A program made the position numbers and the translations under genes. DNA of 64,000 bases from Bdellovibrionales bacterium (GTDB lineage: Bacteria > Bdellovibrionota > UBA1018), in contig JAFEAP010000013.1 of the NCBI GenBank assembly GCA_018266355.1, positions 1 through 64,000 of the forward strand, read 5' to 3'. Within the stretch, counting starts at the first letter, position 1, and the number at the start of each line of letters is the position of its first letter. Shown here one piece after another: positions 1 through 64,000 of the stretch. Below the pieces are notes generated by a model. That model saw only the letters and a program-made list of their open reading frames with translations, was not told the DNA's origin and ran no database searches.

Positions 1-220
1 ATCGATTTCGAGGCTTCGACAGACGTCGTCTGCGTCTTTCAGGTCGGTAAACCAACCCTCAGCGCAGGGACCTGCCAATGCCCGCTCTCTCTTCAAAATT
101 ATTCATCGTTTTCAAAGAACAATCGGCCAAACTCGACCCCATCAAGCATCTTTAAGGTCCTTTTTTCCGGACCAAATCGAAGCTCGCGGTTAGAAGTCGC
201 GAAATGTCGACGAGGTTCGA
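1..220 (-). other. Probable rRNA-operon leader (boxA-like antiterminator and hairpin), no CDS
   Basis: This AT-richer stretch has no convincing coding frame. Read leftward it carries TTGTTCTTTGAAAA (109-122), which resembles the boxA antitermination element found in rRNA leaders and spacers of many bacteria. Upstream of it is a short hairpin (156-173, GGTCC/GGACC arms). A stable-RNA style promoter lies at 221-250. The simplest reading is that a 16S rRNA gene begins just beyond the left edge. One forward frame stays open from 1 to 321, but its codon use is unlike real genes here. Confidence 0.5.
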
Positions 221-250
221 GTATTAGCCGAACTTCATTTCAAGTCGCAA
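221..250 (-). promoter_or_regulatory. Candidate sigma70-type stable-RNA promoter facing left
   Basis: On the minus strand a -35-like TTGCGA (245-250) is followed after 18 nt by TAATAC (221-226). An A-rich tract upstream could act as an UP element. The -35 resembles that of the alanine tRNA promoter candidate at 4606-4634 (TTGCGG). It would drive the boxA-like leader towards the left edge. Confidence 0.4.
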
Positions 251-313
251 TCCTTTTTTTCGCGTTTTCTAAAAATCACAAAATGCAGCCATTTTTGGCT
301 AATGCGCACCGCA

Positions 314-1327
314 CTATCTGAGCGCACCATCAGCAAGCAATCCGCACTGGATCGCCTTCCGATAGAAGGTCGCGCGCGAAAGCCCCGTTTCCCGCGCGGC
401 ACGGGCGAAATTTCCGTCGTGGCGATCGAGGAAATGGCGAAGAACCGCCGTTTCGAAGCGCCGAAGCGTCTTTCGATAATTCCGCGCGAGCGGAACGTCG
501 GCGGTCGCGACGACGCCGCGGCCTCGCGCCTCCGCACGAATGAGAACTTCCGCGTTCAAACGAAACGCCGGGCTCGCGCGAGCGGCTTCGACGAACCAAC
601 TCGGCAAATCGGCGACGTCGAGTACCGCTTCGTTCGAGGCGAGCGTCGCGATCTCGAGCACGTTCTCGAGCTCGCGAAAATTCCCGGGCCAAGGATAGCA
701 TTCGAAAAGCTCGGCCACTTCTTTCGTCATCCGGTGGAGCGTCTTTCCGGCGCGCGCGCAGGCCGACTCGAGCGCCTCGTGAACCGATCGCGAAAAATCC
801 TCGCCGGTGCGATCGCCAAGACTCGCGAGACGAAGATGCAAGACGCGGATCCGGTGATGAAGATCCTCGCGAAAACGCCCCTCACGGACGGATTGCTCGA
901 GGTTTCGATTCGTAGCGCAGATTACGCGTACGTCGAGTTTCCTTTCGACGCAGCCGCCGAGCGGGGTCACCGTCTTCCGCTGGAGGAACTCGAGGAGTCG
1001 CGATTGGAGCGGGAGCGAGAGTTCCGCGATTTCGTCGAGAAACAACGTTCCTCCGTCCGCTTGTTCCAAGCGACCGGTCCGCATTCGATCGGCGCCCGTG
1101 AACGCCCCGCGCTCGTGGCCGAAAAGCGCCGACTCGATCGTCGCCTCGTGGAGCGAGGCGAGATTCACCGTCACGAATGGCCGCTCCGCCCGAGAACCCG
1201 CGCGATGGATCGCTTCCGCGAGCGTGCTCTTGCCGGTGCCCGTTTCCCCCGTGATCAAAACCGTCGCCTCGCTCCGTTTCGCGAGATCGATTCCCTTCGC
1301 CAATTCGTTTCTTCCAAATGCATCCAT
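314..1327 (-). CDS. Sigma54-dependent transcriptional activator, AAA+ domain plus Fis-type HTH
   Basis: This is a bacterial enhancer-binding protein of 337 residues that remodels sigma54-RNA polymerase using ATP. Walker A GETGTGKS is at residues 27-34, the sigma54-contacting GAFTGA loop at 74-79 and Walker B TLFLDEI at about 94-100. A Fis-type helix-turn-helix (AARETGLSRATFYRK) lies near the C-terminus. It has no receiver, GAF or PAS domain, so like PspF it is probably controlled by a separate protein or by its level. The start at 1327 was chosen because GGAG lies 7 nt upstream; an ATG 6 nt earlier (1333) is too close to it. The open frame continues to 1777 but would overlap the divergent activator. 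The two share the spacer 1328-1511. Confidence 0.93.
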   Translation of the reverse strand: MDAFGRNELAKGIDLAKRSEATVLITGETGTGKSTLAEAIHRAGSRAERPFVTVNLASLHEATIESALFGHERGAFTGADRMRTGRLEQADGGTLFLDEIAELSLPLQSRLLEFLQRKTVTPLGGCVERKLDVRVICATNRNLEQSVREGRFREDLHHRIRVLHLRLASLGDRTGEDFSRSVHEALESACARAGKTLHRMTKEVAELFECYPWPGNFRELENVLEIATLASNEAVLDVADLPSWFVEAARASPAFRLNAEVLIRAEARGRGVVATADVPLARNYRKTLRRFETAVLRHFLDRHDGNFARAARETGLSRATFYRKAIQCGLLADGALR

Positions 1328-1397
1328 GTCCATTCTCCTTCTAGGACTCGCAGGTGAGCAAAAGTGAGACCAGACTTTCGAAGTCGTTTCGGATTTG

Positions 1398-1468
1398 AAA
1401 CCACGAAGGTTTTCGACGGCCTCACATAAACTCGCTTTCTGTGTTGTCGGGAAAAACCCACAACACAG
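1398..1468. promoter_or_regulatory. Two inverted repeats between divergent sigma54 activators (candidate operators)
   Basis: An interrupted palindrome CTGTGTTG/CAACACAG (1439-1446 and 1461-1468) has inner GGG/CCC arms. A shorter one, AAACC-5 nt-GGTTT, sits at 1398-1412. Both lie in the spacer between two Fis-HTH activators, where autoregulatory sites are often found. The first could also form an RNA hairpin in a leader of the rightward gene. Confidence 0.4.
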
Positions 1469-1511
1469 TCGGGACTCGCCTCTTGGTCCGGTCTCGGATA
1501 TGCTGCGCGCT

Positions 1512-2897
1512 ATGGTCGAAACGAACGCCCATTCCAAGTCGCATACGAAGCAGATCCTCGTTTGCGACGACGACCCGCTCTTCCGGAAAACGCTCGCGCT
1601 CCTACTCAAGGGGGACGGCGCGATCACCTCCGTCCAAGACACCGAAGAGGCCCTCGCTCTCCTCGAAAAACGGATTTTCGATCTCTTGATTCTCGACGTG
1701 CAAATGCGGACGCCGGACGAAGGACTGCGGGCGCTACCGAAAATCCGCGCGCTCGACCCGAACCTGACCATCCTCATGCTCTCCGGAAGAAAGGAATTCG
1801 CGGTCGTTCGCGACGCGCTTCGCGACGGCGCGAACGACTACCTCGCGAAGGATTTCGAACCCGAAGAATTCCGCCTAGCGATCGATCGTGCCCTCGGCCG
1901 ACGCGCCCTCGAGAAAAGTCACCGGATCCGCGGCGCGGAAACGGCGCGAAACGCGAAATCCTACCGACTCGTCGGCGAAAGTCCGGAAATCGCGCAGATC
2001 CGTAAACTCGCCGAGAAGTTCCGCGCGGCCGAGGCGAACGTCCTCATCCGCGGCGAAACCGGGACCGGGAAAGAAATCGTCGCGCGGCTCCTGCGCAGGT
2101 CGGATGCCGACGGCACTCCCGAACCGTTCGTCGCCGTCGACTCAGCGACGCTTCATTCCCAGACCGCCGAAAGCATCCTCTTCGGCCACGAAAAAGGCGC
2201 GTTCACCGGCGCGGATCGCGCGAAGACCGGCCTATTCGAGGAAGCCGACGGCGGCATCATCTTCTTCGATGAAATCGGGAACATGCCGATCGAGATCCAA
2301 GCGAAACTCCTGCGCGTCCTTCAGGAACGCGAGATCATTCGACTCGGTTCGAACCGCCCTCTTCCGCTCGACTTCCGGGTCGTCGCCGCGACGAACCGCC
2401 CGCTCGAAGAGATGGCGGCCTCCGGGAAATTCCTGCCCGACCTCCTCCAACGCCTCAACGTCCTCCCCATCCACCTCCCTCCGCTCCGGGAACGCGGCGA
2501 CGACGTTCGCTTGCTCGCGAACTACTTCCTCGCGAAGAAAACCGGCGATACCGTACGCCTCACCGAAGCCGCGAGCGACGCGCTCGCGCAATTTACCTGG
2601 CCGGGAAATGTGCGCGAACTCTTCGCCTTTCTCGAATACTCGCTCGCGATCGCCGACGACCGGACGATCGACCTCGCCGATCTCCACCCGCGCATACTCG
2701 AGACCCGCTCGGAGGGGAACGAGACGAACGACGGCTTCTACGCGCAAGTCGCCGGCTTCGAAGCCCAAATCCTCCGCGCAGCCTACCAAAGAGCCGAGGG
2801 GAACGTTTCCCAACTCGCGCTCAAGCTCGGGATGGACCGCTCGCACCTCCACACGAAGCTTAAACTTTACGGCATTCACGTCGCACGCCCGCGCTGA
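1512..2897 (+). CDS. NtrC-family sigma54 response regulator
   Basis: A 461-residue two-component regulator with an N-terminal receiver, a central AAA+ sigma54-activation domain and a C-terminal Fis HTH. The receiver has acidic DDD at 19-21, phospho-acceptor Asp62 (ILDVQM) and Lys113. Walker A GETGTGKE is at 181-187 and onwards, and GAFTGA at 229-234. The HTH (NVSQLALKLGMDRSHLHTK) is near the end. No histidine kinase is adjacent, so the partner is unknown. The ATG at 1512 is preferred; ATG 1500 is an alternative, and neither has a strong ribosome binding site. It is divergent from the receiver-less activator at 314-1327. Together they could control sigma54 promoters such as the one at 54908-54925 (inference). 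Confidence 0.92.
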   Translation: MVETNAHSKSHTKQILVCDDDPLFRKTLALLLKGDGAITSVQDTEEALALLEKRIFDLLILDVQMRTPDEGLRALPKIRALDPNLTILMLSGRKEFAVVRDALRDGANDYLAKDFEPEEFRLAIDRALGRRALEKSHRIRGAETARNAKSYRLVGESPEIAQIRKLAEKFRAAEANVLIRGETGTGKEIVARLLRRSDADGTPEPFVAVDSATLHSQTAESILFGHEKGAFTGADRAKTGLFEEADGGIIFFDEIGNMPIEIQAKLLRVLQEREIIRLGSNRPLPLDFRVVAATNRPLEEMAASGKFLPDLLQRLNVLPIHLPPLRERGDDVRLLANYFLAKKTGDTVRLTEAASDALAQFTWPGNVRELFAFLEYSLAIADDRTIDLADLHPRILETRSEGNETNDGFYAQVAGFEAQILRAAYQRAEGNVSQLALKLGMDRSHLHTKLKLYGIHVARPR

Positions 2898-2914
2898 TCG
2901 CGCGGAACCCCCGC

Positions 2915-4291
2915 TCAGAAAAACTTCGCGAGCGGAAAGCCGAGCGAGAACCCGAGCGCCCGCACGTAAACCGATTCCCCGTCGAACTGGTTACGGATCG
3001 AGAGATAGTTCAACTCGCCGAAGATCGCCCCGGAACCGTAACGGATCCAAGAGTTGTAATAACTCTTTCCGTCGATCGGAGGATAGATGAACGCTCCGAA
3101 AACGAGCGTGTGATTCGGCGAAAGGAAATCGGAGTATACCGCCTCGAAGCCCTGGGGCGCTCCCCACTTTTTCTGGGTATCGGCGCCGTACTTGAACCCG
3201 ACGAAGTTCGCTCCGAGCATCAGGTACAGAGTCACGCGCTGGTCGAGGATCTTCGCGGATTCGCTTTTGAAATATAGCCCGGTATCGGTGAAGTAGTTTT
3301 TATGGATGGCGGTCGCGTTGAAGGCGGTGAATTTCACCGTCTCCGAGAACTGGTAACTCCCGTAAAGCGTGAATACGCCCGCGTTGGTTTCGAAATCCGT
3401 GTTCGGGGCGGCGAGATGGTAACGGTACGGTCCGATCCCGACGCCGAGAAAGCCGCGATTCAGTTTCGTCGGGATCCGATAACGAAGTTCGAACGAATCG
3501 CCCGTCGCGGATTCGAGGATCACGGCCTGGTTTTGGGGATAGAGACGAAAGCGGAAGAGCGAGGGTGCTTCGGCCTTTACGGTGCTCCCGTTCATCTTCA
3601 TCGTGTCGCCAGAGCCGTCGAGAAAAAGGAAGAGATCGAGCGCGGCGAGCAGCCCGTCGGCCGATTCGCTACGTACCAACCGACAATCCACAAGCGCGAG
3701 CGCCGGACGGGACGAGGGAGCTCCGCGCCGCACGAGCTCGACGCCCCACGGAGAACACGAGTGGTCGATCCCGACTGAGTCCGCTTCCCCGCCTCCCACG
3801 CGTTCGAGCGTGAGCGGGTACTCCTTTTCGGTCTTTCCCTTTCGAACCCACACGCTCAGCTTCGACGCTTCGCCCGAAACGAGCGGAACCATCACCTCGC
3901 CGAACCACGAACCTTTCGTCGAAAGCCGAAGCGGAGTCGTCCGCTCCCAAGTCGAGACGAGCACGCCGTCGACTCCCGGGATTTCGATCTTCACGCGCGC
4001 GCGCGGAAGAACGATCCGCTCATCGATGCGGCTCCACTGGGTGCTATGCTCGTCCCACTCGAGCTTCGCTCCGGCCGGCAGATCCTCTACGCCCTTCCAT
4101 CGATAGAACGTCGGTAACGCCTTCACCGGCTCCGCCGCCGCCGGGAACGGATCGTCGAGGAGCCTACGATACGGATTATCCGCCGCGCGAGTAGTCACCG
4201 AACCGAGCGACGCGCCGAATACGAGCGCGGCGAATCCCCAGAATGCGGAACATCGCCTTCGGCTCAACACCCGCTCCCGTTCGGCGCACAT
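2915..4291 (-). CDS. Secreted or outer-membrane protein with C-terminal barrel-like half
   Basis: I do not recognise the family. The protein has about 458 residues with a signal peptide (Arg-rich n-region, FWGFAALVFGASLG core, cleavage near TRA-AD). The N-terminal half resembles a beta-rich periplasmic domain. The second half alternates aromatic and polar residues (YGSYQFSE, TLYLMLGANF, YYNSWIRYGSG) and ends in Phe, as outer-membrane barrels do. The start is uncertain. ATG 4291 has GGAGG touching it; GTG 4270 or TTG 4267 lie 3 or 6 nt after GGGAG and still keep the signal peptide. All choices overlap the end of the upstream gene, so the two are probably translationally coupled. Confidence 0.7.
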   Translation of the reverse strand: MCAERERVLSRRRCSAFWGFAALVFGASLGSVTTRAADNPYRRLLDDPFPAAAEPVKALPTFYRWKGVEDLPAGAKLEWDEHSTQWSRIDERIVLPRARVKIEIPGVDGVLVSTWERTTPLRLSTKGSWFGEVMVPLVSGEASKLSVWVRKGKTEKEYPLTLERVGGGEADSVGIDHSCSPWGVELVRRGAPSSRPALALVDCRLVRSESADGLLAALDLFLFLDGSGDTMKMNGSTVKAEAPSLFRFRLYPQNQAVILESATGDSFELRYRIPTKLNRGFLGVGIGPYRYHLAAPNTDFETNAGVFTLYGSYQFSETVKFTAFNATAIHKNYFTDTGLYFKSESAKILDQRVTLYLMLGANFVGFKYGADTQKKWGAPQGFEAVYSDFLSPNHTLVFGAFIYPPIDGKSYYNSWIRYGSGAIFGELNYLSIRNQFDGESVYVRALGFSLGFPLAKFF

Positions 4292-4584
4292 CCTCCGGGC
4301 TTCAGCCCGGTGAATCGCTTGCAAGCTTCGCCTTTACATTTTCCCTCAGCGCAAGCGTCTCCGGAACAACCGCCCGTCGCTTCATACTTCCAAGATCGCG
4401 GGATTTGATTCAGTGCGGCTAAGGCAGGTTCCAGTTCGGGAAAATGCTGCTGGGCGATCAGGGTTCCCTCGCGATGATCGAGCACAAACGCGGAAAAGCC
4501 CTCGGGTTCTTTCGAAATTCCCGCCATCCATTCGTCGTCGACGAGCATTCCCTTTTCGTGGTTTTCCCGCGTGAATCCCGGCAT
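4264..4584 (-). CDS. Small protein with Cys-rich C-terminal tail
   Basis: An unrecognised protein of about 106 residues. The N-terminal two thirds is ordinary globular sequence. The last 40 residues contain six cysteines (GGCSGDACAEGKCKGEAC, then GGC and a terminal SGC), a pattern that could bind a metal or form disulfides. There is no signal peptide, so metal binding in the cytoplasm is the more natural guess. It overlaps the start of the barrel-like gene downstream. The start at 4584 lacks a clear ribosome binding site. Reading could begin upstream at 4662, but that would run into the tRNA promoter and the tRNA. Confidence 0.6.
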   Translation of the reverse strand: MPGFTRENHEKGMLVDDEWMAGISKEPEGFSAFVLDHREGTLIAQQHFPELEPALAALNQIPRSWKYEATGGCSGDACAEGKCKGEACKRFTGLKPGGCAPNGSGC

Positions 4585-4605
4585 ATCGAAACAATAACAT
4601 GGGGA

Positions 4606-4634
4606 TTGCGGGAGTGGGACCTTTCGGCTAGATC
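4606..4634 (+). promoter_or_regulatory. Candidate promoter of the alanine tRNA pair
   Basis: TTGCGG (4606-4611), a 17-nt spacer and TAGATC (4629-4634) lie about 20 nt before the first tRNA. The -35 resembles that of the leftward stable-RNA promoter at 221-250. Confidence 0.45.
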
Positions 4635-4654
4635 TTTTCTCTACCAAGATTCTC

Positions 4655-4730
4655 GGGGACATAGCTCAGTTGGTAGAGCGGTAGCTTTGCAAGCTATAGG
4701 TCTGGGGTTCGACTCCCCATGTCTCCACCA
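4655..4730 (+). tRNA. tRNA-Ala (anticodon TGC)
   Basis: A 76-nt cloverleaf with CCA encoded. The acceptor stem GGGGACA/TGTCTCC contains the G3-U70 wobble pair, the alanine identity element. The D arm is GCTC/GAGC, the anticodon loop TTTGCAA gives TGC, and the T arm is TGGGG/CCCCA. It heads a two-tRNA unit with the alanine tRNA at 4761. Confidence 0.97.
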
Positions 4731-4760
4731 ATTTTTTTGGAGAGAATCGCGGTCGATATT

Positions 4761-4836
4761 GGGGATGTAGCTCAGTTGGTAGAGCGTTGCGTTCGCAATG
4801 CAAAGGTCAGGGGTTCGAACCCCCTCATCTCCACCA
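4761..4836 (+). tRNA. tRNA-Ala (anticodon CGC)
   Basis: A 76-nt cloverleaf with CCA encoded. The acceptor stem GGGGATG/CATCTCC again carries G3-U70. The anticodon loop TTCGCAA gives CGC, reading GCG, a codon that is common in these genes. The T arm is AGGGG/CCCCT. Only 30 nt separate it from the first tRNA, and a strong hairpin follows at once. Confidence 0.95.
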
Positions 4837-4881
4837 TTAAAGGGACGATTCGGCGAAAGCGGGATCGTCCCTTTAACTTTT
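4837..4881 (+). terminator. Rho-independent terminator after the tRNAs
   Basis: A perfect 13-bp stem (4837-4849 with 4864-4876) and a 14-nt loop are followed by ACTTTT. It starts at the base after the second CCA end. It also lies downstream of the leftward gene ending at 4891, so it may serve both strands. Confidence 0.8.
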
Positions 4882-4890
4882 CAAGGTCGC

Positions 4891-6363
4891 TCACTCTTCG
4901 GAGGAGGACGCACGCGGTTTCTTCTTTTTCTTCGGCTTCGCTTTCGGCGAGGGCTTCGCCTTCGCGCGAGCGGCTTTCGCTTTCGCGGACGACTTCGATT
5001 TCGATTTCACGCGCGACTTCGCGCCCGCCTCCGGCAGGGAATCCGGGAGATCGGCGTCCGGCGCCTTGCCGGAAGGCCGTACCGGCGGCAGTCCTTTCAC
5101 CTTGTGCTCGATATTCGTCGGGACGTTCTCGATGATTTCTTTCACGTCCTCCGCGCTCGGCCCTTTGTACCGCTGGGGTTCGCCCGCGGTGAGCCCGTCG
5201 GGCAGACCGTCGGAATTTCGCTTGAGCGGAGGCGGCCAAAAAGTGTTCGGCGGCGGTACCGGTTCCGGCGGGATGATATCGAACGTCCGAGCCAAACGGA
5301 CTACGTCGAAACCGACGGAGACGAAGAAATTATCGTAGTTCGTCGCACGGTCCACGCCGATTCCGAGATTCACGAACCACGGGTTCACTTGGAGCGCCGA
5401 CGTGTAGTGAAGACGGTTCGGCTCTCCTTCGATCCGCGACGTCTCGTAGTAAGTGCCTCCGGCGAGCGAAACCTTCAGAATTCGGTATTGGGCAACGACG
5501 TAGGAAGCTCCCAGGCGCGGCTGGAGCGTAAATCCCTCACCGACGGTAACGCTCTGATCCCGGAGCAGTGCCGTATCGCGTGTCGACCCGACGGCAATCA
5601 CCGCGAAGCCGACGTCGAAAAACCGATTCGGGATCCAACCGGCGCCGACGGTAAGCAGCATCGGACTCCGGATCGGCTGCGCGTACCCCGGCAAATCGGG
5701 AGTACCCGAACCGACGACCGAGCCCCCGATTTCTTGGGGAGGCGAATAACTCGCGCCGAGCAAATAATGACCGCCGAGGTGGTAGATCGCCCCGAGTTTG
5801 TAGGAAAGATCGGTCGCGCCGTGGTCTTCGTCGGCGAGGTTGCGGATCGCGTGGTTCACCTCGACGCTCGCCGCGAGGCTCAGGCGTTTATTCAGGAGCG
5901 CTCGGGAAACCGAGAACCGAAGCTGTTTCAAGGAAATCTCGTATTCTGCCTGACGTCCGGTATTCGAGCTGACGTAATCTCCGCCTTCGAAACTCGGCGT
6001 GTAGTAGGCGAGCGCGTAGCCCCAGTCCCCCGGAGTCACCGTCAGCCCCCATTGATTGCTCCGAACTTTCTTCGTCTCGCTTCCCGTAAGGATGCGGTCC
6101 TTCATCTCGTTCGAATTCAGCTGGGCGGTCACGCTCCCCATCGTCATCGTCAGCCCGGCCGGATTCGTTTCGATCGAACTCACGCTATTCGGTATCGCGA
6201 CCGTCGCGCCGGCCATCCCGATCGTCTCGTTATCGCCCCGGACGGTCGTTCCGAAACCCGAATACGCGCGCGTACGCTGAGAATACGGAAGGACGTTAGC
6301 GCCGAACGCGGAAGCGACCGACCCGAAAAGAAAGAGAATCGCCCCGAAGCGATGGGATGCCAC
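4891..6363 (-). CDS. FadL/OmpP1-like outer-membrane barrel with Lys/Ala-rich C-terminal tail
   Basis: A 490-residue protein with a signal peptide (ILFLFGSVASAFG, cleaved before ANVLP). The barrel region has FadL-family features: an early GMAGATVAIP segment, ETNPAG, and alternating aromatic strands. FadL proteins transport hydrophobic molecules across the outer membrane, and that is the likely role. From about residue 365 the barrel gives way to a Pro-rich linker. The last 45 residues are almost only Lys, Ala, Pro, Ser and Arg (AKAKAARAKAKPSPKAKP then KKKKK). Such a tail is unusual for a barrel and would lie in the periplasm or outside. The start codon is GTG at 6363; no other start preserves the signal peptide. 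Confidence 0.75.
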   Translation of the reverse strand: MASHRFGAILFLFGSVASAFGANVLPYSQRTRAYSGFGTTVRGDNETIGMAGATVAIPNSVSSIETNPAGLTMTMGSVTAQLNSNEMKDRILTGSETKKVRSNQWGLTVTPGDWGYALAYYTPSFEGGDYVSSNTGRQAEYEISLKQLRFSVSRALLNKRLSLAASVEVNHAIRNLADEDHGATDLSYKLGAIYHLGGHYLLGASYSPPQEIGGSVVGSGTPDLPGYAQPIRSPMLLTVGAGWIPNRFFDVGFAVIAVGSTRDTALLRDQSVTVGEGFTLQPRLGASYVVAQYRILKVSLAGGTYYETSRIEGEPNRLHYTSALQVNPWFVNLGIGVDRATNYDNFFVSVGFDVVRLARTFDIIPPEPVPPPNTFWPPPLKRNSDGLPDGLTAGEPQRYKGPSAEDVKEIIENVPTNIEHKVKGLPPVRPSGKAPDADLPDSLPEAGAKSRVKSKSKSSAKAKAARAKAKPSPKAKPKKKKKPRASSSEE

Positions 6364-6420
6364 GACCCCAGTCTTCTCGACGCGGACACGGATGGCAAGA
6401 TCGCAATCCCGGGAGCGGGA

Positions 6421-6849
6421 TTAATTCGGAGTCGAGTGGCCCCCCGGAATCTCTTGGCTCATCTTGCGGATCTGTTCGAGCTGTGCCGGAGACATCTCTT
6501 TGGCGAAGCCCGCGGGATCGCGCCCCGCGTCCTTCGCTCGCACTTTCATCGTCTCGACGTTTCCTCCGCTCTCGTGCACCCATTTTTCCAGAATTTCGGC
6601 GCTGATCCGATAGGCCTGGTCTTGGGACTCCTGCGACAGGCCGAGGGACTTCAAGTTTCGATCGGCCGCGGCCGCCGGAGACGACGGATCGCTCACGGCT
6701 TCGGCCCGCCTCGCCGGATCCGTCAGCATCGTCTTCGTCCTTTCGAGCGCCTCGGCGGAAGCCGCGTCGAGCGCGAACCCGGATTCGTCCGCGAAGACGG
6801 ATGCCGAGGAAAAGAGAACGCAAGAGACCGCGAGAAGCGAAAAGCGCAT
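6421..6849 (-). CDS. Small secreted helical protein, function unknown
   Basis: A 142-residue product with a clear signal peptide (FSLLAVSCVLFSSASVFA, then DES). The mature part is helical and rich in Ala and Glu, with no cysteines and no domain I recognise. It follows the MepA-type endopeptidase in the same direction, 114 nt downstream of it. The role is unknown, probably periplasmic. Confidence 0.65.
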   Translation of the reverse strand: MRFSLLAVSCVLFSSASVFADESGFALDAASAEALERTKTMLTDPARRAEAVSDPSSPAAAADRNLKSLGLSQESQDQAYRISAEILEKWVHESGGNVETMKVRAKDAGRDPAGFAKEMSPAQLEQIRKMSQEIPGGHSTPN

Positions 6850-6963
6850 CCCTCTATATTAAGGCCGTCTCCGGGATCCGGCCACTGGGTCGAGGGCGAC
6901 CCGCCGAGGAAGGGTTCCGCTCGGCTTTACGGGGACGGCGGCCGGAGGGAGCCCCGGTTCGCG

Positions 6964-8178
6964 CTATTTCGCGGCCCGCTTTTTCGGAGGCGGAGAACTC
7001 ACGCGTTTCCTCGCCGGGGCGTTCTCGCTATAACACTTCGAATCGCCGTCCTGGCAGAACAAGCGCACGTGAAAATGGTCGGCGTGCGAAGGCTCGTAGT
7101 CGAGCTTCATCAGCATCGCCTTCACCTCCGGATCGTTCGAGAGGTGCTTCGCCTCGGCGTACCGGAAAAGTTCGCGAATGAGGACCTTGTCCACGAAATA
7201 GGTTTTTACTTCCCCGCTTCGATGGAACATGAGCAGGAGATTGAAGTTCGCTTCGGTGTCGAAGTTCGCGGACGGGACGAGCGAATAGACCTTCACGGAT
7301 TTCGGCTGACCGTTGGCGTCCTTCGTCTTCCGGATCGTCGAGGTGCGGACGACGAACTGCTCGGCGAAGCCGTTCTTCCCGTAACCGCCGAACGGCGATT
7401 GTTCCTTGTGGTTTTTCCGGATGTAGACGATGTCGGCGTCGAGTCCGTTCTGGTGACTGCCGTGGGCCATCTTTCCGCCGGTCTTGCGAGCGATGTCGGC
7501 GATTTGGAGCCGCTCACGGCCCGGATATTTGTCGGCGAAGTCGGATGCCATCTGTCGGATCAGCCCGATCAAGGCGCGCGTGCCCCAGCCTCGGCCGCCG
7601 GTGGCCTCGTCACGATCGCGGAAGACCTTCACGAATCCTTTTCCCTCGGATTCGATCTCGGAACCGTTCTTGAGCGAACCTTGGTTGTAGTAGAAAAAGG
7701 CCTGCGGTTTTCCGCTCGGGATCGCCGACGGCAACGGCGAAGGCGCGATTGCGGACGGCTTCGGAATCGGCTTGATGAACGAAAACGGTTCGTCACCGTT
7801 CGTGAGATCCCAGGGATTCCGAAGGGGCACGAACCAAGGCCGGATCGAGGGAGACGGTCCGGGCTGCGGAAGTCCCGTCGCCACGGACGGCTCCGGTCGG
7901 CCGATCGGATTTCCGTTTTCGTCGACTTCCACTTCTTCGGTGCCGATCTCCGGCGAATTCAAATAAACTTCGCGTTTCTCTTCGAAGGAACGGAAACGGG
8001 GAGCTTCCGCCTCCTCGGGTTCGGCGTAGTATTCTCCCGACCACTGCGAATCGAAAGCGTTCGCATCGACGAGTGTCGACGCGTTCTCGTATTGATTTCC
8101 TTGGGAAAAGGACTTGAATGAGATCAGCACTGCGACGGCCGCGAGAGCGGTGGTAAGGGCTGATTTTTTCGGAAACAT
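6964..8178 (-). CDS. mepA: MepA-like penicillin-insensitive murein endopeptidase (M74)
   Basis: This zinc peptidase should cut D-Ala-mDAP (and LD) cross-links in peptidoglycan. The 404-residue protein has a signal peptide or anchor, then a Pro/Ser-rich linker (about 40-160) that E. coli MepA lacks. The catalytic domain (about 160-375) has the family motif HGSHQNGLDADI at 239-250 and HADHFHVRLFC near the C-terminus. By alignment, His242 and Asp249 correspond to zinc ligands His113 and Asp120 of E. coli MepA. A basic Pro/Lys tail follows. The start has GGAGG 9 nt upstream. In a predator such an enzyme could act on prey or self wall; the sequence does not decide. Confidence 0.88.
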   Translation of the reverse strand: MFPKKSALTTALAAVAVLISFKSFSQGNQYENASTLVDANAFDSQWSGEYYAEPEEAEAPRFRSFEEKREVYLNSPEIGTEEVEVDENGNPIGRPEPSVATGLPQPGPSPSIRPWFVPLRNPWDLTNGDEPFSFIKPIPKPSAIAPSPLPSAIPSGKPQAFFYYNQGSLKNGSEIESEGKGFVKVFRDRDEATGGRGWGTRALIGLIRQMASDFADKYPGRERLQIADIARKTGGKMAHGSHQNGLDADIVYIRKNHKEQSPFGGYGKNGFAEQFVVRTSTIRKTKDANGQPKSVKVYSLVPSANFDTEANFNLLLMFHRSGEVKTYFVDKVLIRELFRYAEAKHLSNDPEVKAMLMKLDYEPSHADHFHVRLFCQDGDSKCYSENAPARKRVSSPPPKKRAAK

Positions 8179-8235
8179 GAGACACGACCTCCAGGCGACC
8201 GAAAAATCGCCGAAGGGACTTCAGCAATCTCCGTG

Positions 8236-8269
8236 CGCGACGAACGGCCTTATACGCGAGTTCGTCGCG
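8236..8269 (-). other. Intergenic stem-loop upstream of mepA
   Basis: A perfect 10-bp inverted repeat (CGCGACGAAC/GTTCGTCGCG) with a 14-nt loop lies between the membrane-protein gene and mepA. No T-run follows in either direction, so it is not a standard terminator. The loop contains TATAAG on the minus strand, which could be a -10 element for mepA. Confidence 0.3.
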
Positions 8270-8279
8270 GGAAAGGTGT

Positions 8280-9020
8280 CTAGGCTTTGGGCAGCTGTCG
8301 TTGGACGAGACGGGCGCAGGAGAGGAACCGCCGTAGGGTCTGCACGCTCTGCTGGCCGGAGAGATAGAGAAGGAGCAGGAAAAGCGCGAGGCCGATCCAC
8401 TCCGAGGAGGTCGTCGAGGTCGGGTCGGCCGCCACCACCGTGAAACTCGAATCGTTCGTGAGCGAATCGATACCGTTCATGATCAGGAAAAAGACCGCGC
8501 CGGCGAGAGCCGTCAGGTGGCGATTGCGCATCTGCATGCGCTCGAGATCCTCTTCGGCGTTCGCCATCACCCACTGCCAGTCGTCGCCGTTGAACGCGAG
8601 TTCACGCTCCATCGCCGAACAGACTTCGATCCGCCAATCCGCTTCGCGTGCGGCTTGGCCGAGGGTCATTCCGAATCCGCCCTTCCGAAACGCGTCCGGG
8701 ACGCTCGAAAGCACTTGCGAACCGAGGAAGTAAAGAGAGTACAAGACCGGGAAAACGAGGAGGATCCAATCCTGGTAACTGCGGAACACCCGAGGCAAAA
8801 CGCCGAAGTTCACCATCAGGATCACGAGCGCCACCGCGACGACCGGCGCGAGGAAACACCAGACGAACACGGAGCGCATGCGGCGGTTCACGTCGAGGCG
8901 GTCCTTCTGGTGGGCGGTTTGGACGAACTCGAGGTACCGACGATACACCGATCGACGTCGCTCTTGAAGGGCGACACCGGCGGCCGGGACCGAATTGAGC
9001 GGAACCGAGGGTTGGCTCAT
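8280..9020 (-). CDS. Integral membrane protein, family not recognised
   Basis: A 246-residue protein without a signal peptide. It has about four predicted membrane helices: VWCFLAPVVAVALVILMV, WILLVFPVLYSLYFLG, LAGAVFFLIMNGI and IGLALFLLLLYLSG. A cytoplasmic segment of roughly 60 residues contains an Arg/Glu-rich helix (EEDLERMQMRNRHL) before the third helix. I recognise no family signature. It lies between ymdB (46 nt) and mepA in the same direction and may be transcribed with either. Confidence 0.65.
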   Translation of the reverse strand: MSQPSVPLNSVPAAGVALQERRRSVYRRYLEFVQTAHQKDRLDVNRRMRSVFVWCFLAPVVAVALVILMVNFGVLPRVFRSYQDWILLVFPVLYSLYFLGSQVLSSVPDAFRKGGFGMTLGQAAREADWRIEVCSAMERELAFNGDDWQWVMANAEEDLERMQMRNRHLTALAGAVFFLIMNGIDSLTNDSSFTVVAADPTSTTSSEWIGLALFLLLLYLSGQQSVQTLRRFLSCARLVQRQLPKA

Positions 9021-9066
9021 GCCCCTATAGAATGACGGTTTATCTCTCCGGGGGCAAGCGACCGTT

Positions 9067-9891
9067 CTAGGGCGTCGCCACCGCTTCCCGAAGGCGCAGG
9101 ATCGACCGGGCTTTCCCGGTATCCTCGTCGATATCGATCACCACGCACCCGTACCCCCCCGGGCCCTCGGCGGCTTCGTATTTCACCGGACGACGGGTAA
9201 GGAACCGCTGGATCGAGAGCTCCTTTTTCACGCCGATCACGGAATCGAAACATCCGCTCATCCCGACATCCGTGATCGCGGCCGTTCCGTGCGGAAGGAT
9301 TCGCTCGTCGGCGGTCTGGACGTGCGAATGGCTCCCGACCACCGCGCTCGCGCGCCCGTCGAGGAAGTTCGCGATCGCCTGCTTTTCGCTCGTGGCCTCG
9401 GCGTGGATGTCGACGAGGACGGAGGAAATGCCGAGGTCGTTGAACTTCTCGACTTCGCGCTCGGCCGCTCGGAACGGACAATCGAGAGTGTCCATGAACA
9501 CGCGTCCCATTACCTGGACGACGCCGAGGCGGAGCGGTTTCCCATCCGCGCGTTTCCGGCGGGCGCAATCGACGACGGTCGATCCGCGGCCCGGAACCTT
9601 GTACGCGGGATGATCCGGATAATTCGCCGGACGAATCAGGCGAGTCGTCGTCGCGAAGTAAGGGATGATCGCCTTTTGGTCCCACGCGTGGTTTCCGGTG
9701 GTGATCACGTCGACGCCGGCGGCGAAGAGGTCGTCGGCCATCTCGGGTTGGATCCCGTAACCGTGGGTGACGTTCTCGCCGTTTAGGATCACGAAGTCGA
9801 TCGCGTGGGCGGGAACCAGTTTTCGGATCGCGATCTTCACGGCTTCTCGGCCGGGCTTCGCGTAGACATCACCGAAATAGAGGACTTTCAT
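9067..9891 (-). CDS. ymdB: YmdB-type metallophosphoesterase
   Basis: A member of the TIGR00282/YmdB family, dinuclear metal phosphodiesterases that in Bacillus hydrolyse cyclic nucleotides and affect RNA decay and biofilm formation. Family motifs are complete: GDVYAKPGR at 8-16, NGEN at about 37, GNHAWDQ at about 66, DIHAEATSEK, GSHSHVQTADE and TDVGMSG. The length (274) is only slightly above the usual 260-265. It follows the 5-formyl-THF cyclo-ligase gene by about 100 nt. In many genomes ymdB sits near zapA-like and folate genes, which fits here. Confidence 0.9.
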   Translation of the reverse strand: MKVLYFGDVYAKPGREAVKIAIRKLVPAHAIDFVILNGENVTHGYGIQPEMADDLFAAGVDVITTGNHAWDQKAIIPYFATTTRLIRPANYPDHPAYKVPGRGSTVVDCARRKRADGKPLRLGVVQVMGRVFMDTLDCPFRAAEREVEKFNDLGISSVLVDIHAEATSEKQAIANFLDGRASAVVGSHSHVQTADERILPHGTAAITDVGMSGCFDSVIGVKKELSIQRFLTRRPVKYEAAEGPGGYGCVVIDIDEDTGKARSILRLREAVATP

Positions 9892-9994
9892 CGGACAGAC
9901 TCGAATTTCTAATCCGCGCTATTATCCGTGCGGAACGGTGTCCTTCCCTTCTCCGAACCCGGCCGCGACGGCAAGGGAAAAGAGCGCGACCGCG

Positions 9995-10606
9995 TTAAAT
10001 CGAGGGACGCGCGGAAGTCTCCACCGTTTCGCGGTCGGTGACGACGAGATCCATTCGCGCGTCCCAATCCGCCTGGGGCACCGACTCGTCGAGAAGCTGG
10101 AATTCGAAACCGAACGCGGCCCGAAGCGCTCCGCTCGCGCGCATCAAGTAGCGATCGTAATAACCCCCCCCTCGCCCAATCCGTTCTCCGCCTCGCCCGA
10201 AAACCACTCCCGGTACGACGAGGACGTCGAACTCGTGCGGATTAACCGCCGGCAGTTCGGGTCGCGGTTCGAGGTTTCCGTAAACCCCTTTCACCCAATC
10301 GCTCGCGTGCATCGGCACCGCGAAATCCATCGTGCAGTGAAACCGATCGAGCACGCGCGGGAAAGCGAAGTGGACCTCCGCGAGCGCGGGCGAACGGACG
10401 AGCCCGCTCGGATCGGCCTCGCCGAGCCGGTTCGGTTCGAGCGGTCGGTAAAGGCCCACGAGCCCGTTCGCGGGCGGATGCTTCGCGAGCCAATCGGCCA
10501 GTCTCGACGTCGCCCGCTCGGAGCGCGCGCGCAAATCTTCTTCGGAAAGCGCCCGACGGGCCTCGTCGAGTCTTCGGCGAAGGTCGTCGCGAAGCGCGTC
10601 GCTCAT
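9995..10606 (-). CDS. fau: 5-formyltetrahydrofolate cyclo-ligase
   Basis: Converts 5-formyl-THF to 5,10-methenyl-THF with ATP in one-carbon metabolism. The 203-residue protein has the family signature VVPGVVFGRGGERIGRGGGY followed by YDRYL, and the usual N-terminal basic helix. It begins 9 nt after the zapA stop, the zapA-ygfA order seen widely in bacteria. The 6S RNA gene that lies between them in enterobacteria cannot fit here. Confidence 0.92.
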   Translation of the reverse strand: MSDALRDDLRRRLDEARRALSEEDLRARSERATSRLADWLAKHPPANGLVGLYRPLEPNRLGEADPSGLVRSPALAEVHFAFPRVLDRFHCTMDFAVPMHASDWVKGVYGNLEPRPELPAVNPHEFDVLVVPGVVFGRGGERIGRGGGYYDRYLMRASGALRAAFGFEFQLLDESVPQADWDARMDLVVTDRETVETSARPSI

Positions 10607-10615
10607 GCGCGAACC

Positions 10616-10912
10616 TCAATCCTTCAGCGCGCTATCGACCCAGCTCTGGAGCTGACTCACCTTCGCGAGGAGTTCGGACTGGTGCTCCTGGATCTTCCGT
10701 TTCGCCTCGACGTAATCTTCGGCGACGTCGAAGAGGGCGAGGAGCGCCGCCAGGTGCGGGGCGTTCGCGTTCTTCACGCGCTTCTCGGAATTTCCGATGC
10801 GTTCCTTCACGAGCGCCGTCACTTCTTCGACCAGCTTCGGATCGGCCTGGGTTTTCAGGACGATCTTCTGACCCATCAACGGAATTTCGATCACGTGGTT
10901 CTTCCCCGCCAT
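10616..10912 (-). CDS. zapA: ZapA-like cell division protein
   Basis: ZapA binds and bundles FtsZ at the division site. This 98-residue protein has the family pattern: a short beta N-terminus with basic residues (IEIPLMGQKIVLKT), a helix with VTALVKERI, and a long C-terminal coiled coil (LLALFDVAEDYVEAKRKI onwards) used for dimer and tetramer formation. It is followed by the 5-formyl-THF cyclo-ligase. Its first 22 nt overlap a short membrane-protein frame. Confidence 0.82.
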   Translation of the reverse strand: MAGKNHVIEIPLMGQKIVLKTQADPKLVEEVTALVKERIGNSEKRVKNANAPHLAALLALFDVAEDYVEAKRKIQEHQSELLAKVSQLQSWVDSALKD

Positions 10913-11007
10913 GAGAGCAGATTACCGATTTCGCGGACAAAAAGCGCGAAGAAAACCCAGAACAAAATCCAGAGGATCGCCTTCTTCGTGCGGGGAGAAA
11001 GGGGCAT
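10891..11007 (-). CDS. Possible 38-residue single-pass membrane protein overlapping zapA
   Basis: A short frame encodes a basic N-terminus (PLSPRTKK), one hydrophobic helix (AILWILFWVFFALFV) and a polar tail. An AAGG motif lies about 7 nt before the ATG, codon use matches neighbouring genes, and the stop lies 22 nt inside zapA. Such coupling suggests co-translation with zapA. It could be a membrane micro-protein of the division or envelope system, but there is no homology evidence. Confidence 0.45.
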   Translation of the reverse strand: MPLSPRTKKAILWILFWVFFALFVREIGNLLSWRGRTT

Positions 11008-11027
11008 TTCGGGACCTTTTCCGGGCA

Positions 11028-12212
11028 CTAGAGAGCTTCGACGATGATCGCGATCCCTTGCCCGCCGCCGATGCAGGCGGTGCCGAGCCCGTACCGTTTT
11101 CCGCGCTGTTTCAAGGCGTACAGCAAGTGGGTCACGATCCGCGCGCCGCTCGCGGCGAGCGGGTGACCGACCGCGATCGCTCCACCGTCGACGTTCAGGA
11201 CGTCGCGGTTGATCCCGAGTTCGCGCTCGACGGCGATCGTCTGGGGCGCGAAAGCCTCGTTCACTTCGACGAGATCCATCTGTTCGAGCTTCATGCCGGC
11301 GCGCTTCAGCGCCATACGGGTCGCGCCCGCCGGGCCGATCCCCATGATCTTCGGCTCGCATCCGACGACGCCGTAGGCGACCATGCGGCCGAGAACCTTC
11401 CACTTCTCCGCGGTCGCGCGCTTCTCGGTCGCGACGACGAGCGAACACGCTCCGTCGACGATCCCGCTCGAAACGCCGGCGGTGACGATGCCGTCCTTCT
11501 TGAAGACCGGTTTCAACTTCGCGAGCGCTTCCATCGTGGTTTGGGGCCGCGGGTGTTCGTCGTGCGCGAGTTCGACGGTATTCCCTTTCTTGTCGGTGAT
11601 CGCGTACGGCGCGATTTCGTCCTTGTAGGCTCCCGCTTCAATCGCTTTTTTCGTCAACGTCTGCGAACGAAGCGCGAACGTGTCGGAATCCTCGCGAGTG
11701 ATCTTGTACATTTCGGCCAGGTTTTCCGCGGTGATCGCCATCGGCGCGCCCGCGTAGCGATCGGTCAACGCTTCGACCATCGTGTCGACGAACTCGTGAT
11801 TCCCCATGCGGAGACCCCAGCGCGCACCGCGGACCGCGTACGGCGCCATGCTCATGTTCTCGATCCCGCCGACGAGCGCGACTTCGGTGTCGCCCGCGCA
11901 CATCTGTTGGTACGCATCGACGATGGCTTGGAATCCGGAACCGCAGAGTCGGTTCAGGCCCAACGCCGGGACCTCGATCGGCACGCCGGAGTGGAGTCCG
12001 ATGTGGCGCGGGGAATAGATCGAATCGGGCGCCGAATGGAGGACGTTCCCGTAAATTAGGTGCTCGATCTGATCCGGCCGGACGCCCGACTGGGCCAGCG
12101 CCGCCTTCGCGGAATGGACCCCAAGCTGGGTCGGAGAAACGTCCTTCAGGCTCCCGCCGTTCGCACCGAAAGGAGTCCGCTTAGCGCCTACGAAAACGAG
12201 TGATTCTTTCAT
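11028..12212 (-). CDS. Thiolase (acetyl-CoA C-acyltransferase)
   Basis: A 394-residue thiolase. The acyl-accepting Cys90 lies in NRLCGSGFQAI. The other active-site motifs are VNEAFAPQ, GGAIAVGHPLAASGAR (general-base His) and CIGGGQG near the C-terminus. It could be a biosynthetic acetoacetyl-CoA thiolase or a beta-oxidation 3-ketoacyl-CoA thiolase; sequence alone does not separate them, and no partner fatty-acid gene is adjacent. Translation starts at the ATG at 12212; the longer upstream frame has no support. It is divergent from the coiled-coil gene at 12349. Confidence 0.9.
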   Translation of the reverse strand: MKESLVFVGAKRTPFGANGGSLKDVSPTQLGVHSAKAALAQSGVRPDQIEHLIYGNVLHSAPDSIYSPRHIGLHSGVPIEVPALGLNRLCGSGFQAIVDAYQQMCAGDTEVALVGGIENMSMAPYAVRGARWGLRMGNHEFVDTMVEALTDRYAGAPMAITAENLAEMYKITREDSDTFALRSQTLTKKAIEAGAYKDEIAPYAITDKKGNTVELAHDEHPRPQTTMEALAKLKPVFKKDGIVTAGVSSGIVDGACSLVVATEKRATAEKWKVLGRMVAYGVVGCEPKIMGIGPAGATRMALKRAGMKLEQMDLVEVNEAFAPQTIAVERELGINRDVLNVDGGAIAVGHPLAASGARIVTHLLYALKQRGKRYGLGTACIGGGQGIAIIVEAL

Positions 12213-12348
12213 CGCTCTATCTTTCCAGGGATCGGGAACGACATAAAGCGGAGAAGAGCCGTCAAAATTTTGGCGAACTGGCCCGGCAAGAATGCCGGTT
12301 TGGCTGTCTGCGAAAAATCGGGCATCATGGATAGCGGAGGGCCACGGA

Positions 12349-12819
12349 ATGCCCAACGAAGTCGCTAGCGTTCAAACGGAAGACCTCCGGTTGAAAAACG
12401 TCCGGACCCAGATGAAGAACCGGCACGAGGCGGAAGTCCGCGACCTCGAGGCGCGGAACGGGACGGAAGTGCAGCGCCTTATCGAGAACCACGCCAACCA
12501 GCTCGGTGAGCTCCGGAACGCGTACGACGTCCAGATCTCCCAAGAGGCCGAGCACCTCGAAGACCGCCTCCAGCAGGTCCGCGCGTCGAACGAAGAGCGA
12601 GTCGCGATGGAAAAGCGCGCCGGGGACCAGGAAGTCGAAAAGGTCCAAAAGGCGAACCAGGACAAGATCGAAGAATACCGAAAGAACGGCGAAGCCCGGC
12701 TCCAAACCGTGCGCCGCGAGCTTCAGGCCCAGGCCGAAGCGCTCCACACCCGCGAAAAAGAAGAAGCGCGCAGGGCCAACTACGCCGCTCGCCAATCGAA
12801 AGCCAAAGACCAAGCCTAG
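12349..12819 (+). CDS. Long coiled-coil protein
   Basis: 156 residues, almost wholly one charged heptad-repeat helix (LRLKNVRTQMKNRHEAEV through the C-terminal RREL, REKEEARR). There is no signal peptide or membrane segment. The start has GGAGG 8 nt upstream. The next gene begins 21 nt after its stop and is probably co-transcribed. The function is unknown; it could be a scaffold or cytoskeletal protein. It is not FlgN or FliJ by any motif I can see. Confidence 0.7.
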   Translation: MPNEVASVQTEDLRLKNVRTQMKNRHEAEVRDLEARNGTEVQRLIENHANQLGELRNAYDVQISQEAEHLEDRLQQVRASNEERVAMEKRAGDQEVEKVQKANQDKIEEYRKNGEARLQTVRRELQAQAEALHTREKEEARRANYAARQSKAKDQA

Positions 12820-12840
12820 AAACGATCAGGAGACGCAGTC

Positions 12841-13068
12841 ATGAGTTCATTCATGGATCCGAAGAGTAATCCGAACGCCCTCCGCCAACCCGCCGGCACC
12901 GACGCCGCGAACGCGAAGGACGCCCCCATCAAGGTCGACGGCTTCGGCCAAGTGATCGCGCTGCTCGAAGTGGCAGACGCATCCTTCCGCGAATCCCTCC
13001 TCGATCGGATCGCGGCGAAAGATCCGCACCTCGCGCGCCAGATCCGCGCGACGCTCGCGCGGAACTAG
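12841..13068 (+). CDS. Small protein with FliG-like helical motif
   Basis: 75 residues. The first 30 are low complexity (N, P, A). The rest (VIALLEVADASFRESLLDRI, AAKDPHLARQIRATL) resembles the helical repeat of FliG middle and C-terminal domains, where such helices stack in the flagellar switch. The resemblance is by eye and short. AGGAG lies 8 nt before the ATG. It ends 4 nt before the stop of the convergent lipoprotein gene. Confidence 0.6.
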   Translation: MSSFMDPKSNPNALRQPAGTDAANAKDAPIKVDGFGQVIALLEVADASFRESLLDRIAAKDPHLARQIRATLARN

Positions 13069-13071
13069 CGT

Positions 13072-13509
13072 TTACTCGCAGCTATCGACGGGCGTGGTTT
13101 GTTCCCGCGCTCCGGAGGGGCAGGCGTCTCCCCGATCCACGACGATCACGTCGGAGGAGTCGTTCGCGTTCCGATAACAGAACTTCACCGATGCGAAATC
13201 GCGGCTCGTGAGGGCGATCCCCATTTTCGACGGGGCGCCGTCCGGGCGATCGCAGGACCCCAGCGACTCCGTTCCGGCCTTCACGTACCCCGATTTCCGC
13301 GCTCCCAAAGCGACGACGCCGTCTTGGTCGACCGGAATCGAAACGGTTTGGCGGCCGTAAATTTTCCCTTTGCAGATTTCGACGGAAAGCGCGCGATTCG
13401 TCCGGTTCTGAACGAGAGCTTGGTCGTTCACCGTCGACGAGCAGAGTTCGTCGCAGGCCGAGAGCGCGATCAGGGATCCGATCATGAACACGTAAGCGTG
13501 AAGTTTCAT
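13072..13509 (-). CDS. Putative lipoprotein
   Basis: 145 residues with a type II signal peptide: MKLHAYVFMIGSLIALSAC, lipobox LSAC with Cys19. The mature part has eight further cysteines (for example DELC, SVEIC, LGSC, VKFC, DAC, DSC), suggesting disulfides in the periplasm, and a beta-rich pattern. I do not recognise a family. It is convergent with the FliG-like small gene, leaving only 3 nt between the stops. Confidence 0.72.
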   Translation of the reverse strand: MKLHAYVFMIGSLIALSACDELCSSTVNDQALVQNRTNRALSVEICKGKIYGRQTVSIPVDQDGVVALGARKSGYVKAGTESLGSCDRPDGAPSKMGIALTSRDFASVKFCYRNANDSSDVIVVDRGDACPSGAREQTTPVDSCE

Positions 13510-13710
13510 CGTGTACTCCTCGAGGGGATGAAATCACGCCCGCCGCCGGATTTTCAATAGAGCGATGGATGCCCTCGAATTCGTCGAAATCATCGACAAC
13601 CGTCTCGGTTCACCTCTGTGTTTTCGGCGACACACGCGAACGATTTCCGCGACTTAGCCGAACCCCGTTTGGCCACCCCTTTGCTATTCATAGGGGTGTC
13701 TGGGGGATTC

Positions 13711-13881
13711 ATGGAAAAATTCATCTACGAACTTCGTCCGTTCTTCTTCTTCGTCGCCGGCGTCGCCGCGCTCATCGCGCGCACCCACCCGCTGATGATC
13801 ATCTCCGGCCTTTTGCTCATCACCGCTTCGTCGGTGATCCTACATCGCCGCTACAAGCACCGCCTCTGGCTCGCGACCTAA
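13711..13881 (+). CDS. Small two-helix membrane protein
   Basis: A 56-residue frame beginning MEKFIYELRPFFFF has a GGGGG tract 4 nt before the ATG. Two hydrophobic helices (PFFFFVAGVAALIA and LMIISGLLLITASSVIL) are followed by a basic C-terminus (HRRYKHR), giving an inside-positive orientation. The longer frame from 13618 lacks support. The function is unknown. It converges on the Ppx/GppA gene 16 nt away. Confidence 0.6.
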   Translation: MEKFIYELRPFFFFVAGVAALIARTHPLMIISGLLLITASSVILHRRYKHRLWLAT

Positions 13882-13897
13882 TCCGGGCCGAGCTTAC

Positions 13898-14797
13898 TCA
13901 CGCGAGAATCACGCCGAACCGCAGTCCGCGCGTGCTCACGCGCAGCTCGGAAAAGCCGAGCGTCTCGAGCGAGCGCCACAAGATCAGCGCGCCCCCGAGC
14001 AGGACGTCCGCCCGACCGGGCTCGATTCCGACCAACCCTTTCCGTTCCTCGACGGATCTCCACTTCAACTCTTCGACCATCCGGTGCACGTCTCCGCGCG
14101 TGAGGCGAACTTCGTCGAGCTTCGCGGCGTCGTAATGCGCGAGACCGAGGTGCCACTGCGCAAGCGTCACGACCGTCCCGGCGACGCCGACGAGCGCCGT
14201 ATCCCGGGGGATCGCCTCGCGCCAGTCCCGCGCCCGCTCGAGTTCGCGGTCAATCGCGTCGCGAGCGGCCCAAAACTCGGCGTCCGTCACCGGATTCGAC
14301 CTTAGGAACCGCTCGGTGAAGCGCACGGAGCCCATCTGCAGGCTCAGTCCACGGTCGATCGAACGGAACTCCGTCGATCCGCCGCCGATGTCGATCACCG
14401 CCGAACGCTCGGGGTCCATCCCCGGAAGAAGTCCGCCGAGGAACATCCCCTTCGCTTCCTCGTCGCCGGAGATCGTCCGGAACGCCAAGCCGGTTTCCCG
14501 GGTCACGCCCGCGAAGAACTCGCCGCCGTTTTCGGCGTCGCGCGCGGTCGCGGTCGCGACGCAAACCACGTCGGAAGGCTTTACCCCGAAGGTCGCCGCC
14601 TTCGCCGCGTATCCGCGGAGACACGCCATTGCCCGCGCGATCGCGTCGGGATGGAGCCGCCGGGTCCGGTCGACTTCCTGGCCGAGCCGGACCATCGTCG
14701 ACTGGTCGTGAAGCACCTCGCGCACGGCGCCGCCCTCCACGTCCGCGACGAGGAGGAGCGCCGTATTCGTCCCGAGATCGATCGAAGCCTTTCGCAT
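13898..14797 (-). CDS. Ppx/GppA family phosphatase
   Basis: A 299-residue protein of the exopolyphosphatase/pppGpp phosphatase family (actin-like ATPase fold). It shows the phosphate-binding motif SIDLGTNTALLLV at the N-terminus, ATATARDAENG, the second phosphate loop VIDIGGGSTE, and VGVAGTVVTLA. It is the short one-core version without the C-terminal HD-like domain of E. coli Ppx. Substrate, polyphosphate or pppGpp, cannot be told from sequence. It lies 11 nt downstream of the AsmA-like gene, so the two are probably co-transcribed. Confidence 0.88.
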   Translation of the reverse strand: MRKASIDLGTNTALLLVADVEGGAVREVLHDQSTMVRLGQEVDRTRRLHPDAIARAMACLRGYAAKAATFGVKPSDVVCVATATARDAENGGEFFAGVTRETGLAFRTISGDEEAKGMFLGGLLPGMDPERSAVIDIGGGSTEFRSIDRGLSLQMGSVRFTERFLRSNPVTDAEFWAARDAIDRELERARDWREAIPRDTALVGVAGTVVTLAQWHLGLAHYDAAKLDEVRLTRGDVHRMVEELKWRSVEERKGLVGIEPGRADVLLGGALILWRSLETLGFSELRVSTRGLRFGVILA

Positions 14798-14808
14798 CGC
14801 GGACCGGC

Positions 14809-17157
14809 CTAGTGGAAGAGGCCCTTCAGGAGCTTCTTGCCCGCGTCCTTCGCGGTATCGACGGCCTTCGCCTTCGCCGCTTCGGTCGCGCCGCGCTTCG
14901 TGTTCTCGAAGGCGACCTTCACGAAATGCTCGGGCACTTTCCCGTAGCTCGGGCAGGGCGCGGTGTATTTACACGCGACCGAGACCGGGATCACGACGGG
15001 ATTACCGCCCTCGGCGAGGGCAGACGGGACGTTGATCCCGCTCACTTCGAAACCGACGTCGCGCGCGTGCGTGAGGTTGTAGGTGTCGATGATTTCCCAG
15101 TCGGCTTTCAGTTCCTGGTCGATCAGGCCGACTTCGGTCGATCCGCGCAGGTCGAGCCCCTGGTTCTTCATCGCCTTGGCGTTGAAGTTCGGAGCCGAGA
15201 ATCGGCCGCCCGAGATCGTGAAATCGCTCGCGATGAATTCGTAACGCGAGGACTTATCCGGGAGCGACTTGATCGATTTGCCCTTCGCGGCCGGGATCTT
15301 CTCGGCGACCTTGTCGAGCGCCTTGTTGATCGCCTCGGAGGCCATCTTCGCCACGTCGATCGAGGCGAACTCGGCGTCGGTCACCTTCAGCGACCCTTTC
15401 GCGTTCAAGTTCTTCTTCGCGGTCTCGGGATTGAAGCTCGATCCGCTGCCTTCGATCTTGAAGTTCGCCTTCCCGAGCACGGTATTCTTGAAGAGCTGCA
15501 TCTGGCTCGCGACGGCCTTCCGGAGATCGACGTTCGCGACCGAGGCGTTGAACGAATAGGTCGGAGTCTTCGGAGCGAGCGCCGCCCCGGCCTTCATGCC
15601 GACGGTTCCGTCGAAAACGCGAACGTTCGCGGAATCGACCGAGAAAGCGAGATTCCGCATCGAAAGCTTCGCGACGAGGTCGTTCATGCGCACGCCGTAG
15701 GCTTGCATCATCTTCAGGTTGATCGCCGCGACCATCGTCGTCGCTTTCGCGACGTCGTTTTTCCGGAGCGGGTCGAGCATGGCGTCGAAATTCTCGGTCG
15801 CGGGCTTTCCGTCCGCGCCCTTCGCGCCGGCTTCCTTCGCCGGATTTCCATTGGCGGCGGCGGGCGGCGGGAAATTCACGAGTTGGTCGAGATCCATCCC
15901 GCTCGAAGTGACTTTCAGGTCGATCTTCGGCGTCGCGAAAGACACGACGGAACCGTCGATCGTGAGGTCGTTTCCGGGCGCCTTCAGCGTCGCGAGCATC
16001 TTCTCGACTTTGTCGGTTACGACCTTCACGGTCACGTTCACCGTCGGCTCGGCTTTCAGCATCGGCGATTTCGCTTTCAAATCCTTCACCGCGAGGTCGG
16101 CCGCGTATTGGATCTTCGCCGCCGGGCCATTCGCCTTCGCGTCGAACGAAGCCGTACCGGAAAGCGCGTAGTCCTTCAGCATCGGAATCAGCTCGTTCCA
16201 AGCCGAAAGCGCGATCGAATTCGACTTCACGGTCACGTCGACCGTCGGATCCGCTTGGAGGTTCGTCACCTTCCCGGCGAGGTCGATCTCGGCGTTGAAG
16301 AACTTCGCGCCGAATTTCGCGATCGTGAGCTGGTCCTTCGAAAGATCGAGGGCGCCCTTCACTTGGGCGGTCATGCCCTTTTTCTTGTAAAAGGCCTGGG
16401 CGGCCTGGATCTCGATGTCGTCGAAGTTCGCGTCGAGGTCGGCGGCCAGCCCCTTGAATTCCCCGCCTTCGACCCGCGGACTCGCGTGGACGAGGATCCG
16501 GAACGGGCCCGAGATCTTGAAGAGGCTTTCGGCAGCGGCTTGAAAGAGACCGGAGACTTCGACTTCGGTCGTGCGCGAGAGCGAGAGGTCCTTCACGCGG
16601 AAGTTCAGGTCCTTCGTCACGGATTCGGTTTTCGCGACTTCGTCCTTGTAGTAGAAAAGAGCGTTCCGGATATCGACCCCGAGGCGGGCATTCGCCACGA
16701 TCGCCGGCAGCTTCATCTCCGATCCGGACTTCCCGGCGGCATCCCCCGGAGCGCCGGTGGCGCCGGCGTCTTTCGGTTTCTCCTTCATGAGCGACATCAG
16801 ATTCAGCTTTCCGGCGGCGTCTTTCACGATGCGGACTTCGGGGTCGTTCATATTGAAGGTCATGAGCGGCGATCCCCCGAAAACGGAGGTCCACGGCATC
16901 GTCACGTAGGCGTCTTTCACGGCGACCACCTTCGTCCCTTTCGAATCCGTAAGGGTCATCCCGTCGATCCCGACGCGGACGGAACCCCAGAGCGAGAGCG
17001 TGAGGTGCCCGAGGTCGAGCTTGCCGTTCAGCTGCTCGTTCGCTTTCGTCAGGATCTGGGGCCGATACTGATCGACGTCGACGACCATCGGGATCACGAC
17101 GATCGCGGCGATCGCGAGGACTACGAGCGTACCGAGGACGATGAGGATTTTTTTCAT
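14809..17157 (-). CDS. AsmA-like inner-membrane-anchored periplasmic protein
   Basis: 782 residues. The N-terminus is an AsmA-type anchor (KKILIVLGTLVVLAIAAIVVI, then VDVDQYRP and LNGKLDLGHLTLSLWGSV), followed by long beta-rich stretches with repeated short strands. The C-terminal region includes an AsmA_2-like segment (GSLKVTDAEF, ISGGRF, LKADWEI). AsmA-family proteins are thought to bridge the periplasm and move phospholipids to the outer membrane. The gene sits 87 nt after gatB and 11 nt before the Ppx/GppA gene, all in the same direction. Confidence 0.85.
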   Translation of the reverse strand: MKKILIVLGTLVVLAIAAIVVIPMVVDVDQYRPQILTKANEQLNGKLDLGHLTLSLWGSVRVGIDGMTLTDSKGTKVVAVKDAYVTMPWTSVFGGSPLMTFNMNDPEVRIVKDAAGKLNLMSLMKEKPKDAGATGAPGDAAGKSGSEMKLPAIVANARLGVDIRNALFYYKDEVAKTESVTKDLNFRVKDLSLSRTTEVEVSGLFQAAAESLFKISGPFRILVHASPRVEGGEFKGLAADLDANFDDIEIQAAQAFYKKKGMTAQVKGALDLSKDQLTIAKFGAKFFNAEIDLAGKVTNLQADPTVDVTVKSNSIALSAWNELIPMLKDYALSGTASFDAKANGPAAKIQYAADLAVKDLKAKSPMLKAEPTVNVTVKVVTDKVEKMLATLKAPGNDLTIDGSVVSFATPKIDLKVTSSGMDLDQLVNFPPPAAANGNPAKEAGAKGADGKPATENFDAMLDPLRKNDVAKATTMVAAINLKMMQAYGVRMNDLVAKLSMRNLAFSVDSANVRVFDGTVGMKAGAALAPKTPTYSFNASVANVDLRKAVASQMQLFKNTVLGKANFKIEGSGSSFNPETAKKNLNAKGSLKVTDAEFASIDVAKMASEAINKALDKVAEKIPAAKGKSIKSLPDKSSRYEFIASDFTISGGRFSAPNFNAKAMKNQGLDLRGSTEVGLIDQELKADWEIIDTYNLTHARDVGFEVSGINVPSALAEGGNPVVIPVSVACKYTAPCPSYGKVPEHFVKVAFENTKRGATEAAKAKAVDTAKDAGKKLLKGLFH

Positions 17158-17229
17158 AAGACGGTTTCCTTTGGCGGGACGGTCTGCTTTGCGAGGTCTT
17201 TCATTTCCGGCGAGCCATGGCTCATACTT

Positions 17230-17268
17230 CCGGCAAGCTTGCGCTTAGTTCCCGGCAAGCTTGCGCTT
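17230..17268. repeat. 22-bp tandem duplication spanning the gatB stop codon
   Basis: A 17-bp unit, CCGGCAAGCTTGCGCTT, occurs at 17230-17246 and again at 17252-17268, 22 nt apart. The right-hand copy encodes the last gatB codons (KRKLAG). The left-hand copy begins at the stop codon and is untranslated. It looks like a recent local duplication. Confidence 0.75.
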
Positions 17269-18738
17269 GACGATCTCCTGGAGCATCGCGGGATTCGCCT
17301 TCCCGCCGGTCGCCTTCATCGCCTGGCCGACGAAGAAGCCGAGGAGCTTGTCCTTGCCCCCCCGGTATTCCGCGACCTGGCCCGGATTCGCGGCGATGAT
17401 CGTGTCGACCGCCTTTTCGAGCGCTCCGGTATCGGAGACTTGCTTCAACCCTTCGCGCTCGACGATTCCGTCGACGGCTTCCCCGGTCTTCCAGGTCACC
17501 CCGATGATCGTCTTCGCGCCGGTGCTCGAAATGACGTTCGCGGTTTGGAGCTTCACGATCTCGGCCAAATGCTTCGGGGCGATTTTGGACTGATTCAACT
17601 CGAGGTTCTCTTCGTTCATCAGGCGCGAGACTTCGCCGCCGAGATGGTTCGAGACCGCCTTCGCCGTATTGCCTGAGGCGTTGCCGTCCGGGGCGAGGAT
17701 TTTCAAGGTGTCCTCGAAGAACTTCGCGAGCGCGGCGGAGGACGTGAGCACCCCGGCGTCGTAACTCGAAAGCCCGAGTTCGGAAACGTAGCGCGCCTTT
17801 TTCTGGGACGGAAGCTCGGGGAGCTCGTCCTTCACCTTCGCGATCCATTTCTCGTCGACGTGGACCGGGATGAGGTCGGGTTCCGGGAAATAGCGGTAGT
17901 CGTGCGCTTCTTCCTTCGAGCGCATCGAGAAAGTCTGGCCCTTCGCCGAGTCCCAAAGCCGCGTTTCCTGGACGACCTTGCCGCCCGACTGGATGAGCGC
18001 GATCTGACGCTGGACTTCGTACTCGATCGCCTTCTCGACGAAACGGAACGAGTTCACGTTCTTGATCTCGGCGCGCGTCCCGAATTTCGTCGAGCCTTTC
18101 GGCATGACCGAAACGTTCGCGTCGCAGCGGAAGTTCCCCTCCTGCATGTTCCCGTCGCAAACGCCGATCGCGGTGACGATCCCGTAGACCGCGCGCATGT
18201 AGGCGCCGGCCTCCTCGGCCGAACGCATGTCCGGCTCGGAAACGATCTCGATGAGCGGCACGCACGCGCGGTTCAGGTTCACGAGGGAGAACGCGTCCAT
18301 GTGGAGGTTTTTGCCCGCGTCTTCTTCCATGTGGATCCGCGTGATGCCGATCCGCTTCTGCACTTCCTTGCCGCCGGCCTTGTACTCGATGTCGACGTGG
18401 CCCTTTTCGCAGATCGGCAGGTCGAACTGGGAGATTTGGTATCCCTTCGGAAGATCGGGATAGAAGTAGTTTTTCCGCGAGAAGACGTTGTGTTTCCGGA
18501 TCTCGCAGTTCATCGCGAGGCCGGCGCGGATCGCGTAATCGACGACTTTACGGTTCAACACCGGGAGCGCGCCCGGCTGACCGGTGCACACCGGACACGT
18601 GTTCGCGTTCGGGCCGAGGTCGGCGACCGAAACGCCCTCCGGCGCGCGCGCGGGGCACCCGCAGAAGATTTTCGTGTTCGTCGCGAGTTGGCAGTGGATC
18701 TCGAGACCTAAGACGACTTCCCAATCCGGATTCATCAT
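17245..18738 (-). CDS. gatB: Aspartyl/glutamyl-tRNA amidotransferase subunit B
   Basis: GatB binds mischarged Glu-tRNA(Gln)/Asp-tRNA(Asn), phosphorylates the side chain and receives ammonia from GatA. The 497-residue protein shows the family start ([13 protein letters not shown]), zinc-type cysteines (FCGCPAR and CPVCTGQPG), the catalytic-cradle motifs [13 protein letters not shown] and [10 protein letters not shown]-type (here [10 protein letters not shown]), and a C-terminal YqeY-like helical tail ending KRKLAGN. It starts at ATG 18738, sharing ATGA with the gatA stop, so it is translationally coupled. Presence of gatCAB implies indirect Gln and/or Asn tRNA charging. Confidence 0.96.
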
Positions 18739-20195
18739 TTCGTCATCCCTTTCTCGATCGCATGCCCGACTTTCAGGACGACGTCGTCGCGGAACTGCGG
18801 CGCGATGACTTGGATCCCGATCGGCAGCCCCTTCTCGTCCTTCCCGCACGGGACGCTCATTCCCGGTAGGCCGGCGAGGTTACACGGGATGGTGAGGATA
18901 TCGTTCAGGTACATCTTGAGCGGGTCCGAAGCTTTCTCGCCTTTCTTGAACGCGGTCGAAGGCGCGACCGGCCCGAGGATCACGTCGCAATCCTTGAACA
19001 CGCGATCGAAGTCGTTCTTGATCAACCGGCGGACCTGGCAGGCCTTCCGGAAGTAAGCGTCGTAATAACCGGACGAGAGCGCGAAGGTGCCGAGGATGAT
19101 CCGGCGTTTCACTTCCGGGCCGAAGTTCGCGCGGACTTTCTTGTAGAAGTCGGCGATGTCTTCGACCTGCATCGCGTCCGGCGGGCGCACGCCGAAGCGG
19201 ACTCCGTCGAAGCGCGCGAGGTTCGAGGACGCCTCCGAGACGGCGACGATGTAATAGACCGAAACCGCGTACGGCGTGTTCGGCAGGGAGATATCGACGA
19301 TCTTCGCCCCTTGCTTCGCGACCCAGTCGATCGTCTCGCGCACGGACTTCTTCACCGAGACGTCGACGCCGTCGATAAAGTATTCCTTCGGGATCCCGAC
19401 CCGAATCTTCGACCAATCGAGGTCCTTCTTCAGGTTCGCGACGTACGGATCGGCCGGGCGTTCGCTCGAAGTCGAATCGAGCGGATCGTGTCCACCCATC
19501 ACCGCGAGCACGGTCGCGGCGTCCTCGACGGAGTTCGCGAACGGGCCGATCTGATCGAGCGAGCTCGCGAAGGCGACCAACCCGTAACGGGAAACGCGTC
19601 CGTAGGAAGGTTTCAAACCGACGACGCCGCAATAACTCGCGGGCTGGCGGATCGAACCGCCGGTATCGCTCCCGAGCGCGGCGACGCAGAATCCGGCTTT
19701 CACCGCGGTCGCGGAGCCGCCCGAAGACCCGCCCGGAACGTAGCCCGGGAACGTCGGGTGCTCGACCGGACCGAACGCGGAATTCTCGTTCGAACCGCCC
19801 ATCGCGAATTCGTCGAGGTTCGTCTTGCCGACGAAAACCGCGCCGGCCTTTTCGAGGCGCTCGACCGCGGTGCCCGTGTACGGCGGGACGTAGTTCTCGA
19901 GCATCTTCGAGGCGCACGTCGTGCGCACGCCCTCGAGGACCATGTTGTCCTTCAGCGCGAGCGGGATGCCGAGGAGCGGATAGGTCTCGCGCGGTACTTT
20001 CCCGTTCTCGGCGAGGATCCGGTCGGCCTTCTTCGCGGCCGCCATCGCGCGGTCTTCGAGCGCCAGGAGGAAAGCGTTATGCTTCGAAGCCTTGATCGCG
20101 GCGAGGGTGTCGCGAGCGAGTTCGACCGGCGAAAGTTTCTTCGCGTCGAAGGCGTCGTGGATTTCGGTGATGGTGCGGTATTTTTCGTTCAGCAT
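18735..20195 (-). CDS. gatA: Aspartyl/glutamyl-tRNA amidotransferase subunit A
   Basis: The amidase subunit, which releases ammonia from glutamine for transfer on GatB. 486 residues with the complete Ser-cisSer-Lys triad: Lys82 (ALKDN), Ser157 (GGSSGGS) and nucleophile Ser181 (DTGGSIRQP). The start at 20195 follows the gatC stop by 8 nt with AGGA before it. The longer open frame upstream overlaps gatC and is not used. Confidence 0.97.
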
Positions 20196-20203
20196 CTTTT
20201 TTC

Positions 20204-20512
20204 CTAAAGGATCGGCGGGACCTTGAAGCCTTCGTAGACCGTGTCCGGAGCGGGCTCGATCATCTTCGGCTTCCCGTTCGCTTGGGTCGGCGACGGAATC
20301 ACGGTGTCGTCCCGCATCGGCGTCTCGACTTCGAGCGGGTGGTACATCGGTTCGGTTCCTTCGGGGATCGCGACCTTCGCGATCTGGTCGACGTAGCCGA
20401 GGGTCACTTTCATCTGATTCGAGTAAAGTCGGACCTCTTCGTCGGTGAGCGCGAGTCGCGCGAGGTCGGCGACTTTCCGGACCAAGGTTTCGTTCACTTC
20501 GATGTTCGCCAT
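20204..20512 (-). CDS. gatC: Aspartyl/glutamyl-tRNA amidotransferase subunit C
   Basis: The small stabilising subunit that wraps GatA and GatB. The 102-residue protein has the family pattern: VRKVADLARLALTDEEVRLY near the N-terminus, a short helix ending in VDQI, and a PLEVETPMRDD segment. It is first in the gatC-gatA-gatB operon. The upstream spacer (20513-20677) separates it from the rightward DOPA-dioxygenase-like gene and presumably holds both promoters. Confidence 0.95.
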   Translation of the reverse strand: MANIEVNETLVRKVADLARLALTDEEVRLYSNQMKVTLGYVDQIAKVAIPEGTEPMYHPLEVETPMRDDTVIPSPTQANGKPKMIEPAPDTVYEGFKVPPIL

Positions 20513-20677
20513 GCGACGGAATCTCCAGTCTTTTTAGGAGTTTCGAGACTAGTCGAACGCGGGTTCGCAAACAATGCGTGATGCATTGCAAGAACACGGA
20601 AAATCCCCCGCGTTTCCGCCGACGGCGCAGTGCGCCCTCCTCTCGATTTCCTAGGAGATTTGGCGTATTCCTCGCTC

Positions 20678-21079
20678 ATGCGGGAACGGCGCTCGGACTT
20701 TTTCCATTCGCACATCTATTTCACGGCGGAGACCCGCGTCTCGGCCTCCGCTCTCCAACAGTTCCTGCTTCGCGACCTCCCGCGCTCGGTCCACATCAGC
20801 CGCCTCGTCGACCGACCGATCGGCCCGCACCCGCTGCCGATGTTCGAGCTCGGTTTCTCCGCATCGGAATACGACGAGGTTCGGAATTACCTCGAGGCGC
20901 ATCGTGGTCCACACACCGCGCTCATCCACCAAGTGACGGAAGACGAAGTCTGGGATCACACCGAAGGCGCCGAGTGGCTCGGCACGCCGGTCCCCCTCGA
21001 CATCCAGTTCCTCCGCGACTTCATGGCCGGGAAGTCGCCCGGAGTGAGCGGAACCGTTCCGTTCGTGCGGAAGAACTAG
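20678..21079 (+). CDS. DOPA 4,5-dioxygenase family protein
   Basis: A single-domain member of the DOPA-dioxygenase family (Pfam PF08883), 133 residues from ATG 20678. Family hallmarks are FHSHIYF at the start, IGPHPLPMFELGF in the middle, and HTALIHQVTEDEVWDHTEGA followed by WLG near the end. The conserved histidines are the likely metal ligands. Fungal members open catechol rings, but bacterial ones of this size are mostly uncharacterised, so the substrate is unknown. The longer frame from 20630 is less likely. Confidence 0.85.
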   Translation: MRERRSDFFHSHIYFTAETRVSASALQQFLLRDLPRSVHISRLVDRPIGPHPLPMFELGFSASEYDEVRNYLEAHRGPHTALIHQVTEDEVWDHTEGAEWLGTPVPLDIQFLRDFMAGKSPGVSGTVPFVRKN

Positions 21080-21100
21080 CGCGATTCGCTCCGCGCGCGA

Positions 21101-21661
21101 TCAAGCTTTTCCGAGGCCTTTCAAAACGAGTTCGACCGCCTTGGCCGGCGTCTCGGGCCCCGCGATCGGCGAGAACGAAACGCCGAAAAAGAGCGCGAAA
21201 ATCGCCCGAGCCCCGGCCTCGCCCGCCTCGGGGAGGTACTTCTGGATTTTCTTCACGTGGTCGGCCTCGATTTTCCGGATCGATTCGCCGACCTCCGTCT
21301 CTCCGTCCCGCTGAAGGTAGTACCAAGCCGCGACCCCCGGTATTTCCTGGAGAAGCTTCCGCGATTCGGCGAGCGCGAGATCGATCCGGCCGGTCTCCCA
21401 AAAATTCGTCTTTCGTTCCGTGAACCCGGCGAGCTCGCCGCCGAAGATCTTCGTGGCTTCGAGGAGGATGCGGATCTTCGATTTACCGAAATAGTAATAG
21501 ATGAGAGGGCGCGAGACACCGCTTCGGCGGGCAAGCCGGGCCACCGACCATTTCAGGTGCCCGCACTTCAAATCGAGCGCGATCGCTCCCGCCACGATTT
21601 CGCGGAAAATCCTCTCTTTATCCGGTTTACGGCCGGCGACGGCTCGGGCTTTTTTCGCCAT
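21101..21661 (-). CDS. TetR-family transcriptional regulator
   Basis: 186 residues with an N-terminal TetR DNA-binding domain. The helix-turn-helix is WSVARLARRSGVSRPLIYYY followed by FGKSK (about 39-63). The C-terminal ligand domain is helical and family-specific. It converges on the DOPA-dioxygenase-like gene. The spacer to 21789 (128 nt) separates it from the divergent secreted-protein gene and may hold its operator. The ligand is unknown. Confidence 0.88.
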   Translation of the reverse strand: MAKKARAVAGRKPDKERIFREIVAGAIALDLKCGHLKWSVARLARRSGVSRPLIYYYFGKSKIRILLEATKIFGGELAGFTERKTNFWETGRIDLALAESRKLLQEIPGVAAWYYLQRDGETEVGESIRKIEADHVKKIQKYLPEAGEAGARAIFALFFGVSFSPIAGPETPAKAVELVLKGLGKA

Positions 21662-21789
21662 TTCGCCCCCAGGCTACCCGAGTTTTCCGTGTGAAATCAG
21701 CGATTTTACATTTTTCGCCCGATCCGTCAGGCGAAGCGCTCACGTCTGACGCGAAGCGATGGTAGAAGGAGTCCCGAAAGGACCTCGTC

Positions 21790-22443
21790 ATGTCGCCTTC
21801 GAAAACCTTCCTCTCTCTCTTCGCGCTCCTCTCCGCGCTCCTCCTCGCGGCCTCCGCCGGGACCGCCCGGGCCGGTGATTGTGTCGACGCTTTTCGCGCC
21901 GCCCTCCAGGGCCGGTCGCTCGCCGAGAAGGACACGCTCGTCCGGAACCTTTCCGCGAAGGCGATCCGGTGCCTCTACGAACACGCGAGCGGCGAAGCGA
22001 TCGAACCCTCGTTCTACCTCGACGAAGCCCACCGCGCCGCCGGCGCCGTCGAGGCGTTCGTCGGCAAGAACTCCCTTCCGATCGCCTCGACCTTCGAAAA
22101 ACACTTCTTCTCCCCGGTCGGGTCGACCGTCGTTTACGGCTATAACGAGGCCGCGATCAACCACCTCCTCTGCAGCCCGGGCTTCTTCCAGATCGAACCG
22201 AACGGCGCGGATCGCTCGCGCATCCTCTTCGATTACGCGAAGGATCTCGAGACCCTCCTGAAGGGGATCGATCTCCGCCGTCTCCGCGGCGCGAAGGTCG
22301 AAGCCGTGAAAAACAACGACGGGAATCTCATCTTCGGCGGGCTCACCGACGTGATGAAGAAGATCGACGCGGACGTCGCGGTCGGCGTCGCCCTGAGAAA
22401 GGGCAAAGCCCAGTCCTATTTCGTCGTCGCGCGGAAGCCCTAA
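21790..22443 (+). CDS. Secreted protein, function unknown
   Basis: 217 residues with a strong signal peptide (FLSLFALLSALLLAASAGTARA, then GDC). The mature protein has few cysteines (GDCVDAF, IRCLYEH, LLCSPGF) and an alpha/beta look with no motif I recognise. AAAGGA lies about 8 nt before the ATG. Its stop overlaps the stop of the convergent patatin gene by 4 nt. Confidence 0.68.
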   Translation: MSPSKTFLSLFALLSALLLAASAGTARAGDCVDAFRAALQGRSLAEKDTLVRNLSAKAIRCLYEHASGEAIEPSFYLDEAHRAAGAVEAFVGKNSLPIASTFEKHFFSPVGSTVVYGYNEAAINHLLCSPGFFQIEPNGADRSRILFDYAKDLETLLKGIDLRRLRGAKVEAVKNNDGNLIFGGLTDVMKKIDADVAVGVALRKGKAQSYFVVARKP

Positions 22444-23609
22444 AGGTCGAAGAACTCCGCGATCTCGTACCGCCGCCCCATCGCGTCCGCGTGACCGAGT
22501 TCGAGGAGCTTTTTCGTGTAGGACGAATCGAACGCGAGGTAACTGAGCAAGTCCGATCCCGTTTGTTCGGAAGCCCCGATGCCCTTCAAGAGGTGCCGGA
22601 TCAAGAACGGGAATTCGGAGAACTGACTCGCCGCGAGTTTTCCGAGGTCCTCCGACGGCTTGATCACGAGGATCGGGACCTCGCGGAGGGGGACTTCCGA
22701 GCCTTCCCAGGCGGCCTTCGGGATGAGCGAGACGGTGCGGTTGATCCGCCGGAGCCGCTCGATGTCGGATTCGAGCCCGTCCATGAACGCGCCGTTCATC
22801 ATCACGCCCGCGATTTCGACGAGGGAAACCGACTTCATCTGCGAAGACGCGTGCTGCTCGAGCATCTCCGTGTGCGGACGTTCGTAACGGATACCGATGG
22901 TGAGGACCTTGTCCGCGCCCATGTGGATCGCCGGACTGAGCGGGGCACGGAGGCGCACGCTTCCGTCGCCGTAGAACGCGCCCTCGAGGGGAACCGGTTT
23001 GAAAAGAATCGGAATCGAGGCCGAGGCGAGCACGTGCTCGAGGCGAATCCGTCGGCGGACGCCGATCCGGGAGCTGCGCGCCCAGGGCGTGATTCCCTCG
23101 TGACCGTCGAAGAACGTGACCGACGAGCCGTTCCCGTAGTGGGTCGCCGAGATCGCCATACCGCGCAGGCAACCCGAGTCGAGGTTCCGCGCGAGGGCGT
23201 CGAAATCGAAGATCGAAGTGAGGAGTTTTTCGAGCGGCGCGGTGCCGAGGAGATGGGTCGATCTCCGATGACGGGTCAGCCCGCCGAAACTCAGGTCTTT
23301 CGCCCACCGGAGCGCAAGTCGCGTAAGGAAGAACGGGTTCGCGTCCAAGATCTGCTCGGAGCGCAGTTCCGCCCAGAGTTTCCAAGCGTCCGCGGTCGCG
23401 CGCTGGAAATCGTCGGCGTAACAACCGAGGAAGGCCGCGTTGATCGCGCCGGCGGAAACGCCGCTGATCGAGTGGAACGGACTCGGTCGGGCGCGCGGGC
23501 TCGCCTCCGCGATGATCTCCGCGATCGCGCGGAGCGCGCCGGCTTGATAGGCGGCCCGTGCGCCGCCCCCGCTCAAGACCAATCCGATGTGCGATCCGTT
23601 CGTTTCCAC
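22440..23609 (-). CDS. Patatin-like phospholipase
   Basis: A 389-residue lipid acyl hydrolase with the full patatin signature: oxyanion-hole loop LSGGGARAAYQAG (12-24), nucleophile Ser52 in GVSAG, and dyad Asp215 in YGDGS. There is no signal peptide, so it is cytosolic or membrane-associated. The C-terminal 120 residues are an extension beyond the catalytic core. It starts 7 nt after the MFS permease stop and ends the glmU-glmS-ClC-uvrD-MFS run. The substrate could be membrane phospholipid; RssA-type or secreted-effector roles cannot be separated. Confidence 0.9.
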   Translation of the reverse strand: METNGSHIGLVLSGGGARAAYQAGALRAIAEIIAEASPRARPSPFHSISGVSAGAINAAFLGCYADDFQRATADAWKLWAELRSEQILDANPFFLTRLALRWAKDLSFGGLTRHRRSTHLLGTAPLEKLLTSIFDFDALARNLDSGCLRGMAISATHYGNGSSVTFFDGHEGITPWARSSRIGVRRRIRLEHVLASASIPILFKPVPLEGAFYGDGSVRLRAPLSPAIHMGADKVLTIGIRYERPHTEMLEQHASSQMKSVSLVEIAGVMMNGAFMDGLESDIERLRRINRTVSLIPKAAWEGSEVPLREVPILVIKPSEDLGKLAASQFSEFPFLIRHLLKGIGASEQTGSDLLSYLAFDSSYTKKLLELGHADAMGRRYEIAEFFDL

Positions 23610-23616
23610 GTTTTCC

Positions 23617-24768
23617 TCAGTCTTTTACCGCTTCGTCGAAGCGGTTACGGAAATAGAAGATCAAACCGAGCGCGAGCGCAAGCGGGAACCAGAACACCGG
23701 CGTCGGGGAGAAGCGCCCCGTTTCCGCGCTTACGATCCACGGGAATGCGAGTGCCGCGCCGAGGATCCGTCCGACTTGGGCGATGACCACCATCACCGAA
23801 TAGAAGAATCCTTCGAGGTGCGCGTCCGGTAGGAGCCGGATCTGGAGCAGCTGGGCGATCGAACCGAGAAAGAGCTCGCCGCCGGTCACGATGAGCGTCG
23901 CGCCGAGGACCCACGCGGTACTCGATGTTTGCGCGACGGCGACGCCCATGCCGGCGACCGTGAGGGCCAAGCCGATTCCGAAGATCCGCGAAGGTCGGGT
24001 GGCCCACTTCGACGCGATTACGGCGAAAGCCGCGCAAAGGATCGTGTTGACGAGCATCATGGTCGAGAACGTCCGCAAACCCGTGCCCGGAAAGAGGAGC
24101 TCGAGGCGGCCGGCGATCCCCGACATGAAGAGCTCGTAGTAAAAGTTCCAAATCGCGATCACGAACGCGCAGGCGACCGGCGCGAGGAGAACCTTACCGT
24201 ATCGGCGAGTGATTTCGCCGAGGGTCTCCCGAGGCTTCGCGGCGGCCTTTTTTTCCCGCCTCGCGGACTTCATCTCGGGGAGCGCCCTCGTTCCGGTCGC
24301 GATCGCGCCGAGCGCGGTCGAGGCGTCGAAGAGCATCAGCGGGAGCAGTCCGAACTTCGAGGCGACCGCGCCGAGACCGAAGGAGACGATCTGGCCGGCG
24401 TTGTTCACCATGCGCAGCCATCCGAACGCTTCCTTGTGGAATCGGCGGGAAACCGTGTTCGTCAGCACGAGGCGGAGCGAGACGCGGATGACGGCGTCGC
24501 CGAACTGCGCGAGCCCGGCGAAAAGGAAGATCGACCCGAGACGATTCGAAAACGGCAGGAACGAAAATCCGACGGCGACCGAGGCGAATCCGAGAAGGAG
24601 CGTCTTCTTTCCGCCCAGCCGGTCGGCGACCACGCCCGAGAGTAGGATGCCGACGATGAGCACCGTCTTCACGCCGCCGAGGAGGAACGCCGCTTGGGAT
24701 CCGGTGAGCTCGCGCTGAACGATCAGGATCGGCAGGAGGCTGAGTCCGATCGTGCCGATGCGGTTCAC
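23617..24768 (-). CDS. MFS transporter, start unresolved
   Basis: A major facilitator superfamily permease with about twelve hydrophobic segments and the loop-2 signature GVVADRLGGKKTLLLG, plus a cytoplasmic linker (about 165-190). The GTG at 24768 is the first usable start, but it begins inside helix 1 (VNRIGTIGLSLLPILI). The frame continues upstream without a stop as LREAGPLLLTTL, which completes a normal MFS helix 1. No ATG, GTG or TTG exists in that extension before the uvrD stop, so an unusual start (ATT or CTG near 24837-24852) is possible. The substrate is unknown. Confidence 0.82.
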   Translation of the reverse strand: MNRIGTIGLSLLPILIVQRELTGSQAAFLLGGVKTVLIVGILLSGVVADRLGGKKTLLLGFASVAVGFSFLPFSNRLGSIFLFAGLAQFGDAVIRVSLRLVLTNTVSRRFHKEAFGWLRMVNNAGQIVSFGLGAVASKFGLLPLMLFDASTALGAIATGTRALPEMKSARREKKAAAKPRETLGEITRRYGKVLLAPVACAFVIAIWNFYYELFMSGIAGRLELLFPGTGLRTFSTMMLVNTILCAAFAVIASKWATRPSRIFGIGLALTVAGMGVAVAQTSSTAWVLGATLIVTGGELFLGSIAQLLQIRLLPDAHLEGFFYSVMVVIAQVGRILGAALAFPWIVSAETGRFSPTPVFWFPLALALGLIFYFRNRFDEAVKD

Positions 24769-24848
24769 GAGGGTCGTCAGGAGCAGGGGTCCGGCCTCGC
24801 GGAGCGCGGTCGGCGGCTTTCCGGGAGTTTCCGAAATCCGATGGGCGG

Positions 24849-27485
24849 TCAGGCGGAATCCTCGATGAAACCTTCGATGAAACGAACGAGGAACTTCCGC
24901 GGACCGCCGCGCGCGAACTGGACGGTCACCTTCTCGTCCTTACCGGAGCCTTCTTGGGCGGTGATCTTACCCGCACCGTATTCGGGATGGTCGATCTTCA
25001 TGCCGATCCGGTAGACGCCGCCGCTCTTCTTCGCGGCGCTCGCCGCCGCCTTCGCGCGGTCGGCTTCCGTCAGCTGGGAGTAATCGTCGCGGTTCTTGAA
25101 CGAATCGGCGTAGGAGCGCGGAGAATCGGGATCGTAGCCCGAGGACCCGCCGCTCCCCCAACTCGAGCTCCAGGATTTCCGCTCGAAGTGCTTCGAGGAG
25201 CCGGAACCCGCGTGGAAGGATTCGTCGACGACTTCGAGCAGGTCGCCGGGGATTTCCTCGAAGAAGCGCGCGGGTTCCTGATAGTTGATCTGGCCCCAGA
25301 TCCGGCGGATCGAGGCGTGGGTCAGGTAAAGGTTCTCTCGCGCGCGCGTGATGCCGACGTAGCAAAGCCGGCGTTCCTCTTCGATTTCCTCGTCGCTCGC
25401 GTCTTCCATCCCGCGGATCGAGGGGAAAAGCCCCTCTTCCATTCCGACGAGGAAGACGACCGGATATTCGAGGCCCTTCGACGAGTGGAGCGACATCATC
25501 TGGAGCGACGGGATCTTTTCCGCCTCGTCGCGGCCTTCGACACGATCGGTTTCGAGCGAGGACTCTTCGAGAAAGATCGGCAGGAGTTCCGTCTTCTTCG
25601 CCTCGATTTCTTCCTCGGACAATCCCTCCGTCGCCTTCTCCTCGAATTCCTGGAGGACGGTGTCGAATTCTTCCAGGTTTTCGATGCGCGCGGCCGCCTC
25701 CTCGGTTCCTTCTTCCCGGAGCGTCTGGACGTATCGGGTCTCGTCGAGGATGAGGTGGTAGAGTTCGGTCAGGAGCACCTTCGGCCGGCTTGCGATCAGC
25801 TTTTCGAGGAAAGCGTAGAACGCGGCGAGCTTTTTCGCGGTTCCCGCCGAGGTGATCGAAGGATCCTTCGCGGCGATCCGGAGCGCGGCGAAGAGCGAGG
25901 TATCGCGAGGGTTCGAGGTCGCGTCGGCGAAATCGAGTTCCTCCGCGTTCGAGGCGTCGTCGGGCAACACGTCGACCAGCGCGTGGGTCGGGCCCGACTC
26001 GATTCCTTCGCGGCGGCTTTGCTCGAGTTCGAGTTGGATCGCTTCGAGCTTGTCGATCGTGGTCTTTCCGATACCCCGCGCGGGTACGTTGATGATCCGC
26101 TTCAAGCTCACCGAATCTTGGGGATTCTGGAGTACCTTGAAATAGGAGAGTACGTCCTTGATCTCTTTCCGGTCGTAGAATCGGAGTCCCCCGACGATTT
26201 CGTACGGGATCTTCTCGCGACGAAAGACTTCTTCGAACTGACGGGACTGGGCGTGGGTCCGGTAAAAGATCGCGAAGTCGGTGTAGGCGCGGTTCTCGTA
26301 GGTCGCCAGCCGTTTGATCTGCTTGATGACGTATTCGGCTTCCGATTTCTCGTCGGCGAGCGAGGCCTTCACGATGCGCGGTCCCTCGGGGTTCGCCGTC
26401 CAGAGGGTCTTTTCCTTCCGCTCGCGGTTGTTCCGGATCACCTGCGAGGCGGCGGTGATGATCGTCTTCGTCGAGCGGTAGTTCTGCTCGAGCTTCACGA
26501 CCTTCGCGCCCGGATAGTCCTGCTCGAAGTCGAGGATGTTCCGGATGTCCGCGCCCCGCCATTTGTAGATCGACTGGTCCTCGTCCCCGACCACGCAGAT
26601 GTTCTCGTGCCCGCCGAATTCCTTCTTCGCGAGCTGCGAAAGCAGAAGGTACTGGGCGCGGTTCGTGTCCTGGTACTCGTCGACGTGGATGTAGAGGAAA
26701 CGGTCCTGGTACCGGCGGCGAACGGCCTCGTTATCCCGGAGAATCCGGTAGGTCATGCAGAGGATCTCGCCGAAATCGAGCGCGTTGTTCGCGAAAAGGT
26801 CTTTCTGGTACTCCTCGTAGACGAGCTTGAGTTTGCGCTCGAAGAGGTCGTGCGCGGAAGGCTCGAGCTCCTTCGGTTCGATCGCGTCGCACTTCAGCCG
26901 ATTGATCCCGGCCTGCATCGCCTTCGGACTGAACGCCTTCTCGTCGATGCCGAGTTTCTCCACCACCCGCTTCACGAGCGAGAGCTGATCCGAATCGTCG
27001 TAGATCACGAACGGCTTCGTGAAGGGCGTCGCCGCGAGCTCCCGGCGAAGGAGCCGAACGCAAATCGCGTGGAAAGTGCCGATCTCGGGCACGCCGTAGA
27101 AACCCTGGGCTCCGGAGTGAAGGTGGCGCTCCACCCGTTCGCGCATCTCGCGCGCGGCTTTGTTCGTGAACGTCACGGCGAGAATCCGCGAGGCCGGGAC
27201 TCCGCGGACGTCCATCAGGTACGCGATCCGCGAAGTCACCATCTTCGTTTTTCCGGAACCGGCGCCCGCGAGGACGATCAGCGGTCCTTCGGTATGCTCG
27301 GCCGCCTCCCGCTGGGGCGGATTCAAGGACTCGAGGTACGCGGGCACCTCGCCCGGCGCGAGAGTGCGCGGCTGCGGGGCACCGCGCGCGTACTCGCCGA
27401 ATCCGCCGTACGCCGGCCGGACCGGTCGCGCGGTCGGCGCCGGAGCCGCGTTCGATCCGCCGGGCGCGTCGTCGAAATCGATCAT
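24849..27485 (-). CDS. pcrA: UvrD/PcrA-type 3'-5' DNA helicase
   Basis: A superfamily 1A helicase of 878 residues for repair and replication restart. Motif I is AGAGSGKTK, II is HVDEYQDTN, III is VVGDEDQSIYKWRGA and IV is VKLEQNYRST; VI lies in LCYVGITRARENLYL. The end (GMKIDHPEYGAGKI through FARGGPRKFLVRF) is the Tudor-like RNA polymerase-binding domain typical of PcrA and UvrD. About 45 residues of Pro/Ala-rich sequence precede the core. The start shares ATGA with the ClC stop. A 4-residue overlap continues the tightly packed glmU-glmS-ClC unit. Confidence 0.95.
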   Translation of the reverse strand: MIDFDDAPGGSNAAPAPTARPVRPAYGGFGEYARGAPQPRTLAPGEVPAYLESLNPPQREAAEHTEGPLIVLAGAGSGKTKMVTSRIAYLMDVRGVPASRILAVTFTNKAAREMRERVERHLHSGAQGFYGVPEIGTFHAICVRLLRRELAATPFTKPFVIYDDSDQLSLVKRVVEKLGIDEKAFSPKAMQAGINRLKCDAIEPKELEPSAHDLFERKLKLVYEEYQKDLFANNALDFGEILCMTYRILRDNEAVRRRYQDRFLYIHVDEYQDTNRAQYLLLSQLAKKEFGGHENICVVGDEDQSIYKWRGADIRNILDFEQDYPGAKVVKLEQNYRSTKTIITAASQVIRNNRERKEKTLWTANPEGPRIVKASLADEKSEAEYVIKQIKRLATYENRAYTDFAIFYRTHAQSRQFEEVFRREKIPYEIVGGLRFYDRKEIKDVLSYFKVLQNPQDSVSLKRIINVPARGIGKTTIDKLEAIQLELEQSRREGIESGPTHALVDVLPDDASNAEELDFADATSNPRDTSLFAALRIAAKDPSITSAGTAKKLAAFYAFLEKLIASRPKVLLTELYHLILDETRYVQTLREEGTEEAAARIENLEEFDTVLQEFEEKATEGLSEEEIEAKKTELLPIFLEESSLETDRVEGRDEAEKIPSLQMMSLHSSKGLEYPVVFLVGMEEGLFPSIRGMEDASDEEIEEERRLCYVGITRARENLYLTHASIRRIWGQINYQEPARFFEEIPGDLLEVVDESFHAGSGSSKHFERKSWSSSWGSGGSSGYDPDSPRSYADSFKNRDDYSQLTEADRAKAAASAAKKSGGVYRIGMKIDHPEYGAGKITAQEGSGKDEKVTVQFARGGPRKFLVRFIEGFIEDSA

Positions 27486-29134
27486 TCGTCGCCTCGCATC
27501 TGATCGCCGAGCTTCGATTCGGCGAGCGAACGACGGGCGACCTCGCGGTCGTATGCGGCGCGGATCGCGTAAGAGAAAAGCAATCCGACGACTTTCTCGT
27601 CCTTGCCGAGCACCGCCACGCAGGGATGGTCCCCGAAAAGGCCGCTCGTCGAAGAAAGGTTGTCCGTCTCGCGCACGGTCTTGAGCTTCGTGTGCTTCGC
27701 CGAGGACTTATAGAGCAAGTCCTTCACTTCGAAGAACGCGTCCGCTCCGGTCGCCGCCGAGAGGCCGTCCTGGATCAGGTCGAGCGTGAGCAAGCCGACG
27801 TAGGCGCCGTGCCGGTTCACCACGGGCAGGAACGGGTGACGGGAATTCAGGAACTTTTCCGAGAGTTCGCGGACGAGGTCGTTCTCGAAAACCGTCTCGT
27901 GATCGCTGACCATCGCGTCTTTCACCAGGATCGAACCGAGCACGGAGGCCGAACGTCCGTCGAGGAGCGAGAGTCCCCGCGCCTCGAGATCGCGATGAAC
28001 GAGCGGCTTTTGTTTGAAGAACTTCCGGGTCTCGTTCGCGAGGTAGCCGGCGACGAGCGCCGCGAGCATGAGTTTCCAGTTCCGGGTCATCTCGTAGGCG
28101 AGCACGCCCGCCGTGATCGGCGCGCCGAGGACGCCCGCCCAAAGGGCCGAGGCGCCGACGAAAATCCCGACCACTCCCGGGATGAGCATGAGCCCGAAAG
28201 AGGCGCCGATCATGAAGAGCGGCCAGAAAATCCCGATCGTGCCGAAGCACCCGAGCACCGTCGCGAGCATCAGGACCTTCGCGAGGAAGAACGCGGCCTG
28301 GGTGTCGATCGAACGCGCGGTCATCGTGAGCGCGGTCAGCGAAACGAGGGGCGCGCCCTGGATCTGCGGATGGAGCGCGAGGACGGCGGCGAGGATCGCG
28401 CCGCCAAGAAGAGGACGGGCGGCGATGCGGTTTCGGAAGAGGTCGACGACGCCTTCCTGGAACCACCGGAGTCCCCGCACGAGAAGGAAAGCGACCACTC
28501 CGCCGAGCACGCCGACGACGGGGACGAGTACCCAGCGGTATTCGCCCGCGGGCAGGGATTGGAAATACGGCACCCATTCGAGCTCGAGCGCGAATTTTTG
28601 CGAAATGAAGAGCGTGCCGGCGTACCCGAAGATCGAGGCGAGGATCGCGGACTGGGTCCGCCCCCCCGCGCCGACCTCGAGCGAAAGCACGACCGCGGCG
28701 AACGGAGCTTGGAATACCGCGGCGATGGAACCGGCGACGATCGAGGCGACGTCGGTACGGCGACGATTCTCGTTCCAAAGCTCGGAACTCGTTCGGGTCG
28801 CGAGCGTGAAGGACTGGGACGCTTCCGCGGCCACGCCCTCGACGCCGACGCCCGCGCCGAAAAGGCTCAGCAGGAGCGACGCGCCCGCGCGATAGAACCA
28901 CCGCACCCAAGTATCTTCGGGCAGCCGCGAGTGGATGAAGATGAAGAGATCGGCCATCCCGTCGTAGGCGCGCGTGCGCGCGGGGAATTTCCGGAAATAG
29001 AGCGTCTGGACGATCGAGGCGAGGATCCCGAGACCGAGCACGAAGAGCGGGCGCTCGAGCTCGATGCGGGACTGGATCAGCCCCGGGAGGCTCGCGAAAA
29101 CCGCACAAATCAGGCCGATCGCGATCGCGTTCAT
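27482..29134 (-). CDS. ClC-family chloride channel/transporter with CBS domains
   Basis: 550 residues: about ten to twelve membrane helices (1-380), then a cytoplasmic region with a CBS pair (about 400-530; VKDAMVSDHETVFENDLVRE, FLPVVNRHGAYVGLLTLD). ClC motifs are present: GAGVGVEGVAAEAS, which contains the external gating-type Glu position, the APFAAVVLSLEV helix, and GIFWPLFMIGASFG corresponding to GxFxP. The presence of the Glu suggests an H+/Cl- exchanger rather than a pure channel (inference). It overlaps glmS and uvrD by 4 nt each, so it belongs to the same operon. Confidence 0.88.
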   Translation of the reverse strand: MNAIAIGLICAVFASLPGLIQSRIELERPLFVLGLGILASIVQTLYFRKFPARTRAYDGMADLFIFIHSRLPEDTWVRWFYRAGASLLLSLFGAGVGVEGVAAEASQSFTLATRTSSELWNENRRRTDVASIVAGSIAAVFQAPFAAVVLSLEVGAGGRTQSAILASIFGYAGTLFISQKFALELEWVPYFQSLPAGEYRWVLVPVVGVLGGVVAFLLVRGLRWFQEGVVDLFRNRIAARPLLGGAILAAVLALHPQIQGAPLVSLTALTMTARSIDTQAAFFLAKVLMLATVLGCFGTIGIFWPLFMIGASFGLMLIPGVVGIFVGASALWAGVLGAPITAGVLAYEMTRNWKLMLAALVAGYLANETRKFFKQKPLVHRDLEARGLSLLDGRSASVLGSILVKDAMVSDHETVFENDLVRELSEKFLNSRHPFLPVVNRHGAYVGLLTLDLIQDGLSAATGADAFFEVKDLLYKSSAKHTKLKTVRETDNLSSTSGLFGDHPCVAVLGKDEKVVGLLFSYAIRAAYDREVARRSLAESKLGDQMRGDE

Positions 29135-31005
29135 TCGACGGTCACGCTCTTCGCGAGGTTTCGCGGTTTATCGATGTTCGTGCCCTTCAGGAGCGCGATC
29201 TCGTAGGAAAGCAGCTGCACGACGGGCGCCATCGCGAACGGAAGGAGCGCCTCGTCCTCGAGGTGCGGGAGCGGAATCCAGTGATCCGAGAGCGACCGAA
29301 GGTGGGTATCCCCCGCCTCGCCGACCGAGACGATTTTCGCGCCGCGGGCCTTCACCTCTTCGAGATTCGACACGGTCTTGTCCCGCCACGAATCCTTCGG
29401 AGCGAGGACGACGACGACCATCCCTTCCTCGATCATCGCGATCGGTCCGTGCTTGAGTTCGCCGGCGGCGTAGCCCTCGGCGTAGACGTAGGCGAGTTCC
29501 TTCAATTTCAGCGCGCCTTCGAGCGCCATCGGAAAGGAATAGCCCCGCCCGATGAAAAAGAATCCCTTCGCGTCGTCGAGCGCCTTCGCGATCGCCTTCA
29601 CCTGTTTCGCGAGTCCCTGCTCGTCGCCGAGGAAGGTTTGGATCGCATGCGGAAGCGCGAGGGTGTGCTCGAAGAGCTTCTTGGAGACCTTCGGATCGAT
29701 CCCTGCGGCCTGCGGCCCGACCTTCGAACGTGCGCCCGCGAAGCAAAGCAGCGTCACGAGCTGGGCCATGAACGCCTTCGTCGAGGCGACGCCGACCTCC
29801 GGCCCGGCGGCGGTAAAGAACGTCCCGTCGGCCTCGCGCGAGATCGAGGACCCGCGCACGTTCGTGATCGCGGCGGTCGGAACGCCGCGCTTTTTCATGT
29901 CCTTCAGCACCGCGAGGGTATCGGCCGTTTCGCCCGACTGGGTGATGCCGATCACGAGCGTCTTCGGTTTCAAGACCGGGTCGCGGTAGCGGAACTCGCT
30001 CGCGAGCTCGACGGCGACCGGGATGCGCGCGTACTTCTCGATCCAGTACTTCCCGAGCAGGGCCGCGTGCCAGCTCGTCCCGCAAGCGACGAAGACGATC
30101 TCTTCCGCGGCGAGCAGCAGGTCGCTCGCCCGATGCTTCGCGAGCGGAAACGCCTCCGTCTTCGCGCGGTCGAGCGTCGCGTTCAGGGTATCCACGATCG
30201 CCGTCGGCTGCTCGAAGATCTCCTTGCGCATGAACGTCGGATATCCGCCCTTCTCCATATTCTCGGCGTTCCAATCGAGGTGCGTCGTCGCGGGCCTCAC
30301 CTCGGCGTCGTTCGCGAACTCGAAGAATTTCAATCCGGCTTCGGTGATCTCGACCCCGACGCCGTCCTCGAGGAAGATCACGTCCTTCGTTAAATCGAGC
30401 AGAGGCTGGGCGTCGCTCGCAAGGATTCCCCCGCCCTTCGGATCGGTCGCGGCGACCATCGGCGTGCCGTTTCGGATGCCGACCACGGTGCCCGGCTCGA
30501 GGTCGCTCATGACGACGACCGAACACGAGCCGGTGATCCGGCGGAAAGAGGCCGTCACCGCCGGCCGGAGTTTTTTCCCGGCTTTCATTTCCTCGAGCAC
30601 GAGGAAACCGAAAAGCTCGGAGTCCGTCTCGGAAACCGGGTGGTAGCCCTTCGAAGCCATCTCCCGTTTGATCTCGGCGTAATTCTCGATGATGCCGTTA
30701 TGCACGAGCACGACGTGCCCGGTGCGGTGGGGATGCGCGTTTTGGGTCGTCGGCTTCCCGTGGGTCGCCCAACGCGTGTGCCCCATCCCGCAGGTCGCGC
30801 CCTTCGCGGCCTGGTCGAGTTCCTTCGCCAAGCGGGCGACGTTCTCGAGTTTGCCCTCGCTCTTCAGAATCTCGATTTTCTTTTCGCCGCTCCTTTCGAC
30901 CGCGATCCCCGTCGAATCGTATCCGCGATACTCGAGTTGGCCGAGCCCCTTCAGGAGGAGATCCACGACCGGGCGTTTTCCTACATAACCGACGATTCCG
31001 CACAT
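29131..31005 (-). CDS. glmS: Glutamine-fructose-6-phosphate aminotransferase
   Basis: Makes glucosamine-6-phosphate, the first step to UDP-GlcNAc for peptidoglycan and LPS. 624 residues. The N-terminal nucleophile Cys directly follows the initiator Met (MCGIVGYVG). The glutaminase domain has YRGYDSTGIAV and GHTRWATHG, followed by two SIS domains (VACGTSWHAALLG; SGETADTLAVLK; FFIGRGYSFPMALEGALKLKE, abbreviated here), ending NLAKSVTVE. It starts 6 nt after glmU, the two successive enzymes of the pathway being side by side. No glmS ribozyme-like region is possible in so short a gap. Confidence 0.97.
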   Translation of the reverse strand: MCGIVGYVGKRPVVDLLLKGLGQLEYRGYDSTGIAVERSGEKKIEILKSEGKLENVARLAKELDQAAKGATCGMGHTRWATHGKPTTQNAHPHRTGHVVLVHNGIIENYAEIKREMASKGYHPVSETDSELFGFLVLEEMKAGKKLRPAVTASFRRITGSCSVVVMSDLEPGTVVGIRNGTPMVAATDPKGGGILASDAQPLLDLTKDVIFLEDGVGVEITEAGLKFFEFANDAEVRPATTHLDWNAENMEKGGYPTFMRKEIFEQPTAIVDTLNATLDRAKTEAFPLAKHRASDLLLAAEEIVFVACGTSWHAALLGKYWIEKYARIPVAVELASEFRYRDPVLKPKTLVIGITQSGETADTLAVLKDMKKRGVPTAAITNVRGSSISREADGTFFTAAGPEVGVASTKAFMAQLVTLLCFAGARSKVGPQAAGIDPKVSKKLFEHTLALPHAIQTFLGDEQGLAKQVKAIAKALDDAKGFFFIGRGYSFPMALEGALKLKELAYVYAEGYAAGELKHGPIAMIEEGMVVVVLAPKDSWRDKTVSNLEEVKARGAKIVSVGEAGDTHLRSLSDHWIPLPHLEDEALLPFAMAPVVQLLSYEIALLKGTNIDKPRNLAKSVTVE

Positions 31006-31011
31006 GGTCCG

Positions 31012-32529
31012 CTATTCCTTTTCCGACATCTGCCGGAGTCGGGACGCGTAGCCCGCCTTGTTTTCCTGGCGCGCGCGCGCGATCGCGAGCGCGTCCGCTT
31101 CGACGTTTTTCGTGATCGTCGATCCGCTCGCGACGTAGGCGCCCTTCCCGATCTCGACGGGAGCGACCATCTGGACGTCGGACCCGATGAAGCAGTCGTC
31201 GCCGATCACGGTCACGTGCTTCCGCACGCCGTTCTTCACGCGGCCGTCGAAGTTACAGGTAATGAAACCGCAACCGATGTTCACGCGGGCGCCGATCTTC
31301 GCGTCGCCGACGTACGAGAGGTGCGCGATCGAGGTCTGCTCGCCGATCGTCGCCTTTTTCAGCTCGACGAAGTTCCCGATCTTCGCCTGGCGGCCGACAT
31401 GGCTCTCCGGGCGAAGGTGCGCGTAGGGGCCGACCTTCGCGCCGTCCTCGACGATCGAATTTTCGGCGTAGCAGCCGGCCTTGAACTCGACGAGGTCTCC
31501 GACTTTCACCGACCGAAGCACCGTATTCGAGCCGATGTCGACGCCGTGCCCGATCGCGGTCGAGCCGCGAAGCACGACTCCGCGGTGGATCTTCACGCCT
31601 TCGCCGATGGCGACGCCGGCTTCGATCGCGACCGAGTACGGATCGAGGAACCGCACGCCGGCGCGCGCGTGCGCCTCGACGATCCGGAGCTGGAGGGTGC
31701 GCTCGACCTGGGAAAGTTCCCAGAGGTCGTTCACGCCGCGGAGGTCTTCCGCGTTCGCCCAACCGAGCGTCGCGATCTTCTTTTTCGCCTTCGCCGCCAT
31801 CCCGACGAGGTCCGTGAGGTAATATTCGCCCTGGGCGTTTTTCGTCGTGAGCTTCGGGAGCGAGGCCGCGAGGAAGGCCGAATCGAAAGCGTAGACGGAA
31901 ACGCCGACTTCGCGGATCGCGCGCTCTTTCGGGCTCGCGTCTTTTTCTTCGACGATGCGCAGGACGGCGCCCGTCCCCTTTCCGCCGGCGCGGACGATCC
32001 GGCCGTAGCCTTTCGGTTCGGCGAGCGTGCAAGTGAGCAGGCGGAGCGCGGCCTTCTTTTCAAGCGGCGCACTCACCGCTTCGACCAGAGCGGACGGAAC
32101 GAGCGGCGTGTCGCCGGGCAGAACGACGACCGGCGCGCCGGACTCCACGCGCTCGCGGCCCCATTCGGTCGCCATCGCCTCGCGGACGGCGTGTCCGGTG
32201 CCTTTCTGTTCGGATTGGACCAGGAAGGCGATCCGCAGTTTTCCGAGCGCCGGGTTCGCGGCGACGGCGGCGCGGACCGCGGCTTCGACTTTTTCGCGAC
32301 CGTGGCCGACGATCACGCCGATTTCGGCGTCCGCGCGCGCGCCGGCGAGGCTGCGCAGGAGCGCGACGAGCATCGGTTCGCCGCAAATCTCGTGCAGCAC
32401 TTTCGGCAGCGGAGACTTCATCCGTTTCCCGAGGCCGGCCGCGAGAATCAAGAAAGAGGCGGCGGGAGAGGAGCGCTTCGCCTCGGAAGATGGGCGTTTC
32501 GCGCGGGACGAAGGTTTCGTTTTCGACAT
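31012..32529 (-). CDS. glmU: Bifunctional UDP-GlcNAc pyrophosphorylase/GlcN-1-P acetyltransferase
   Basis: Acetylates glucosamine-1-phosphate and then forms UDP-GlcNAc. The 505-residue protein has the uridyltransferase signature LAAGLGKRMKSPLPKVLHEI (about 29-48) and a C-terminal left-handed beta-helix of hexapeptide repeats (IGEGVKIHRGVVLRGSTAIG onwards). A basic, Ser-rich extension of about 25 residues precedes the core and is not in typical GlmU. It heads the glmU-glmS operon. A -10-like TATAAT lies upstream on the minus strand at 32745-32750. Confidence 0.96.
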   Translation of the reverse strand: MSKTKPSSRAKRPSSEAKRSSPAASFLILAAGLGKRMKSPLPKVLHEICGEPMLVALLRSLAGARADAEIGVIVGHGREKVEAAVRAAVAANPALGKLRIAFLVQSEQKGTGHAVREAMATEWGRERVESGAPVVVLPGDTPLVPSALVEAVSAPLEKKAALRLLTCTLAEPKGYGRIVRAGGKGTGAVLRIVEEKDASPKERAIREVGVSVYAFDSAFLAASLPKLTTKNAQGEYYLTDLVGMAAKAKKKIATLGWANAEDLRGVNDLWELSQVERTLQLRIVEAHARAGVRFLDPYSVAIEAGVAIGEGVKIHRGVVLRGSTAIGHGVDIGSNTVLRSVKVGDLVEFKAGCYAENSIVEDGAKVGPYAHLRPESHVGRQAKIGNFVELKKATIGEQTSIAHLSYVGDAKIGARVNIGCGFITCNFDGRVKNGVRKHVTVIGDDCFIGSDVQMVAPVEIGKGAYVASGSTITKNVEADALAIARARQENKAGYASRLRQMSEKE

Positions 32530-33020
32530 GTTCCGAAAGATTTATCGATCCGGATTTGATTTCTCAAGCGCCGTCGACGCGGGCCCCGCGCGGCTTCGCG
32601 CGGAATTCCGCGCGTGGAACGCAGCCGTCTCGGTTTTTCGAAAAATGGCCTTTTTCACGGGGTTTTTCGGGTAAATTCACCACGCGAGCGGGAGGTGTTT
32701 CGCGCCGCCTCCGCGTGCGGTGCCGGTCCGGACTAACATCACGCATTATAAGATCGTGTAAGAACAGCGTTTTTTTTCTTGTTGGATCTTAGAACTTCTT
32801 ATAATCGTTTTCTTCATCGCGAAGGAGTACGCGAAAACAACTCGGTGATTCCGATCTCGCGAGTTTCCAGAATGGAACCTCGCTTGGATGTCCAGGGATC
32901 ATCATCACGATAAAACGTGATCATCGCTCGAACGCCTTTGGGATAGGTGTTCGGCAAACGAAGTCCGAGGCTGAAACGGATTCCGGGCGCGAGGCGATGA
33001 GTTTGTAGTGGGGGGATTGT
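32530..33020. other. 491-nt divergent promoter region of glmU and dksA
   Basis: No convincing gene fills this gap. On the minus strand TATAAT (32745-32750), with only a weak -35, may serve glmU. On the plus strand TTGTTG (32779-32784) and TATAAT (32800-32805), with a short 15-nt spacer, may start a leader of about 200 nt before dksA. A leftward 36-codon frame at 32814-32924 (MITFYRDDDPWTSKRG...) has plausible residue make-up and could be a gene remnant, but has no ribosome binding site that I can see. Confidence 0.4.
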
Positions 33021-33383
33021 ATGGATGCTCGAACGACGAATCGTTTTCGGAAGACGCTCCTCGAAGAGAAACAGCGGATTCTGAATAACTCGAAAAACGC
33101 GATGAGAACGGAACTCGCGGTGTCTCCGGACGATCTGCCGGACGAGACCGATCTCGCCGCCAGTGAAGTGAACCAAAACCTGGTCTTCAAGCTGCGCGAC
33201 CGCGAACGGCTTCTGCTGATGAAAATCGACGAAGCGCTCGCTCGGGTCGAGGAAGGCACTTTCGGAATCTGTTTGGATTGCGAAGAGCCGATCGAACCGC
33301 GCCGCCTCGAAGCTCGCCCCGTTTCCACGCTCTGCATCGCGTGCAAGGAAACGGAAGAGCACAAAGAAAAAGTATACGCCTGA
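33021..33383 (+). CDS. dksA: DksA/TraR-type zinc-finger transcription factor
   Basis: DksA enters the RNA polymerase secondary channel and works with ppGpp on stable-RNA and stress promoters. The 120-residue protein has an N-terminal coiled-coil pair and the C4 zinc finger ICLDCEEPIEPRRLEARP then LCIACK. The fingertip contains LPDETDLAA: the DxxDxA motif required for DksA function is present in the form DETDLA. GGGGGG lies 5 nt before the ATG. A strong terminator follows. Confidence 0.93.
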   Translation: MDARTTNRFRKTLLEEKQRILNNSKNAMRTELAVSPDDLPDETDLAASEVNQNLVFKLRDRERLLLMKIDEALARVEEGTFGICLDCEEPIEPRRLEARPVSTLCIACKETEEHKEKVYA

Positions 33384-33455
33384 ACCGACGATCCGCCTGA
33401 TCGGCGGACGTTCGTTCCCAAGAGTTACGCATTCTTGTCCAAGGCAGGACGAGGA

Positions 33456-33495
33456 AACGTCGTCTCTCCTCATCGGGGAGGCGACGTTTTTTTTT
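33456..33495 (+). terminator. Rho-independent terminator after dksA
   Basis: A stem of 13 bp (two or three G-T pairs; ACGTCGTCTCTCC against GGGGAGGCGACGT) with a short loop is followed by nine Ts. This is a classic intrinsic terminator. Confidence 0.9.
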
Positions 33496-33544
33496 GCCTC
33501 GGGTCACCAGACGGGTTAGCGTCTTCCTAAATAGTACTAAACTA

Positions 33545-33563
33545 AAACGTATTGAATACGTTT
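33545..33563. promoter_or_regulatory. Perfect 19-bp palindrome upstream of receiver-domain gene
   Basis: AAACGTATT-G-AATACGTTT is an exact 9-bp inverted repeat around a central G. It lies 18 nt before the start of the orphan receiver protein and just after a possible -10 (TAAACT, 33538-33543). A dimeric repressor bound here would block transcription. It is too AT-rich to be a terminator. Confidence 0.5.
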
Positions 33564-33581
33564 AATCGAGTTTATAGGACG

Positions 33582-34022
33582 ATGACGGCATCCGGCCACC
33601 CATTCATCGATCCGGTGAAGACCCTCCTTTGGATCGAACCGGACGAAAAGTTCCGCGCGCACGTGAAGACTCACCTCGAACAAACGGGGCGCTTCCGGCT
33701 GCTGGCCAATGGCGACGAGGCGACTGCCCACGCGACGCTTCGGGCGAACCCGCGGATCGACCTCATCCTCTCCGATCACCGCGCGATCCTCGGAAACGAG
33801 GCGATCGCGAGCACCGCCCTCCGGATGGGCATCCCGATCATCATCGTCACGGACACCTTTTCCGAAGCCGTGCGCGCGCTCCGGTACTACGCGATGAAGA
33901 TTCCCGTCGTGAAGAAACCGATCGCGGTCGAAAAGATCCTCGCGCTGATCGATCACATCCTGAACGGCCGCCCCCTCCCCGCCTCTCCCGTGCTGGCGGC
34001 ATGGTGGGGCGAAGAGTCCTGA
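33582..34022 (+). CDS. Orphan receiver-domain (CheY-like) protein
   Basis: 146 residues comprising one receiver domain and short ends. It shows LLWIEPDEKFR (acidic pocket is E and D), a putative phospho-Asp in DLILSDHRA, Thr in IIIVTDTF and the conserved Lys in PVVKKPI. There is no output domain, so it should act by protein contact. The acidic cluster is weaker than usual, so phosphorylation is not certain. ATG 33582 follows AGGA; an upstream TTG (33552) lies inside the palindrome and is not favoured. No kinase is nearby. Confidence 0.78.
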   Translation: MTASGHPFIDPVKTLLWIEPDEKFRAHVKTHLEQTGRFRLLANGDEATAHATLRANPRIDLILSDHRAILGNEAIASTALRMGIPIIIVTDTFSEAVRALRYYAMKIPVVKKPIAVEKILALIDHILNGRPLPASPVLAAWWGEES

Positions 34023-34041
34023 ACCTCGAGTTCGACCGCGA

Positions 34042-34086
34042 AAATGAAGCGGGCCCCGGAGAAATTCTCCGAGGCCCGGCGTTCAT
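34042..34086 (+). terminator. Hairpin between convergent genes, likely two-way terminator
   Basis: A long stem (AATGAA, GGGCC, CGGAGAA arms pairing with TTCTCCG, GGCCC, TTCATT, with small bulges) lies 20 nt after the receiver gene and before the end of the leftward VWA gene. T-runs are weak on both sides. Confidence 0.6.
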
Positions 34087-34151
34087 TCGTTTAAGGTTCG
34101 GCTAACGACTTTCTCTACCGGGCGGGTCTTCCGTAGCCCGCCGAAGCGGAA

Positions 34152-35459
34152 TCAGTAGAGGTAGTCGATCGTGAGCACACCGCCCGGGCTAGCCGCTAGG
34201 GCGTCGCCTTTCAGGGTGATCGAGTTATTGCTCGCGTCGTAGACGTAGCCGTTCACCGGATCCGCCGCGACGAGCTTGCCGTCGAGCTTCACCACGATCG
34301 AACTCGCCGGATTCGGCTTGTTCGAAAGTTTGAACTGGCTGGTCGAGGCGACCACGATATCCGAACCGATCTTCGCCAGATCCGATCCGAAGTTCTTCAA
34401 CACGTCGTACGTCTTCGAGACGAAGGCGTCGGCGGCCGCGAAGTAGAAGTTCGGGTACGGGTGGATGTTCGAATTATCGAGCGGATAGGTCACCGGACTG
34501 CCCGGTTTCGACGCCGTCTTGTTGATCACGAAGTCGAAGCTGAAGCCGCGGGAGTTCGGGCCTTTGATGGCCGAGATCCGCTTCTTCATCCGATCGATCC
34601 GACCCGCGACGCCTTCGCCGTTCCGGATGTCTTCGTCCTCGTCGCTGACGACGATCATCGAAAGGAGAGCGTCGTCACGGACGAACCCTTCGTTGAAGCC
34701 GCCGACTCCGAGGATGGAGTCGTCCAGGGCGTAGAGCATGGAGTTGAAGCATTGCTCCGACCCGCTGCCCGACGTTCCGACCTTCGCGTTCGCCTTCATT
34801 TTGTCGACTACGCTCGAGGAGTTCTTCGAAAGGAACTTCTCGGTGTAGCGCGACAGCAGGCGTCCGCGGTTCGGGGTCACGTAGTTCGGCAGCCGGTTCG
34901 ACCAGTACTTCGCGTCGGTGCTATCCGTATCCGTCGTGACGACACCGATATGGTAGTCGACGCCGCCGGCCACGAACAGGCCGATGAAGGTGCTCATCGA
35001 GTCGGCCAGGACTTGTTGCTTGTCCGCCATCGAACCCGAGTTATCGATACAGAAAAGCATATCGACTTTCGGGGAATCGAGGGCCGGGACATTGAACTTG
35101 TCCGCGCCGGCTTTCGGAACGACCGTCGGAGTCGGCGAAGGAGCCGGGCTCGTCGGCGTAGGCGAAGGAGTCGCCGTGACCGTCGGAGTCGGGCTCGGTG
35201 CCGGATTCGTCGGCGTCGGGCTCGGTTTCGGCGTGACCGTCGGCGTAGGCGACGGAGCCGGATTCGTCGGCGTCGGCGACGGTTGCGGATTCGACGTATG
35301 GGTCGGATCCGGCGTCGGGGACGCTTTCGGGTTCAATTTATCGAGTTCTTTTTGTCCGAGATCGGACACCGAAAAGCCCGTGTCGTTACACGCCGATAAG
35401 CCAAGCGTGGCGAACACCGAAGCTGATAACAGGAATACCTTAAACGTACTGCGATCCAT
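34152..35459 (-). CDS. VWA-domain lipoprotein with Pro/Thr repeat stalk
   Basis: A 435-residue lipoprotein: signal peptide to the lipobox LSAC (Cys24), then a stalk of Pro-Ser-Thr repeats (about 60-113), then a von Willebrand A domain with an intact MIDAS motif DNSGS (Asp139, Ser141, Ser143; [10 protein letters not shown]). A stalked metal-binding VWA domain on the cell surface suggests an adhesin or a protein-contact module. It is the last gene in the leftward Glt-like region, separated from the repeat protein by 183 nt. GGAG lies 8 nt before the ATG. The function is inferred from domains only. Confidence 0.85.
35121..35282 (-). repeat. Coding repeats for a Pro/Thr/Ser stalk
   Basis: Three near-identical units encoding [16 protein letters not shown] lie inside the VWA lipoprotein gene, residues about 60-113. 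They are in frame and may vary in number between strains. Confidence 0.8.
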
Positions 35460-35642
35460 GAGACACGCTCCTCTCCCGAGAGTCTCGTCATTGGATTAGT
35501 CAGTTAGCCAACCTGTATCATTGCAAGGGTCGTACAACTTCCTAACTAGCCAATTCTTTTCGATTCTTAAGAGTTAAGTGACGAATTTTGCCGTCGAAAT
35601 TTTGGACGGTGAATCGATCTTAAACACCCCAGATTGAATAGG

Positions 35643-37373
35643 TTATTGCTTGGCGGGATCCGGGGCTCCGCCGGGAAGGGCCGCCTGGGATTTTCCGGCC
35701 TTTCCGCCGAACTTCTCCTCGCGGTACTTCTCTTTGTTTTTACATTCGTCCTGGACGCTCCCGATGGTCCAGCCGAGCTCGTCTTCCCAGATCTCGTCGA
35801 TCGACTTCGGATCGGTCGGCATCGAGCCCCACTCCCAATAGAGGTCTTTCTGGCGCTTCTCTTCCGGCTGGTCGTTCAACCAGGCCTGGTATTCGGGGTT
35901 CACGTTCCGCCAGACCATGTCCTCGCCCGCGTGGTCGAAGATTTCGACCTCGAGCAGCTGGACGTTTTCGGCCATCTTCGCGACCTGCTTCGCGATCCGG
36001 TTCGTGAGGAACGTCAACACCGCGTTCATGTTCTTCGCGACCTGACGCTGGCGCGGAGCCACCTCGTTATAGAACTTCGGCATCGGCGTCTTCCATTCCT
36101 TCAGCCAGGCGGCGCCCTTGGCCGCGTTGACCCGCTGGGAATAGAGGACGTAAGCGGCTTTCTTTTCGTCGAAGAGCAGGTTCGCCTCGAGCTGGTACGC
36201 GCGGTACTCCGGCGAACGGAGCCACTCGAGCAGGACGAGGTTCGGGACCCCGCCCTTCTTCCGAAGCGCGGTCGTGAGCAGACCGTACGGGTGCTCGCGC
36301 TGCGACGGCGTGAGCTTGTTGTACCAGATCAAGACCGGGTAATACTTCTTCTTGAAGAAGACCGCGTTCTTGAGCGCCCGGGCATACTGACACATCTCGT
36401 GGAGCGCGATCGAGGCGACGAGCGGCGCTTCTGGAGCGTACACGCGGGTGAGCAGGGATTTCTGGATGTTGAACGCGGCACCGATCGCCTCCCGGCGCTT
36501 GTTCGCCTGGAGGAGCGCCCAGCTCAGGTCCGAAAGCGCCTGGGCGAGGTAGTTCGAGTCGCGCGGCACGCGGCGGAGGATATCCGCCGATTTGTCGTAC
36601 TTCTTCGCCTCGTAAAGATCTCGGGCGTAGAGGATCGTGAGCGTGTCGCGGTCCTCGGCGAAAAGGCTCGGAAGTTCACCACCCTCGACGATGCGTTCCC
36701 AGAGCGGGATCGCCTTCGCGTACTGCCCGTTCCGCTGGTTCATGAGCGCCTGGGCGTAGACCGAGTAGCCGGGCATGTTCCCGAGCGCGGCGACGATCGC
36801 GTTCGCTTCCTTCTCGTCCCAGGTATTCACGACTTCCTTCATCCGGATGACGAGCGCCTTCGCCAAGTCTTCCTTCGCGAGGGAGTCGAGGTCGGGCCGT
36901 TTCATGTAATTGATCAAGTTCGGGATCATCGCGTGCCCGAAACCGAGCGTCGGAAAGTCCCGTTGGATCTTCAGCATGCACTCGAGCGCGGCCACGCGGC
37001 CGAACGTCGGCACGCCCTGCTGGAGCGGCGTGATGAGCTGGGTCTGGAACATCTGGTAAGCGAGGTGGATGAGGCCCTCGCGGAAGTAAGCGCGTGCCTT
37101 CAGGTACTCGCCCATTTCGCGAACGTCCCAGGAGACCTTCGACTGGCCCAGACGGAATCCGACCCGGAAGATCTCCGGGCCGCCCATTTTATCCGCGATG
37201 ACGCTGTTCGCCCACGACTTCTCTTCGGCGGGAAACGTGTCCGCGAAGCGAATCCGCTCGTCGTCGGTGCAAGCGCCGAAGACGCGCGTCGGCTCGTCGG
37301 CCCTTGCGGGTCCGGCGAAGACGGTCAGGACGAAAGACGCGATCAGAACCGCAAGCGGGAGCGGCTTCTTCAT
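35643..37373 (-). CDS. Secreted TPR-like repeat protein (Glt-associated)
   Basis: 576 residues with a signal peptide (LAVLIASFVLTVFAGPARA). The mature part is all-helical, with TPR-like pairs in the middle (YLKARAYFREGLIHLAYQMF; AQALMNQRNGQYAKAIPLWE; DRDTLTILYARDLYEAKKYD). It begins 4 nt after the stop of the TonB-like protein gene, whose last codons supply the GGAGG ribosome binding site, so the two are coupled. Periplasmic TPR proteins are part of the Myxococcus Glt complex (GltC/GltD/GltE); this is probably one of those, but I cannot say which. Confidence 0.75.
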   Translation of the reverse strand: MKKPLPLAVLIASFVLTVFAGPARADEPTRVFGACTDDERIRFADTFPAEEKSWANSVIADKMGGPEIFRVGFRLGQSKVSWDVREMGEYLKARAYFREGLIHLAYQMFQTQLITPLQQGVPTFGRVAALECMLKIQRDFPTLGFGHAMIPNLINYMKRPDLDSLAKEDLAKALVIRMKEVVNTWDEKEANAIVAALGNMPGYSVYAQALMNQRNGQYAKAIPLWERIVEGGELPSLFAEDRDTLTILYARDLYEAKKYDKSADILRRVPRDSNYLAQALSDLSWALLQANKRREAIGAAFNIQKSLLTRVYAPEAPLVASIALHEMCQYARALKNAVFFKKKYYPVLIWYNKLTPSQREHPYGLLTTALRKKGGVPNLVLLEWLRSPEYRAYQLEANLLFDEKKAAYVLYSQRVNAAKGAAWLKEWKTPMPKFYNEVAPRQRQVAKNMNAVLTFLTNRIAKQVAKMAENVQLLEVEIFDHAGEDMVWRNVNPEYQAWLNDQPEEKRQKDLYWEWGSMPTDPKSIDEIWEDELGWTIGSVQDECKNKEKYREEKFGGKAGKSQAALPGGAPDPAKQ

Positions 37374-37377
37374 GCGC

Positions 37378-39051
37378 TTAGCCTCCTAGTGTTTTGAAGA
37401 TGAACGGATACGCGACGTCGACGTTCACGCCGCCTTTCGGCAACGGGAACTGCCAGGTCCGGAGGCGACGCTGGATGCACTCGCCGAGCGCCGGATCGGG
37501 CAGACTCGAGTTCGAAACCTTGGCCTTGGCGACGACGCCCCGGCCGTTGATGGTGAAGTCGAGCACGACCCGGCCGTCGACTTTCGACGCCCGCACCATC
37601 GAGGACTCGTAGCAGTAACGGACTTCCTTCATGTGGGCGTGGATCACGCGGCCGACTTCTTCCTTCGTCAGACCTTCCTCGACCTCGGCTTCGCCGGTAC
37701 CGAGCGAGATCCCGTCGCCGCCGCCGCCGGCGCTGATCACGCCTTTGACGCCGTTCGAGTAACCCGCGGTCGCCGGACCGCGGACGCCGGCGGCGTCATC
37801 GCCGCCGAAGCCCGAGACCTTCGAGTTCTTGTCGCCGCCTCCGCCCGCGTTCATGTCGATCGACAGGTTCGCGAGCGCGCCGGCCACCGACTTCGAGCTG
37901 CCCTTGGTCAAGCCGCCCGAACCGAGCTTGGCCGTTTCGAGCAGTTGCTTGTTGTCGACGATCTTCGTGAGACCGTTCCGCAGGAGACCTTGGAAGAGGT
38001 TCGAAGCGCGGTTCACGGCCTTCGGCGGTTGGGCCCTGGCCACCTTCGCCGGCGAAACCGCCGGAGACTTCTTCTCGCCCGCCTTGCCCTTCGGCACGAC
38101 GAGCTTGTCCGGAGGCGCCGGCTTGGCCACTTCCTCGCTCATCGCGAGGGCCTTTTCCTTCGTCTCGTTCTTCTCGCCCGCGAGCTTCTTCTCTTCGGTG
38201 TTCTTCGGCTGCTCAACCGGGGTTTCCTGGGCCTTCTTCGTCTTCGTTTGCTTCGTGATGAGGACCTTCAGGATCTGCGGCGGAATGACTTCTTCCTTCT
38301 CCGGTTTCGGGATCATCGCCGTGATGCCGAAGAAAAGGAGCAGCGCGATCATCGCGCCCGACGCGTACCGGAGGAAATCCCGGTTCTCGTACGGACGGTC
38401 CGGGATCTCGAAAAGGGCGTCCTTGCGCGCGTCGGACGGCGAGGAGAAATACCAACTCGCGTGGCCGAAGCGGACGCTCGACTTGAAGAACTCCGTCGCC
38501 GAGAGCGGGAATTCTTTCCCGGCCTCGAGAGTCTTCACGTGGCCGTTCACTTCGACGGCCAATCCGGATTGCTCGGCGATGATGCGCGCGGTCTGGCCTT
38601 CCGCGATCACGCGGAAGATCGACTGGCCGTGCACGGTGCCGAGGTAGTCCTTCGGATGACGGGTGGACTCCGTATTCCAATCGCCGACGCAGTGGTAGAC
38701 GACGAAGCCCTTCGAGAAGTCGGCGCCGCCGCCCTCGCGATAGAACTTCGGGTGCAGGCTACGCATCGTGCGGATCTCGAGCTTGATCTCGTCCGAGTCG
38801 CGCTTCTTGAACTTGACCTGGACGCCCTTCTTGATCTGATCGTCCTGGAGGACTTGGGAGTGCGCGTTCGAGATCGTTCCGATCTCGCCGCCGAGCGAAC
38901 GCACGCGGACCTTACCGTCGTCGGTGTTCTCGATCACCCAGAGCGGGCCCCGCTCGGTGCGTCCGATCATCAGGGGCGCGTCGGCGTCCCAGGTCTCGGT
39001 GCGGGTTCTCCCGCGGAACGTAGTCGATACGACATAACGAGGTGTACTCAT
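37378..39051 (-). CDS. AgmX/GltG-like transmembrane protein with TonB-like C-terminal domain
   Basis: 557 residues in the architecture of Myxococcus GltG/GltJ. A cytoplasmic N-terminal domain (1-220; GRTERGPLWVIENT is FHA-like but not canonical) precedes one membrane helix (about 227-249; YASGAMIALLLFFGITAMI). A Pro/Lys-rich periplasmic stretch, then Gly-rich sequence, leads to a C-terminal AgmX/PglI domain (about 465-557; TKEEVGRVIHAHMKEVRYCY, then GRVVLDFTINGRGVV and WQFPLPKGG). In Myxococcus such proteins link the inner-membrane motor to the periplasmic machine. It overlaps the small secreted gene by 4 nt (ATGA). Confidence 0.85.
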   Translation of the reverse strand: MSTPRYVVSTTFRGRTRTETWDADAPLMIGRTERGPLWVIENTDDGKVRVRSLGGEIGTISNAHSQVLQDDQIKKGVQVKFKKRDSDEIKLEIRTMRSLHPKFYREGGGADFSKGFVVYHCVGDWNTESTRHPKDYLGTVHGQSIFRVIAEGQTARIIAEQSGLAVEVNGHVKTLEAGKEFPLSATEFFKSSVRFGHASWYFSSPSDARKDALFEIPDRPYENRDFLRYASGAMIALLLFFGITAMIPKPEKEEVIPPQILKVLITKQTKTKKAQETPVEQPKNTEEKKLAGEKNETKEKALAMSEEVAKPAPPDKLVVPKGKAGEKKSPAVSPAKVARAQPPKAVNRASNLFQGLLRNGLTKIVDNKQLLETAKLGSGGLTKGSSKSVAGALANLSIDMNAGGGGDKNSKVSGFGGDDAAGVRGPATAGYSNGVKGVISAGGGGDGISLGTGEAEVEEGLTKEEVGRVIHAHMKEVRYCYESSMVRASKVDGRVVLDFTINGRGVVAKAKVSNSSLPDPALGECIQRRLRTWQFPLPKGGVNVDVAYPFIFKTLGG

Positions 39052-39371
39052 TTCAAGTACTCCATTTCCCGAAGCAAAGACTTCGAATCTTCGTCAAATT
39101 CCGCCCGTTTGCGGTAAAGTTTCTCGCCCTTCAATCCGTCGTTCGAACCCGTCTGCGAGAGGGATTCGTAACCGCGGTTCGAGAGGCCTTCGATCACGCG
39201 CTCTTCGAAATTCAGTTCTTTCTTGCGGAAGCCCTTGTTCGGGTCGTTCGCCGCCGGGGCCGCGGGCTTCTTCGCCGGCGGTGCGGCGTGGGCCGAAGGC
39301 GATGCGATTCCGCAGGCGCAGACGAGCGCCGCAATCGCGAGTCTTCGGATGGTGAGTTTATTCCCCTTCAT
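39048..39371 (-). CDS. Small secreted protein between Glt-like genes
   Basis: 107 residues with a signal peptide (LAIAALVCACGIASPSAHA) and a Pro/Ala linker. A charged helical C-terminal half follows (FRKKELNFEERVIEGLSN). I do not recognise the family. Its stop overlaps the next start by 4 nt, and it lies 22 nt after the large repeat protein gene, so it is almost certainly part of the machine. Confidence 0.7.
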   Translation of the reverse strand: MKGNKLTIRRLAIAALVCACGIASPSAHAAPPAKKPAAPAANDPNKGFRKKELNFEERVIEGLSNRGYESLSQTGSNDGLKGEKLYRKRAEFDEDSKSLLREMEYLK

Positions 39372-39393
39372 TTTCCTTCATCCCCCCGGATGG

Positions 39394-42300
39394 TTATTCG
39401 TCGGACTTTTCCGGAACCGCGTCCGGTTGGTTCGGGGCGCCCTTGTCGCCCTTGCCGTTCTTCGCCGCTGCCGGCGTCCGCTTCTTCGCCGCTTCCTCGG
39501 CGTCGGCCTTCGCCTTCGCCGCGTCCGCCTCGGCCTTCGCCTTCGCGTCGGCTTCCGCCTTCGCGACGAGTCCGACCGCCGCCTCTTCGATCCGGTCGGC
39601 CATCTTCAGGATCCGGCCCTCTTCGCGGTTATCCGTGTCGAGGCGCCGATCCATGAAAGCCTTCCGCGCGGCGCGCGTGCCTTCGACCGAGCGGGAAATC
39701 ACGCCTTGGTAGATCCGCGTGAGCGAACCGAGACGGAGCGCGTTCCCCTTCAGGGTCGCCTCGCGTTCCTTCAGGAGCGCGGCGGCTTCGGACTCGAGGC
39801 CGAGCGTCTTGAGGGTCGCGAGCTGGAGGAGCGCCTTGTCGCTGTCGTCGAGAGCGAGCTTGTCCGCCTGCGGCGTCTGCGAGATCTGGAAGAAGAAGAT
39901 CATCGGGCGAACGCGCTTGCGCTTCACCGCGTCCGTCCAAACCGAAGCCTTGCCCGCGTCGGAAAGTCCGTCGAGGTAAGCCGTCTCGGACTTCCAGTTC
40001 GGGTCGAAATCCGAATAGAGCGCCCCGTAGCCTTGCTCGACGTTCGCGTCCCACCACGGGGTCGCGAGCCCGTTCGCTTTCGCGATTTCCCAGGTCTGAC
40101 CGCCGAGTTGGGCGACCTTTTGGTCGAGTGGCTGAAGGAGCTGGGCGATCGCCTGCTTGAAGACGGCGACTTCCTCTTCTTTAAAGCCTTTCGGGACCTT
40201 CAGGGTACGGAGGTGTTCCGCGATCTTCTCGTAGGCCTTCGCGAGGTGGCCGAGGACCTTCACTTTCGCTTCCGGGGACGGAATCGCGAGGAGCGCGACG
40301 GCGACCTTTTCGAGGCCTTGGACTTCGCGGACGCGTTTGTTCAGCGTGCGCTGAAGGTCGTCGAGGCGCTTCGCGAGTTCGGAATTGTTCTCGACCGTCT
40401 CCATCTTCTTCGCGAAGACGCTCGGCACGATCCGCGGGAGCGTCATCAAGACCTGCATCTGGGTCATGGCGTCGAGGTTCGGATAGGATTTCTGGAACGA
40501 TTCGGCCGCGGTGATCAGGACCGAGTTCGGTAGGGCCGATCCGCGCGCGAGAGCGGCCGCGTACCAGGCCGCCTTCACGTCTTTCGGCGCCTTATCCCCG
40601 AGTTCGATGAACGCCCATCCCGAACGACGGTCGTCGTCGTTCTCGATCGCGCTCACGGCTTGGATCCGTTCGCATTCCGAGCGGAAAAGGTCCGAGTGAT
40701 CTTTCCCGCAGAATTCGGGGTTCTTCATCATCGAGTCGAACGTCTTCGCGTCGTCCGAGACGAGACCGAGGAGGAAGATCTTCTTCTTCATCGCCGGCAC
40801 GTCGGCGTCGGCGATGCCCCGGCGGTCGGCCGGGAGCTTCAGCACCTTCGAGTAGTCCTCGAACGCCTGCTTGAAATTGAACTTCTTCTCGGCGTCGGTC
40901 GCGCGCAAGAAGTACGCGACGCCCACCGCTTCGTTGTTCGGGTCGATCTGGATGACTTGGTTCATGTAAGCCAAGCCCGCGTCGGTGTCCTTCAGCTCGA
41001 GGCTGATCCGGCCCATCATCGCGAGGATCTCGACCTTGTACTTCGAATCCGGATAGAGCTTCAGGTGCTCGTCGCCGAAGGCCTTCGCCTTCGCGTAGTC
41101 CTTCGTCTTGTAAACTCCCATCGTGATCTTGTAATGGGAGTCGCGTTCGAGTTGGACGAGTTTCGCCTTGAAATCGCCGATGGAGACGTTCGGCATCTGC
41201 TGGAACTTGATCGCGAGGGTCCGCGTCGCGACCCAGGCCTCGCTCGCGATGAGCGTGTCGATGATGAGCGCGCAGACGGCCGGCGTCAGCTTCGAATTCG
41301 GACGCGTGCCCACGTAGGAGAGCATGCGTTTGTAGGCGGTGTCGGTATCGCCGTAAGAATAGACGACCCGGTTCGCCTCGAAGAGGAGTTTATCCATGAC
41401 TTCGGGTTGGCTCGTCTTGCGGAGCGATTCCTCGTCGACCCACTTGATCCACTCGACGACGTCGGCCGGAAGCGGCTTGCCGCCTTTCGCGAGCTTCGTC
41501 GCCTTCAGGTCCTGCGGGATGATCCCCTTCTCCTTGAAGGCGTCGTAACGGGCGGTCATCGCGCGCACGCGCGCCTGGTCGCGGAGTTCCGGCTCCTTCA
41601 CGACGAAGAGCTTCGCCTGATAGACGTCGGTGAACGCGGCCTGGGCGCGATCCCAGTCCTTCACGTTCGCATAGAATTCACCGATCCGGAACCGCACGCG
41701 CGCCTTGATCTCGTCGCGCGGGTCGGTGATCCGCATGTACGTATTGAGCGTGAGGAGGTACGGCGCCTGGACCACGCGGTAGTCGTTCTCGCGCGCGTCC
41801 TTCTTCGGGAGCGTCGCGTAGATCTTATCCGCGTATTCGAGGAGGGTTTTCTTGAACTTCTTGAACCACTCTTCTTGGTGGGCCTTCGCGATCGCGCCCG
41901 GATTGCCGTCGAAGAAACCGTCGAAATCCTTGTAGATATTCGCGAAGCGGGCGTAGTCCTTCCAGTTGATGATCGCGTCGTAGACGTCGACCAGAATCCA
42001 GAGGGTGCCGTAGGCTTTCGGCGCGCGTTGGAGGGCGAGGTCCTTCCAAGCGAGCGTCTCGGCCTGCATTTCCTTCGAACGCATCACCATGATGAATTCG
42101 TGGGAAACCTTGCCGAAGACCTGGCCACCCTCGAGCTTCTTGAAATAGTCCATCGCGTGCTCGAGCGAGTAACCCGCGAGCCGCTTGTCGAACGCCGTGC
42201 CGTAGAAGAGCGCGATCATGCCGACGACTTCGTCGTAGTGGCCGCCCTGCTCCTTGTTGAGTCCGCGCGCGCGGTCGTAGCGAAGGAGCCACTCGGCCTT

Positions 42301-43080
42301 GCGGATCGCTTCGGGGTAATTCTCGACGTTGAAGTTCGCGAGCGCTTGCTTCTCGACGACCTGGCCTTCGAGACCGCCAAGGTTCTGGTTCACGTCGACG
42401 GGCTTCAGGATGTTCAGGATTTCTTGGTGCTTGTTTTGTTCGGCGAGGACGTCGGACGCCATGAGGCGCACCTCGACGGTTTGGCGCTCGTCCGGGTACT
42501 TATGGATGTAATCCATGAAGTCCTTGATCGCGTAGTCCTTCTTCTTGAGCTCGTTGAACGCGCGGCCGCGGCGGATGAGCACGTCGCGGATATGCTTGAA
42601 CTTCGGGAAGCGCGTGAGGATCTCGGTCGTGTGGGCGACGCAGCTTTCGAGGAGCTCGTCGAACCGACGATCGGCGCCGGCCTTGCCCTGCCCGTTATCC
42701 GCGACGACTCCGACGCGGAAGTAGGATTTCGAGGAGCGCCACTCCATGTCGGCGAGGCGCCAAATGAGCATCGGCTCTTCCGGGGTGCCGCGCTTGAGCT
42801 TGAGCATCCGCTTCAGGTTCAGGATCGCGGTTTCGCGCGAGGCGACGGCCATCTCGTCGACCGCGCGGTCGACGCGTTCCTGCTTCGTCACCATCGACTT
42901 CGCCGCGTCCGCACGCACGGAGGACGCCGGACGGCGAGCGACCGTTCCGGTTTTTTTCTTCGCGACCGCGGGTTTCGCGGGAGCGGCGGCGTTAGTGTCC
43001 GCGAACGCAGCCCGGCCGGCCGTTCCGAGAACGGCAAGGGTCACGATCAGGCTGGCGATTCGGCGTGCGGCGAGTTTCAT
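39394..43080 (-). CDS. Large periplasmic TPR-repeat protein (Glt-associated)
   Basis: 1228 residues with a signal peptide (IASLIVTLAVLGTAGRAAFA). Helical repeats run through most of the length, with recognisable TPR pairs (for example DVKQ-free blocks such as AFNELKKKDYAIKDFMDYIH and AYMNQVIQIDPNNEAVGVAY). The last 60 residues are Ala/Lys/Asp-rich low complexity (KAEADAKAKAEADAAKAK). No catalytic motif is visible. It sits between the second TolR-like motor gene (14 nt) and the TonB-like protein, in line with the very large TPR proteins of the Myxococcus Glt cluster. It probably scaffolds the periplasmic part of the machine. Confidence 0.78.
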   Translation of the reverse strand: MKLAARRIASLIVTLAVLGTAGRAAFADTNAAAPAKPAVAKKKTGTVARRPASSVRADAAKSMVTKQERVDRAVDEMAVASRETAILNLKRMLKLKRGTPEEPMLIWRLADMEWRSSKSYFRVGVVADNGQGKAGADRRFDELLESCVAHTTEILTRFPKFKHIRDVLIRRGRAFNELKKKDYAIKDFMDYIHKYPDERQTVEVRLMASDVLAEQNKHQEILNILKPVDVNQNLGGLEGQVVEKQALANFNVENYPEAIRKAEWLLRYDRARGLNKEQGGHYDEVVGMIALFYGTAFDKRLAGYSLEHAMDYFKKLEGGQVFGKVSHEFIMVMRSKEMQAETLAWKDLALQRAPKAYGTLWILVDVYDAIINWKDYARFANIYKDFDGFFDGNPGAIAKAHQEEWFKKFKKTLLEYADKIYATLPKKDARENDYRVVQAPYLLTLNTYMRITDPRDEIKARVRFRIGEFYANVKDWDRAQAAFTDVYQAKLFVVKEPELRDQARVRAMTARYDAFKEKGIIPQDLKATKLAKGGKPLPADVVEWIKWVDEESLRKTSQPEVMDKLLFEANRVVYSYGDTDTAYKRMLSYVGTRPNSKLTPAVCALIIDTLIASEAWVATRTLAIKFQQMPNVSIGDFKAKLVQLERDSHYKITMGVYKTKDYAKAKAFGDEHLKLYPDSKYKVEILAMMGRISLELKDTDAGLAYMNQVIQIDPNNEAVGVAYFLRATDAEKKFNFKQAFEDYSKVLKLPADRRGIADADVPAMKKKIFLLGLVSDDAKTFDSMMKNPEFCGKDHSDLFRSECERIQAVSAIENDDDRRSGWAFIELGDKAPKDVKAAWYAAALARGSALPNSVLITAAESFQKSYPNLDAMTQMQVLMTLPRIVPSVFAKKMETVENNSELAKRLDDLQRTLNKRVREVQGLEKVAVALLAIPSPEAKVKVLGHLAKAYEKIAEHLRTLKVPKGFKEEEVAVFKQAIAQLLQPLDQKVAQLGGQTWEIAKANGLATPWWDANVEQGYGALYSDFDPNWKSETAYLDGLSDAGKASVWTDAVKRKRVRPMIFFFQISQTPQADKLALDDSDKALLQLATLKTLGLESEAAALLKEREATLKGNALRLGSLTRIYQGVISRSVEGTRAARKAFMDRRLDTDNREEGRILKMADRIEEAAVGLVAKAEADAKAKAEADAAKAKADAEEAAKKRTPAAAKNGKGDKGAPNQPDAVPEKSDE

Positions 43081-43094
43081 CTATGCCTCGTCTA

Positions 43095-43670
43095 CTAATT
43101 GTCCGCGGTCACGACCACGAGTTTGAAATCCGTGAAATCCATCTCGGAAGCCGAGGACAACACGTGCTTCAGAAGCTTGTAAGGGACTTTTTTGTCGGCG
43201 ATGACGAGCAACTTCGCGTCGAAGTTGTTCCTCACGGCGTCCTTCGGCGAAACCCCGGTCTTCACCGAGGCGGCCGCGATCTGACGCTGCTTTTCGCGTT
43301 CCTTCTTGAGCGCCTTCACGAGCTCGGGCATCGTCCCGTCTCCGGAGATCTCGCCCTTGCGCGGTTCGAACTTCTCGAACGTCATGACCGGAGCGCCTTC
43401 GAGCGTGATGCCGGTCTCGGTGACCTGGACCTTCATCGCCTCGACGCTCTCGGTGCCGCCGTTCGCCGCCGGCAGTTTGATGTCCTTGCCGACGTCGATG
43501 TCGATCGCGCTCACCGAGTAGCTCTTCAGAAGGAAGACGAGCAGGATCGTGAAGATATCGGCCATCGAGGTGATCTGCAGCGCGATTTCCTCGTTGCCTT
43601 GGCGACGACGCGACCGGCGCATGCTGCCGCCGCCCCGTCTTGCCATATTGCCGCATTCACCCATATGCAT
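43095..43670 (-). CDS. TolR/ExbD-like motor protein, second copy
   Basis: 191 residues with the family architecture: a basic N-terminus, one helix carrying the proton-coupling Asp (TSMADIFTILLVFLL) and a periplasmic domain. The domain contains an insert (GEISGDGTMPELVKALKKER) missing from the first copy. It starts within 3 nt after the first TolR-like gene stop; ATG 43646 (MARRGGG) is an alternative start. With one TolQ-like and two TolR-like genes it matches the Myxococcus aglRQS motor. Confidence 0.88.
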   Translation of the reverse strand: MHMGECGNMARRGGGSMRRSRRRQGNEEIALQITSMADIFTILLVFLLKSYSVSAIDIDVGKDIKLPAANGGTESVEAMKVQVTETGITLEGAPVMTFEKFEPRKGEISGDGTMPELVKALKKEREKQRQIAAASVKTGVSPKDAVRNNFDAKLLVIADKKVPYKLLKHVLSSASEMDFTDFKLVVVTADN

Positions 43671-43672
43671 GG

Positions 43673-44095
43673 TTAAAATCCTCCGAGAACCATCGAGAGA
43701 TTGTTCTTCCGAGCCTTCTCCATCGCTTTCACGATGGATTCGTACTCGACTTCCTGATCCGCGGTAATCGTCACCGACTCAAACCCCGGGTATTTTTCTT
43801 TCAGCTGACGAAGGGCTTCCGCCGCTTCGTCCGCGTTCTGGAACGTGTTCTTCGACTCGTATTTCCCGTGCGTGACGATTTGGAGAGATCCGTTTTTCTT
43901 CAGATCAAGCGTCACGGTAATGGGAGGCGGAGTCGGATCCCCTTGGGCTTCGGCCGGCGTGAAACCGGCGTCGAAGATGGAGATCGAAAGGAAGGACGCC
44001 GACGCGAGCATGAACGTGATCAAGACCGTGAAACAGTCGATGATCGGTGCTAGGTTCAGCTCGAAATCGAGCGATCCGCCGCGGCTCCGGCTCAT
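43673..44095 (-). CDS. TolR/ExbD-like motor protein, first copy
   Basis: 140 residues. Short cytoplasmic part, helix NLAPIIDCFTVLITFML with the essential Asp, and a periplasmic domain of about 90 residues (VTLDLKKNGSLQIVTHGKYE). It overlaps the end of the TolQ-like gene by 4 nt, so motor subunits are translated together. Confidence 0.9.
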   Translation of the reverse strand: MSRSRGGSLDFELNLAPIIDCFTVLITFMLASASFLSISIFDAGFTPAEAQGDPTPPPITVTLDLKKNGSLQIVTHGKYESKNTFQNADEAAEALRQLKEKYPGFESVTITADQEVEYESIVKAMEKARKNNLSMVLGGF

Positions 44096-44745
44096 GCAAC
44101 CCTCTTCGTTTCAACCCCGTAGGCGCGCTGACGGATGATGTCGAGCGTTTCGAGCGTGCACTGGTCGAGCTCGCTCACGAGGCGGTTCGTGCGGTTCATG
44201 ATGAAGGAGAACGCGACCATCGCCGGAATGGCGACGCCGAGACCCATCATCGTGGCGTTCATCGCGGTCGAGATACCGGCCGCGAGGAGCGCCGACTTCT
44301 CTTGCGGGTTCGCCGTACCGACGGCTTCGAAGGATTGGATCAGACCGGCGATGGTGCCGAAGAGACCCAGAAGGGTGGCGACGTTCGCGATCATCGAGAG
44401 GAACGCGGTACGCTTCGAGATGTTCTCGATCCATTCACCCACGACGATGCTGAGGCCGTCGCCGACCATCTGCTCCGGCAGGTGTGCGCGGAGGAGGCCT
44501 TCCTTCATGACTTGCGCGGCCGGCTTCTGCGGATACTGATCGCAGAGCGAGATCGCGTCTTGAACCTTGTCGGCCATCACGAGCTCGCGGATGCGGTGAT
44601 AGAACTTCGAACGGCCCGCGAGCGGGTACGTGAAGAACACCATTTTCACGCGTTCCATCACGATCGCGACGGCGAACACGCCGGCGATGATGATGGGAAG
44701 CACGTGAGATAAGTTATTCATTACGAATTCGGTAAACTTTCCCAT
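44092..44745 (-). CDS. TolQ/ExbB/MotA-like proton-channel protein
   Basis: 217 residues with three membrane helices: LPIIIAGVFAVAIVMERV, then ANVATLLGLFGTIAGLIQSF and the pore helix AGISTAMNATMMGLGVAIPAMVAF, which holds the conserved Thr and Pro. It leads the cluster (TolQ, TolR, TolR, large repeat protein, small secreted protein, TonB-like protein, repeat protein). GGAGAG lies 7 nt before the ATG. Proton flow here should power the machine. Confidence 0.92.
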   Translation of the reverse strand: MGKFTEFVMNNLSHVLPIIIAGVFAVAIVMERVKMVFFTYPLAGRSKFYHRIRELVMADKVQDAISLCDQYPQKPAAQVMKEGLLRAHLPEQMVGDGLSIVVGEWIENISKRTAFLSMIANVATLLGLFGTIAGLIQSFEAVGTANPQEKSALLAAGISTAMNATMMGLGVAIPAMVAFSFIMNRTNRLVSELDQCTLETLDIIRQRAYGVETKRVA

Positions 44746-45153
44746 GGTCGGATCTCTCCTAAGATCGAATCTCGTGCGGGAATCCCGCGCGAAGGACTGC
44801 CTCTCGGTGCCGTCTAGCCAATGGACAAAGAGGTATCCAGGAGACGTATCGTCAGAAGACAGCGGTCGATTCAGTCTAAATTCGGGAACTTAACAATTGT
44901 TTTATCCGTAAGCGGCCCAGGGAGCGGTTCACGGAGGTCCTCGAAAGCGCGGGGCAATTCGCCGGTGGGGAGCGGAAAAACGCCCGCGTCGCGCGCGACA
45001 CGGTATTTCGCGGAATTCAGAGTGTGGAGTTCTCTCTAGATATGTAGAGCGGGCCGACGGCGGCCGCCGAGTGAAAAATCGCTTTAGCGTCGGCGGATTG
45101 ACGCCGATAAGCCGGGTGAACCATCACGATGCACTCCGCCAGGAATCCCCGTC
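44746..45153. other. 408-nt divergent spacer upstream of the motor operon
   Basis: No gene is supported here. It must contain the promoters of the TolQ-like operon (leftward) and the secreted protein gene (rightward). I see only weak promoter-like words, such as TTGTTA 17 nt before TGAATC on the minus strand near 44870-44900, and a small hairpin TCGGCG/CGCCGA (about 45089-45106) before the rightward gene. I cannot assign these with confidence. Confidence 0.35.
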
Positions 45154-45963
45154 ATGAAATTTTCCACGCTCTTAGCCTATTCGATCGCGTTCGTTTGTGC
45201 CGCCGGATCCGCCGCCGCCCAGGAGAAACCACGTGTGAACGTGATCTACCGAGAAGCGAAGGGCGTTACCCGCGATTACCATAAACGCACCGTCTACCAC
45301 AGCGGAGCCGACGACGCGAAGATCGCGAGTTTCGCGAAAGACTATGCCTGTCTCGCGAACGTGCTCGAAGCGCTTGCGAAGATGCCGATGTCGGACGCCC
45401 ATGCGGGCCTGTGCCCGGGCACCTTCGCCCACTACGAGGCGGACGTGAATCTCGTGCTCACGAAAGAACGCGTTTACAGGCCCGACAACATGTACGGGTC
45501 CGATCCGGTCGCTGTCAGCGCACGATGCGGCTATGACGGACACCCGCGGGACGATGCGGGAATTTCGAACCAGATTTTCGCGTTCTCCCTCGACCCGGCA
45601 ACTTGCTCGGCGATGGGCGCGAAGACCTTCACCGCGGATTTGACGAAACGAATCGAAACGCAATGGGACCTTGTCGCCGCTTCGCGCGCGAAGGAGATCG
45701 CCGATTCGAAGAAGCCGAAGAAAACGGAGGCGGAACTCGAAAAGGAGCGCCAAAAGAAGATCGCCGACGAAAAACACGCGCGCGAGCTGCGCGAAAAACG
45801 CGCGAACGAACTCCTGAAAAAGTCCTTCGGTAAGGCGAAGGGCACTCCCGGCGCCGAGGACGTCGCGATCAACCCCGAAAAACAGCTTCCCGCACTCCAG
45901 CCTCCGATGAAGGAAAAGGACGCGCCGACGCTTCCGCCGAAGACGGGGGCGGACGCGGGCTGA
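45154..45963 (+). CDS. Secreted protein with charged helical C-terminus
   Basis: 269 residues with a signal peptide (LLAYSIAFVCAAGSAAA, then QEKP). The first 170 mature residues carry four cysteines (YACLANV, GLCPGT, ARCGYD, ATCSAM), probably in disulfides. A long Lys/Glu helix follows (AELEKERQKKIADEKHAREL) and ends in Pro-rich sequence. I do not recognise the family. It is convergent with the outer-membrane barrel gene, 15 nt apart. Confidence 0.65.
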   Translation: MKFSTLLAYSIAFVCAAGSAAAQEKPRVNVIYREAKGVTRDYHKRTVYHSGADDAKIASFAKDYACLANVLEALAKMPMSDAHAGLCPGTFAHYEADVNLVLTKERVYRPDNMYGSDPVAVSARCGYDGHPRDDAGISNQIFAFSLDPATCSAMGAKTFTADLTKRIETQWDLVAASRAKEIADSKKPKKTEAELEKERQKKIADEKHARELREKRANELLKKSFGKAKGTPGAEDVAINPEKQLPALQPPMKEKDAPTLPPKTGADAG

Positions 45964-45978
45964 CCCGCGAGCGGCTCC

Positions 45979-46791
45979 TTACGGAAAGAAAACCCCGAGC
46001 CCGATCTGGATCCAGCTCGTCGTGAGCGAACGGCTCGTCTCGGGCGTCGTCGGGAATTTATCCGAGTGCCAGAGCAGGCGCCAGTCGACGCCGACGAACC
46101 AGGTCTTGTTCAGAAAGAACTGCTGACCGAGACCGAAGAAATAACCGATCGAGGATCCGATCTGCGCCTGGTGCTGGGAAAGGCCGATCGCGGTGTTGAA
46201 GTCGTAATAGATGATCTTCGACCCGAGGAGCGAGAGCTTCCCGTAGACGAGGCTGCCGCGCGCTTCGGCGCCCATGACCGACTTCCCGGGGTTGACGATC
46301 GGGTTCACGCGCGATCCCCCGGCCGCGACCGTCGCGTCGCCGGCGGCGGTGTAAGCCTGGTTGTTCGAGTGGCTGATGCTCGAGTAGAACGCGTGAAGCG
46401 AGAGGAATTCGTTGATGTGATAGCCGAGGGAGAGGCCGATCGATTTCTGGTCCTGGAACGCGTCGTCCGACCAGAAGCCGTATTTCAGAGCGGCTTCCCA
46501 GCGCCCTTTTTTCGTGTAGCGACGGTTCTGCACGACGTCCATCAAGTCTTCGTTGCCGACCGTCCAGTACCGGCGCTTCATCGACTGCACGTCGATGCGC
46601 TCGGGTAGCGTGCCCGCTTCGTCGGCGTCGGAGGTCTGAACCTTCAGCGTATCGGGCGACGCGGGCGCCGTCGGGTTCGCTTGTTGCGCCGGTTGCGCGG
46701 CCATCGCGCTCGAAACCGTCAGCGCGAAGATCGTCAAAATTCTGCCGATGCCGAATCCAAATCCCCGTGAAGAATGTTGGTGATTCATCAT
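45979..46791 (-). CDS. Outer-membrane beta-barrel protein (myxo-type, Glt-neighbour)
   Basis: 270 residues with a signal peptide and a short N-terminal linker. A segment NRRYTKKGRWEAALKYGFW resembles the RRYYTKKGR-like start of the deltaproteobacterial outer-membrane barrel family (TIGR04565 type). Alternating aromatic strands follow and the protein ends in Phe-Phe-Pro. Myxococcus GltA, GltB and GltH are barrels of this general type. The position beside the motor operon supports a role as the outer-membrane part, but that is inference. Confidence 0.75.
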   Translation of the reverse strand: MMNHQHSSRGFGFGIGRILTIFALTVSSAMAAQPAQQANPTAPASPDTLKVQTSDADEAGTLPERIDVQSMKRRYWTVGNEDLMDVVQNRRYTKKGRWEAALKYGFWSDDAFQDQKSIGLSLGYHINEFLSLHAFYSSISHSNNQAYTAAGDATVAAGGSRVNPIVNPGKSVMGAEARGSLVYGKLSLLGSKIIYYDFNTAIGLSQHQAQIGSSIGYFFGLGQQFFLNKTWFVGVDWRLLWHSDKFPTTPETSRSLTTSWIQIGLGVFFP

Positions 46792-46848
46792 ATTTATTTC
46801 AAAGTTAAACGCATTTAGGGAGAATAGGAAGCAGGAACAAATAAAGGA

Positions 46849-47430
46849 ATGAGCGCACCCACCTACTTAGCCAAGGCAGGAAAAGTCACGGGGCCCTTCG
46901 ATGCGAAGACCATCGAAGAGATGAAGGCCTCCGGCGAATTTTACAAGCACGAGTGGATGTGGGACGGCCAGTCTCCCGACTGGTCGCCCGTGCCGCGCCA
47001 ACTCGCCTCGCCTCCGTCGCTTCCGGAAGTGCCGAAGCAGATCACGCGCATCTCCGTCGACCAAACCGCGACCCACGACGTGAAGTCGAGCGCCGCGAAA
47101 GCCCCGGCCCCCGCGGCCGTCCAGGCGAAGTCTTCGTTCGGCGGCGCGGATATCAAGACGAGCAAGAAGACTTTCTGCGCGGTGCTTTTCGATACTCGCC
47201 TCACGATCGGCGGCGAGGTCAGCCAGGCGCATTCGCGCGGCGGCCGTTTCGTTTCTACGCCCACCCATTCCGTTCCCGTCTCGAAGGGCTCGAACGCGCT
47301 CCTCGACCTGCTCGACGAGGCCACCGACCGTTCCACGAAAATCCAAGCCTCGGTCACCAACGTCTCCCGAATGGGAGATCGGTGGGTGCTCGACCTCGAG
47401 TGGTCCTCCCTCCCTCTGCTCGACGCCTGA
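46849..47430 (+). CDS. GYF_2-domain protein
   Basis: 193 residues. The N-terminal 50 (YLAKAGKVTGPFDAKTIEEM, then GEFYKHEWMWDGQSPDWSPV) are a GYF_2 domain, a fold that binds Pro-rich or partner peptides. A Pro/Ala/Lys linker follows, then a C-terminal beta-rich domain that resembles PilZ (DTRLTIGGEVSQAHSRGGRF; its usual RxxxR and DxSxxG boxes are absent). GYF domains also occur in Myxococcus GltJ/AgmX, so the location next to a Glt-like cluster is suggestive. There is no signal peptide. Confidence 0.72.
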   Translation: MSAPTYLAKAGKVTGPFDAKTIEEMKASGEFYKHEWMWDGQSPDWSPVPRQLASPPSLPEVPKQITRISVDQTATHDVKSSAAKAPAPAAVQAKSSFGGADIKTSKKTFCAVLFDTRLTIGGEVSQAHSRGGRFVSTPTHSVPVSKGSNALLDLLDEATDRSTKIQASVTNVSRMGDRWVLDLEWSSLPLLDA

Positions 47431-47727
47431 GCCTCGATTTTTCCCGGATGAAGTCCTATTCATCCCGGTTTGACGAATTCCCCCGGGATTTCGATTACTA
47501 ACCGCGGGTCGTCGTGTTTTTCCGTCAATCGGTTGGCGGCGTTTCTCGTTCGGCTCGGCGTTTCGCGACGGAGCTTTATACCCGCCCGCGAAAATATTTT
47601 CGTCAAAAAGGGCCCAAATCCCTAGTGATTTCCAAACTTTTTCCCCAGCCAAACCTAAAGAACTCCTTCGCGAGAGCCGAATCGTTCCTTGGAGCAAGTC
47701 ACAAACCCGCAAGAGGAACGCAAGAAG
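47431..47727. other. 297-nt spacer upstream of lon
   Basis: No gene is evident. A weak hairpin (CCGGATGAA/TTCATCCCGG, about 47446-47472) follows the GYF_2 gene but has no T-run. The lon promoter should be in the rest. I cannot identify a heat-shock sigma site with confidence. Confidence 0.35.
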
Positions 47728-50178
<2,451 letters not shown>

Positions 50179-50198
50179 AAATAAGATAACCTCCAGAC

Positions 50199-51290
50199 GT
50201 GGAGCCACTTTCCACTCTATTGGTTTTGATCCTCATCGCGGCCTCGGGATTCCTGAACGGATCCGAGGTCGCGCTGTTTTCCCTCTCGAAGATCCAGCTC
50301 AAGACGATCCGCGAGAAATTCAAGGCCCCGCACCGGAAGATCCGGAAACTCCTCGGCGACCCCGCGGGCCTCCTCGCCTCGATCCTCATCGCGAACGAAG
50401 TCGTGAACGTCGCCCTCTCTTCGCTCGTCTCGAGCGCGGTCTCGGGTTCGCACGACCATCCGTGGCTCCGCGCGCTCGCGAACGGACCGCTCTCGGGACT
50501 GCCCGAGTGGGCGATCGACGTGATTCTCGGCACGATCATCACCGCCCCCCTTCTCCTCCTTCTCTGCGAGATCACGCCGAAGATCGTTTCCGCGCGCGTG
50601 AACACGCTCATCGCGCCCGCCGTCGCGACGCCGCTCGGAGCCCTCTATCAGGCGATGACCCCGGTGCGCTTCCTCATCCGTTCGGTCGAGATCGGCCTGA
50701 AGAAGATCATGCCCGGCACCCGCGGCGAGGGTCCGCTGATCTCGACCTCGGCTAAACTCCGCGAGGAAGACTTCATCAACCTCGTCGAGGAAGCGCAGAA
50801 GGAAGGCGCGATCCAATCGACCGAGCTCGGACTCATCCGGAACGTCTTCGACCTCGACGACACGCCGGTGAGCGAGATCGCCACCCCGCTCTCCCGCGTT
50901 TTCATGCTTCCGCAGTCGACCAGCATCCAGTCCGCTCTTTCCTCGATGAAGGAAGGCTCGTCCGGCCAACGCTACTCGCGCGTGCCGGTCTTCGGGAAAA
51001 GCCGGCAGGAGATCGTCGGCATCCTCTACTCGAAGGATCTCCTGGTCGCGCGCCACGAACGCGAGGATCCGAATACGCCGATCAGCGAGCTGATGTGGAA
51101 ACCCTTCACGGTGACCGCGCACACCCAGCTGAATTCCCTTTTCCGGAAGATGAAGCGCCAACGCATCCACCTCGCGATCGTCACGAACAACCAAGGCGTT
51201 CCGATCGGCATCGTCACGATGAACGACGTGCTCGAAGCGGTCCTCGACGAGCTCCTGATCGCGGACGACGAGGAGGGCGAAGACGAATGA
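50199..51290 (+). CDS. CNNM/CorC-type membrane protein (DUF21 plus CBS), first copy
   Basis: A 363-residue member of the CNNM (DUF21) family, of which CorB/CorC-type members handle Mg2+ or other divalent cations. Four membrane helices in the first 150 residues (LVLILIAASGFLNGSEVALFS; ILGTIITAPLLLLLCEITPK) precede a CBS pair (about 200-345) ending in an acidic tail. GTG 50199 is the start; no strong ribosome binding site. It lies 20 nt after lon and overlaps the next gene by 4 nt. Confidence 0.85.
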   Translation: MEPLSTLLVLILIAASGFLNGSEVALFSLSKIQLKTIREKFKAPHRKIRKLLGDPAGLLASILIANEVVNVALSSLVSSAVSGSHDHPWLRALANGPLSGLPEWAIDVILGTIITAPLLLLLCEITPKIVSARVNTLIAPAVATPLGALYQAMTPVRFLIRSVEIGLKKIMPGTRGEGPLISTSAKLREEDFINLVEEAQKEGAIQSTELGLIRNVFDLDDTPVSEIATPLSRVFMLPQSTSIQSALSSMKEGSSGQRYSRVPVFGKSRQEIVGILYSKDLLVARHEREDPNTPISELMWKPFTVTAHTQLNSLFRKMKRQRIHLAIVTNNQGVPIGIVTMNDVLEAVLDELLIADDEEGEDE

Positions 51291-52564
51291 ACGCGCTCTC
51301 GACGTCCACCCTCTTCTCGTTCGTATTCCCCCTGCTCGCGCTCGAGGGACTCTTCGCGGGCAGCGAAATCGCGTTGCTCTCCGCGGACAAGATCAAACTC
51401 AAGTCGAAGGCGAGCGGCGGGTCCTCGGCGGCTCGACTCGCGCTCGGTCTCGCGAACCGGCCGGAACGCGTCCTGACCTCGACTCTCGTGATGACCGCGT
51501 TTTGCGTCGTCGTGACCGCCGGCCTCTGCTCGCTCTGGGCGGAAGGCCGCTACGGTGCGAATTCCGAATGGCGCGCGATCCTCCTCGCTTCCCCCCTCAT
51601 CGTCGTCTTCGGCGAATTCGTGCCGAAAACCGTCTTCCAGAAGTACGCCGACCGCCTAGCGCCGATCATGGCGTATCCGGTGACCCTCGTCTATTTCGTG
51701 CTCTACCCGATCACGAAGATGATCTCCCTTTACACCGGGGCGCTCTCCCGCGGTCTCCGCCCGCTCGAGGAACTGCTGACCGGGAAGACCCACTCCGGAC
51801 GCGACGAAGTCCTCTCCGTCCTCGCCTACGGAAAACGCGAGAGCGAACTCGGGGTAAGCGAGAAGCGGATGATCCGCCGGATCTTCGACTTCAAGGGCAC
51901 CGAGGCGAAGCACATCCTCATCCCGCTCATCAAGGTCGAGGCGATCGAGGAGCACGCGACGATCCGCGAGGCGCTCGAGCGCTTCAAGAGCCACCGCCAC
52001 TCGCGCATGCCGGTCTACTCGGGCCGGATCGACAACATCGTCGGCGTCCTCGAGGTTTCCGACCTCTTCCACGCCCCGGATCCGAACCAAAGCGTGCGGA
52101 ACTTCATCACGAACGCGACGTACGTCGCGGAAACCCACCACCTCGACGACTTGCTCAAGATCATGCGCCGGGACGAATCCGAGATGGTCGTGATCGTGGA
52201 CGAGTACGGCGGCGCGATCGGGATCCTCACCTTCGAGGACATCGTCGAAGAGATCGTCGGCGAAATCGAGGACGAACACGACGACGACCAGACGGCGGAG
52301 TTCAAGGAACTCGGCGAGAACCGCTACCTCATCCAAGCCCGGATGGAAATCACGGCGATCAACGAGAAGCTCCACCTCGAGCTTCCGGAAGGCGACTACG
52401 AAACCGTCGGCGGCTTCCTTCTCCAACAGTTCGCGAAGATCCCCGAGCCCGGTGACGAGCTCCACTTCGACACGGCCGCGGGCACCCTCCGCTTCGTCGT
52501 CCGCAAGGCCACCGCGCGCCAGATCCAGAGCGTTCTGGTGGAAATTCTCCAGTCCCGGAATTAA
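51287..52564 (+). CDS. CNNM/CorC-type membrane protein with CorC_HlyC domain, second copy
   Basis: 425 residues with DUF21 membrane helices (LFSFVFPLLALEGLFAGSEI; FVPKTVFQKYADR), two CBS domains (about 205-325; HSRMPVYSGRIDNIVGVLEV and VVIVDEYGGAIGILTFEDI) and a C-terminal CorC_HlyC transporter-associated domain (YLIQARMEITAINEKLHLEL to RFVVRKA). The first copy lacks this last domain. ATGA overlap with the first copy suggests a heteromeric pair. Mg2+ efflux or maintenance is likely by family. Confidence 0.88.
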   Translation: MNALSTSTLFSFVFPLLALEGLFAGSEIALLSADKIKLKSKASGGSSAARLALGLANRPERVLTSTLVMTAFCVVVTAGLCSLWAEGRYGANSEWRAILLASPLIVVFGEFVPKTVFQKYADRLAPIMAYPVTLVYFVLYPITKMISLYTGALSRGLRPLEELLTGKTHSGRDEVLSVLAYGKRESELGVSEKRMIRRIFDFKGTEAKHILIPLIKVEAIEEHATIREALERFKSHRHSRMPVYSGRIDNIVGVLEVSDLFHAPDPNQSVRNFITNATYVAETHHLDDLLKIMRRDESEMVVIVDEYGGAIGILTFEDIVEEIVGEIEDEHDDDQTAEFKELGENRYLIQARMEITAINEKLHLELPEGDYETVGGFLLQQFAKIPEPGDELHFDTAAGTLRFVVRKATARQIQSVLVEILQSRN

Positions 52565-52589
52565 AATGGTCTTCGGGGAGACGCGCAGG

Positions 52590-53762
52590 ATGCGAGCGTC
52601 AAAAATCGAACTCACGCCGATGAAACGAGCGAAGAGAGTCGCGACCGGAGTCGCGGTCGGACTCCTTTTCGCCGCGGTCGTCGCGTTCGCGCCGATCGCG
52701 GAGGAACCGACGCCGATCGCTTTCGAGTCCGGAGAATCGGGAGCGCGCGAACCCGCCGCGCTGGCCGCCCCGATGGACGCCCCTCACCTGCTCTTCATCA
52801 CCCTCGACGGCGTTCGCCCCGACGAGTTCTTCGATTGCGCCTTCGTGAAGGACCTCGCGAAGTCCGGATGCTCGTTTCCGAACCTTTTCGCCGAGGTCCG
52901 CGCGAAGCGGTTCGAGGTCGCGGGCATGGTCGTCGGCAATACCCGCCGGCGGAGCCTTCCCGGATACCAATCGATCTACAGCGGGAAAAACCAGGACGCC
53001 ACCTGCCGGGACAACGACGATTGCGCGCAGGTCCCGACCCAGACGTGGCTCGAGCACATCCGCTACGCCCGCGGCCTCATGCCGTACCAGGTCGCCTCGA
53101 TCGCGTCCTGGAACAAGATGCCGATCGCGGTCGAGAAGGTCCCGGGGATCATCACGGTGAACGCCGGCATCGTCGATATGATGGATCCGAGGTCGCCGGA
53201 CCTCTCCGTTCCGAAGGAGCTCGAGCTCGAAAGCCGCTGGCAGGGAGAGAAGATGTACCTCCCGCGGTGGGAAAACGCGCGCGACGACCGATTCACCTTC
53301 CGGTACGCGCAGTGGTACCTCACGACGATCAAGCCGGACGTCCTCGCGGTCGGTTTCTTGAACTCCGACGAGCTCGCGCACGAGGACGATTTCTCGGGTT
53401 ACAAGAAACAGCTCCGCACCTACGACGGTTACATCAAAACCTACCTCCAGGACCTGAAGGACAGCGGCCTCTACGACAATACGATCGTCTTCGTCACGAC
53501 CGATCACGGCCGCGGATCGGGTTTCTTCGGCTACGCCTTCCAAGGCCACGGACCGGAATGGTACCTCGACCACTCGGCCGTTACTTGGGCCGCGATTTCC
53601 GTCCCGCCTCGTCTCGGGGCCGAGTGGGCGTCGATCCGGAAGCGTTACGAGCGGAGGCTCCTCACCCAGCTCGACATCCGTCCGATCGTCGAGGAGCTCA
53701 TGATCCCGCTGCATCCGTCCCCGCCGAAGAAACCGGGTTCGATCTGGCCGTCACGGCGCTGA
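52590..53762 (+). CDS. Alkaline-phosphatase-fold hydrolase (sulfatase/nucleotide pyrophosphatase type)
   Basis: 390 residues with an N-terminal signal anchor (ATGVAVGLLFAAVVAFAP). The alkaline-phosphatase-superfamily core has a first metal Asp in LLFITLDGVRPDEF, a nucleophile region GNTRRRSLPGYQSIYSGKNQ, and metal ligands in FLNSDELAHEDD and VTTDHGRGSGFFG and FQGHGPEW. It could be a phosphodiesterase, phosphatase or sulfatase; the substrate is unknown. The ATG at 52590 follows GGGGAG by 7 nt; the longer frame lacks this. Confidence 0.82.
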   Translation: MRASKIELTPMKRAKRVATGVAVGLLFAAVVAFAPIAEEPTPIAFESGESGAREPAALAAPMDAPHLLFITLDGVRPDEFFDCAFVKDLAKSGCSFPNLFAEVRAKRFEVAGMVVGNTRRRSLPGYQSIYSGKNQDATCRDNDDCAQVPTQTWLEHIRYARGLMPYQVASIASWNKMPIAVEKVPGIITVNAGIVDMMDPRSPDLSVPKELELESRWQGEKMYLPRWENARDDRFTFRYAQWYLTTIKPDVLAVGFLNSDELAHEDDFSGYKKQLRTYDGYIKTYLQDLKDSGLYDNTIVFVTTDHGRGSGFFGYAFQGHGPEWYLDHSAVTWAAISVPPRLGAEWASIRKRYERRLLTQLDIRPIVEELMIPLHPSPPKKPGSIWPSRR

Positions 53763-53822
53763 CGCTAGGTAAGTTTCGCCCATTCCCGCGAAGGGCGGAA
53801 TTCCCTAGAATGGATCGTAGCT

Positions 53823-54233
53823 ATGGCGAAAAAAGTTTTGATCGTCGATGACATCGCGTTCGTGAGAAAAACCCTGGCGGAAATCCTCCGCGAGGGAGGT
53901 TATCAAGTCGTCGGCGAAGCGTCCGACGGTCGCGAAGCGGTCGAGAAATGGACCGAGCTCCGTCCCGACGTGGTCACCATGGACGTCGTGATGCCGAACC
54001 TGAGCGGCATCGACGCGACGAAGGAAATCCTGAAACGGGACAAGCAAGCGATCGTCGTGATGATCTCCGCGATGGACCAGATCCACCTCGTGATGGAAGC
54101 GATCAACGCCGGCGCGAAAGACTACATCCAGAAACCTTTCCACTCGGGCGACATCCACCAGGTGATCTCCCGCGCCCTTCGGGGCGAATCGAATCCCGAA
54201 GCTCCGGCGACGCTCGCTCCCCGGGCCGGTTAG
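53823..54233 (+). CDS. CheY-like single-domain response regulator
   Basis: 136 residues of receiver only. The acidic pair DD sits in VLIVDDIAFVR, phospho-Asp in VTMDVVMPNLSG, Ser/Thr in VVMISAMD and Lys in YIQKPF. It is not proven to be the chemotaxis CheY. A TAGAAT -10-like element lies at about 53809. A short membrane protein gene begins 17 nt after its stop. Confidence 0.9.
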   Translation: MAKKVLIVDDIAFVRKTLAEILREGGYQVVGEASDGREAVEKWTELRPDVVTMDVVMPNLSGIDATKEILKRDKQAIVVMISAMDQIHLVMEAINAGAKDYIQKPFHSGDIHQVISRALRGESNPEAPATLAPRAG

Positions 54234-54250
54234 AGCGAAAGGAAGCTCAC

Positions 54251-54559
54251 GTGCTGAAAGTCATCGGCTGGCTCCTGAAGGCCTCGTTTTTCACCGCCCT
54301 CGTCCTGGTCGCCGCCCACTACGTCACGTGGGACGGAAAGACCGTGAGCGACCAGGTGAACTCCACCCTCTCCCACGCGGATAAGTCGGCCCCCGTGCGG
54401 ACGATCTCGAAGAAATCGAAGTCGCTTCTCCGCGACGCGAAGGAAGCCGCCTCTCGCGTCGGAGTCCGACGCGAGACCGACTCCAGACACGACGAGACGA
54501 TTCCGAGCGAGGACCGCGAAAGCCTTCAGGCGCTGATCCATTCTTCCGACGCCGGTTGA
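54251..54559 (+). CDS. Short single-pass membrane protein
   Basis: 102 residues from GTG 54251, which follows AAAGGAAG by 5 nt. One N-terminal helix (VIGWLLKASFFTALVLVAAHY) and a charged C-terminal part of about 75 residues (SKKSKSLLRDAKEAASRVG). Family unknown. It is likely co-transcribed with the CheY-like gene, and a strong terminator follows. Confidence 0.62.
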   Translation: MLKVIGWLLKASFFTALVLVAAHYVTWDGKTVSDQVNSTLSHADKSAPVRTISKKSKSLLRDAKEAASRVGVRRETDSRHDETIPSEDRESLQALIHSSDAG

Positions 54560-54586
54560 TTGATCCCGAGCGTGAAAATAAAAAGA

Positions 54587-54622
54587 GGGAAGGCGGACGA
54601 AATCCGCCTTCCCTGAATTTTT
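54587..54622. terminator. Bidirectional rho-independent terminator
   Basis: A perfect 11-bp stem (GGGAAGGCGGA/TCCGCCTTCCC) with a 5-nt loop (CGAAA) is followed by GAATTTTTT on the plus strand and by CTCTTTTTATTTT on the minus strand. It closes the rightward membrane-protein gene and the leftward small secreted gene. Confidence 0.92.
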
Positions 54623-54642
54623 TGGTCGCGAGGTCCGACGGC

Positions 54643-54843
54643 TTAGTTGCCGTTGCCTTGCGTGTTCTTTTTCTCGACCGTCTGGCCGCCGTTATTCGAA
54701 GCGGCTTGCTTGTCGGCGGCGAGGATCTTGCCCGCGACGTAGTCTTCGCAAGCGGTCTTGCCGTTCGAGTAGTCGACGGCGAAAACGGAGATCGGGTTCA
54801 GGAACGCGGCCAGGACGAAAAGCAGGGTAAAACGGGACTTCAT
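54643..54843 (-). CDS. 66-residue secreted protein behind a sigma54 promoter
   Basis: MKSRFTLLFVLAAFLNPISVFA is the signal peptide and about 44 residues remain, beginning VDYSNGKTACEDY and rich in Asn, Gly and Lys at the end. AGAGG lies 7 nt before the ATG. A sigma54 -24/-12 site lies about 65 nt upstream. The protein is too small for an obvious fold and may be a secreted or pilus-associated peptide. It is last in the leftward hit/Tad region and closes with a strong terminator. The longer frame to 55017 is not supported. Confidence 0.6.
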   Translation of the reverse strand: MKSRFTLLFVLAAFLNPISVFAVDYSNGKTACEDYVAGKILAADKQAASNNGGQTVEKKNTQGNGN

Positions 54844-54907
54844 ACTCACACCTCTCAACACACAGTGAGAACCCTTCATATCCAACGTCGGGTCCATACT
54901 GAGTATT

Positions 54908-54925
54908 AAGCAACGCGGATGCCAA
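54908..54925 (-). promoter_or_regulatory. Sigma54 (-24/-12) promoter for the small secreted gene
   Basis: Minus strand TTGGCATCCGCGTTGCTT fits the sigma54 consensus TGGCAy-N5-TTGCw. The invariant GG and GC are separated by 10 nt. Transcription would begin near 54900, giving a leader of about 57 nt. Confidence 0.65.
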
Positions 54926-55041
54926 GCGTTATAGTGAGTTAAATAGTTGAAATTTAAGGCCTTTTGCCTGGGTCGTTTTTGGCCTGTTGCACGGATGACT
55001 GACGGGTGCCCAATCATTAGGCAGTCGAACCGGGCCGAAAA

Positions 55042-55356
55042 TCAGTTCCCGGTCGCGCTGTTGAGAAGCGGGCTCTTGTTCGCGTCGTCTCCGCCGCCTT
55101 CGAATACGTAGCCCGAGGGAAGGACCTGGTTCGCGGTATTCTTGCAGGAAGTGGTGCTCCCTTCCCCGATCTTCGAGGGGCAGCACGCCTTGTAGGCCTC
55201 GGTTCCGAGCACGTCGGCGCCGAAAGAGGCGTCTCCGCATTCCTTGCCTTTGAGGGTCGCGGTGCAGTCCGATTCGTCGGCGAACGCGACCGAGGTGAGG
55301 CCGAGGCCGGCGACCAGTCCGAGGAAGAAGAAAACCCGTTTCGATAGGAGATTCAT
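55042..55356 (-). CDS. Small secreted Cys-containing protein, putative hit (Bd0108-like) protein
   Basis: 104 residues with a signal peptide (VFFFLGLVAGLGLTSVAFA, then DESDC). The mature part holds five cysteines (SDCTATL, KECGD, KACCPS, SCKNTA), so disulfides are likely. It follows the YD-repeat gene by 15 nt and both follow the Tad pilus operon. In B. bacteriovorus the hit locus has a small signal-peptide protein (Bd0108, about 100 residues) next to Bd0109 and a flp/tad cluster, and hit mutations permit prey-independent growth. The assignment is from size, signal peptide and position, not from sequence identity, which I cannot test. Confidence 0.6.
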   Translation of the reverse strand: MNLLSKRVFFFLGLVAGLGLTSVAFADESDCTATLKGKECGDASFGADVLGTEAYKACCPSKIGEGSTTSCKNTANQVLPSGYVFEGGGDDANKSPLLNSATGN

Positions 55357-55371
55357 GTTCGTGCCCCCGCT

Positions 55372-57045
55372 TTAGAACGACAGCGTGACGCCCGCCGGCC
55401 GGATGATTTCGAGCAGGTTCTGGAAGGCCGAGGTGACCGCGAGCGCGATCTTGCGGCCGCCGGTCGAATCGACCTTCTTCACTTCCCCGCTATTCGTGTA
55501 GCTGACGTTGATCGTGCCCATCTTCGGGTCGGTGATCTCCACCGGCTTCGAGCTTTCGTTGTACTTGAAATTGATCTGCTTCTTACCCTGGTCGATCATC
55601 GTTTTGATCCGGCCGAGGTTGTCGTAAAAGAGGTGAACTTCCGCACGCGCGGAGTTCTTCGCGACGACGAGGTTCCCGCGCGTGTCGTACTGGAAGGTCG
55701 ACCAATCGACGCGCTTCTTGTTCGCCTTCTGGTATTTCACGACCCGGTTCACCTTACCGGCGCGCTGATCGTAATTCAGCTCGGTGACTTCGTTCGGCGT
55801 GACCTTCTTCGTCACGCGACCCTTCGTATCGTAGGCGAAGGTCGTTTCGTCCTTGCCGCGTTTGATGAAGATCGGAAGGCCGCAGCACTCGTTATAAATG
55901 GTCTCCGTCCGGGCGCCGTCGAGCGTGGATACCATCCGGTAGGTCCACTCCTCGCCGTTCGGCTTGTTGCGGAAGACGTATTCGTAGCCGCTCGTCGAAA
56001 TCGGGCGGCCTTCGGCGCTCTTCAGGACGACGCCGACCTTGAGGCTGTTCTTCTCACCCGGGACCTTGTCGTAGGTGTACTCGGTGATCGAGTTGTCGCG
56101 ATCCTTGACCGACTTCACGTTCTCGAGCTTGTCGCGGCCCCAGTACGCGATCTTCATCGTCGTCTTGTCGGAGTAGCCGATCTCGACGAGGTTGTGGCGC
56201 TTGTCGGAGCTGAATTTGTAGGTATAGACGTTCCCGTCGGTATCGCGCGAATAGCTCATCTCGCCGAGGTCGTTGTAGCGGTATTCCGCGATCTTGTTGT
56301 TCTCGGCCTGGATCTTCTCGACCTTCCCGAGCTTGTTGTACGAGAGGTACATCTTCCGATTCAGGTTATCCTGGATCTTCTCGATCTTGCCGTCGCGGTT
56401 ATAGGCGAGGTTGATGAAATTCCCGTTCTTGTCCTGGACCTTCAGGATTCGCCCGTTCGCGTCGAACGTCTCGGTGCGGCCCGTGTCGGTGCTGCGGACG
56501 TAGCCGTTCTTGGTCACGGTGATCCACTGGAACGCGAAACGGTTCGAGACGAGCTTCGCGCCGACCGGGAGTTTGCGCGCCTGGATTTTGCCTTGGGCCC
56601 GCCACTTCGACCATTCGTTGTTCCGGAATTCGGCGTTCGTGCGGAGTTGCTTCTTGTAGCTCTCGAGTTGGGCGCCCGAGCCGATCGCGCCGGCATGCTG
56701 AGCGACGCTCGCGATCTGCGCGACCGCGGCCTCGAGTTCCTTCGCGTTGAAGGTCGGGGCGCTGAACCGATTCTGGGCGCCGCCGCCCGCCTCGGAGACG
56801 AGCACCGAACCGTCGGATTCGACGGTCAAATAGGCTTCGTAATCGCTGCCCCATCCCCATCCGAAGATGCCGTTGTACGGGCTCTTCGAGTTATAGACGC
56901 GCTCGATCTTCGGTTCGTAACCGCCCGGATAGAGGACGTCTGTATAGCCGATGAAGAAGTTCCCGTTCCGAATGCTCACGTTCGCTTGGGCGCTCGAAAC
57001 GAGCACGAGGAACGCGGCGAAGGAAACCAACGAAGACTTTTTCAT
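55372..57045 (-). CDS. Secreted YD/RHS-repeat protein, putative Bd0109-like
   Basis: 557 residues with a signal peptide (SLVSFAAFLVLVSSAQA). An N-terminal RHS-like entry (GNFFIGYTDVLYPGGYEPKI, YNGIFGWGWGSDYEAYL) is followed by many YD-type repeats (YNRDGKIEKI, YNKLGKVEKI, YDTKGRVTKKV, YDNLGRIKTM), forming a beta shell or fibre. It lacks the RHS core end and any toxin domain and stops in GVTLSF. AAGGAGAG lies 7 nt before the ATG. The 73-nt spacer to tadB contains two short hairpins. Position next to the Tad operon and the small secreted gene matches the Bdellovibrio hit locus. Confidence 0.75.
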   Translation of the reverse strand: MKKSSLVSFAAFLVLVSSAQANVSIRNGNFFIGYTDVLYPGGYEPKIERVYNSKSPYNGIFGWGWGSDYEAYLTVESDGSVLVSEAGGGAQNRFSAPTFNAKELEAAVAQIASVAQHAGAIGSGAQLESYKKQLRTNAEFRNNEWSKWRAQGKIQARKLPVGAKLVSNRFAFQWITVTKNGYVRSTDTGRTETFDANGRILKVQDKNGNFINLAYNRDGKIEKIQDNLNRKMYLSYNKLGKVEKIQAENNKIAEYRYNDLGEMSYSRDTDGNVYTYKFSSDKRHNLVEIGYSDKTTMKIAYWGRDKLENVKSVKDRDNSITEYTYDKVPGEKNSLKVGVVLKSAEGRPISTSGYEYVFRNKPNGEEWTYRMVSTLDGARTETIYNECCGLPIFIKRGKDETTFAYDTKGRVTKKVTPNEVTELNYDQRAGKVNRVVKYQKANKKRVDWSTFQYDTRGNLVVAKNSARAEVHLFYDNLGRIKTMIDQGKKQINFKYNESSKPVEITDPKMGTINVSYTNSGEVKKVDSTGGRKIALAVTSAFQNLLEIIRPAGVTLSF

Positions 57046-57118
57046 GAACGCTCTCTCCTTGAGGCTTGAGGACCGGCGGGACCGTCCTGATCCGCACGAC
57101 CGGCATGCAACGCCGGCT

Positions 57119-57991
57119 TCAGACGTCGATCTTCACGATACGCGAGATGGTGACGTAAGCCGCCACCTCGAGACCGACCACCACTATAAGGATAATCCAC
57201 CCGAAAGTGGTCGTAAACAGCGGCCTCATGAAGTCCGGATCGGAAGTGTAGATAAAGGCGCCCAGGACGCCCGGAACCGCGAGGAGGATCATGCCCTGCA
57301 TCCGGCCCATCGCGGTCATGGCGTCAATTTTTTGTTCGAGTTTGATCCGTTCCCGGATCGTCGTGGTGATCGTGTCGAAGGTCTCCGCCAAATTACCGCC
57401 GGTCTCCTTCAGGATGTTCACGCTGGTGACGAACATCTCGACGTCGTCCGACTGGATCCGCTTCGCGAGGTTATTGAACGCCTCTTCGATCGACACACCG
57501 AGTTTATTCTCGCTGAGCACGAGGTTGAACTCCTGGCGGATCGGATCGGGCAATTCCTGGACGACGAGGCCCATCGACTGGACGACGGAGAGACCGGACT
57601 TCATCCCGTTCGACATGAGGCTCAGACCGTCGATCATTTGGAGCGTGAACGTCTTTACCCGGCGAACGTACATCCAATCGATGATCGGGCGAGGAGCTTT
57701 CCAGCCGACGATCGTCACGATCGAGCCGAGCATGAGCGCCGGCACGACCTGCGGGAGCACGAGCGCGAAGACGATCAGGCCGATCCCGAACGAGGCGATG
57801 AACTGCGCGAAGAGGACGCTGTTCGGCGAAACCTCGATGAACATCAGCGCGAGCCGTTCGACGATGTAATCGCGGGTGCCGATCGACTGGAACCGGAGCC
57901 AATCGAGGAAGCGCTCGGAATAGCGATAGGAGATGTACGCGACGGAGACGAAGAGAAGCGCCATCGCGAAATAGACTTCGATACGATCCAT
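57119..57991 (-). CDS. tadB: Tad pilus inner-membrane protein, TadB-like (GspF domain)
   Basis: 290 residues with one T2SS-F domain: membrane helices near 10-28, 85-130 and the C-terminal pair (MQGMILLAVPGVLGAFIY; GWIILIVVVGLEVAAYV), and a cytoplasmic part (VRRVKTFTLQMIDGLSLMSN, LVLSENKLGVSIEEAF). TadB-like proteins form the platform with TadC. Here no second GspF protein is present in the window, so tadC is missing or elsewhere. GGGAG lies 6 nt before the ATG. Confidence 0.88.
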   Translation of the reverse strand: MDRIEVYFAMALLFVSVAYISYRYSERFLDWLRFQSIGTRDYIVERLALMFIEVSPNSVLFAQFIASFGIGLIVFALVLPQVVPALMLGSIVTIVGWKAPRPIIDWMYVRRVKTFTLQMIDGLSLMSNGMKSGLSVVQSMGLVVQELPDPIRQEFNLVLSENKLGVSIEEAFNNLAKRIQSDDVEMFVTSVNILKETGGNLAETFDTITTTIRERIKLEQKIDAMTAMGRMQGMILLAVPGVLGAFIYTSDPDFMRPLFTTTFGWIILIVVVGLEVAAYVTISRIVKIDV

Positions 57992-58009
57992 CGTGCTCCC
58001 CCTTTCCCG

Positions 58010-60187
58010 CTATTTCGCCGCGAACAACCCGCGCGAGATCTTCATGCCCTTCGCTTCCATTTCCTCGACGAACTTCGGGATGAAACCCGTCGGAACGAAG
58101 CGGCCGATGATCTTGCGTTTCTTGTCGAGGCCTTCTTGCTTGAAGACGAAGATGTCCTGGAGCGAGATCACGTCGCCCTGCATGCCGGTCACTTCCGAGA
58201 TGTGGGTGACTTTCCGCGAACCGTCCGGGAGACGGCTCTGCTGGATGATCACGTTCACGGCGGCCGCGATGTTTTCCTTGATCGCCTTCGCCGGGAGGTT
58301 CAGCCCGGCCATCATCACGAGCGTCTCGAGACGCTGGATGCACTCGCGCGGGTTGTTCGAGTGGAGCGTGGTGAGCGAACCCGAGTGACCCGTGTTCATC
58401 GCCTGGAGCATGTCGAGCGCTTCGCCGCCGCGACACTCCCCGACCACGATCCGGTCGGGACGCATCCGGAGACAGCACTTGATCAAGTCGCGGATCGAGA
58501 CTTCTCCCTCGCCCTCGATGTTCTTCGGGCGAGTCTCGAGCCGGACGACGTGGTCCTGGCCGAGTTGGAGTTCGGCGGAGTCTTCGACGGTGATGATCCG
58601 TTCGGTCGCGGGGATGAAGTTCGAAAGGACGTTCAAGAGCGTCGTTTTACCGGAACCGGTCCCGCCCGAAACGACGATGTTCAACTTTCCCTCCACGCAC
58701 GCGCGGAGGAAGTCGGCGATTTCCTCGGTCATCGAACCGAACGTCACGAGGTCCTTGTAGAGGATCCGCTTTTTAGGGAACTTCCGGATGGTGATCGTCG
58801 GCCCGCGCAGCGCGAGCGGCGGGATGATCACGTGCACCCGCGAGCCGTCCGGGAGACGGGCGTCCACGAAGGGCACCTTCTCGTCGACGCGGCGGCCGAG
58901 CGGAGTGACGATCCGTTCGATGACGTTCATCATCTGCTGCTCGCTCGAGAACGTGACCTTCGACATCTCGGGGCGACCGCCCTTTTCGATGTAGATCTGT
59001 TCGCGGGCGTTCACCATGATTTCGGTCACGGAATCGTCGGCGAGGAGGTCTTCGAGCGGCCCGAGACCGAGCGCCTCGTCGAGGACTTCCTTCACCATCT
59101 GGGATTTGAGTTCGCGGGTATTCAGCAGCCCGACGGAATCCTCGGCGTTCAGGATGTCGAAGATCGCCTTTTGGGTGCGCTCGCGCAGCACCGCGCGCTG
59201 TTTCGCGTCCTGGGTGCTCATGTCGGTCTTTTTCAGATCCATCGCGTCGACGAGGGCCTTGTGGATCCGGAGCTTCATCTGGGTCCACGGATCGAGCGGA
59301 CCCGAGGCCGAACGCAACATCGCCGCCGCGTCCGCCGTATTGCCTTCGGCGCTGCCGCCGGGACCGCCGCCCGGGACGACGCGAAGCTGGTTCTGCATCT
59401 TCGCGGCCGCGCCGCTCGGCTTCTTCAGCTTCGCGAGCGCTTCGAGGAGGTTCGTCTGCTGGATCTTCCGGACGAGGTCGTGGTACGCGCGGGTGATCGG
59501 AGCGGACGGGGACGCGATGCAAATCGGGGTCGACTTCGCGAGCGCGCTCTCGCAGGTCGCGGTGTCTTCCGGAATCACGCCGAAGAGCGGGCGATTCAGG
59601 TTCTTCTGGATGATCTGGGGCGTGACGATGTGGGACTGCGAATAGCGGTTCACCACGATCTGCACCATCTCCGGCGGAAAGAGGAGCTCGGCGATCTTGC
59701 CGAGGATGCGTTTCGTCTGGTTGATCACGATCACGTCGGCGGTCGTGACGACGAAGATCGCCGTCGCGGACTCCATCACCTTCATCGCCGAGGGGTCGGT
59801 TCCCTGGCCGCAATCGACGACCACGAAGTTGAAGACGTTCGTGATCCCCTTCAAGAACCGGCCGAGGCCGTCGAGATCGAGGTCGCGCGCGATGATCGCG
59901 TCGCGGGGCGCGCCGATATAGGAATAACCCTGGGGCGCGTTCACCATGTACGGCGCGAGCGCCTTCGGCTCGATCGGGCCCGGTGGCATCTTCGAGACGT
60001 CGACGATCGACTTCGACGGATTCTGGCCGAGGATGATGTTCTGATCGCCGAGGGAGGCGAGGTCGAGGTCGACGAGCAGCGGACGCTGCTTGAAGTTCTG
60101 GAGGTACGCGATCGCGAGGTTGGCCGCGAAGATGGATTTCCCCACCCCGCCCTTTCCGCCCACGACTGCGATGATATGACCGGCCAT
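58010..60187 (-). CDS. tadA: Fused TadZ (MinD/ParA-like) and TadA (CpaF) pilus ATPase
   Basis: 725 residues combining two usually separate Tad proteins. Residues about 1-265 form a MinD/ParA-type ATPase (TadZ/CpaE) with deviant Walker A GGKGGVGKS at the N-terminus and a LVDLDLASLGDQ box. A Pro/Gly/Ala-rich linker (about 270-315) follows. Residues about 320-725 are the TadA/CpaF secretion ATPase (Walker A GGTGSGKTT near 505; ASP-box, Walker B GECRGGEALDML, and His-box LTTLHSNNP). TadZ normally places the pilus machine, and TadA powers it; fusion would fix their ratio. There is no receiver domain at the N-terminus, unlike CpaE. Confidence 0.92.
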   Translation of the reverse strand: MAGHIIAVVGGKGGVGKSIFAANLAIAYLQNFKQRPLLVDLDLASLGDQNIILGQNPSKSIVDVSKMPPGPIEPKALAPYMVNAPQGYSYIGAPRDAIIARDLDLDGLGRFLKGITNVFNFVVVDCGQGTDPSAMKVMESATAIFVVTTADVIVINQTKRILGKIAELLFPPEMVQIVVNRYSQSHIVTPQIIQKNLNRPLFGVIPEDTATCESALAKSTPICIASPSAPITRAYHDLVRKIQQTNLLEALAKLKKPSGAAAKMQNQLRVVPGGGPGGSAEGNTADAAAMLRSASGPLDPWTQMKLRIHKALVDAMDLKKTDMSTQDAKQRAVLRERTQKAIFDILNAEDSVGLLNTRELKSQMVKEVLDEALGLGPLEDLLADDSVTEIMVNAREQIYIEKGGRPEMSKVTFSSEQQMMNVIERIVTPLGRRVDEKVPFVDARLPDGSRVHVIIPPLALRGPTITIRKFPKKRILYKDLVTFGSMTEEIADFLRACVEGKLNIVVSGGTGSGKTTLLNVLSNFIPATERIITVEDSAELQLGQDHVVRLETRPKNIEGEGEVSIRDLIKCCLRMRPDRIVVGECRGGEALDMLQAMNTGHSGSLTTLHSNNPRECIQRLETLVMMAGLNLPAKAIKENIAAAVNVIIQQSRLPDGSRKVTHISEVTGMQGDVISLQDIFVFKQEGLDKKRKIIGRFVPTGFIPKFVEEMEAKGMKISRGLFAAK

Positions 60188-60190
60188 AAT

Positions 60191-61960
60191 CTACTTCACC
60201 TTAATGCGGAAATTGCGCTTCAGATCCTCGGAGCCTTGGGAGGCGTCGTCGATGATCTGGGGCGTGACGAAAACGACGAATTGGCCCTTCTGCTTCGCGA
60301 AGTTCTTCGTGCGCTTCAGATTGAACAAAGGCTCCGTCGTCGTTCCCGTATCGCTCTGGAACGACCCGTCGCCGAACTTATCTTTGTTGAATGCCGTGTT
60401 CACCGTCGTGCTCTCGAAACCGCCGATCGCGGCCGATTCGCCCGATTTGATGTAGAGGACGGTGTGCATCGACTTCGATCCGATGATCGGGTTCGAGCCG
60501 TTGAATCCCACGAGGTTCATGTTCGTGAGATCGGCTTCGACTTGGACCTCTTCGCCCGAGCCGAGAACGGTCGGCGTGAGCTTCGAAATGAACTGGACTT
60601 GGGCCGGCGGCGCGGCCGTGGCCGAAGTGCCGCTTCCCGAGGCGAGCTGGCTCAGGTAGATCGACGTGCTTTCGGTGAAGGTTCCCTGGACGCCGCTCTT
60701 CGTGATGATCGTACCTTGCTTCAGCACGCGGGCGAACCCGGCGTCCTGCGCGCTTTTCAACTTCGGGATGAGCGACGAGAGCGTCGCGCTGAACGAGGTC
60801 GCCTGCGCGCCGGTCGCGCCGTTCGCCTGCTGGCCGTAGCTGATCGAGGGGTCCGCGGTGAAACCCGGACTCCAGGTGAAACCGAAGTTCCGCGAGTAGT
60901 CCTTCGCGAGCTCGACGACGTGGACGAGGAGCTTCACGAGCTTCTCGTTCTTCTTCGGCGGCTGGGGGTTCACGACGATGAAATTGTAGACGTAGTCGCG
61001 GCGGGCGATGCTCGTCGCGGTCGGGTCGTTCACGGCGAGCTGGTTCCCCGGGCGGACGTCCGGGAAATAAAGGCGGGCGACCTGCTCCGCACGGCGGGCC
61101 TGGTCGAGCTGGTCGACGGTGCCTTCGAGGAAGAGGAGTCCGTTCACGATCCGGGTCTTCACGTTCGGAGCGAACGCGGAGACGTCTTCCTGGATCTTCT
61201 TCGCGAGCATGGTGAGCGCGAGCGGCGCGAGTTTCGCGAGAAGCAGGACGCTCTCGGTGTAGCCCTTCTGGTTCGTGACCGCGCGCAGGCGCGCGTAATC
61301 GTCGGAGGTGAAGACTTCGCCGTCGATGACGATGTTCGCGCCGACGACTTTCACGTCGATGCCTTCGACGTCGCGAAGGAGTTCGCGGATCTCGCCCGCG
61401 CGGCGGAGGAGGTTCGTCTGGGTGACGACGACGTCGAAGATGATCTTGATCGTGCCTTCGCCGTCGCGGACGGTGACCGTCGTCTCGCCGCCCTTGAGGG
61501 GTTTGAAGATGAGCTGACGGCGCTGGTCTCCGATGCGCACGGTGGTCACGGCGGTGACCTGGGTGTTGCCGACCTGGATCGCGGCGGGCGAATTATCGAC
61601 GTCGAAATCGAGGTCGACGACCTTGTCCTCGCCGGTCGAAAGCAGCACGCGGCGGCGGTCGGCCTTCGCTTCGGAGATGTCCTTCGTGAGGCGCGATTTC
61701 CGGTAAGGCTCGCGGGCTTTTTGGGTTTTCGACACGGGTTTGCCGGTCTCGACGGGAATGGTTTCCCCGCCGACCGAGGGCAGGTCGCCCGCGTTCGGCT
61801 GATCGCTCGGATCGTTCGGGTTCACGACGGGCGGCGCGTCGCCTTCCGCGGCGAAGGTCCGGGGAACCGAGATCGCCCCGGCGATCGAAAACACCAAAAG
61901 CCAGCTCGTGAGAGCGGCGAGTCGGGTTTCAAGTCTGCGGAGGGCGGTGGTTTTCTTCAT
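60191..61960 (-). CDS. cpaC: Tad pilus secretin (RcpA/CpaC)
   Basis: Outer-membrane channel for the pilus, 589 residues with a signal peptide. An N-terminal pilus/secretin pre-domain (about 95-165; GNTQVTAVTTVRIGDQRR) and BON-like repeats (about 180-280) come before a secretin domain (about 330-589). Secretin hallmarks are LVHVVELAKDYSRNFGF, a Ser/Gly-rich segment and the final VTPQIIDDASQ. It starts with an ATGA overlap with CpaB, 3 nt before the TadZ-TadA start. Confidence 0.9.
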   Translation of the reverse strand: MKKTTALRRLETRLAALTSWLLVFSIAGAISVPRTFAAEGDAPPVVNPNDPSDQPNAGDLPSVGGETIPVETGKPVSKTQKAREPYRKSRLTKDISEAKADRRRVLLSTGEDKVVDLDFDVDNSPAAIQVGNTQVTAVTTVRIGDQRRQLIFKPLKGGETTVTVRDGEGTIKIIFDVVVTQTNLLRRAGEIRELLRDVEGIDVKVVGANIVIDGEVFTSDDYARLRAVTNQKGYTESVLLLAKLAPLALTMLAKKIQEDVSAFAPNVKTRIVNGLLFLEGTVDQLDQARRAEQVARLYFPDVRPGNQLAVNDPTATSIARRDYVYNFIVVNPQPPKKNEKLVKLLVHVVELAKDYSRNFGFTWSPGFTADPSISYGQQANGATGAQATSFSATLSSLIPKLKSAQDAGFARVLKQGTIITKSGVQGTFTESTSIYLSQLASGSGTSATAAPPAQVQFISKLTPTVLGSGEEVQVEADLTNMNLVGFNGSNPIIGSKSMHTVLYIKSGESAAIGGFESTTVNTAFNKDKFGDGSFQSDTGTTTEPLFNLKRTKNFAKQKGQFVVFVTPQIIDDASQGSEDLKRNFRIKVK

Positions 61961-62805
61961 CGACGTTGGCTCGCGGTGTTTCGTTGGATCCGTCCGGCGT
62001 CGCCGCCGAGGATGTCGCTCATCATGGTGGATCCGAAGTTCTTGCGTTCGGTATCGTCGTTGTTCCGCAGGATCAGCGTCAGCGCGTTCTCGCCGTTCCC
62101 GGCGACGAGCGCGACGACTTGGGCCTGCTCGGGATCGACCTCGATCGTGACCGTGTCGTAGCTCGAATCCTCGCTGAGCGACTTGTAGTTCACGCGGTTC
62201 CCGTCGACTTCGACCTTGCGCGCGATGTTGTTCGTCACGTTCTGGCCGACGGAGAGCACGACGACGTCCTGGAGGATCGTCTTCGAGATCTTCGAATCCT
62301 TGCCCGCGCCCATGTCGAGGACGGCGATCACGTCGACCCGGTCGCCCGGCTTGATGAGCTTCGAGACGGAGGACTGGTTCGAGACGTTCATCGCGATCGC
62401 GCGGCGGCCCGGCGCGACCTGCGGCGCGAGGCCGGTTCGGATGCCCGGCTCGGTGATCTTGTTGTAGGTGATCTGCTCGCCCTTCTTGATCGGGACGATC
62501 GCGACCGTACCGAAGATCGCGGCGACCGATTTCTGGAGATCCTTGTTGTTCTCCTCGTCATCGTTCGACGTGCGCTCGAAAGCGATCGCCGAAGGCTCCT
62601 TGAAGGTCTTCGGCACGTTTTCGACGTAGAGCATTTCCTGGGTGATCGTTTGGGATTCCTTGATGTCGATCTTCGCTTTCAACACGAGGACGTTCGTTCC
62701 GAAGCGCTTCTTCGCGCGCTCCTCGACGTCGCTGACCCAGCTCGAAACGAGGAATACCGCGATCAGCGCGATCACTAGCGCCATCGTCATTGCTCGGTTA
62801 TTCAT
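61957..62805 (-). CDS. cpaB: Tad pilus assembly protein CpaB (RcpC-like)
   Basis: 282 residues with an N-terminal membrane anchor (MALVIALIAVFLVSSWV) and an SAF domain (about 45-120; VLKAKIDIKESQTITQEMLY, AIVPIKKGEQITYNKI) and a RcpC-like region (RRAIAMNVSNQSSVSKLI, then GDRVDVIAVL). It likely helps the secretin assemble or binds the wall. GGAGGTG lies 6 nt before the ATG. Confidence 0.9.
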   Translation of the reverse strand: MNNRAMTMALVIALIAVFLVSSWVSDVEERAKKRFGTNVLVLKAKIDIKESQTITQEMLYVENVPKTFKEPSAIAFERTSNDDEENNKDLQKSVAAIFGTVAIVPIKKGEQITYNKITEPGIRTGLAPQVAPGRRAIAMNVSNQSSVSKLIKPGDRVDVIAVLDMGAGKDSKISKTILQDVVVLSVGQNVTNNIARKVEVDGNRVNYKSLSEDSSYDTVTIEVDPEQAQVVALVAGNGENALTLILRNNDDTERKNFGSTMMSDILGGDAGRIQRNTASQRR

Positions 62806-62817
62806 CGTTCACCTCCG

Positions 62818-63387
62818 TCATTCGTCCTGTCCCTTGCAAAAGTCGAATACCGTATTCTCGCCGATGTTCTCGGCGGTCGCCGGCCGTAACCCCTCGCGGG
62901 TCACGATCGCGTTCGTCTGCGTGCACAGGGCGACCGTCGTACGGATCCGCACCTGGGCGCGATCGATCGGCTCGCTTTGCGACGGTCCTTCCGGGGCGGG
63001 TACTCCGCCGCGGGTGATCGCCTGCTTGCTCGCCGTGGCCTTGCCGCCGGTGTCGTCCACCGGCGTCTCGGCCATCCCGATCACCATCCGATTGAAACCG
63101 TATTGGACGAATTGGTCCCCTGCGGTTCCCGGCGTCCGGAAGGACAGCCGCGGATAGTACGGGGAGTTGAAAGTGAGCCAAAGCGCTTGGGCTCGCGCAT
63201 ATTTTTGGTTCACGACGGACATTTGGATCGCGGTGTTCGATCGCACCATGACCACGATAAGGCCCAGGAGGACGGGAAGCATGAAGACGAATTCAAGCAC
63301 GCTCTGGCCGCGCTCATCCCGAAGGGACGGACGGTTACTTCGCCTTGAAAGGTATCGTTTTCCGGCCGCCGCCCAATCAGCAACCAT
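62818..63387 (-). CDS. TadE-like pseudopilin, second copy
   Basis: 189 residues. A TadE-like signature follows a basic N-terminus: RGQSVLEFVFMLPVLLGLIV, with the glycine-glutamate motif of prepilin-like processing. The periplasmic part is about 130 residues with two cysteines. Start ATG 63387 overlaps the end of the first TadE-like gene by 11 nt. Confidence 0.75.
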   Translation of the reverse strand: MVADWAAAGKRYLSRRSNRPSLRDERGQSVLEFVFMLPVLLGLIVVMVRSNTAIQMSVVNQKYARAQALWLTFNSPYYPRLSFRTPGTAGDQFVQYGFNRMVIGMAETPVDDTGGKATASKQAITRGGVPAPEGPSQSEPIDRAQVRIRTTVALCTQTNAIVTREGLRPATAENIGENTVFDFCKGQDE

Positions 63388-63961
63388 TATCGATCTGTCC
63401 TTTCAACCCACGCACCGTCGCCAGGCATTCCTGGTAGGTCGGGTCCCTTCCGAGCCAGCTTTCGCTCGTTAAGACGGCCTGACCCGACGACGCGTTCGGA
63501 GGCGTCCCCGGCCGCCCAATGGGCAGCACGAATAAACGGCTCCTAAATGTATATCGGACTCCCTGCATCCAACTTAAGTCATAGTTCCCCGGATCGAACC
63601 CCGGGCCGCCCCCGATCGACGCTCCCTTGACGGTGTCGTCCTCCCCTTCGACCCCTTGAGCGATCATCGGGAACCGGTCCTCGTTCGAGACCACTCCGCG
63701 CTTCACCATCCGCACGAGGACGTCCTTCGCGCGCTGGATTTGGTCGCCTTTCGAGCTCCCGCCGGAGAGGTACGCGCGTGCCGACATGAAAGTGGCGTAT
63801 TGGACGTAGTTCCCCCACGAAAGCGCGAGGGAGAGCTGGATGAAGAAGAAGAGCAGACCGAAGACGAGGAAGATCGAGAGGGCGAATTCGACGAGCGACT
63901 GCCCGGATTCCTTCGCGGAACCCCGGAGCAGTTCGATCTTTTTAACCCCTCGTTTCGTCAT
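63377..63961 (-). CDS. TadE-like pseudopilin, first copy
   Basis: 194 residues. SGQSLVEFALSIFLVFGLLF is the TadE-type entry, with Glu five after the processing Gly or Ser, then a beta-rich periplasmic domain ending in Cys. Read leftward it is the first gene of the operon in the window. A possible upstream gene is cut by the window edge. Flp pilin, TadV peptidase and TadG-like genes are not seen and probably lie beyond 64000. Confidence 0.78.
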   Translation of the reverse strand: MTKRGVKKIELLRGSAKESGQSLVEFALSIFLVFGLLFFFIQLSLALSWGNYVQYATFMSARAYLSGGSSKGDQIQRAKDVLVRMVKRGVVSNEDRFPMIAQGVEGEDDTVKGASIGGGPGFDPGNYDLSWMQGVRYTFRSRLFVLPIGRPGTPPNASSGQAVLTSESWLGRDPTYQECLATVRGLKGQIDNGC

Positions 63962-64000
63962 CGTTCCCCCGAACGATTCGCCCGAACTAGCGCGGATTGA

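Follow-up and report, generated by a model that had tools for sequence, protein, structure and literature searches.

According to Luciano et al. (2011; PMC3169522), the core genes of the Agl/Glt systems lie in one region in Geobacter and in all non-Deltaproteobacteria, core complexes are also found in bacteria without known gliding, and Bdellovibrio has four expanded sets. On that description a compact cluster is the known arrangement, because Myxococcus is the one with split genes. In Bdellovibrio bacteriovorus, the operon Bd1473-1483 has been reported to contain aglQ (Bd1480), aglR (Bd1481), and genes for a PilZ protein (Bd1482) and a MIDAS lipoprotein (Bd1483) (PMC9140294, PMC2277423, PMC3271064, PMC11003981). 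Insertions in aglR Bd1481 or in Bd1483 are reported to reduce biofilm predation (PMC2277423) and aglQ bd1480 to be induced on surfaces (PMC9140294), and the Bdellovibrio gliding machinery has been described as still unidentified (PMC13104615).

The window, which is the whole stretch of 64,000 nt analysed, comes from an uncultured relative of the predatory Bdellovibrio and carries an Agl/Glt-type cluster at positions 34152-47430 (Table 1). The earlier note had listed a TolQ-like protein, two TolR-like proteins, a 1228-aa TPR protein, an AgmX/PglI-tailed protein, a second repeat protein, a barrel and a GYF_2 protein as occurring together, and all of them were located there, beyond what chance would give. 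A run of seven genes, beginning with the TolQ-like and ending with the GltC-like one, lies on the minus strand, with -4 to 22 bases between neighbours. The VWA gene follows on this strand 183 bases beyond the last of them, and the GYF gene is on the strand opposite to the rest of the cluster. This gene order is repeated in three related genomes (L001-L003), where the VWA gene occupies the equivalent place. An ORF within the cluster span (45154-45963, plus strand) had no relatives in a search of 148 sequences, those of 147 loci and of the window, and is probably not a part of the motor system. The promoter scan gave no consensus promoters against 2.0 expected, a result of little information for an organism of this kind.

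Table 1. Features of the Agl/Glt-type cluster in the window.
Feature	Position	Strand	Evidence
VWA/MIDAS lipoprotein, 435 aa, candidate adhesin	34152..35459	-	DNSGS motif, LSAC lipobox, position
Terminator-like hairpin 3' of the VWA gene	34050..34078	-	13-pair stem and T-rich stretch; consensus match only
GltC-like secreted TPR protein, 576 aa	35643..37373	-	GltC model
GltG-like transducer, 557 aa	37378..39051	-	NF033768, GltG model, predicted structure
Small secreted protein, 107 aa, GltF place	39048..39371	-	Position only
Large secreted TPR protein, 1228 aa, GltD place	39394..43080	-	TPR families
TolR/AglS-like protein 2, 191 aa	43095..43670	-	ExbD 42.8 bits; transmembrane Asp
TolR/AglQ-like protein 1, 140 aa	43673..44095	-	ExbD 59.0 bits; transmembrane Asp
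AglR/TolQ-like proton-channel subunit, 217 aa	44092..44745	-	MotA_ExbB 85.5 bits
Outer-membrane beta-barrel protein, 270 aa	45979..46791	-	TIGR04565
GYF domain and PilZ fold protein, 193 aa	46849..47430	+	GYF_2, predicted structure

The three motor proteins exceeded the profile cut-offs (22.9 for MotA_ExbB and 25.4 for ExbD). The channel Thr and Gly positions of the TolQ-like protein were invariant in 80/80 aligned sequences, and the transmembrane Asp was retained in 77 of the 83 rows of TolR-like protein 1 and in 82 of the 84 rows of TolR-like protein 2. In the tree, the 80 Glt-linked TolQ proteins, including that of the window and all from loci listed by family NF033768, formed a single clade with a support of 100/100 that left outside five other TolQ-like proteins of the window's genome; the bootstrap was unsettled and long branches joined among the outgroup rows. 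The genome has a separate TolQ-TolR-TolA-like-TolB operon elsewhere (L009). Judged from its sequences the cluster is an Agl/Glt-family envelope motor, because the AgmX/PglI tail lies above its cut-off, the TolQ-like protein falls in a separate clade and Tol-Pal is encoded elsewhere, which upholds the claim of the earlier note that it is Agl/Glt-like and not a Tol-Pal or TonB uptake system.

The GltG-like protein reached 103.7 bits with the AgmX/PglI tail family NF033768 (cut-off 40) and 128.3 bits with the GltG model, below the cut-off of 650. Its predicted structure has two FHA-like folds, a single membrane helix, a disordered linker and a TonB-like end carrying the AgmX/PglI tail. Residues 114-206 were predicted as an FHA-like fold with Z 8.9-9.0 and residues 5-97 with Z 7.9, SMAD folds also giving 8.0-8.4; the profile search returned no Pfam FHA matches for this protein. 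A separate GltJ gene was sought in the cluster with the GltJ model and none was found: apart from a weak match to the VWA protein, this model matched only the GltG-like tail (39.1 bits, cut-off 450). The GltC-like protein gave 27.8 bits (E 1.1e-6) with the GltC model, not reaching the cut-off of 450, and 25.6 bits with TPR_12, below 30.1. The 1228-aa protein matched TPR family PF13181 (27.5 bits, cut-off 25.7) and has the size, place and TPR content of GltD, with no match to any gliding-specific model. The outcome named in the earlier note as speaking against its reading (matches to generic Tol-Pal or ExbBD-TonB families alone, and large repeat proteins without Glt similarity) for the most part did not occur: the GltG and GltC models gave matches, below their cut-offs, but for the larger of the two repeat proteins no Glt model matched. 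The barrel protein gave 66.0 bits with TIGR04565 (cut-off 60). The 107-aa protein had no family matches in the profile searches. None of the proteins in the cluster gave a match to the GltE model, NF033758, which by its name was built on myxobacterial proteins and may miss a divergent GltE.

The loci used for comparison were chosen by family NF033768, and clusters without this tail were missed for that reason. Among the matches listed, nearly all with open frames of ~350 aa or more were picked by hand, and a few may be missing. L060, L063 and L069 were left out as copies of L002, L001 and L003. Among the matches listed, the large TPR protein was present in 122, the GltC-like protein in 114, the barrel in 112 and relatives of the small protein in 56 of the 135 GltG loci, which are 134 distinct ones since one gene was counted twice (L006 and L145).

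The VWA protein has an LSAC lipobox and, as its MIDAS motif, D-N-S-G-S. It gave 16.4 bits with VWA_2 of Pfam, whose cut-off is 27, and further 27 bits with the CglD model (cut-off 400) and 43 bits with the MIDAS adhesin model NF052240, whose equivalog cut-off of 700 was reached by none of the four matches in the same genome. Of the suggestion in the earlier note that this neighbour could be an adhesin used by the motor, the partnership gained support, as a VWA/MIDAS lipoprotein recurs beside the motor in 22 of the 50 motor-bearing loci with long flanks, a count that takes in weak matches (25 bits in L075). The MIDAS pattern was found in 37 of 38 VWA ORFs (absent in L026) and, by eye, at the MIDAS strand in 33, being off the strand in L025, L035, L042 and the second copy of L033. 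From these sequence features the protein is a candidate adhesin.

The GYF protein gave 19.8 bits with GYF_2, below the cut-off of 25.8. A PilZ fold is predicted for the C-terminal half (1yln, Z 12.1, rmsd 2.4 over 93 residues; best Foldseek E for the predicted structure 1.2e-3), with no Pfam PilZ match in the profile search. A GYF gene was present in 17 of the 50 motor-bearing loci with long flanks, weak matches included (20-27 bits in L004 and possibly in L026 or L033). In a whole-genome search with alignment A1, 39 of 40 close relatives stood beside Glt-type genes, a count that is partly circular because A1 was built from cluster proteins and 29 of the 40 matches are rows of A1 itself. The c-di-GMP motif (RxxxR and [DN]xSxxG) is absent from the window's protein, and a role of this copy as c-di-GMP receptor is consequently disfavoured. 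The motif was retained in 13 of 47 GYF/PilZ relatives when four weak rows were left out; there were 15 motif matches in all, two of them chance matches in weak rows (L004 and the 478-aa ORF of L031).

GltJ holds a GYF domain, and the GYF protein might conceivably take the place of the cytoplasmic end of that protein. PilZ proteins acting on flagellar motors are also known, such as MotI/DgrA and YcgR. The window's protein resembles them in its predicted fold (Z 10.8 and 9.9), and its gene is beside a motor with a channel subunit of the MotA/TolQ family. However, the window's protein has a GYF domain in front and has lost the c-di-GMP motif, and its binding to the motor is putative. By analogy, we tentatively propose, as a possibility more doubtful than not, that every Glt machine like that of the window might have its own cytoplasmic control protein, a GYF/PilZ clutch or brake docked on the AglR/GltG base in the way that MotI and YcgR act on MotA, and derived from a c-di-GMP-gated ancestor; a rewiring to another signal is proposed because copies in sister clusters kept the motif. 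In the set of papers searched, none was found on a GYF domain with PilZ, nor on GltJ with GYF, zinc and gliding.

With the Agl-Glt system of M. xanthus (AglRQS, GltA-K, CglB) the cluster shares the motor trio, the GltG-like transducer, the GltC-like and large TPR proteins, the small secreted protein, the barrel and the VWA surface lipoprotein, in a comparison by parts list. In contrast, the window has one cluster where M. xanthus has three, no separate GltJ, a genome without MglB, and a GltG-like protein with tandem FHA-like folds as predicted. The earlier note had set this single cluster against the split Myxococcus loci. The compactness is real but not unusual, and as a novelty it is ruled out by the published survey (PMC3169522); what the window adds to the compact Agl/Glt clusters already known is one more conserved example. 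The core complex of Gammaproteobacteria, Fibrobacter and Geobacter (gltC, gltD, gltE, gltG and aglRQS), as described there, is a compact cluster of this kind too, whereas the window's cluster lacks a GltE-type match and has extra barrel, VWA and GYF genes. Bd1473-1483, likened here by published description, has aglQ, aglR, PilZ and MIDAS lipoprotein genes together as in the window, but in the latter the cluster has its VWA gene at the far end and its GYF/PilZ gene upstream, on the other strand.

The window's cluster is one of four paralogous Agl/Glt sets in its genome, the same number of agl sets as reported for B. bacteriovorus (Bd0412-0420, Bd0828-0838, Bd1473-1483 and Bd2368-2377), and for this reason its role is indistinguishable from that of the others. 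The genome also has an MglA gene adjoining recR (E 2.9e-81 to 6h17) and no Robl_LC7 match that would indicate MglB (93% complete); MglA without MglB is likewise reported in B. bacteriovorus (PMC3983030). Five matches to flagellins were found, and a 13658-aa open frame at one of them was an artefact of a stretch reading N.

We consider it reasonably probable that the cluster is a trans-envelope motor of the Agl/Glt family that drags an adhesion site, for gliding or for holding to a surface or prey. Powered by the proton gradient, the channel would set the GltG-like transducer in motion, and this transducer would act on the surface MIDAS lipoprotein by way of the TPR proteins and the barrel; the adhesion site would thus be pulled along the envelope, and the cell would move on, or hold to, a surface or prey. 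The GYF/PilZ-fold protein may sit at the cytoplasmic side and adjust the motor. This model is favoured by the tail, the GltG and GltC matches, the retained motor residues, the single TolQ clade, the GltG topology in the predicted structure, the conserved order and the presence of MglA without MglB as in B. bacteriovorus, and also by the reported effects of insertions in Bd1481 or Bd1483 on biofilm predation (PMC2277423) and the surface induction of bd1480 (PMC9140294). Against it are the GltG, GltC and MIDAS adhesin equivalog cut-offs that were not reached, the 1228-aa protein without gliding-specific match, the four paralogous sets, the lack of a separate GltJ, the reported loss of Bd1483 without invasion defect (PMC11003981) and the other work done by paralogous systems in Myxococcus (PMC3858216). 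Gliding by the window's cluster is plausible and is its most likely use, although the main engine may be one of the other three sets.

The cluster could instead be an Agl/Nfs-like surface transporter, one that shifts a polymer, lipid or lipoprotein on the cell surface or sets it in order while the cell itself is not moved. The Agl-Nfs machine of Myxococcus, a paralogous set for sporulation that shares the core parts list of the window's cluster, is described as rotating a polymer of carbohydrate at the surface of the spore (PMC3858216), bacteria without known gliding also have core complexes (PMC3169522), and the flagellins give this genome other means of movement. However, profile searches found no polysaccharide export genes in the cluster, and the MIDAS lipoprotein, a kind of partner unmentioned in the description of Agl-Nfs consulted, suits adhesion more than polymer transport; we regard this explanation as rather unlikely. 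A machine for prey contact or entry and not for travel is suggested by the early induction in predation of one B. bacteriovorus agl operon out of four, Bd0412-0420 (PMC2797640), and by the MIDAS proteins reported to act at the predator-prey junction (PMC11003981). But Bd1473-1483, which has the most similar parts list, was reported as down-regulated at 30 minutes of predation (PMC2797640), deletion of bd1483 gave no empty bdelloplasts (PMC11003981) and the uncultured organism of the window is a putative predator at most, so that a predation role appears improbable. Finally, uptake by a usual system of the Tol-Pal or ExbBD-TonB kind, although the generic TolQ, TolR and TonB_C models match, is hardly credible and is disfavoured by gene content (no TolA, TolB, Pal or TonB-dependent receptor in profile searches of the cluster proteins), by the tail far above its cut-off, by the TolQ tree and by the Tol-Pal operon already present elsewhere.

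Within the preferred reading as an Agl/Glt envelope motor, the window shows the genes that keep together throughout the group, namely the motor trio, GltG, GltC, the large TPR protein and the barrel, often joined by the MIDAS lipoprotein and the GYF/PilZ-fold protein, and it gives for that reason a short list of genes for study in a cultured relative. The new detail here is the GYF/PilZ-fold protein without c-di-GMP motif, a regulatory lead and a concrete candidate for the route from second messengers to the motor. If the proposal of a GYF/PilZ clutch were true, this protein would close the gap that now separates second messengers from the motor of gliding in Bdellovibrio and related bacteria.

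The earlier note described accurately the parts of the cluster at 34152-47430, since all the genes it named were found there. Seven genes lie in tandem on the minus strand, with intergenic gaps of −4 to 22 bases (gaps and signal peptides were judged by eye on the sequence), and a terminator-like hairpin follows the VWA lipoprotein gene. On the opposite strand, the gene for an unclassified secreted protein of 269 aa separates the barrel gene from the motor genes. This protein had no relative among the 148 sequences searched and its gene is not present at the corresponding place in the collected loci L001-L003. A gene for a DksA/TraR-like zinc-finger protein (by eye) was also observed near the cluster.

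Genes of the Glt cluster and of its surroundings
Feature	Position	Strand	Basis or placement
DksA/TraR-like zinc-finger protein	33021-33383	plus	by eye
VWA lipoprotein	34152-35459	minus	183 bases beyond GltC-like gene
GltC-like secreted TPR protein, 576 aa	35643-37373	minus	GltC model match under cut-off
GltG-like protein, 557 aa, AgmX/PglI tail	37378-39051	minus	NF033768
Secreted protein, 107 aa	39048-39371	minus	signal peptide by eye
TPR protein, 1228 aa	39394-43080	minus	family match
ExbD/TolR-type protein, second	43095-43670	minus	family match
ExbD/TolR-type protein, first	43673-44095	minus	family match
MotA/TolQ-type channel	44092-44745	minus	family match
Secreted protein, 269 aa	45154-45963	plus	
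Barrel	45979-46791	minus	upstream of motor genes, same direction
GYF protein	46849-47430	plus	divergent from barrel gene, upstream of cluster

The reading of this cluster as Agl/Glt-like was confirmed by the tail model NF033768, passed by the 557-aa protein (103.7 bits, cut-off 40), and by the TolQ tree. In this tree of 85 TolQ-type proteins, the 80 Glt-linked ones formed a single clade (support 100/100), separate from five other TolQ-like proteins of the window genome, and the window protein fell in a subset of 37 (100/99). The channel-helix Thr and Gly positions were conserved in all 80 Glt-linked TolQ, and the transmembrane Asp in 77 of 83 TolR1 and 82 of 84 TolR2 from these loci. The 557-aa and 576-aa proteins scored 128.3 bits with the GltG model and 27.8 bits with the GltC model, far below the equivalog cut-offs (650 and 450, respectively) and, as a consequence, they are considered relatives and not certified equivalogs.

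Structure prediction for the GltG-like protein (mean pLDDT 67.8) gave FHA-like folds at residues 5-97 (EssC FHA, Z 7.9) and 114-206 (best matches Ki67 FHA, Z 9.0, and Bdellovibrio DgcB FHA, Z 8.9), a helix at 221-246 followed by a disordered stretch, and a TonB-like fold at about 454-557 (Z 8.9); the predicted topology is that of a transducer. With such modest Z values, and with SMAD folds matching the same residues at 8.0–8.4, FHA is the best reading of these predicted folds, short of proof. In the sister cluster on contig C23 of this genome, the GltG protein, with the highest GltG model score (171.6 bits), has an FHA domain detectable by sequence (38.9 bits). Short ORFs of 125–158 aa, hardly more than the AgmX/PglI tail, were also seen in this genome (C3:58908, C17:19254, C26:111953 and C21:446801-447479).

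The tail family was present in 55 of the 58 genomes searched, including that of the window, whose source is an uncultured Bdellovibrionota; two public genomes of its genus are 'Oligoflexia bacterium' MAGs. Comparison of 147 loci and the window revealed several recurring gene orders. The window shares with L001-L003 the order barrel, motor trio, large TPR, small protein, GltG, GltC, VWA; many other loci have VWA, motor trio, large TPR, small protein, GltG, barrel, GltC, GYF, and in further ones the motor trio is on the opposite strand, adjoining a long FHA-type GltG. The genome contains four Glt sets: that of the window, a pair on C12 and a fourth on C23. Compactness, presented earlier as a contrast to Myxococcus, does not distinguish this cluster, as Luciano et al. 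(2011; PMC3169522) already describe clustered core genes outside Myxococcus, as well as four enlarged sets in Bdellovibrio. Separately, a VWA gene on C22 (L163:5256-7666; 244.7 bits to the cluster VWA profile) overlaps or abuts a TIGR04565-type barrel ORF, and no motor genes were seen beside this pair.

The cluster holds the channel residues, secreted TPR proteins, a barrel and a lipoprotein with a MIDAS motif. Proton flow would move the transducer, periplasmic proteins would transmit the force, and the VWA lipoprotein may be the contact point with a surface. Bdellovibrio bacteriovorus has four named agl operons (PMC2797640), Bd1480 is the surface-induced aglQ (PMC9140294), Bd1481 is aglR, and insertion in Bd1481 or in Bd1483, within the gliding cluster, reduced biofilm predation (PMC2277423). 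The PilZ protein Bd1482 has been proposed to act as a c-di-GMP receiver for gliding (PMC3271064), and deletion of Bd1483, a MIDAS lipoprotein, gave no empty bdelloplasts (PMC11003981). In gene content, the window therefore shares much of its parts list with a known operon of a known glider. An MglA gene (L156:1387-1998, minus strand, C21) adjoins recR (by eye), and no MglB-type protein was found in the genome, a combination also reported for B. bacteriovorus (PMC3983030). The MglA P-loop is GTGLCGKT; in an alignment made by eye, the position described as Ser in B. bacteriovorus MglA (PMC3983030) appears to be Gly. A DksA/TraR-like zinc-finger gene (by eye; L156:980-1552, minus strand) lies beside mglA. 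As five flagellin matches were found, the cell probably has another means of movement.

In the GYF protein, the GYF domain (19.8 bits, below cut-off) covers the first 50 residues, and the last 95 adopt a PilZ fold in the predicted model (mean pLDDT 82.7). The top 31 rows of structural re-alignment (Z 12.1 to 8.0) were PilZ domains or PilZ-containing proteins, the next being MreC (7.8); Foldseek alone also gave a PilZ protein as best match (E 1.2e-3). The c-di-GMP motif is absent from the window protein and from 34 of 47 relatives scoring at least 75 bits. None of the 13 motif-bearing relatives, three of which have Pfam PilZ scores of 44–51 bits, is encoded beside a motor trio. In the window genome, two GYF-PilZ proteins, at L155:5911-6732 (C12) and L154:6521-7618 (C4), retain the motif; the gene of the former adjoins a VWA-like gene and is separated by about 17 kb from the Glt clusters of C12. 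Whole-genome search of the 58 genomes with the alignment of the motif-less group yielded 40 matches that scored 45 bits or more, 29 being rows of that alignment, so that the independent part is 11. Thirty-four were in loci already collected through the GltG gene; of the remaining six, four adjoin a GltC-type gene and a fifth adjoins a barrel gene. The sixth, located at the start of a contig, is uninformative. The tie of this GYF family to Glt clusters is thus strong, and the GYF/PilZ-fold protein, whose role is inferred, is the part of the cluster most worth experiment.

Follow-up and report, generated by a model that had tools for sequence, protein, structure and literature searches.

A probable hit locus of an uncultured Bdellovibrionota lineage and its second small secreted-protein gene, with a likely counterpart inside a reported small RNA of Bdellovibrio bacteriovorus HD100

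In the genome studied here, a tad (type IVb pilus) operon ends in a gene module that is most probably the hit locus of a Bdellovibrionota lineage not yet in culture. Judging from sequence, the second of its two small genes is a genuine protein gene across much of the phylum, and it is also the gene within the transcript described in Bdellovibrio bacteriovorus HD100 as a small non-coding RNA. We place the probability of these two statements together, the identity of the locus and the coding nature of the second small gene, at roughly 0.8. How Bdellovibrio passes from growth on prey to growth without it, and back, has long been asked, with bd0108 at the centre of the question. With the present assignment, the reported hit-locus sRNA would become a conserved secreted-protein gene under predicted sigma54 control, testable in a cultured and genetically tractable strain. 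The gene is new in the sense that it was unrecognised; it is present in HD100, under the description of a non-coding RNA.

The module and the tad operon lie on the minus strand of the window, the whole stretch of 64,000 nucleotides that was analysed. The operon part comprises genes for a TadE-like pseudopilin (63377..63961; PF07811, E 3e-6), a tad-operon protein that is TadE-like by position only and gave no family match (62818..63387), CpaB/RcpC (61957..62805; TIGR03177, E 2e-44), an RcpA-like secretin with a BON domain (60191..61960; PF00263, E 1e-8, and PF04972, E 5e-6), a TadZ(ParA)-TadA(CpaF) fusion ATPase (58010..60187; PF00437, E 4e-66, and CbiA, E 8e-16), and a TadB-like inner-membrane protein (T2SSF; 57119..57991; PF00482, E 8e-18), the counterpart of Bd0110. 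These are followed by the genes for a secreted RHS/YD-repeat protein of 557 aa (55372..57045; PF05593, E 8e-15, and DUF6531, E 4e-12), a small secreted protein of 104 aa with five cysteines in the position of Bd0108 (slot 1; 55042..55356), and a small secreted protein of 66 aa with a single cysteine (slot 2; 54643..54843, position 54643 being the stop end), the two small proteins being read from their translations. A predicted sigma54 promoter precedes the 66-aa gene, and a terminator hairpin of 13 pairs with a T tail (54586..54614, minus strand) would close the transcript. The module is flanked by a convergent gene for a CheY-like response regulator on the plus strand (53823..54233; PF00072, E 2e-31). 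Signal peptides were called throughout by simple, crude rules only. The coordinates, translations, and Pfam matches agree with the sequence-only reading, in which tadB was followed on one strand by the 557-aa YD protein, the 104-aa cysteine-containing protein, and the 66-aa secreted protein. TadZ and TadA form one fused protein in the window, and HD100 has a protein of 739 aa at the same place.

Comparison with HD100, which belongs to another class than the window organism, established the 557-aa protein as the ortholog of Bd0109 at the level of sequence. The two proteins align over their full length with 33% identity (E 5e-95), and Bd0109 is the sole significant match of the window protein within the HD100 genome. 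The RHS repeats scored 55 bits against PF05593 (cut-off 22) and 56 bits against TIGR01643; the AlphaFold model was confident (mean pLDDT 87), and its best relatives in the PDB found by Foldseek were Rhs cores. The predicted YD/RHS beta-cage fold is shared with the RHS-repeat cages of T6SS Rhs effectors, Tc toxins, and teneurins. The window protein differs from them in its short length of about 550 aa, in having neither an autoprotease nor a C-terminal toxin domain or tip, in its conserved C-terminal helix, and in its tie to tad genes. In HD100, bd0109 could not be deleted (PMC3818213, PMC4267844). Two cysteine patterns occur among the orthologs and almost never together, namely four scattered cysteines, seen in Bdellovibrio among others, and an adjacent CC pair, seen in family f9 and in the window's class; the corresponding alignment columns fall at positions 66, 86, 319, 344, and 387–388 of the window protein, which has the CC pair at 387–388, whereas HD100 Bd0109 has the four cysteines.

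The 104-aa gene starts 16 nt after the stop codon of the Bd0109 ortholog, in the manner of Bd0108 (101 aa) of HD100, which lies immediately downstream of Bd0109. No similarity between the 104-aa protein and Bd0108 was detectable by BLASTP (E 18) or by profile-profile comparison (probability 0.3%). The cysteines C56 and C59 of Bd0108 (PMC4267844) are also without an equivalent CXXC motif in the window protein, which contains CC and three other cysteines. The 104-aa protein was therefore termed the slot-1 protein and, as far as these comparisons indicate, is not a member of the Bd0108 family. The sequence-only reading had taken it as the counterpart of Bd0108; position, size, signal peptide, and cysteine content are in line with this, but the sequence is not. 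Almost all loci of relatives have an ORF for a small secreted protein right behind the bd0109 ortholog. An ORF for a small secreted cysteine-containing protein was called in slot 1 in 65 of 85 loci, against 2–3% in dinucleotide shuffles. The slot-1 proteins of Bdellovibrio are homologs of Bd0108 with CXXC. Those of the window's class mostly have a single cysteine, which in many of them belongs to a TGQ-like motif; in one genus the number is four or more. Several slot-1 genes that are separated from the cage gene (the bd0109 ortholog) by over 100 nt carry a sigma54 site of their own. In one Bdellovibrio genome (G191, locus L085), the bd0108-like ORF in slot 1 is truncated and, past the conserved N-terminus, no longer matches its relatives, as is seen in known host-independent mutants.

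Of the 22 Bdellovibrio species, no more than one or two lack a slot-2 gene for a small secreted single-cysteine protein preceded by a separate sigma54 site. A slot-2 gene was also found in most of the other families sampled and in about a quarter of the window's class. The slot-2 proteins of the other families are likewise small and secreted, have one or a few cysteines, and are encoded at the same place. Under strict rules, a slot-2 ORF was called in 48/85 loci, compared to 2–6% in dinucleotide shuffles; on the antisense strand, such small ORFs came to 1/85. Both slots are filled far more often than by chance. The loci were drawn from related genomes, and hence none of these counts are independent. 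A slot-2 gene could not be recognised in the majority of loci of the window's class, and a sigma54 site lies beyond +250 nt in 12 of the 41 loci of this class. A homolog of the window 66-aa protein occupies the same slot in a genome of the same genus (G001, locus L112), the two sharing FLNPI in the signal peptide and a GxxxCE region. No sequence or profile similarity was found between the window 66-aa protein and the 66-aa protein of HD100. For distant families, the small proteins were equated by position, promoter, and features rather than by sequence. The small proteins diverge rapidly. It had been suggested from the window alone that the 66-aa gene is an extra, new member of the locus. The gene was indeed unrecognised and has its own sigma54 site, but it is not particular to the window genome, since it is widespread in the phylum, including HD100. 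In several loci (L080, L082, L084, L086, L087, L088, L105, and L179), a third copy of the small gene follows in tandem, often preceded by a separate sigma54 site; copies two and three of L179 are nearly identical, suggesting a recent duplication.

The promoter assigned to the 66-aa gene from the sequence alone was corroborated. The site TGGCATCCGCGTTGCT (54909..54924, minus strand) deviates from TGGCAYRN4TTGCW by one mismatch, lies 81 nt before the ATG, and contains the GG-N10-GC core with a start codon downstream, and RpoN is encoded in the genomes of the window organism, the same-genus relative G001, and HD100 (bd0843). On the coding strand, the 1200 nt that follow the cage gene contain a sigma54 site with at most one mismatch in 51/85 loci, compared to 0/85 on the opposite strand and 0/84 inside the bd0109 ortholog. 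Sites were found in 22/22 Bdellovibrio loci, in 19/22 loci of other families with up to two mismatches allowed, and in 17/41 loci of the window's class, 12 of which have theirs at slot 2. With at most two mismatches, 50 of the 56 called slot-2 genes have a site 16–115 nt upstream (median 60). In HD100, the slot-2 site TGGCACACGCGATGCA (96743–96758) is among only 10 exact matches to TGGCAYRN5TGCW in the genome, and the transcript predicted from it would start near 96733, no more than about 20 nt from the reported end of the RNA. The HD100 tad operon is FliA-controlled (PMC5430801); FliA (sigma28) sites upstream of slot 2 were no better than in shuffled sequences in most loci. A general sigma54 set of slot-2-like proteins elsewhere in HD100 was rejected, only the 10 sites being present. 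Three other sigma54-like sites of HD100, at 68190, 83751, and 85343 (L132, L134, and L136), precede larger, uncharacterised signal-peptide-bearing proteins of 132–155 aa, and further sites precede flagellar rod-like and chain-length-like genes.

These elements permit a tentative mechanism with two ligands at the Bd0109 cage, to which we would give somewhat less than even odds. The cage of the Bd0109 type, exported by Sec, would sit in the envelope beside a set of small exported proteins. The slot-1 gene, 16 nt behind the cage gene, would probably be expressed together with the pilus machinery, and the slot-2 gene would be carried on its own sigma54-driven, terminator-closed transcript, its protein being induced via sigma54. 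Both small proteins may be ligands of the cage, and the ratio of slot-1 to slot-2 protein might report the state of the pilus or the envelope and set pilus activity and growth mode. Earlier work showed weak binding of the disordered Bd0108 to Bd0109, and prey-independent growth and altered piliation once bd0108 is lost (PMC3818213, PMC4267844). Another explanation, which we consider unlikely but worth attention, is that the small proteins serve as cargo or effectors whose release takes place through the Tad apparatus or together with it, and that the RHS protein is a carrier cage and no sensor of pilus state. The RHS-cage fold, as in RHS and Tc systems, and the rapid divergence of the small proteins are compatible with such a role, and encapsulation of Bd0108 by Bd0109 has been proposed (PMC4267844). 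However, the RHS protein possesses no autoprotease or C-terminal payload, and the altered growth mode and piliation upon loss of Bd0108 (PMC3818213) fit regulation.

The slot-2 gene of HD100 coincides with a transcript that has already been described. A 261-bp "small non-coding RNA" between bd0103 and bd0108 rises in bd0108 mutants (PMC3818213). We matched the HD100 genome by pattern from the primers given in PMC3818213, and the coordinates agree with the published coordinates of the sRNA. An ORF of 66 codons on the minus strand downstream of Bd0108 (96483–96683), with a Shine-Dalgarno sequence before the ATG and a signal peptide, falls within the reported sRNA (96455–96716), and both published RT-PCR primers (96555–96574 and 96633–96652) map inside the ORF. 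The slot-2 frame, with a signal peptide and one cysteine, is intact in 22 loci of the Bdellovibrio group. Between HD100 and L048, 15 synonymous and 3 nonsynonymous changes were counted in slot 2 (p 6e-9), and the pair L072–L077 showed 15 synonymous and no nonsynonymous changes (p 1e-10). The hit-locus "sRNA" of HD100 is most likely an mRNA, because it contains a 66-codon ORF under strong purifying selection. It resembles the window transcript in position and, by prediction, in promoter type and as a short monocistronic unit; the difference is that it was reported as non-coding, whereas here it contains a conserved secreted-protein ORF. In the open-access literature, no paper recognising the HD100 slot-2 ORF was found, and a database record may annotate it as a gene.

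The transcript could instead be a regulatory RNA, as reported in HD100, with an ORF that is incidental or merely accompanying. In keeping with this, PMC3818213 describes a small non-coding RNA that changes with the bd0108 genotype, and an RNA with a dual function is possible. We nevertheless regard this explanation as improbable in view of the codon-level selection, the frame maintained with its signal peptide and cysteine, the Shine-Dalgarno sequence, and the ORFs for secreted proteins that distant families have at this position. In addition, the folding of the slot-2 RNA was no better than that of shuffled sequence (z -0.12), and a search against Rfam gave no match in the window or the HD100 locus. 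On the reading of slot 2 as a protein gene, the rise of its RNA upon loss of Bd0108 fits a compensating second ligand, though it does not prove one. A bolder reading, to which we would likewise give somewhat less than even odds, is that the third protein gene of the hit locus, present throughout the phylum and misread as a regulatory RNA, encodes a sigma54-induced small secreted protein that rivals Bd0108 in binding the Bd0109 cage; this product would then be the output so far missing from the switch to prey-independent growth.

The distribution of the locus was followed through the phylum. A profile search detected the Bd0109 family in 341 of 369 Bdellovibrionota genomes (227 of the 235 good ones), and the orthologs are single-copy and full-length. 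In all 64 fetched loci and in the window, tadB lies directly upstream on the same strand, usually within 100 nt, and a scan of named genomes found it upstream in 72 of the 75 loci with enough upstream sequence. The order of tadB, TadZ-TadA, secretin, CpaB, and TadE genes upstream of the window ortholog recurs in relatives. The YD protein can hardly be an ordinary RHS element placed next to tad genes by chance: although RHS/YD proteins are widespread and neither tadB nor small genes adjoin the homologs of Geobacter sp. OR-1 and Geomonas paludis, which lie outside the phylum, the conserved synteny of single-copy orthologs refutes this within the phylum. This distribution shows the module of tad, cage, and small-protein genes to be ancient in Bdellovibrionota and no speciality of Bdellovibrio. 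The sequence-only reading had proposed the counterpart of the hit locus in a GC-rich relative, to be checked against Bd0109 and against the neighbourhood in related genomes; the full-length ortholog and the constant tad link both uphold it.

The HD100 hit locus (bd0108–bd0109, beside the tad genes bd0110–bd0119) and the window module have the same gene order and strand, including a second small ORF with a sigma54 site, and share the convergent CheY-like gene and the TadZ-TadA fusion upstream. They differ in the small-protein sequences, the window slot-1 protein having five cysteines and no detectable similarity to Bd0108. In Bacteriovorax marinus SJ, a Bd0109 homolog (BMS_0182) is likewise followed by two small proteins (BMS_0183/4) that carry putative signal peptides and do not resemble Bd0108 (PMC4267844); that report concerned one species and noted no promoter or phylum-wide pattern.

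In 53/85 loci, a CheY-like gene lies downstream of the Bd0109 gene at a distance of up to 4 kb, and its orientation was convergent in 52. The 53 loci include that of HD100 (95746–96138, plus strand), whose CheY-like protein is the second-best match in HD100 of the one in the window and no clear reciprocal best match. The gene may be a sign that the conserved neighbourhood reaches further. The window also encodes a small predicted membrane protein between this gene and the module (54251–54559, plus strand), for which a family search gave no confident match and homologs were found nearby in about 10 loci of its own class.
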